Virus record (IMG/VR): IMGVR_UViG_3300009514_000098
Location: 1-21,056 of that record
Direction: 5' to 3' (one strand)
DNA: 21,056 nt
Source of the DNA: a virus
A program made the position numbers and the translations under genes. Below are positions 1 to 21,056 of this stretch, in pieces (position 1 is the stretch's first letter; each line of letters opens with the position of its first letter). The notes beneath the pieces are model-generated. The model had not been told where the DNA came from. It worked only from the letters and a program-made list of their open reading frames with translations, and did no database searches.

Positions 1-155
1 TCGGCATTTTCGACCCAAACCTGGAGCAGGTCATCTAAACAATCACCCCCGGCACTCGTTGAACATTCCTTGTGCCCATGAATGCAGGGCTGGCGGAGTT
101 CGTCCGGTGTGTCACCGAACAGGATGATCTTGGAACGTGCATCTTGCTTGGTCAT
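1..155 (-). CDS. Hypothetical early protein, cut by the left edge
   Basis: Only the first 51 codons are visible; the gene continues past base 1. It begins MTKQDARSKIILFGDTPDE and contains three cysteines and two histidines in the visible part (PCIHGHKECSTSAGGDC), which could bind a metal, but the pattern is not one I recognise. The start is fixed by an ATGA overlap with the stop codon of the preceding 50-residue gene and by a GGAGGG ribosome site about 8 bases upstream, inside that gene. It is the last visible member of the early operon. Reality of the gene is likely from the coupling and SD; its function is unknown. Confidence 0.6.
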   Translation of the reverse strand, partial: MTKQDARSKIILFGDTPDELRQPCIHGHKECSTSAGGDCLDDLLQVWVENA

Positions 156-304
156 AATTTAATCCCTCCCTTCGTTCCCTCTGTTGCCTTGCGTTGTGCC
201 TTGGCCTGCTTTGCGCGGGTCTCGGCGTCGATGATGTTGCGCGTGACGTTGTATGTCACCGCCTGCTGCCAGCGAATGCGCTGTGATGCTGTACGTGTTC
301 TCAT
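152..304 (-). CDS. Hypothetical basic 50-residue early protein
   Basis: A 50-residue protein beginning MRTRTASQRIRWQQAV and ending KGGIKL. It is rich in Arg, Lys, Gln and Ala, probably helical and strongly basic, so nucleic-acid or acidic-partner binding is conceivable but not shown. The ATG is preceded by GGAGGG at a spacing of 7 bases, and both ends overlap neighbours by four bases (ATGA at 301-304 with the upstream gene, ATGA at 152-155 with the downstream gene). This linked coupling is the main reason to accept so short a gene. I do not recognise a family. Confidence 0.6.
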   Translation of the reverse strand: MRTRTASQRIRWQQAVTYNVTRNIIDAETRAKQAKAQRKATEGTKGGIKL

Positions 305-477
305 GATGTAACCCTCCGTGAATAATCAACACGCGTGCACCGTGGCACGCTCCCCCAGCACTTGTCCGGGCGTAGTCCAAACAGAAACCAGCGCACCGTT
401 TCCTCCGCTTCGGTCACCGGAAAGAGAAACCTCCAGCCCACACAAAGTTTCCGCGGCCGACGTATGGTGGTGATCAT
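301..477 (-). CDS. Hypothetical 58-residue early protein
   Basis: A 58-residue protein starting MITTIRRPRKLCVGWRFLF and ending with the TGA shared with the next ATG. It is basic and aromatic (four Trp, several Phe), with three Cys and no clear membrane segment or known motif. The start overlaps the stop of the methyltransferase-like gene (ATGA at 474-477) and is preceded by GCGGAGGGC, a strong ribosome site 4-5 bases upstream. The neighbouring small genes show the same arrangement. I cannot name a function. Confidence 0.6.
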   Translation of the reverse strand: MITTIRRPRKLCVGWRFLFPVTEAEETVRWFLFGLRPDKCWGSVPRCTRVDYSRRVTS

Positions 478-1142
478 GCTGCCCTCCGCTCTGTTTCAAT
501 GTATCGAGTCCACTGATCTGCCATTGCATCCGCGATGCCCTGATACGTGCGGCTGCGTTCCTTCCATCGGTCAGCACTAGGTGGCAGACGGTTCTGCCCA
601 CTGTCGGTCTGATTGGCCCAGCGTGAGTACAGCTTGCCGTCACGTGTGACATACCGGCCCGGCACGTACTCGGTCTGAATCAATCCCGGCAGACCCCGCA
701 GCCACAGACACGTGCCCTTGCTGGCGTCATGCCCGTAGTGGTACGGCTGGATGATCTGTGACGGCTTGCCGAGAATGCGCGACAAGTGTCCAACGGGATT
801 CTCCAGCGCTATCCGTTGCACTGGTGCAGACCAAACGGCACGCGAAAACTCCACCGCCTCTGCGCGTGCTGCCCTCCGTTCCGCACCAATCAAGGTGCCC
901 GGCTTAATGCGCTTGGTCTGGACATCCTTGAATGCCCACTCCGCGCTATTCGTCAGGTAGGTGCAAGGTGGGTGCACAATGAACAAGTCCCAGCCCAGCC
1001 CCATGACTTCGCGCACGTCCTGCTGATAGTGCTGACCACCGCGCTCACTCGGGAGCGTGTCACATGACCGCGCATCCCACCCCTTGGCCGCGAACGCGTC
1101 ACGCACGGTGCCGCTGGATTCGCACCCCACCAGCACGCGCAT
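474..1142 (-). CDS. Small C5-cytosine DNA methyltransferase-like protein
   Basis: 222 residues. The N-terminus MRVLVGCESSGTVRDAF resembles the SAM-binding motif I of Rossmann methyltransferases, with an acidic residue (D28) at the end of the second strand. WDLFIVHPPCTYLTNS (residues 51-66) places a cysteine after two prolines (C60), as in motif IV of C5-cytosine methyltransferases, and ENP (114-116) sits where those enzymes have ENV. It is much shorter than bacterial Dcm-type enzymes, so a full target-recognition domain is absent. A longer reading frame starts at a GTG at 1163, but the ATG at 1142 forms a TGATG overlap with the upstream gene and has AAGGAG upstream. Likely role: modification of phage or host DNA, or a related pyrimidine reaction; substrate unknown. 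Similar short proteins occur in many phages annotated as cytosine methylases. Confidence 0.65.
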   Translation of the reverse strand: MRVLVGCESSGTVRDAFAAKGWDARSCDTLPSERGGQHYQQDVREVMGLGWDLFIVHPPCTYLTNSAEWAFKDVQTKRIKPGTLIGAERRAARAEAVEFSRAVWSAPVQRIALENPVGHLSRILGKPSQIIQPYHYGHDASKGTCLWLRGLPGLIQTEYVPGRYVTRDGKLYSRWANQTDSGQNRLPPSADRWKERSRTYQGIADAMADQWTRYIETERRAA

Positions 1143-1333
1143 CACAGGCCACGCTCCTTGCACAAGTCACGTGCCTGATCAATCGCATCCGCCATAGCAT
1201 CAGCACACGCAGCGTCTACGTTTAGCTCTGCGTACTTCTCTGCCACTCGGTCAGAGGCATGTGGGTTGCGCTCCTGAAACTCCGCACACAAGCGCTCGTA
1301 CTGTTGAATCCATAGGTCCTTCATTCTGCTCAT
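1142..1333 (-). CDS. Hypothetical 63-residue early protein
   Basis: A 63-residue, Ala- and Glu-rich protein starting MSRMKDLWIQQYERLCAEF and ending in CKERGL. The composition and spacing of hydrophobic residues suggest one or two amphipathic helices; no membrane segment or catalytic motif is visible. The ribosome site GGAGGG lies 7 bases before the ATG, inside the end of the 44-residue gene, and its stop overlaps the start of the methyltransferase-like gene by one base (TGATG). A second in-frame ATG at codon 4 is possible. Function unknown; it may be co-expressed with the methyltransferase-like protein because of the coupling. Confidence 0.7.
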   Translation of the reverse strand: MSRMKDLWIQQYERLCAEFQERNPHASDRVAEKYAELNVDAACADAMADAIDQARDLCKERGL

Positions 1334-1336
1334 GGT

Positions 1337-1471
1337 CTAGCCCTCCAGAATTTCACGGAGCGCCACCCCGGCATCCCGCATAACTTCACGTTGTGCGGAT
1401 ACGCCACCCTCAAGCGTTACCTCTTCCACTTCCAACTCATACAACTCATAACTGTTCAGATATTGGTTCAT
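1337..1471 (-). CDS. Hypothetical acidic 44-residue early protein
   Basis: A 44-residue protein beginning MNQYLNSYELYELEVEEVT and ending in REILEG. It is strongly acidic (many Glu), unlike the basic small proteins further along the operon. A GAGGGA ribosome site stands 6 bases before the ATG. The stop is only 3 bases from the start of the 63-residue gene, whose ribosome site is inside this frame. Small acidic early proteins in T7-like phages often inhibit host enzymes (T7 Ocr is the known case), but there is no sequence resemblance here and that role would be a guess. Confidence 0.6.
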   Translation of the reverse strand: MNQYLNSYELYELEVEEVTLEGGVSAQREVMRDAGVALREILEG

Positions 1472-1506
1472 GATCATTCCCTCATCAGTCAGTGCAGGAT
1501 TGCACC

Positions 1507-1531
1507 CGGTGACCGTTGCCTAAGTGGAGCG
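1507..1531. other. Short intergenic inverted repeat (7-bp arms)
   Basis: The 79-base gap between the SprT-like gene and the 44-residue gene contains CCGTTGC and GCAACGG as inverted arms around an 11-base loop. On the transcribed (minus) strand it is not followed by a T-run, so it is not a standard terminator. It might be a messenger processing or stability structure. Beyond this and the downstream ribosome site I see nothing else in the gap. Confidence 0.3.
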
Positions 1532-1550
1532 CAACGGCCACGAGCTACAC

Positions 1551-2081
1551 TCACGCAGCTTGTAGTTTCAACGTCTGCTTACACACACGACACCTAAACT
1601 GTGCGACACGTGGCGCCGTCCGTGCAGTGAATGAATGGATACGCCCAGCACACCCGCACACCGCCGGGATTGCACCAAGCTTCACGGTGTCGTGCACGGT
1701 GTGCTTATCCGTGGGCAACTGCAGCACACCCATGATTTCCCGCCAGAGTGGCCCATGGTCGGTGTACTTCGCCGCCCGTGGATCGAGCTGCAACTCAACC
1801 GCGTGCGCCACTTCGTGCCCGATGGTCTGCATGGCCTTTTCTGGAAACTCACGGAGCCCCCGCAGGTTGAACGCAACGCGTGCGGACTTGGACACGTAGC
1901 GCAACTCCGTGACCCCGAACATCCGGGTGACTTTCCCTCCGCCAGTGCCCAGCAGTGACGGGTTGCGAATGCCGTACGTGATACGTGGTGTGTCCAGCGT
2001 GTGCCCGTAGTGCGCCCGGAGTATGCCCATAATCCCAGACACGCGGCTGGCTGTTAGGCGTTTAATCTGTGCGTCTGTCAT
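1551..2081 (-). CDS. SprT-like zinc metalloprotease
   Basis: 176 residues. HEVAH (residues 89-93) is the HExxH zinc-protease motif, and HGPLW with H109 about 16 residues later supplies the third ligand, as in SprT/Spartan proteins. A C-terminal ribbon with C142, C144, H149, C164 and C167 (ending FRCRVCKQTLKL) matches the SprT-like zinc ribbon. The family is known from Spartan, which cleaves proteins crosslinked to DNA, and from bacterial SprT, whose role is less clear. In an early phage operon the target could be a host DNA-bound protein or a defence factor; that is inference. The start is set by a TAATG overlap with the upstream 88-residue gene. The fold assignment is fairly safe; the substrate is unknown. 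Confidence 0.8.
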   Translation of the reverse strand: MTDAQIKRLTASRVSGIMGILRAHYGHTLDTPRITYGIRNPSLLGTGGGKVTRMFGVTELRYVSKSARVAFNLRGLREFPEKAMQTIGHEVAHAVELQLDPRAAKYTDHGPLWREIMGVLQLPTDKHTVHDTVKLGAIPAVCGCAGRIHSFTARTAPRVAQFRCRVCKQTLKLQAA

Positions 2082-2347
2082 TAGAATCCCCCCCGTGCAA
2101 GTGTGGTACGCAGCTTGAGTTGTGCTGGTGTGTGCTCAAGCTGGACAATGGCTAGGCACGTGGCGTTATCATCACCAGTGGTAATGTAGGCGCGCACAAT
2201 GTCATGGCTATACACGCTGCCAATCTCCCGGCAGATACCCTCCACATCCACCATGCGAATATTGCCGCGTGCATTGTCAGCCATGGTGCCGTACCAGCCA
2301 TTCCGCAACTGCACCCGCATACCCTTTTTCAGTTCGTTAGTTTTCAT
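2081..2347 (-). CDS. Hypothetical 88-residue early protein, possible small beta-barrel
   Basis: The likely start is the ATG at 2347, which has AGGGGA 6 bases upstream; the frame can be extended to a TTG at 2386 but that lacks support and runs into a hairpin. The 88-residue product begins MKTNELKKGMRVQLRNGWYG. Alternation of the type KKGMRVQLRNGWYGTM with several later beta-prone stretches is typical of KOW/SH3-like small barrels found in many phage proteins. No catalytic residues stand out. Its stop overlaps the SprT-like start (TAATG), so the two are translationally coupled. Function unknown. Confidence 0.7.
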   Translation of the reverse strand: MKTNELKKGMRVQLRNGWYGTMADNARGNIRMVDVEGICREIGSVYSHDIVRAYITTGDDNATCLAIVQLEHTPAQLKLRTTLARGGF

Positions 2348-2386
2348 CGCTATTCCCCTCTTCGTTATTGAGTGAGTACCCGACAA

Positions 2387-2410
2387 GGTGCGCCCATGGT
2401 GGCGCGCACC
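2387..2410 (-). other. GC-rich hairpin in the early operon
   Basis: GGTGCGC and GCGCACC form a 7-bp perfect stem around a 10-base loop, with a bulged extension possible. It lies in the 74-base gap between the 250-residue gene and the 88-residue gene. On the transcribed strand it is followed by TTGTCGGG, so termination would be weak at best. In T7 the early transcript is cut by RNase III at hairpins between early genes; this could be such a site, which is inference only. Confidence 0.4.
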
Positions 2411-2421
2411 CTGTTAGCTAA

Positions 2422-3174
2422 TCACACAGACAAAGTTTGACTGTGTGTAGAGCGCTGGGCAGCAAACGCCCGCACCTTTGACAGTGCACCATGTGCAATA
2501 ATCACAATGTCACCACGTCTCCCGGTAGCATTCCCATTGCACGACTTGCACTCACTGCACGACAACTTGTGTCCTGCCTCTTCACTGGCCGGGCAGATTG
2601 CTTCCCCCGGCAGCTTGACCTCTTCCGGCAACCGCACACGGAAAGTGCGGAAGCCACTGGCGCGCGCCTCTTCCCGGTCGGCTTCATTGTCACACGATGC
2701 CATGCACAGCGCTGACAACTCCGCGTCTCCATGGGCGCGCCATTGGTGCGTATATCCAGTCACTGCGCTGGCGTGCTCTGTCAGTGCCTGTAGGTTGGCA
2801 CGCGGTACTGCTGCAGGATCACCATAACTGCCTAGGCGGACAGCCCGTGCACCCATCACATGCCGATAGACGGCCGACCCTGCATACGGATAGCGCCCCC
2901 TCCGGTAAGCTTTATAGACTGATAATGGAGCCTGAAACACTGTCACGTAGCACGCACCTCCATTGGCCGGCCGATGTGCACAGTCACCGCACACGCTGGC
3001 ATCCTGCCCGCTCTTCAGTGCGTCTGTAGGTGGCACGTCTGCACGCATGATCCACGTCTGCACCATTCCGCCAGTCTTGGCATTACCGCTCTTCACGGTT
3101 GCGATCATCACAATAGGCGCACCATCCAATAAGGACGGGCCTTCATACACTATGTAACCGGTTGGTGACTTCAT
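2422..3174 (-). CDS. Conserved-looking phage protein with Cys clusters, unknown function
   Basis: 250 residues from the ATG at 3174, chosen because GGGAGGTGAC precedes it and because it overlaps the upstream stop as ATGA; a frame extension to 3189 is less likely. Cysteines are grouped: C62, C65 and C75 (CGDCAHRPANGGACYV), then C157 and C161, then C194, C206, C209 and C212 (KLSCSECKSCNG). These look like zinc-binding knuckles or possibly an iron-sulfur site. The rest has no membrane segment or signal peptide. I associate this layout with an uncharacterised protein seen in many phage genomes, but cannot confirm it here. It is the second gene of the early operon. Confidence 0.75.
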   Translation of the reverse strand: MKSPTGYIVYEGPSLLDGAPIVMIATVKSGNAKTGGMVQTWIMRADVPPTDALKSGQDASVCGDCAHRPANGGACYVTVFQAPLSVYKAYRRGRYPYAGSAVYRHVMGARAVRLGSYGDPAAVPRANLQALTEHASAVTGYTHQWRAHGDAELSALCMASCDNEADREEARASGFRTFRVRLPEEVKLPGEAICPASEEAGHKLSCSECKSCNGNATGRRGDIVIIAHGALSKVRAFAAQRSTHSQTLSV

Positions 3175-3524
3175 GCTGTCACCTCCCACAACTGCGCCAC
3201 AAGGTGACAGAGCGGCGTGTAAGTGTTACGCCCTCCAGTGTAATCCTTCATATGCTGGGCGCTGCGCACTAACACATGATTGAGCCAATCACCCGGAAAG
3301 AAACGCACGTCGGAGAAGTTGATATATGCAAGCTTAAAGTTGTGCTGATTCTCAATAAATGCGCTGCAATAGAAGTGCCCGACCGACCATGTAACAAGCT
3401 TGAAGTCAGAACCTTTCAGGCTGTTTACAAGGTGACGCCGATAAGCGCTACTGAATGCCGCAAATTGTGGCGTGCGGCCGCTGGATGATTCAAATACTGT
3501 GCCTTGGAAGTCTGCAAGGTTCAT
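3171..3524 (-). CDS. First early-operon gene, 117-residue unknown protein
   Basis: A 117-residue protein beginning MNLADFQGTVFESSSGRTP. It is mixed alpha/beta in character with aromatic residues (SVGHFYCSAFIE, NFSDVRFFPGDWLN) and a KDYTGGRNTY segment near the C-terminus; I recognise no catalytic motif. A GAGGAG ribosome site lies about 7 bases before the ATG, and a sigma70-type promoter (3575-3604) lies just upstream. Its stop overlaps the start of the 250-residue gene (ATGA). As the first gene behind a host promoter it occupies the position of T7 gene 0.3, which encodes an anti-restriction protein; the sequence itself is unlike Ocr, so only the position is shared. Confidence 0.75.
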   Translation of the reverse strand: MNLADFQGTVFESSSGRTPQFAAFSSAYRRHLVNSLKGSDFKLVTWSVGHFYCSAFIENQHNFKLAYINFSDVRFFPGDWLNHVLVRSAQHMKDYTGGRNTYTPLCHLVAQLWEVTA

Positions 3525-3574
3525 CTGTTACTCTCCTCTGTGTTCCCGTTGCGTTATGCATTGGGCAGACCTCT

Positions 3575-3604
3575 TATATAGCACGATGCGGCAACCGCTG
3601 ACAA
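3575..3604 (-). promoter_or_regulatory. Sigma70-type early promoter
   Basis: On the minus strand TTGTCA (3599-3604) is followed after 18 bases by TATATA (3575-3580). Transcription would start near 3567, about 45 bases before the first early gene. T7-like phages use host RNA polymerase for the early genes from promoters in just this position. A 55-bp tandem repeat begins about 30 bases upstream of the -35 box. Confidence 0.6.
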
Positions 3605-3636
3605 GGTGTAGAGTAGCAGATGGTCAACTATCCGAC

Positions 3637-3746
3637 GAACGGCAGGGTGCGTGGTGTGTGCCCATGGTGTGCCTGGCGTGGTGCATGAGGTGAACGGTAG
3701 GGTGCGTGGTGTGTGCCCAGTGTGTGCCTGGCGTGGTGCATGAGGT
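3637..3746. repeat. Two tandem copies of a 55-bp repeat
   Basis: Copy 1 covers 3637-3691 and copy 2 covers 3692-3746, directly abutting. They differ at only a few positions (GGCAGGG against GGTAGGG, and CCCATGGTGT against CCCAGTGTGT). On the minus strand the unit is rich in CAC and CCAC steps. The unit length is not a multiple of three, which argues against coding. The position upstream of the early promoter suggests a protein-binding array (regulator, small terminase) or part of the terminal repeat. Confidence 0.9.
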
Positions 3747-3838
3747 GACAAGCTAAAATAGATTGATACACTCCCGGCCAGACGCGCACGCAACAAGGCG
3801 CGCCCTGTTCCACTCCATGCCTGCCCATCGCACACCGC

Positions 3839-3857
3839 AAGGGACTACTAGTCCCTT
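3839..3857. other. 19-bp perfect palindrome
   Basis: AAGGGACTA and TAGTCCCTT are perfect inverted arms around one central base. There is no T-run on the minus strand after it, so it is not a terminator for the phage transcripts; on the plus strand it is followed by CGTTTCTC. Possible roles are an operator or a terminase/nick recognition site in the junction region. Confidence 0.6.
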
Positions 3858-3891
3858 CGTTTCTCACTGCCAGCGCCACAAATTAATGGTT

Positions 3892-3913
3892 GCGTGCGGT
3901 CACAGCGTGCGGT
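3892..3913. repeat. 9-bp direct repeat in the junction region
   Basis: GCGTGCGGT occurs at 3892-3900 and again at 3905-3913, a 13-base period. The short period suggests a repeated protein-binding site. No known motif was recognised. Confidence 0.4.
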
Positions 3914-3990
3914 ATGTGGCAGAACGGACAAGAATGGTCGCCACCAGGCACCCTAGGGGGGAAAATCGCGCTCCCTCTAATCTCAAAGGC

Positions 3991-4022
3991 ACTGGAGAAA
4001 TTTACAATAAATTATTTCCAGT
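3991..4022. other. AT-rich imperfect inverted repeat
   Basis: ACTGGA pairs with TCCAGT and AATTTA pairs with TAAATT around a 3-base loop, with small unpaired bases between the two stem blocks. It is an AT-rich island inside a GC-richer junction. It could extrude as a hairpin, or simply be an easily melted promoter region, since a candidate -10 box overlaps it. Confidence 0.45.
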
Positions 4023-4038
4023 ATTGGCAACTCCTCAA
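4011..4038 (-). promoter_or_regulatory. Possible second sigma70-type promoter
   Basis: On the minus strand TTGAGG (4033-4038) is followed after 16 bases by AATAAT (4011-4016), five of six matches to the -10 consensus. It would transcribe leftward through the junction towards the early genes. Tandem host promoters before the early genes are usual in T7-like phages. The -35 match is modest and the AT-rich palindrome there could give the -10 box by chance. Confidence 0.3.
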
Positions 4039-4096
4039 GTCCACCCGGGGGCCAACCTCCTGTAATGCCCGTGGCGACGTTTGCCGGAGCGGAGGG

Positions 4097-4162
4097 CTAC
4101 GGTAGGGGCACCCTCCTCCGTACAGCTCCTCCTACCCCCATAGGCGGCCCGATTTGCCCCAT
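4097..4162 (-). CDS. Possible 21-residue micropeptide
   Basis: The frame begins MGQIGPPMGVGG and ends in VPLP. The only reason to note it is a perfect GGAGGAG ribosome site 8 bases before the ATG, directly downstream of the 33-residue membrane peptide gene. The same GGAGGAG string occurs twice more nearby without a following frame, so it may be a DNA repeat rather than a ribosome site. No family is recognisable at this length. Confidence 0.2.
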   Translation of the reverse strand: MGQIGPPMGVGGAVRRRVPLP

Positions 4163-4184
4163 CCTTAGGGCTCCTCCGGGTGGT

Positions 4185-4286
4185 TTACCACAGCACAGTG
4201 ACGAAATAGGTCACCACGATGACCAGAAACACTGTGATTCCCACGAATGTCTCGAGGTCACTGCGGTGGTGGATGTGCCGACGCAC
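4185..4286 (-). CDS. 33-residue single-pass membrane micropeptide
   Basis: The frame starts at a GTG that overlaps the stop of the coiled-coil gene (TAGTG) and has GGTGA 6 bases upstream. The product has a basic N-terminus (MRRHIHHRSDLE) and then one hydrophobic stretch, about residues 13-33, ending TYFVTVLW. The positive-inside rule predicts the N-terminus in the cytoplasm. It is the last gene of the late block, in the position where T7 has the tiny gene 19.5, but the sequence is unlike it. Together with the SPFH protein it makes the block look membrane-directed. The gene is supported by coupling and composition only. Confidence 0.55.
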   Translation of the reverse strand: MRRHIHHRSDLETFVGITVFLVIVVTYFVTVLW

Positions 4287-4615
4287 TACTTGTCACCACC
4301 GGTCAACAGGCGGAGGGCGTTGCGGCCCTTCTCGACGATGGACTTCGGGCGTTTCTTCTCGGCGGCTTCCATCTGGCGCTTGTTAGCGGCCATGTTCTCC
4401 AGTTCTTCGGCGGAGAGTTCATCGTTGGCCTGCTGCGCCAGGAGAGCCTTGCGGCGTTTCTTCTCAGCCTCGGCATCAGCCTTTCTCTTGGCATCGCTTT
4501 GGGCAGCGCTGGGGTTGGCATCACGCTCGCTCTTGAGGGTGTCTGCTGCTGACATTGGCTGTTGACCATTCTCGGCGGCGTCAATCTGTAATCGGGTAAG
4601 GTAGCCAGAGGCCAT
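4286..4615 (-). CDS. 109-residue charged coiled-coil protein
   Basis: The product begins MASGYLTRLQIDAAENGQQ. Residues about 40-90 are a long run of Lys, Glu, Ala, Arg and Asp (AKRKADAEAEKKRRKALLAQ), which should form a continuous helix or coiled coil; the C-terminus is basic. No membrane segment is present. It starts one base after the SPFH gene's stop and its own stop overlaps the start of the membrane micropeptide. SPFH proteins normally carry their own C-terminal coiled coil for oligomerisation; here the SPFH protein ends without one and this separate helix protein follows, so it may act as the missing partner. That link is inference; a virion or packaging role cannot be excluded. Confidence 0.75.
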   Translation of the reverse strand: MASGYLTRLQIDAAENGQQPMSAADTLKSERDANPSAAQSDAKRKADAEAEKKRRKALLAQQANDELSAEELENMAANKRQMEAAEKKRPKSIVEKGRNALRLLTGGDK

Positions 4616-4616
4616 G

Positions 4617-5156
4617 TTAGTTTCTCGGTTGTGGTGGTTGTGTGGGAAGCTCTCCGATCAGGCGGAATGAGCGAATCTCTCCAAGGTCGGTGAAGGTGAC
4701 CCGGTGTATCTTGAAGCCAAACTGGTTGACCTCCTTACGCACCAGCTCAAGTACCTGTAGCTCGACACTGGGTGAACTTAGGGTGCTGTACTGTAGGGTG
4801 CCGATGGTCTGCCGGATGGCACCCATGGTGACATCCTTGAGGACATCCACACTATCCCATATCTCCAGCAGGAAAGGTTTGACATCCTTGATCTGGTACT
4901 TCACCACAGCCGACACGACGATGGACTTATTGTCCAACGTGGTGAGGGTCTGTGGGCGTAACTCAAGGGTGGTAATTGCGGTGGTCGTAACCAGTGTCGT
5001 CTCGATCAGAGGCCACTTGAAGTGCAGGCCAGGATCGACGGAGCGACTGAACTTACCAAAGCGAAGTACGACACCACTCTCGTAAGCCAGAACAATGAAG
5101 GCGGGTTTTATGATCGACCAACCTTGGAGGATCACATCAATCAGCTTCTCAAACAT
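4617..5156 (-). CDS. SPFH/band-7 (stomatin/prohibitin-like) membrane-associated protein
   Basis: 179 residues. A hydrophobic N-terminal segment (about 8-24, with IIKPAFIVLAY) precedes YESGVVLRFGKF (25-36) and VDPGLHFKWPLIET (40-53), the hallmark start of SPFH domains. LDNKSIVVSAVVKYQIKD (74-91), an IRQTIG helix (114-119) and GFKIHRVTFTDL (147-158) follow the domain to its end. SPFH proteins such as stomatin, flotillin and HflK/HflC form membrane-bound rings and control partner proteases or lipid domains. The chain stops soon after the domain, lacking the usual coiled-coil tail. The SD is weak. A palindrome-rich 185-bp region with a T7-type promoter candidate lies upstream. SPFH genes are not part of the standard T7 gene set; a role in exclusion, membrane remodelling or countering HflKC is a guess. 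Confidence 0.8.
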   Translation of the reverse strand: MFEKLIDVILQGWSIIKPAFIVLAYESGVVLRFGKFSRSVDPGLHFKWPLIETTLVTTTAITTLELRPQTLTTLDNKSIVVSAVVKYQIKDVKPFLLEIWDSVDVLKDVTMGAIRQTIGTLQYSTLSSPSVELQVLELVRKEVNQFGFKIHRVTFTDLGEIRSFRLIGELPTQPPQPRN

Positions 5157-5200
5157 GTTATTTGACCAAGGTTGGGTTTGTCGACACTGTAGGTTGACTA

Positions 5201-5236
5201 ACAGGTAGACCTGTAGGTATTACCTTGAGGTAATAC
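5201..5236. promoter_or_regulatory. Pair of adjacent palindromes upstream of the SPFH gene
   Basis: ACAGGT-AG-ACCTGT (5201-5214) and GTATTACCT-TG-AGGTAATAC (5217-5236) are two perfect inverted repeats with 2-base centres. An 11-base direct copy, GTATTACCTTG, recurs at 5282-5292. They lie 45-80 bases before the SPFH start. Dimeric regulator binding or messenger structure are both possible. Confidence 0.5.
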
Positions 5237-5274
5237 TTAACAAGTCAAAGTAATAGGTAGAAACTTAGAGTTAA

Positions 5275-5302
5275 ACCTTGCGTATTACCTTGTGTTTACC
5301 TT
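5275..5302. repeat. Three phased ACCTT repeats
   Basis: ACCTT occurs at 5275-5279, 5287-5291 and 5298-5302, steps of 12 and 11 bases, close to one helical turn (AAGGT on the transcribed strand). They lie directly downstream of the promoter candidate at 5304-5326. Phasing suggests protein binding on one face of the DNA. Confidence 0.4.
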
Positions 5303-5303
5303 A

Positions 5304-5326
5304 CGTTTCTCTAATAGTGAGGATGT
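5304..5326 (-). promoter_or_regulatory. Candidate T7-type phage RNA polymerase promoter
   Basis: The minus strand reads TCCTCACTATTAGAGAAACG, which shares the CCTCACTAT core and a following GAGA with T7/T3-class promoters. It lies in the only long intergenic gap within the late block, 15 bases downstream of the Tad2-like gene and 150 bases before the SPFH gene. The phage polymerase gene is outside the window, so its specificity cannot be checked. Confidence 0.5.
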
Positions 5327-5341
5327 TGGTGTGTATCTGGA

Positions 5342-5605
5342 TTACCAGACGTACACCCAATCGTTGGACAGGAGGTCAGACTGAGAGGGAGTCCACACCA
5401 TGATGGAACCGTCCGCGGTACGCATATCAATGTGGGCGTGGTAGGTGATCTGCGTGTCAACTGGGAAGATACCCATGAGGGGCTCACGGTTGACCTTGAA
5501 GGTTGAGCCAGGCACGAGGAATACGAACATGCCTTGACCGTTCCAACCACTGCGACCGAGCTTGCGGCCAGACTGAATGCCCAGCAGGGCGTCACTGAAA
5601 TTCAT
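5342..5605 (-). CDS. tad2: DUF2829 / Tad2-like anti-Thoeris protein
   Basis: 87 residues from the ATG at 5605, which has GAGGAG 4-5 bases upstream; a frame extension to 5617 would overlap the terminase stop and lacks a site. MNFSDALLGIQSGRKLGRSG (1-20) followed by WNGQGMFVFLVPG (21-33), then HIDMRTADGSIMVWTPSQSD (58-77) and a final DWVYVW, match the DUF2829 pattern as I know it. DUF2829 includes Tad2, a small oligomeric protein shown to sequester the cyclic ADP-ribose-type signal of Thoeris defence. Length fits Tad2 (about 90 residues). It sits 8 bases after the terminase gene. The family call is strong; anti-Thoeris activity is inferred, as not all DUF2829 proteins have been tested. Confidence 0.8.
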   Translation of the reverse strand: MNFSDALLGIQSGRKLGRSGWNGQGMFVFLVPGSTFKVNREPLMGIFPVDTQITYHAHIDMRTADGSIMVWTPSQSDLLSNDWVYVW

Positions 5606-5613
5606 ACTTCTCC

Positions 5614-7290
5614 TCACTTAATGTTGAACCAGCGGTGATCCTCAGGGGTTCCTGTGGGGCCACTGTGGACGTTGTTGATGAATTGATTAAGTGCACGATC
5701 CAGTGCTTCGGCACGGGAGTCATTGACTGCCTTGACGGTATCGCGGGCCATGAACTCAACCCAATACTTCACGGCGCCGGAGACCGCCTCCAACCTGTCG
5801 TCATGCCGGAGGGCACCACGATCAGAGGTGATGCGGGTCATCTGCATCAGGAACTGGTTGTCGGTCTGGTCGACGTGGAAGTCGGTCTTGATGATCTCCT
5901 CGTCGATGACCAGGCGGTGCTGGTTAAGGATTGGCTCAAGTACGTCGATAATGCGGCGTTCTTTCTGCCCTACGCTGTGATCTTCTTCAATCGTGCAGGC
6001 ATAGACCCGGTTGATGACGGGCTTGAGGAGGCTCGTGAACATGCCATCACCGAAGTTACTTTCGACGATGATGAGGTTCACCTTCTGTGTTTTCGCTACA
6101 TTTGCCAGCACGGCGAGGGTCTCGGGCTCATAGCCGCCCTTGAGTCCACCAACGGCTGTCAGGTAGAGCATGCCATTGAGAATCTTGACCACGGCATAGC
6201 CGGTCTCGTCCTTGCCTCGACCGCTTGGATCGACGTACATGACGGAGCCGGTATAGGGCGCCCAGTCCTTGGATACGTGGATGGGTCGATGCCAGCGGTC
6301 ACCCGCCAGGCCAACCACTGGGAGGTGGCTGATGACCTGATCCGGGCCACTGCCCCACACCAGCTGTACCGGTGCGACATCTGCGTTGCAGGACAACACG
6401 AGGAAGTCCGACAGACGCAGCGGGTAGCGCTCTTGGTCACTTAAGGTGGTGTCGAGCATGAACTGCAGGGCGAAGCCGGAGCGTGCGAACTTGGCCTCAC
6501 GGGCCAGCAGCTCCTCTTCGTTGAAGCGCTGAGGATCGACCGGATCACCGGGTTTACCGCCATCCTCGATCAGCTGCAGGATGTACGGCGCTAGGTTGCC
6601 GGCGTAACTCTCCATCTTCTGGAGGGTAGGAATACGGGCCGGCCAAATGCGAAGCGTATAGCCACGCTGGTTCGCCAAGGCGGTGTACACGGAGAACTCG
6701 GATTGTGGTGTCCCGAGGAACAGGATGCGGGCATCAGGTAGTGGCTTGATGACGGCACTGAACTCTTCCACCAGAGTCATCAGGCGGTCGCGCATGAGCT
6801 GCGTTTGGGAGTTCTTAGGAATCTCAATGTCGTCCGCGATGATCTCGTCGGCGCGTGAGCCGGTGATCTGGCCGGTGATGCCCACGGACTTCATGGAGGG
6901 TGACTGGTCGGCGGTGGCGGGGCCAACGTCAAAGGTCACCGTTGAGTCGCGCTGCCCATCGCCAGGCTTGAGGAAGTGGAGCTGGGGAATCTCGCTGATG
7001 AGGCGCCGGCTAAAGATGGAGAATGCGTCGGCGCGATCCTTACTCGCGGACACCACCAGAAACTTGAGCTGGGGGTTCCAGTACAGACGCCACAGCACGT
7101 ACGCGGCAGTCAGGAATGACTTGCCGATACCACGGAAGGCTTCAATGATGAAGGATCGTGGGCCGTGCTGCAGGTTGTAGGCGATGTCGTACTGCGCGGG
7201 TGTCGGAGCGGGTAGCCCAAGGTGTTGCCATACGAGAAACACAAAGTTTCTAAAATCGCGCAGGCGATCATCGCGATTAAATTCGTCCAC
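5614..7290 (-). CDS. Terminase large subunit (T7 gp19 type)
   Basis: 558 residues from the GTG at 7290, close to T7 gp19 (586). The motor that cuts concatemers and pumps DNA into the prohead. Walker A is EAFRGIGKSF (GIGKS about 54-58), Walker B is EIIADDIEIP (acidic pair about 153-154), and GITGQITGSRAD lies between, as in gp19. The nuclease acidic residues are in YVDPSGRGKDETGYA (D354), VESNFGDGMF (about 410) and LRHDDRLEA (about 497). The frame is open to 7404, but that start would overlap the HNH gene by 128 bases; the GTG at 7290 has GGAGG at a 6-base spacing and overlaps by 14. An ATG at 7317 is the alternative. The product is complete, with no frameshift. Confidence 0.95.
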   Translation of the reverse strand: MDEFNRDDRLRDFRNFVFLVWQHLGLPAPTPAQYDIAYNLQHGPRSFIIEAFRGIGKSFLTAAYVLWRLYWNPQLKFLVVSASKDRADAFSIFSRRLISEIPQLHFLKPGDGQRDSTVTFDVGPATADQSPSMKSVGITGQITGSRADEIIADDIEIPKNSQTQLMRDRLMTLVEEFSAVIKPLPDARILFLGTPQSEFSVYTALANQRGYTLRIWPARIPTLQKMESYAGNLAPYILQLIEDGGKPGDPVDPQRFNEEELLAREAKFARSGFALQFMLDTTLSDQERYPLRLSDFLVLSCNADVAPVQLVWGSGPDQVISHLPVVGLAGDRWHRPIHVSKDWAPYTGSVMYVDPSGRGKDETGYAVVKILNGMLYLTAVGGLKGGYEPETLAVLANVAKTQKVNLIIVESNFGDGMFTSLLKPVINRVYACTIEEDHSVGQKERRIIDVLEPILNQHRLVIDEEIIKTDFHVDQTDNQFLMQMTRITSDRGALRHDDRLEAVSGAVKYWVEFMARDTVKAVNDSRAEALDRALNQFINNVHSGPTGTPEDHRWFNIK

Positions 7291-7708
7291 AGAGTGCCTC
7301 CGCCATGCGCCGAACATCAGCTTCGGTGGAAGTTCCTTTGGCACAGTTGTACATCCAACAGACAACCTGGCAGTTGTCCTCGGTGTACCCACGAGTGTTG
7401 TCAATGCGATCTAAGGAGGGTGCCCACGCGCGAACGTCGTAGCTGAATGAAATACCCGTCGCAGCGCAGTGACCGCCGGTCACGCGTTGAATCACCCACT
7501 CCTCCGTTATGGAAAAGTCCAACCCCTTCTGCTTTGCACGCGCCCGCGCGTTGCGAAATAGGTGGGTGGCACGCCCTGCGGTTGTGTTGTAGCGCGCTTG
7601 AAACTTCTCCGGGCTATAAGTCAGGCGGCGCTTTGCGTTAATGGTGGTGCGGTTAGAACGGTAATGTGAGGCCGCGCGAATGCGCGCTTCCTCAGCTGTC
7701 TCTGTCAC
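7277..7708 (-). CDS. Free-standing HNH endonuclease
   Basis: 143 residues from a GTG with GAGGT 5 bases upstream. The HNH core is near the C-terminus: GHCAATGIPF-like GHCAATGISF (79-88), then SLDRIDNTRGYTEDNCQVVC (98-117) and the N..K pair in MYNCAKG. The first histidine position of the classic motif reads as part of SLDRID, as in many phage HNH proteins. The N-terminus is basic and probably contacts DNA. It sits between the small and large terminase genes and overlaps the latter by 14 bases. It may be a homing endonuclease that spreads at the terminase locus, or aid packaging as HNH proteins do in some other phages; homing is the simpler reading. Confidence 0.88.
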   Translation of the reverse strand: MTETAEEARIRAASHYRSNRTTINAKRRLTYSPEKFQARYNTTAGRATHLFRNARARAKQKGLDFSITEEWVIQRVTGGHCAATGISFSYDVRAWAPSLDRIDNTRGYTEDNCQVVCWMYNCAKGTSTEADVRRMAEALCGRI

Positions 7709-7729
7709 GGATACCTCGTGAATTAATGG

Positions 7730-7927
7730 TTAAGCTGACCAGCAGTTAACAACGCGGATGATCAGTGACTTGTGTGGGGTGCGATACTCTTGGGTGATGT
7801 GCCCGGCCCAACGTGAGCTGGGGCTGTTGCAAACACCGATGACGCCAACTTCACGATCCTCAACCGGTGCTGGCTGGCTCGCCGAGACTCCAAGGTAGAA
7901 GATGAAAATGAGTTCGCTGATAGACAT
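7730..7927 (-). CDS. Hypothetical 65-residue protein with hydrophobic N-terminus
   Basis: Starts MSISELIFIFYLGVSASQP: a short hydrophobic segment (about 5-16) ending in small residues, compatible with a signal peptide or a weak membrane anchor. The rest (to NCWSA) is mixed, with cysteines at about 33 and 62 and no lipobox. The start overlaps the stop of the 64-residue gene (TAATG). In T7 the Rz/Rz1 spanin genes (18.5/18.7) lie between the small and large terminase genes, so the position and the N-terminal segment hint at a lysis role, but there is no coiled coil or proline-rich lipoprotein frame to support it. Confidence 0.6.
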   Translation of the reverse strand: MSISELIFIFYLGVSASQPAPVEDREVGVIGVCNSPSSRWAGHITQEYRTPHKSLIIRVVNCWSA

Positions 7928-8121
7928 TAGGGATTCTTCGGCTTCTTTGGCTTAGCCGCGAACTCCCCACACGACAGCATGGTGATCCCAACAGCTGGGT
8001 AGCCATCAAGTGCTGCAGGCGGGTGCGCGTGACACCGTGAGAGGTCTCCCAATGACGGCCCAAGGAAATACTTACAATCCCCACACGCGGTGGGTTCTTG
8101 ATCTGGCTTTGGCTTTGCCAT
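7927..8121 (-). CDS. Small Cys-rich putative zinc-binding protein
   Basis: 64 residues beginning MAKPKPDQEPTACGDCKYFL and ending KKPKNP. CGDC (13-16), then a later SRCHAHPPA and an LSCGEF segment give four cysteines plus histidines in the order expected for a single zinc knuckle (CxxCxxF...C.xHPP...SCGEF), a pattern I have seen in unnamed phage and bacterial proteins. Both ends are Lys/Pro-rich. AAGGAG stands 6-7 bases before the ATG. It is 14 bases after the small terminase gene and coupled to the next gene (TAATG). Role unknown. Confidence 0.7.
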   Translation of the reverse strand: MAKPKPDQEPTACGDCKYFLGPSLGDLSRCHAHPPAALDGYPAVGITMLSCGEFAAKPKKPKNP

Positions 8122-8135
8122 GGACTGCTCCTTGA

Positions 8136-8378
8136 TTACTTCTTGCCCTGGATAGAGACGACTTTTCCCTCGTCAAATGGGAATGCCTCCTTGAGTACAG
8201 CTAAAGGTGTACCTGGGGCACTGCGTGCTTGAATACCATTGTCTTTCAGGAACTGCCGAGCGACGTTAAGCACTGATGCATTCAAGCCGCCATTCTCATC
8301 CTTCTGAGTGATGGCTGATGCTAAGGTTGTTGCAAGGGAGGCGTGCAGCTTTTCGAGGTCGTCCTTATCAGCTGCCAC
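8136..8378 (-). CDS. Small terminase subunit (T7 gp18 type)
   Basis: 80 residues from a GTG at 8378 that has TGGAGG 5 bases upstream; the frame is open to 8420 but the longer form has no ribosome site. The start overlaps the holin gene's end by 11 bases. The product (AADKDDLEKLHASLATTLAS near the start, then LNVARQFLKDNGI) is short, helical and charged like T7 gp18 (89 residues), and lies between the holin and large terminase genes, the T7 arrangement. It should recognise concatemer DNA and load the large subunit. Sequence similarity of these proteins is low, so position carries much of the weight. Confidence 0.8.
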   Translation of the reverse strand: MAADKDDLEKLHASLATTLASAITQKDENGGLNASVLNVARQFLKDNGIQARSAPGTPLAVLKEAFPFDEGKVVSIQGKK

Positions 8379-8655
8379 TGGAACCTCCAAAGTATTTCTG
8401 GAAGATGATCTCAAGGGCACTGGTGCCCAACGATGCGAGGCCGGCAGCGAGACCCAGCTGGGCCACGAGCGGAATCTCGGGAATGAGGATCACGACTGCC
8501 GCAGCGGATGCGCCCAGTCCACAACTGGACAGGAAGCGACCGATCACGATTCGTGGAGTCAGTTCCTCTTTACTGGCGAGTAGTTGACCAAAGCCAACTA
8601 GGCCGCCCACCGCACCGAGTGTTGCGAGCGTGGTGAGCGCGTCTTTGTCAATCAT
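8368..8655 (-). CDS. Holin (T7 17.5 position)
   Basis: 95 residues with three hydrophobic stretches, about 8-27, 41-58 and 61-84, separated by charged turns (ASKEELTPR and IPEIP), and a short hydrophilic tail ending GGSSGS. It follows the tail fibre gene and precedes the small terminase gene, exactly where T7 carries holin gene 17.5. It would open the inner membrane at the end of infection so that the endolysin (not in this window) can act. No ribosome site is visible before the ATG, which is unusual next to its neighbours, and a perfect 19-bp palindrome with a TTGACA lies 24 bases upstream, so its expression may be specially controlled. Confidence 0.8.
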   Translation of the reverse strand: MIDKDALTTLATLGAVGGLVGFGQLLASKEELTPRIVIGRFLSSCGLGASAAAVVILIPEIPLVAQLGLAAGLASLGTSALEIIFQKYFGGSSGS

Positions 8656-8678
8656 TGGGTTTCATATAAGATGTGGGC

Positions 8679-8697
8679 GGTTGACATTATGTCAACC
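8679..8697. promoter_or_regulatory. 19-bp perfect palindrome with a TTGACA box before the holin gene
   Basis: GGTTGACAT and ATGTCAACC are perfect arms around one base. Each strand contains TTGACA. On the minus strand TTGACA is followed after 18 bases by TCTTAT, a weak -10 box, so a host promoter overlapped by an operator is possible. The predicted start point would be almost at the holin ATG. Confidence 0.4.
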
Positions 8698-8709
8698 ACG
8701 AGAAAGGGG

Positions 8710-8747
8710 ACTCGCCGTGGTGCGCTTCGGTGAGAGGCGTGGCGAGT
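8710..8747. other. Imperfect hairpin between fibre and holin genes
   Basis: ACTCGCC and GGCGAGT pair as 7-bp arms around 24 bases that contain a possible inner TTCG loop. It follows the tail fibre gene on the transcribed strand but no T-run comes after it. It could be a weak terminator, an RNase III site or a stability structure. Confidence 0.35.
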
Positions 8748-8750
8748 AAC

Positions 8751-8773
8751 GATTACTACAGTGAAATACTTAG
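8751..8773 (-). promoter_or_regulatory. Weak candidate phage promoter overlapping the fibre stop
   Basis: The minus strand contains TCACTGTAG preceded by CTAAGTATT, matching T7-type promoters in the TCACT-TAG core but without the GGGAGA start. It would serve the holin and terminase genes. It differs from the better candidate at 5304-5326 outside TCACT, so chance is likely. Confidence 0.2.
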
Positions 8774-10257
8774 AGGGAGAAACCCTGAACATCTATGGAG
8801 CTATCATTAACACCCGAGCCCGACCAGAGGTAGAACAGCGTCTGGCTGATATTTGGAGCCTCAACATACGAGCTGTTGGCGACACCCTCAGTGCCACCTT
8901 GCACGTCACAACGTAGCGAAGCATAATCCAGTCCAGTTGCTACCCGGACACTGAACGTCCGCCCCTGTGCCCCACTGGTTTGTGCCATTAAGCCTAATCG
9001 GAATTTCTTGGCTGTTGAGGGAACGACACCAGTGATGACGACTGCCGTCTCAGAGGTGGCGGTTCCGCCACTCATCACGTTTTGCTGTGCGAGGTAATAG
9101 AAGTCATTGCCCAGCTGTCGACCAACTAGCAGGTTGCCGGAGGCGTCGTTGTACCACGCACTAATCCGAGCCTTATAAATGTAATCGGTAGGCATCGTCG
9201 GTGTGGTCGAACTGACTGACAGCAGAAGTGCCTTCGTACCGTCAGCCTTCATGATGGCGTACACGTAGTACCACGTGCTGATTGCCTCTGCACCCGTATC
9301 CAAGCCGTTAGCACCGGAGGTGGTTAGATCAACCGTGCCGGACAGTGAGCGCATCAGGCGGGCGTACCCGCTTGTGTCGCGCACAATAATCTCATCAGCT
9401 GTGTAATCAATCTGATATGTCGGATTGGTTACGTTGTTGAAGCCAAGCAGGTTCGAGCTTGAGCGTGAAATGGACTCGCCATACAGAATCAGGGGAGCTT
9501 GTGAGTAGACTTCAAGCCCACTGTGTGTCTCTGCGGCGGTGTGCACTTCGTCGCCATTGTGCACCTCGACACCGTTGTGAATCTCGGCACCGTTGTGTAC
9601 TTCGTCACCGTTGTGTACTTCGTCACCCGCGTGTGTCTCGGCGTCAAAGTGTGTATTAACACCGGTGAAGTGCAACAGGCCGGCAATGGTCTGCTCGCCT
9701 GTCTTACGCACAACTGCGGTATCAATCTCGTTGATTGCGGCCTGCACGTCAGTTGCGACGATGGTGCCGGCAGGTACGTTGACGATATTGGATGCGGTTG
9801 CTGCTACGCCACCGAGGATGACTGCAGCAAGCTGACTCATGGTCACTGCGTCTTTCGCATTGACACCATCTTCAAGGTTCTTGATGGCGTGCGTCAGCGC
9901 GTCATACTTCCCGTCAGCGTCAAGTGTCAGCTTGTCCTCATTGTCATCCAGAACTTCCTGGGCAATGTAGAAGAACTGCTCCGCGCTCAGATCGAGGATT
10001 GCCTCGGTGAGATTAGCGGCGTCTTGAAAGTCCACCAGTCGCTCATCGCGCGGAGTCGTGCGGCGAATCTCCACAACCTTACCGGCGAGGGAGGCTGCGG
10101 TGTCGCTGAGGGTTACTGTGGCGGTGGTCGGCCAGCTAAAAGCTGTCTCAACGTCATCCACCTTTACAACGACGTGCGTCTTTGCGATGTAGGGAAAAGG
10201 TACTGCAAAGGTATTCGTGCTGCCGTCAGCAGCAATCTGTGTATAGGAATATGCCAT
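8770..10257 (-). CDS. Tail fibre protein (T7 gp17-type N-terminus)
   Basis: 495 residues. MAYSYTQIAADGSTNTFAVP and the following 120 or so residues, with RRTTP and LDLSAEQFFYIAQEV, form the T7 gp17 N-terminal domain that docks the fibre to the tail. A helical linker (about 130-180) leads into eight hexapeptide repeats at residues 206-253 of the type DEVHNG. The rest (about 254-495) is beta-rich, Gly/Ser/Thr-rich and presumably binds the receptor; it has no enzyme motif I recognise. It is slightly shorter than T7 gp17 (553). No ribosome site is evident, but the ATG follows a GC-rich hairpin in a 42-base gap after the gp16-like gene. The N-terminal assignment is strong; the receptor is unknown. 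Confidence 0.92.
   Translation of the reverse strand: MAYSYTQIAADGSTNTFAVPFPYIAKTHVVVKVDDVETAFSWPTTATVTLSDTAASLAGKVVEIRRTTPRDERLVDFQDAANLTEAILDLSAEQFFYIAQEVLDDNEDKLTLDADGKYDALTHAIKNLEDGVNAKDAVTMSQLAAVILGGVAATASNIVNVPAGTIVATDVQAAINEIDTAVVRKTGEQTIAGLLHFTGVNTHFDAETHAGDEVHNGDEVHNGAEIHNGVEVHNGDEVHTAAETHSGLEVYSQAPLILYGESISRSSSNLLGFNNVTNPTYQIDYTADEIIVRDTSGYARLMRSLSGTVDLTTSGANGLDTGAEAISTWYYVYAIMKADGTKALLLSVSSTTPTMPTDYIYKARISAWYNDASGNLLVGRQLGNDFYYLAQQNVMSGGTATSETAVVITGVVPSTAKKFRLGLMAQTSGAQGRTFSVRVATGLDYASLRCDVQGGTEGVANSSYVEAPNISQTLFYLWSGSGVNDSSIDVQGFSL
9499..9642. repeat. 18-bp minisatellite coding for eight hexapeptides
   Basis: Eight in-frame 18-bp units encode AETHAG, DEVHNG, DEVHNG, AEIHNG, VEVHNG, DEVHTA, AETHSG and LEVYSQ. 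A degenerate ninth unit (VNTHFD) precedes them. Seven of the eight units have His at position 4 and all have Glu at position 2. The nucleotide copies are similar enough to slip, so copy number may vary between isolates. Confidence 0.95.
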
Positions 10258-10275
10258 TGAGAATTGAATAGGTGC

Positions 10276-10296
10276 CCCGGAGGTCGTCCGGGGCTG
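10276..10296 (-). other. GC-rich hairpin between the gp16-like and fibre genes
   Basis: GCCCCGG and CCGGGGC form a perfect 7-bp stem with a 7-base loop, two bases after the gp16-like stop region on the transcribed strand. The following bases (ACCTATTCAATT) do not form a U-run, so full termination is unlikely. It may be a processing or stability element setting fibre expression. Confidence 0.45.
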
Positions 10297-10299
10297 GGT

Positions 10300-13200
10300 T
10301 TACTTGGGGTTGTACCACAACGCTTCGTAACGGGAACGAGCCTGTCGAGGCATGTTCTTGGTTACGTTTTGAATGAGGTTGCGGACACCAGTGGCGTTCG
10401 ACCAGAACATCAGGTTGGCGAGTGATCGCGCCTGCTGCCCTGTCATTTGATTGCCGGGGAGGATTGCATTGCGAAGCCCTTGTGCTGCGTTGGGCATTTG
10501 GTTGAACACTAGGTCAACTGCGGGGATACCGAGGACACCATGGGACAGACCGGAGGAACTGGCTCGGCCCACGAGTGGTGCTTCACCACCTGTGAACATC
10601 CATGCGGTGTCCACCGTCATTGGGACGATGGATGACCACGCGGCCATGCTGTAACCACTGCGTGCAATCTTGCTGAGACTCATCTCTCGCTTGAGAAATT
10701 CCTCACGGTCGCTTCGACCATACGAGTTGAGCTGAGTACGGACAGCATATACACCGGTTGATAGCATCGTGTTGAGCATCCAGGTACTGGCGGTCTGCCA
10801 ATCACGCTGGTTCCAGTTGTGCAGGGTATTCTTCTCCCACGCGGCAATCTGGAAGCCACGGAACTGAGTCAGAATCTTGCCGGTCGTGGAGTGCATCCAC
10901 ATGGCAGTTCCACCGACATCATTCTCTTGAATGATCCGTCGACCCATGGCGTACGCAGCGTGAGTGAACGCATCTGCGGCGTCAGCATTGTCCCACTTGT
11001 CGATGTTCATTTTGCGAATCTTGCGACCCGCACCGAACATACTATCTTCCGTGGTGGCGTGCTTACGGAGCTGCTCCAAGATTGGAGCCAGAGTTTCATC
11101 ATCGAGACCGATGGTCTTGAGGCGCGCCATGTTGGGCGCCTTCACGTCCAGTGCCATGTCCATGAACTTCTGTGCAACCACTCGACCGGACAGCCGGTGG
11201 AGTGCGGTGTTAACACCAGCGAAGAATGACACGGCGTTCGTGATACGACGACCGTGATGGGAGAATCCCTCAAACTTATCCAGACCCTTATGGGCCAGAG
11301 AAGAGGCTGTGGCTTTGCCCATACCGCCCACGCCGTGACCATAAAAGAGGTCGGAGTCGGCGCCAGCATGTACAGTCATGGACTCACGGAGGATGTCCGA
11401 ACCACTCATACCAAGGGCTTCCCACTCGTTAGCCAGTTCATTCTTGATTGCGAACGAGCCGTCCTTCACACGCTTGAACATATCCCCAAATGCGGGGATG
11501 TGCATGAGCAGGGTGGCGATGCCATTCTCTGACACCACGTGTGAGGCATCCATGGCCTGGGCGAAGCCCATCTGGTTCATGAGGCGCATGAAGTTGAAGT
11601 GGTTCAAGGCGCGCCCGGCTTTCGAGCCGAGTGCCAGCGGGTTCGCCTCAAGAGGTGCCCCGGTGATCGCCTTCCATACAAACTCCATCCGCTCTGCGGT
11701 GGCGTCAATAACTTCACGCGACTCACCAGCGGCGTACATTTCAGCACGTGCTGCATTCACCAGCTTCTGATACGTCGCCAGGTCGGGGATACCGGCCTTG
11801 GCAAGGGCGATGCGCCCGGAGAGCTGTCGCGTGTACACATTGTGTAACCGCTCGGCGTTACGTTCCATCAGGGACTTGAACCCCAAGGACTCCAGCACAC
11901 CGGTCTCATGGTTCAGGACTTCAACAGTCTCATCCACATCAATCAGTGCGCGATGACGCAAGCGCGTCATTGGTTTGCCGCCCTTCTCGGCATCCTTAAG
12001 GAACGGATAAAGAATGCCATCCGCCTCATCGGCGTGCATCCCGCCATTCACCAGCATGCCCTTCAAGTCGTGTAACCCATCACGCGTCATTACGCGGGAG
12101 AGGTCGAACTCCAAGCCAGCACCGGCCTTGCTTAAGGTGGTGATCATGGTCTTTGCCATGCGGCGCGCGGCAATCTCAGTGATGTCACCAACGCCGGCCT
12201 TGATTAGACCTTTGGTGAACAATTTCTCAACACCACCGCGATACACACGGAGTGCCTGGCTGATCTTGTCGGTGGTCCAAAGGTGAGGAACATGTGACGC
12301 GCTATGAATTACCTCTTCGGCACCCTTCACGCCGGCCTTCTTGGCCTCTTCCAGAATCTTGCCCATGCTGTCGTTGATAGCCCGAGCCGCTTTGAGGGTG
12401 GCAACCGAACCTTCCCCACTCTCGATGGCATCCGTGACGCCACGCATAAAGGTGGAGGCCGTTTGGTTATTGAACCGCTTGTGCCAACCCAAGCCCTGCT
12501 CTTTCAACCACTCACGGAATGCCGGCTTTGCAGCGCGGTACATTTCGGTGGTGCGCTGATTCATCAGAATTTGCTGACGATGTGTAGCGGGGATAGGTCG
12601 AGCTGATGCGTCGGACGTGGTGCCAACTGCATCTTCTACTAACTGGCCGACTCGTCGGGCCGCACCTGACTCACTCTTACCTAAGTCAGACGCAATCGAG
12701 AAACGGACAGCATTGTTCGTGGTGTACGGTACTTCGCTGTTTGCATTTTCCTCAGGAACCAGTGTGCGCCGGAGACCACCTGTGGAGGCGGCACCAGCGT
12801 GATCACCCTCACCAATGCCGGCGGAGCGCAGCGCGACATGATCAGCGGCGTTGAGGGCGTCGTTGCCAACGCCGGCCAGCACCTTGTTAAGGGAGCGTGG
12901 CGCAGCAGCAAAGCCGCCGCCCAGCACAAAGCCTAACAGCGCCGCGTAACCTGGGCCTTCCAGCGAGTGGTTGCTATAGGAGGTCTCAAGGTATCGCTCC
13001 AGCGCTGCGTTCTCGACTGCAGAGAGGGTGCCGATGCGGGCAAAACGTGCGGCACGTGTCAACTGAAATGCGCTGCGGGAGAAGTAGCCAATACCACCCA
13101 GCTCTGCCGTAGCAACGCCGAGTGCCAGGCTTGCTGGATCAGTCAGTGTGGCAAGGCCACGTACTCCGAACTGAGCCAGTGCACCACCATACTGTGACAT

Positions 13201-13590
13201 GGTGACACTTGCCTTCTCACTCTCCAGGATATTCTGCTTGATGCGTGCGGCAGACGCCGGGCTGGTTGCCATGCCGAACTCTTCCAGACGATGCTCGGGC
13301 ACATCCTTGATTAACTCCTCATGCTCTGGAGTGCCCTCATCCGGTAACTTGTAGTCCTCCACGACAGCATCTTCTGATGCCTGAACGTGACGAGCAGTGG
13401 CGTCGATGGTTGACGCCTCATACTTGGCAGCGTCCCACGCCTCACCGAAAGACACCTTGGTCTTGCTGGCTTCGGCTTCCGCGATCTGATCTGCGGAATA
13501 CATCTGACGCCCTTTTAGCGGGACAGGATCTCCGGTCTCGAAGGTCATGCCCGCCGGCAGCATTAAGCCAGACGTGGTGGGATCACTCAT
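10300..13590 (-). CDS. Internal virion protein D (T7 gp16-like ejection protein)
   Basis: 1096 residues, the largest gene here, in the T7 gene 16 position. In T7, gp16 is ejected into the cell and helps form the channel that brings the genome across the envelope. Visible features are long Ala-rich helices and hydrophobic Gly/Ala-rich segments at about 135-175 (TDPASLALGVATAELGGIGY) and 218-235 (LLGFVLGGGFAAA), which may enter membrane, and a C-terminus ending in YEALWYNPK. It is about 220 residues shorter than T7 gp16 (1318), and I see no transglycosylase motif in the N-terminal part where T7 has its lytic domain. AGAGGT lies 5 bases before the ATG, which is 9 bases after the gp15-like stop. 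Confidence 0.88.
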   Translation of the reverse strand: MSDPTTSGLMLPAGMTFETGDPVPLKGRQMYSADQIAEAEASKTKVSFGEAWDAAKYEASTIDATARHVQASEDAVVEDYKLPDEGTPEHEELIKDVPEHRLEEFGMATSPASAARIKQNILESEKASVTMSQYGGALAQFGVRGLATLTDPASLALGVATAELGGIGYFSRSAFQLTRAARFARIGTLSAVENAALERYLETSYSNHSLEGPGYAALLGFVLGGGFAAAPRSLNKVLAGVGNDALNAADHVALRSAGIGEGDHAGAASTGGLRRTLVPEENANSEVPYTTNNAVRFSIASDLGKSESGAARRVGQLVEDAVGTTSDASARPIPATHRQQILMNQRTTEMYRAAKPAFREWLKEQGLGWHKRFNNQTASTFMRGVTDAIESGEGSVATLKAARAINDSMGKILEEAKKAGVKGAEEVIHSASHVPHLWTTDKISQALRVYRGGVEKLFTKGLIKAGVGDITEIAARRMAKTMITTLSKAGAGLEFDLSRVMTRDGLHDLKGMLVNGGMHADEADGILYPFLKDAEKGGKPMTRLRHRALIDVDETVEVLNHETGVLESLGFKSLMERNAERLHNVYTRQLSGRIALAKAGIPDLATYQKLVNAARAEMYAAGESREVIDATAERMEFVWKAITGAPLEANPLALGSKAGRALNHFNFMRLMNQMGFAQAMDASHVVSENGIATLLMHIPAFGDMFKRVKDGSFAIKNELANEWEALGMSGSDILRESMTVHAGADSDLFYGHGVGGMGKATASSLAHKGLDKFEGFSHHGRRITNAVSFFAGVNTALHRLSGRVVAQKFMDMALDVKAPNMARLKTIGLDDETLAPILEQLRKHATTEDSMFGAGRKIRKMNIDKWDNADAADAFTHAAYAMGRRIIQENDVGGTAMWMHSTTGKILTQFRGFQIAAWEKNTLHNWNQRDWQTASTWMLNTMLSTGVYAVRTQLNSYGRSDREEFLKREMSLSKIARSGYSMAAWSSIVPMTVDTAWMFTGGEAPLVGRASSSGLSHGVLGIPAVDLVFNQMPNAAQGLRNAILPGNQMTGQQARSLANLMFWSNATGVRNLIQNVTKNMPRQARSRYEALWYNPK

Positions 13591-13599
13591 GTGTTACCT

Positions 13600-15699
13600 C
13601 TAGTTCTCGTGGGATGGTTCGATGATTTCGTCGGGCTGTATATTGACCTGCTGGTCTCCTTGAATCTGCTTCCAGCTCTTACCAGAGGTAAGTGCCCTGA
13701 GCTTCGTCTTAAGGATCACATCGGGGTCAACACGCACACCCTCAGAGACGAGAGTGCCGTTGTTGCGATACACGCCATACGTCCCGTCTGAGCGGGTCAT
13801 GAAGTCGGGGGCAATGTAGAAGCCGCCCTCAGGAACAACATGTCCAGCTGCTGCGTACGCATCGGCGTACGCCTGAGCGGCATCTTCGGCGGCACCGGCG
13901 AACTCCGGGTGGTTCATTGGGGAGCCTGGCTGACCATCGGTGGGTAACCAGCGCCCACCAAGCTGCACGTGTGTTGCCTTAAATTCCTTCTGTGCATGAT
14001 CTGCAGCGCCTTCAACGGAACCGCGACGACGGAGCAAGTACGAGGTCATCATCTTATTGATGGTGTCTTGCACGTAGGTTTCATTGATAGCTGCGCCATT
14101 ACCGCCGAGCCAGCCAGGTAGGTAGTCAGACGAGGCCACGGACTTAGCGGTGGCGGTGATGCGCGCCTTGACCTCAGGGGTCATAATGGCGGACAGCCGC
14201 TTGTGGGCGGCAGGGTCGGCTACCTCAGCAGCGAGGCGCAGTGCTTGCTCCTCACTGGCACCCTCAAAGTTGATGGCGTCGTGGTACACGCCGTACACCA
14301 ACTGTTGATCGCCTTTGATCTGGCGATGTGCATAGATTGGATCACGCGACTCGATCTGTTGGAACAGTGCGGCGGACTTCTTGAAGGCTTCCGGGTTGGA
14401 GGACGGGTTCGCGTTGTTCAGCGCATGCTCCATCTTGGCCGGCATCACGTTGTTCGCTGCGAAGGTCTTGATGATTGCGCCGGCATAACCAGCTAAGTCA
14501 TCCCCATATTCTTTCTGGAGGTTCACATCCACCAGGTCAATGGCGGCGTCTTGAACTTTCTTCTCAGTACCGCCGAGGACAGTCAGGTCTTTGTTCTGCA
14601 GACCGGTAGCCACTTCGGATACGGCAGCGTTGAACTTAAGGGTCTTTACGTTCTCACCGATGAAGCCGTGGGCCTCGCCTTCGTCAATCAGCCCTTGTGA
14701 AACCAGCGGTGTGAGCATGTTCATCAGCCGTGTCGGCTCCATGCCAGCTTGAGAGACCAAGGTGTTCACGCGATCCCACGTTTGGAGACGCAGTACGTGA
14801 TCTTTTTTCTCACGAGCAGAGCGCTGCATTGCCTCGGCCTGATGGCGTACGGCACGAATCTGGTCAGCCCACTTGAGGCTGTGTGCCATGCCGGCCTGTG
14901 TGCCATCCGTGCTGCGCTCATTGAAGATGTCGAGCGCTTCGGGGTGGCCGTTACCGGAGAGTGCAGCAACCTTTGCAGACTCGAACAGTGTGCCGTCGAG
15001 TGTGGCGTAAGGGATACCCATGTTACGACCGGTGCTGTAGACATCATCGCGTTCAGCTTTGGTGAGCGAGCGATTAACCTTGCCGGCCTCAGCGAAGCTG
15101 TCCGTCAAGATTGCCATGACACCGTTGTTCGCTTTGGCTAACACCTCGGCAGACTTCACTGCAACATACTTTGTTTTCACACCAGCCACTGCGGCCTCGG
15201 CGTGAGGAAGGTATGCATTCAGGAAGTCCGCGTCACCCATTCCTTGAATGGATTCTTTGAGGTGCTTATTGGTAAACTCGTTGATGTCATCCGTGTCCGG
15301 GTTGAACTGCGCCGGATCGTTAACAGCGGCTTCGAGCCCATCCTTGAATTGACGAGCCTCTAACTGGCCGTGCATCTTCATGTAGCCCTGCTGGAAAAAC
15401 GGAGATGCTTCACGCTTGAGATTGCCGAGGGCAATCTGCTGCTCAACGTCACCTAAGGTGAGTCGTGCGGCTTCGCCCTGCACCACCTCTTTCGCCTGAC
15501 CTTCCTGTGCTTTGACAGTGAGGCTGTTCGTGAGGATGGGTGACAGGGATGACAGTGCGTTGACTAAGATTTGACCGTCAGGGTTGGCCGGCTTCGCCAC
15601 GGTGTTAACCTGGCGGGCGAAGGCTTGGAGGTTCGTCGGGGCTGGTGATTCAGCAACCTGCTTGCGAGCCTCAGCACCTTGGGACGTATTACGCGGCAT
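13600..15699 (-). CDS. Internal virion protein C (T7 gp15-like ejection protein)
   Basis: 699 residues, close to T7 gp15 (747), between the gp14-like and gp16-like genes. In T7, gp15 forms a hub with gp16 in the core and then in the periplasmic channel after ejection. The sequence is largely helical, Ala/Gln/Lys-rich, with no signal peptide or membrane segment; the C-terminal 120 residues are richer in Gly and aromatic residues (GGFYIAPDFMTRSDGTYGVY). It starts 3 bases after the gp14-like stop with only a weak GGAA site, so it probably depends on coupling. Identification rests on size, composition and gene order together. Confidence 0.88.
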   Translation of the reverse strand: MPRNTSQGAEARKQVAESPAPTNLQAFARQVNTVAKPANPDGQILVNALSSLSPILTNSLTVKAQEGQAKEVVQGEAARLTLGDVEQQIALGNLKREASPFFQQGYMKMHGQLEARQFKDGLEAAVNDPAQFNPDTDDINEFTNKHLKESIQGMGDADFLNAYLPHAEAAVAGVKTKYVAVKSAEVLAKANNGVMAILTDSFAEAGKVNRSLTKAERDDVYSTGRNMGIPYATLDGTLFESAKVAALSGNGHPEALDIFNERSTDGTQAGMAHSLKWADQIRAVRHQAEAMQRSAREKKDHVLRLQTWDRVNTLVSQAGMEPTRLMNMLTPLVSQGLIDEGEAHGFIGENVKTLKFNAAVSEVATGLQNKDLTVLGGTEKKVQDAAIDLVDVNLQKEYGDDLAGYAGAIIKTFAANNVMPAKMEHALNNANPSSNPEAFKKSAALFQQIESRDPIYAHRQIKGDQQLVYGVYHDAINFEGASEEQALRLAAEVADPAAHKRLSAIMTPEVKARITATAKSVASSDYLPGWLGGNGAAINETYVQDTINKMMTSYLLRRRGSVEGAADHAQKEFKATHVQLGGRWLPTDGQPGSPMNHPEFAGAAEDAAQAYADAYAAAGHVVPEGGFYIAPDFMTRSDGTYGVYRNNGTLVSEGVRVDPDVILKTKLRALTSGKSWKQIQGDQQVNIQPDEIIEPSHEN

Positions 15700-15702
15700 G
15701 AG

Positions 15703-16212
15703 TTATTTCCATTTTGAAGGGTCACCGGTTTTCTGCTGGGTGGCGACGGATGTGTATGAGCCAGCAATCTGTAGACCGGCTTGGCCCCACACGGCGCCCG
15801 CGCTTGGCAGGCTGTTCATTTGTGACTGGAGGGAAGCCTTCGCGCCTTCTGCATCGAGCTTGCTCTGCTTGAGGGCACGATCACGGTTTCGACCGATGGT
15901 GGCTGTGTCACGTGAGTTATCAAATTGAGTTTGGTTCTCCACGATGGAGAGACCGGCACCGCCAACACCTGATTCACCCGCAGCCACCCGGAGGGAGGCA
16001 CGGGCGCGCTGGGCAGCGGCGGCACGTTCAGACATCTGCTGGTCGGCAATGGATTGAATCTCACCTTCGACCTCCACCTGCTTACGGTCATTCAGACGAT
16101 CCTGTTCCGCCAGTGCATTCTTTTGATCATTGCTTTGACTGACTGTGTTTACACCCTCAGCCACCGCACTGACGACACCTACTGCAAGTGCTGCAAGGCC
16201 ATAGCTACACAT
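15703..16212 (-). CDS. Internal virion protein B (T7 gp14-like)
   Basis: 169 residues from the ATG at 16212 (MCSYGLAALAVGVVSAVAEG). The frame is open upstream to 16521, but that part is read across the gp13-like gene and has the composition of a shadow frame. T7 gp14 (196 residues) is ejected first and forms the outer-membrane part of the channel. Visible here: a hydrophobic N-terminal segment (about 5-18), then a Gln/Glu/Arg-rich helical region (about 30-90), a Gly-rich turn (GESGVGGAG) and a Ser/Gln-rich tail. The start overlaps the gp13-like gene by 8 bases. The sequence divergence of gp14 proteins is high, so order and the N-terminal segment are the main support. Confidence 0.85.
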   Translation of the reverse strand: MCSYGLAALAVGVVSAVAEGVNTVSQSNDQKNALAEQDRLNDRKQVEVEGEIQSIADQQMSERAAAAQRARASLRVAAGESGVGGAGLSIVENQTQFDNSRDTATIGRNRDRALKQSKLDAEGAKASLQSQMNSLPSAGAVWGQAGLQIAGSYTSVATQQKTGDPSKWK

Positions 16213-16663
16213 ATTTTGTTTTCTCGAACTCAATGAATAAGTCGGTGCCGAATGGCTGCACGACTCGTGGGAATTTGAAACCACACCACCGGAGCCACAT
16301 GAAGGACTCGACGTTTTTGGCGTGGACATAATTGCGGAGTACCGGATACAAGGCATGCATCTGGTCGATGTACTTGGCACTCTCGCGGAGAAACTGTATG
16401 GAAAACTCTGGCACACGACTGGAGGACAGGAGCCATGGGCACCCCTCCTCCAACCGCTCCAGACAGGGAGCAACACCAAGCATGGCTTGCACCTGTGAGT
16501 CATAATCCACCGCCCACACAAGGGACGATGAGCGCCACGACGACACCAGCGCTTCCAGAGGAGTCTCGCCTACTGCAGCAACCTCAACGACATCGTTATG
16601 TCGGAGACGTGGTGCGAGGGACAAGCAGTCATGGTAAGTTGCTGGGCGTACAATGGCGCGCAT
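16205..16663 (-). CDS. T7 gp13-like protein (internal virion protein A position)
   Basis: 152 residues beginning MRAIVRPATYHDCLSLAPRL. The opening, with an (I)VRPAT..D pattern followed by a helix, a strand (LVWAVDYDSQVQAMLGVAP) and a late KNVESFMWLRWCGFKFPR segment, looks like the GNAT acetyltransferase fold that T7 gp13-type proteins share. Gene order (after tail nozzle B, before the gp14-like gene) fits T7 gene 13, required for virion assembly. It begins 5 bases after the nozzle gene's stop with no clear SD and overlaps the next gene by 8 bases, suggesting coupling. Whether it acetylates anything is not shown. Confidence 0.82.
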   Translation of the reverse strand: MRAIVRPATYHDCLSLAPRLRHNDVVEVAAVGETPLEALVSSWRSSSLVWAVDYDSQVQAMLGVAPCLERLEEGCPWLLSSSRVPEFSIQFLRESAKYIDQMHALYPVLRNYVHAKNVESFMWLRWCGFKFPRVVQPFGTDLFIEFEKTKYV

Positions 16664-16668
16664 CGGTT

Positions 16669-19188
16669 TTATACCCGTTTGGATTTTGGAGTGAACTCAG
16701 CGACCCACTCTGCCGACTGGAACGCAGACGGAAGGTATGAATCGTTTACCAGCTCGACCACTACGCGGTCTGACCGGGACATAATTGGAACTTGGAACGT
16801 ACCACCAGCGAGGGTCGGTGACCCAATAAGCAGGGATGCATCACCCAGGCGCTTACCATTCCACACGTAGTCATACGTCTCACGACCCTGAGGTGTAACC
16901 TCGATGTGAAACGAACCACTATTGGTGTAGCGAAGTAACAGACGTTTCAACTGCACGCGTCCATCAAGGATCGGCTGCGTGTCATCTGCACGAACGAACG
17001 GTTCGGACAGCCGTGACCGACTGCTGTACTTCACCCCAACATAAACCTCTCCGGCGGAGTAATCCCCGGTTGCGGTGATGGTGGTTGTGGTAGGACGTGC
17101 GATGGTCAGCGGGCTACCTTCTTGCCCAGCGAAGTCACCACTCAACACCACCTGCATGTCGGCGCTCTCAACGTATGGGAGCGTCCACGTGGTGATGTCG
17201 TTCGGGTCATCCATTGAATACTCAGTGGTGCCATCTGGCTGGGTGGCCCATGGTGTGGCAACGGTGGCGACCTTGGTGGTGCCATCGTAGTCCAGCACAT
17301 ACAGCGCCTGGCCCGAGCCGGTGCCGGCGGTGAGCGTCAGCAACGTGTTGTTGTAGAAGTCATCGACAGCGGATGCACCAGCAGCGAGCGTGATGGTAGA
17401 TACACCACCTGCTGTGGCGGTGCCAGCATATAACGCAGCGGTTGCAGCGTTGTACACTCCGGTCAGGGACGTGCGACGATCTAAGTGTACGAGGAACCCG
17501 ACATCTGTATCCGTCGCGCCTTGTTGTACATTGGCGGTCTCTAGGAAGATGCCATCGGCTCGTTGAATGACCGCGTGGATTACAGAACCCACAAGGTACG
17601 CACTTAGAATGGTATCCGTACTTGCCAGCGTCCACTTGCTCCATGCGGACTGCACCTTCTCGTCTCCGCGCCAGTAGAACTGGTACACGTAGATGACGTT
17701 GCGTTGACTCTTGGTTAGAACCAGCACGCAGTCCTGAGTCGAACTCGCAGCCATCTTGTACACATCACTCGGGATGTATGTCGGCACGTGTGCGGTGATG
17801 TCAGCGGCATCGTTGGTGAGGGTGTCCTTCTGGACAAAATACTCACGGATGCATGCACCACCACCACGAACGGTGGGGAAGTATAGGCTGGAACCAGCGG
17901 CAACCGGTCGGCACAGCTTGGACGCCTCGAACTCGGTGGTTACACCGATGGAGGAAGTCGTGGGCGTGAGTGCGTCCTTCGCCGTCAGGGAGAACTGAGT
18001 TTGATCAGCGAACAACAACAGCTGCTTGTCGAACGGAATGGCATGCCGAATCTCGGATACCTTACTGTGGGACACAGCTGCATGCACCGGGTCAGTATCG
18101 AGAATCTGTGTGGCGGTCGAGCGGAAGAAATTGAAGAACCCACTTGCGCGGGAGAACACCACGCTCTCATCTGAGGCGAGGCCCAGGCGGTTGCGGTGAA
18201 ATAGAACTTCTGCGATTGTGCGACCAACGAACGCACCAGTCGGGGCGTTATACTCATCAGACACAAGGCGTGAATCCCATGTGGCCTGCTTGAATGTCCA
18301 CGTGCCATCCGAGTTGCGGATCAGAACGTGAGGCATGGTTGCCGGGTCATAGGAATTCTGAAGGGCGGGCTTTACCGCCTCAACCCACACCGAGCCATTC
18401 CACTGCACCCAAAAGTTATCGAACGGGTTGGTGGGGCTACCGGTGATCTTCACAATTTCATTGAAGGCTGGACTGCCGGGGAGGCCGGCGAAGTCCTGCA
18501 CCACGTACTTGACGTACTTTCCGGTGGACATCGTAAGCGTATGAACGCCCGACTGTGTACCAGAGGTGTTGATTGCAGCACCACCAACAGTAGCTGACAG
18601 GGAATACGCGTCAACGGTGGCGGCGGTAACATAATAGGTGGTTGCCACGGCGAGGCCAGTGGGTAACGCGCCGGTTGTTGCCAGCGTGATCGGTGTGTCC
18701 ACTGAGTAACCGTGGGCAACGTGGGTGACAACACCAGGTGAGGCAATGGTGATTGTGACCACTGTACTCTGTGCAAGGGCCAGCATGGCGGCCTGCACCG
18801 TGCGATTCACAACGAACGTGTAGTCGGCCACGGTAATCGCGGACAACTCTTCGCTCGGCGTGGTGCACGCGAGATAGGTGGAACCATTGGGGGTACTCAG
18901 TGACTTCGTGGCACCAGTGATGGCGTCATACACAGCCAGTGCCCCATCCTCTAGGATGACCACGTAACGCTCAGCGGTATCCCGATTGATGTCATGCACG
19001 AATGCATCAGCGACAGTGGAGGCCGTCAGCTTTGCCACATGCTTGAACGGCGCACGCTTCGTCAACCCATCCACCAGAGATGACCAAGCGTTATCCTGTG
19101 CAGCGAGCTGGGATACGGCACGTACACTTGCGGCCTGCTGAGAGACACCGTTGATCAGGCTGGATACGGGAAGGTTGACGATAGGCAT
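16669..19188 (-). CDS. Tail tubular protein B / nozzle (T7 gp12 type)
   Basis: 839 residues; T7 gp12 has 794. Six copies form the nozzle at the tail tip in T7. The start MPIVNLPVSSLINGVSQQAA is diagnostic for the family, as are FHRNRLGLASDESVVFSR (about 330-347), PFDKQLLLFADQTQF (385-399) and DPNDITTWTLPYVES late in the chain. Two beta-rich segments look like insertions: about 143-220, with HVAHGYSVDTPITLATTGAL, and about 583-659, with ITLAAGASAVDDFYNN and a TGSGQALYVLDYDG stretch. Both resemble mobile beta modules common in phage tail proteins. The start overlaps the tail tube A stop (TAATG). The family call is near certain. Confidence 0.95.
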   Translation of the reverse strand: MPIVNLPVSSLINGVSQQAASVRAVSQLAAQDNAWSSLVDGLTKRAPFKHVAKLTASTVADAFVHDINRDTAERYVVILEDGALAVYDAITGATKSLSTPNGSTYLACTTPSEELSAITVADYTFVVNRTVQAAMLALAQSTVVTITIASPGVVTHVAHGYSVDTPITLATTGALPTGLAVATTYYVTAATVDAYSLSATVGGAAINTSGTQSGVHTLTMSTGKYVKYVVQDFAGLPGSPAFNEIVKITGSPTNPFDNFWVQWNGSVWVEAVKPALQNSYDPATMPHVLIRNSDGTWTFKQATWDSRLVSDEYNAPTGAFVGRTIAEVLFHRNRLGLASDESVVFSRASGFFNFFRSTATQILDTDPVHAAVSHSKVSEIRHAIPFDKQLLLFADQTQFSLTAKDALTPTTSSIGVTTEFEASKLCRPVAAGSSLYFPTVRGGGACIREYFVQKDTLTNDAADITAHVPTYIPSDVYKMAASSTQDCVLVLTKSQRNVIYVYQFYWRGDEKVQSAWSKWTLASTDTILSAYLVGSVIHAVIQRADGIFLETANVQQGATDTDVGFLVHLDRRTSLTGVYNAATAALYAGTATAGGVSTITLAAGASAVDDFYNNTLLTLTAGTGSGQALYVLDYDGTTKVATVATPWATQPDGTTEYSMDDPNDITTWTLPYVESADMQVVLSGDFAGQEGSPLTIARPTTTTITATGDYSAGEVYVGVKYSSRSRLSEPFVRADDTQPILDGRVQLKRLLLRYTNSGSFHIEVTPQGRETYDYVWNGKRLGDASLLIGSPTLAGGTFQVPIMSRSDRVVVELVNDSYLPSAFQSAEWVAEFTPKSKRV

Positions 19189-19781
19189 TAGGGAGTCCGG
19201 TGGAGAACGCTGGCTACGGAGTAACTGCCAGACAGGATGTTTGATTCATCTTCCTCAGCTTCCGAGGAAACGAGGGCGAGCCAGGCTGCTTGAGCATCCT
19301 CGCGGGAGAAACGATAGGCAGTTTCCGAACCTTGGATACGCCCCTGAAAGGCGTGGGCTGCAGCGACCGCTACAAAATAGCGGGCTGCTTCGGGCAACTC
19401 TTCGTACTCAAGGAAGAACAGGATGTTGCACTTGAGACTCTTGGTGAATACATAGGTGTGATTCTTTCGGTCATACAACCGAGAGCCACGCACGGCGGCG
19501 CGCACATCTCCCTCTACTGCAGAGACATCCACCGCGAGTGCGTTGGAGGGTAGTTGAATGTAGCCATCCCCATCGAGGGACAGGACGTACTCTTCTTCAT
19601 AGTTGAAGTTCCATCGGCGCGTCTGAACGAGACGCAGCTTCTCATGGAGAACTTGCTGTGCGACGTTTGCATCTGCGAGGCCGGAGACCTCAAGCGAATT
19701 AATAGGTGCTTCGTCGATAACCGACAACATGAGGTTGACAGCCTCTAAGCGCGTTGTGGGTGTTTGATTCAGTGTTGCCAT
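19188..19781 (-). CDS. Tail tubular protein A (T7 gp11 type)
   Basis: 197 residues, the same size as T7 gp11 (196). Twelve copies form the gatekeeper ring between connector and nozzle in T7. Family features are RLEAVNLMLSVIDEAPINSL (11-30), a W-N-F stretch after QTRR (RRWNFNYEEEY), DGYIQLPSNALAVDVS and an AARYFVAVAAAHAFQGR helix. The ATG has TGGAG 6 bases upstream, right after the T-tract of a strong terminator. Its stop overlaps the nozzle gene start (TAATG). Transcripts reaching this gene must read through that terminator or start at a promoter I have not found in the gap. Confidence 0.95.
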   Translation of the reverse strand: MATLNQTPTTRLEAVNLMLSVIDEAPINSLEVSGLADANVAQQVLHEKLRLVQTRRWNFNYEEEYVLSLDGDGYIQLPSNALAVDVSAVEGDVRAAVRGSRLYDRKNHTYVFTKSLKCNILFFLEYEELPEAARYFVAVAAAHAFQGRIQGSETAYRFSREDAQAAWLALVSSEAEEDESNILSGSYSVASVLHRTP

Positions 19782-19792
19782 TGTGGCTCCAG

Positions 19793-19828
19793 AAAAAAAA
19801 CCGGAAGGAGAGGATTCTCTCCCTCCGG
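19793..19828 (-). terminator. Strong rho-independent terminator before tail tube A
   Basis: On the minus strand a 12-bp stem, CCGGAGGGAGAG with CTCTCCTTCCGG (one G-T pair), closes a 4-base loop and is followed by eight T residues. It lies between the candidate decoration gene and the tail tube A gene. Confidence 0.92.
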
Positions 19829-19852
19829 CGTGTTGAACAACTGAGGAACTAC

Positions 19853-20455
19853 TTACGACATGAAGTCGACGCGTACGGCACAGGCGGTGACGACCGAAGC
19901 CATCACAAACTTGTACAGAAGGTCGCTGTTGTCGGGGCGTGCGTTGTAGCTATTGGCGGTAACAGCTGCGCCAACCTTGAACCACGTGGTGCCACCATCA
20001 GGCGAAGCCTGCAAGGTCAGCGAGCCACTATCCCATGTGCCAATCGCGGTGAACGCGAGAGCGGCCTTATCATGCGTCATGCGGAACGAATCGCTTGAGC
20101 CGTTTGTGACGAAGGAGATCGACGGAATCGGTTCATAGCTGATCTGTTCGAGCTTGGTGGCGATGATCAGGGTAGGAGTGGTTGAGCCGGTAAGCGTCCA
20201 GCGGAACAGGTTGCCGTACACTTCTGCGGTGGCAGCAACTTTCGTGCTGGCCGTGGCGGACGTAACGGTGACGCCTGTGGATACCCATGTGGTGCCACCG
20301 TCAGGTGAGACCATAAGAGTCAGCGTGCCGGAGTCAAAGGTTACGCCCGTACCGAAGTACGTGGTGACCTGGTGGCGCGAGCCCTTAGCTGCCATGGATG
20401 CACCATTGCCGTTGTCGGCAAAGGTGTCGGACTGGTAATGAGTTTGGATGGACAT
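19853..20455 (-). CDS. Duplicated-domain candidate capsid decoration protein
   Basis: 200 residues made of two similar halves. The segment GTLTLMVSPDGGTTWVSTGV (43-62) recurs as GSLTLQASPDGGTTWFKVGA (144-163), exactly 101 residues later; SPDGGTTW matches the Asp-box motif SxDxGxTW. Both halves are beta-rich with Ser, Thr and Val, without signal peptide or membrane segments. AAGGAA stands 5 bases before the ATG. It follows the capsid gene and has its own terminator on each side. T7 has no gene here between 10 and 11. A capsid surface or head-completion protein is the best guess from position and fold type; a minor virion protein or an adhesin-like domain are alternatives. Confidence 0.75.
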   Translation of the reverse strand: MSIQTHYQSDTFADNGNGASMAAKGSRHQVTTYFGTGVTFDSGTLTLMVSPDGGTTWVSTGVTVTSATASTKVAATAEVYGNLFRWTLTGSTTPTLIIATKLEQISYEPIPSISFVTNGSSDSFRMTHDKAALAFTAIGTWDSGSLTLQASPDGGTTWFKVGAAVTANSYNARPDNSDLLYKFVMASVVTACAVRVDFMS

Positions 20456-20490
20456 GATGTTTCCTTGAAGTGAGTAGAGGGAAGATGCAG

Positions 20491-20520
20491 AAAAAGGAGG
20501 AGCCGGTTCCCCAGCTCCTC
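20491..20520 (-). terminator. Rho-independent terminator after the capsid gene
   Basis: On the minus strand GAGGAGC pairs with GCTCCTC around a 10-base loop and is followed by CTTTTTC. It starts 6 bases after the capsid stop. This corresponds in position to the T7 terminator T-phi, which follows gene 10 and limits transcription into the tail genes. Confidence 0.85.
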
Positions 20521-20526
20521 ATTCAA

Positions 20527-21056
20527 TTACGCAGTCTTGCCTTCGTACGCGCACTCAGGACGCAGGATGCCGTGACCCATGGCGTACTTCGACACGATCA
20601 GGGTGCCCTGACGACGCAGGTCGTAACCAGCTTCCATAGCGAGGTCGAGCAGCTTCAACGTACCGACAGCCATCTTGTTCATCACAAGGAAGGCGGTGGT
20701 GGACGCATCAACCTGATACGCAGCCGGGCCGGTGGTCACGTTCGTGGTCGGCAGGTGATTCGCCTTCACGATGTGGATACCAGCAACTTTCAGAACGGTG
20801 CCTTCGGCGTAAACGCCGCTGCCGCCCCAATCCTTGTTGATGACGTTGGTGGTCTGCGCGAGCAGGGAATACTGAGCCGGCTTGACGAAGGCGTAACGGT
20901 CATTTTCAGACACGTTCTTCTCGTCAAGGGACTGACCAGCGCCGAAGATGCCAGCAGCCAGGGTGGCGCCAACAGTCTTGTAGTCAGCGTGAATGGCGGA
21001 CGTACCACCATCAGCACCGGTTACGGTAGCCGAAGCGCGGGCCGGTCTCGGCGGCG
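20527..21056 (-). CDS. Major capsid protein (T7 gp10 position), 5' end missing
   Basis: The C-terminal 176 codons are visible; the frame is open to the window's right edge. The visible chain contains VTGADGGTSAIHADYKTVGA, then SENDRYAFVKPAQYSLLAQT, a long alpha/beta stretch and an end of GHGILRPECAYEGKTA. The SExDRYAFVKPAQY and KYAMGHGILRPEC elements are of the type seen in capsid proteins of T7-like podoviruses. The terminator directly after it and the following tail tube genes support the call. There is a GTG (20913) inside the frame, but it is internal, since coding sequence of the same kind continues upstream of it. Confidence 0.88.
   Translation of the reverse strand, partial: PPRPARASATVTGADGGTSAIHADYKTVGATLAAGIFGAGQSLDEKNVSENDRYAFVKPAQYSLLAQTTNVINKDWGGSGVYAEGTVLKVAGIHIVKANHLPTTNVTTGPAAYQVDASTTAFLVMNKMAVGTLKLLDLAMEAGYDLRRQGTLIVSKYAMGHGILRPECAYEGKTA

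Follow-up and report, generated by a model that had tools for sequence, protein, structure and literature searches.

Coil-less SPFH proteins of phages form a separate clade with lysis or head genes as frequent neighbours

The window analyzed here, that is, the whole of a 21-kb virus fragment, encodes on its minus strand a protein of 179 residues with an ATG start (P0001, positions 4617-5156) that is a true member of the SPFH/Band 7 superfamily and belongs to a monophyletic, phage-only clade of short SPFH proteins lacking the C-terminal coiled coil, here called mini-SPFH. Genes for lysis or for the head are frequent neighbours of these proteins, which suggests that the host membrane is organized late in infection by the phage mini-SPFH. 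Our preferred reading, to which we give a probability of about 0.42, is that a coil-less SPFH assembly sits monotopically on the inner membrane and organizes late events, most likely the holin/lysis step. Mentions of SPFH genes in phages go back at least to 2006, with proposed functions only; a widespread viral clade that keeps the SPFH domain only is a natural minimal version with which the domain can be probed alone.

A reading made earlier from the letters of this DNA (the sequence-only reading) had described the protein as a bona fide SPFH protein. This is borne out by the Pfam Band_7 profile (PF01145), which matches the protein with E = 1e-21 and 78.2 bits (cut-off 23.6), and by profile matches to the stomatin, QmcA, HflK and HflC sequences in PDB. 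The AlphaFold (AF2) model has a pLDDT of 87 and is related by Foldseek to HflC, HflK, stomatin, QmcA and prohibitin with E of 7e-14 to 1e-10; against the stomatin SPFH domain it gives a Z of 16.7 and an rmsd of 1.9 over 110 residues. The protein is composed of an N-terminal amphipathic helix (residues 2-16), the SPFH domain up to about residue 160 and a short disordered tail. A C-terminal coiled coil is missing, with the fold over by about residue 160 and the chain ending at 179, in agreement with the earlier claim that the chain stops at the end of the domain. Without the coiled coil the protein cannot be filed as canonical stomatin/HflK-type, although its place among SPFH-domain proteins is unaffected.

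The first 17 residues (MF[DE][KR]LID...) form an amphipathic helix that is conserved in mini-SPFH. It is found in all 28 members tested (Eisenberg moment 0.48-0.70, shuffle p <=0.04), and in the model of the window protein helix 2-16 runs directly into the beta domain. The best 19-residue hydropathy of the members is below 1.9 throughout and below 1.6 in most, the value for the window member (KD = 1.70) being borderline for an N-terminal transmembrane helix. The sequence-only reading had noted a hydrophobic N-terminus; by hydropathy and moment, this helix is amphipathic rather than clearly transmembrane. We infer that the anchor is monotopic and faces the cytoplasm.

A single-sequence search gave three relatives, and the alignment of these three retrieved 112 stretches, of which 80 were kept; later searches added more, and the clade comprises more than 100 IMG/VR contigs. 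All 78 complete chains among the first 80 loci are 175-183 residues long and end just after the last SPFH strand; further members have 166-186 residues and one distant protein 194. The cellular relatives (57 of 57, some of them followed past the domain only until the contig end) continue well past the SPFH domain, by about 100-235 residues. In three maximum-likelihood trees the mini forms lie on one side of a single branch (support 99/97, 100/100 and 100/100) that parts them from HflK, HflC, QmcA and the full-length (N4-gp20-like) phage SPFH proteins. The window protein does not group with HflK/HflC/QmcA; it falls in the separate clade (100/100) and has the amphipathic N-helix, the SPFH fold and the lack of a tail that define it. 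Because the tail is missing across the whole phage clade and present in cellular relatives, lack of the coil is old and general in the clade and did not arise by a recent split in the window phage, and the proposal that the coiled coil had become a separate gene here is not supported.

A tblastn search of 50,697 phage records with P0001 returned nothing beyond HflK genes of Salmonella (two) and a short record lacking annotation, and because of so small a yield cultured T7-like phages seem to be without a mini-SPFH gene. On genome contigs, searched with two sequence patterns, the proteins checked were all full-length cellular forms among the matches listed, which does not prove absence from prophages. 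In addition to the mini-SPFH, the records of two members (L227, G030:33671-34252; L214, G027:6140-6730) encode another Band_7 protein, of greater length.

The window phage is judged T7-like from its genes, because its terminase large subunit (TerL; 5614-7404, minus strand; Pfam PF22530 E = 4.5e-40, PHROG 38 E = 6e-112), which lies upstream of the mini-SPFH gene, has the T7 RNaseH-like domain and a T7-type TerS and a holin are also found upstream; the earlier placement in a T7-like late block agrees with this. The holin (Phage_holin_3_2; 8368-8655, minus strand; Pfam PF04550 E = 2.4e-12; PHROG 175, lysis) is the phage's recognizable lysis gene and lies 3.2 kb upstream of mini-SPFH, and a search of the whole window gave no match to Phage_lysozyme, Amidase_2, M15, GH108, CHAP or SLT. 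Between TerL and mini-SPFH is a Tad2-like gene (Thoeris anti-defence 2 domain; 5342-5617, minus strand; Pfam PF11195 E = 2e-21), coming directly after TerL in a T7-like phage. Simple scans of the window for promoters and terminators were no better than chance. An Endonuclease VII/HNH-like gene (7277-7708, minus strand) lies between TerS and TerL and overlaps with its 3' end the start of the listed TerL ORF; TerL probably starts further in. The stretch 3524-4185, between the end of the late genes and the next gene set, is gene-poor and includes two copies of a 55-bp direct repeat (3637-3748, 94% matches), and may be the genome-end (terminal repeat) region. Beyond the late block, a zinc-site protein (1551-2081, minus strand) resembles SprT by eye (HEVAH motif).

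The three minus-strand frames of the sequence-only reading were found exactly at its coordinates and with its spacing: the ATG of a 109-residue protein (4286-4615) comes one base past the SPFH stop, and the GTG start of a 33-residue single-pass membrane micropeptide (4185-4286) shares one base with the preceding TAG. Codon usage in the three frames matches that of the phage's own genes, unlike that of other frames. The middle protein is Ala-rich, very charged (21 K+R, 18 D+E) and helical. It had been described as a coiled-coil protein, of which the helical character and, by codon usage, the coding status hold up; the coiled coil is doubtful, as no more than 5 of 10 large hydrophobics fall on a/d positions and a classic heptad pattern is weak. 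Searches of IMG/VR and of the 50,697 phage records detected no relative of it, and neither it nor the micropeptide has a Pfam match; two weak PHROG matches of the 109-residue protein (phrog_32389, E = 0.006; phrog_2976, E = 0.04) were judged to be low-complexity. That the micropeptide is a gene is plausible; its codon score is above 97% of open wrong-frame stretches, and it is the sole strong hydrophobic (transmembrane) segment among the 192 small ORFs of the window.

The trio was absent from every mini-SPFH locus read elsewhere, where the next gene encodes a scaffold-position protein, a trypsin, a lysozyme, an amidase, a 3D-domain protein or others. In this linkage survey the nearest T7-like relatives, L005 and L007, end inside the SPFH gene and so give no downstream view, and in MW202733, the single probable T7-like relative whose sequence continues downstream, another protein follows. 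Conserved linkage of the three genes in related phages, on which the idea of one system had been staked, was thus seen nowhere. Both small genes look real; a three-part system is not supported, though for this one phage it keeps a small probability.

Lysis genes near mini-SPFH were found at a series of other loci: Trypsin_2 and Phage_lysozyme at L006 and L193 (the latter grouped with L245), Trypsin_2, M15 peptidase and GTA_holin_3TM at L074, GTA_holin_3TM at L172 and L182, GH108 at L196, and TerL followed by Amidase_2 at L215, with L195 and L237-L240 as weaker cases. The proximity was tested in 27 records, namely the window and 26 relatives not of the crAss type, whose contigs were searched in full for Phage_lysozyme, GTA_holin_3TM, Amidase_2, Trypsin_2, M15_3, GH108, CHAP and SLT. 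Nine of the 12 contigs with a lysis-type match have one within 1.2 kb of mini-SPFH, with 2.4 expected at random (P = 2.5e-6, unchanged without trypsin), a P that is optimistic given that most families were picked after being seen nearby, that many contigs are fragments and that several may be related phages and not fully independent. For contigs of at least 11 kb the count is 6 of 9 (P = 8.5e-5). CHAP and SLT, the families picked without prior sighting, gave no match in the 27 whole contigs, and a 3D-domain protein beside L237, L238 and L240, just under its cut-off, was kept out of the statistic. In the tree, P0001 and L002 are nested in a branch of 10 of which the other eight carry the lysis label (support 86/91), the labels of L195 and L196 resting on genes a few hundred to about 1,500 bases away.

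Trypsin_2 proteins with apparent signal peptides lie beside endolysin and mini-SPFH genes at L006:8543-9130, L074:5680-6396 and L193:57-677, and are possible envelope-attacking partners in mini-SPFH lysis modules. A DUF5675 protein, seen by the GTA-type holin at L182:6571-7416 (minus strand) and near mini-SPFH at L195:4490-4882, is possibly an unrecognized lysis enzyme. Another branch of the clade (L068, L071, L171), and other members besides, have tRNA arrays or small unknown genes around them, with no lysis gene near that branch; by eye, L068, L071, L081 and L171 are located beside or inside apparent tRNA arrays, with neither lysis nor head genes in the vicinity.

In the mechanism that we favour, mini-SPFH would be made together with the late genes, and its SPFH domain would be held to the inner membrane by the N-terminal amphipathic helix. 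The domains would oligomerize on the cytoplasmic side of that membrane as a flat ring or scaffold, lacking the coiled-coil dome of cellular SPFH cages. Such a scaffold could gather or restrain phage membrane partners, in the window branch most likely the holin, and could thereby set the site and time of membrane opening; it would perhaps also aid the export of envelope-attacking enzymes. A part in lysis was already one of the roles guessed by the sequence-only reading. In crAss-like phages this scaffold may have come to serve the portal, and the genes for the 109-residue protein and the micropeptide would be separate accessory genes. Against a lysis role, the mini-SPFH gene of the window adjoins Tad2 and TerL with the holin 3.2 kb off, and the largest mini-SPFH subgroup is tied to the portal.

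This subgroup is formed by environmental crAss-like phages with the gene order TerL, portal, mini-SPFH, scaffold-position protein and MCP (TerL, portal and MCP identified from PHROGs), whose TerL and portal have relatives in Crassvirales and Cellulophaga phages, among others. Portal and scaffold-position neighbours are present at 67 of the first 80 loci, and the portal stop and the mini-SPFH start share one base at 61 of the 80, a feature that extends to the diverged L028. This overlap is the strongest evidence for the main rival to the lysis reading, according to which a membrane SPFH ring receives the portal/packaging machinery and starts or supports procapsid assembly. In T4, head assembly is thought to begin at the membrane, with gp20 and gp40. 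T7-like mini-SPFH genes also follow TerL: in L005, in the window, where Tad2 intervenes, and probably in MW202733 (L167). The TerL of MW202733 is 49% identical to that of the window, and what follows it has the same architecture, but the very long tree branch of this record makes it no more than a probable member. We nevertheless hold the head-assembly platform to be doubtful: the portal cases all belong to a single order-level group and count as one or two events, two related phages, phi17:2 and Lbo-JY46, share the gene order but have no mini-SPFH at that place, and in the window branch mini-SPFH tracks lysis genes instead. Also rather doubtful is a generic inner-leaflet dock, in which a coil-less SPFH ring would hold holins in one branch and portals in crAss-like phages; if true, it would set the site and time of lysis and would bring the assembly of heads to the membrane.

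Interference with host SPFH-FtsH complexes, with the coil-less domain joining or capping HflK/HflC or QmcA and altering FtsH proteolysis, appears unlikely. The SPFH domains of HflKC are periplasmic, whereas the amphipathic anchor would probably leave that of mini-SPFH in the cytoplasm; the clade stands apart from HflK and HflC, and a CII-type switch is not expected in the T7-like window phage. These points weigh against 31-34% identity to E. coli HflC/HflK over 100-137 residues and a phage literature in which FtsH and lysogeny are mostly proposed to be under HflKC-like control (PMC8540360, PMC10269572, PMC4936722). We think it quite improbable that the gene serves superinfection exclusion or anti-defence as part of an accessory block at the genome end: it does adjoin the Tad2-like anti-Thoeris gene where the late operon ends, a common location of accessory genes, but the relatives whose neighbours were read have no Tad2 and sit in head or lysis modules. 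Very improbable is a split scaffold uniting the SPFH protein, a separate helix and the micropeptide in one complex, for which the tight spacing and the coding signals in all three frames could be adduced; a middle protein without relatives found and with a weak coiled-coil pattern, a linkage seen at no other locus read and an SPFH truncation spanning the whole clade all count against it.

Phage SPFH genes are already known, and lysogeny, FtsH or adsorption are the usual guesses for them (PMC1524935, PMC8540360, PMC13239085, PMC10269572, PMC4936722). In the open literature we found no description of a coil-less SPFH clade, of its lysis-module ties or of its crAss-like portal tie, and no paper pairing crAss-like phages with SPFH. 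The recurrence in lysis modules and the portal-gene overlap provide concrete candidate partners, and mini-SPFH bears on how holins and the early steps of head assembly are organized at the bacterial membrane.

Cellular SPFH proteins are known as large cages whose walls are formed by coiled coils, those of the HflK/HflC/QmcA type being membrane cages of 20-30 subunits. PDB entries of stomatin with aquaporin 1 and of HflKC with FtsH present them as holding other membrane proteins. Mini-SPFH shares with stomatin, QmcA and HflK-HflC the same fold over about 140 residues but has neither the coiled coil nor the C-terminal cage part, and its N-helix, amphipathic in the family and of borderline hydropathy in the window member, stands where they have a transmembrane helix or hairpin. 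The N4 gp20-like SPFH proteins of Rhizobium phage Pasto (itself T7-like), Skarpretter and Kc166B are likewise from tailed phages, but they have 281-285 residues and form a distinct clade; that of Pasto is annotated with one N-terminal transmembrane helix and its gene belongs to the early region, immediately upstream of that for RNA polymerase. Closer is A0A6J7WFI0 (BFVD) from an uncultured Caudovirales phage, called HflK by name alone, which has 173 residues, the same short architecture and a TM-score of 0.83 to the window model. In Kayvirus, the gene of the SPFH protein MbpS is flanked by lysK (endolysin) and tgl (transglycosylase) in a lysis module (PMC7150955). MbpS is longer, stomatin-like (matched over residues 57-244) and from phages of Gram-positive hosts, and it is an independent published precedent for an SPFH protein in a phage lysis module.
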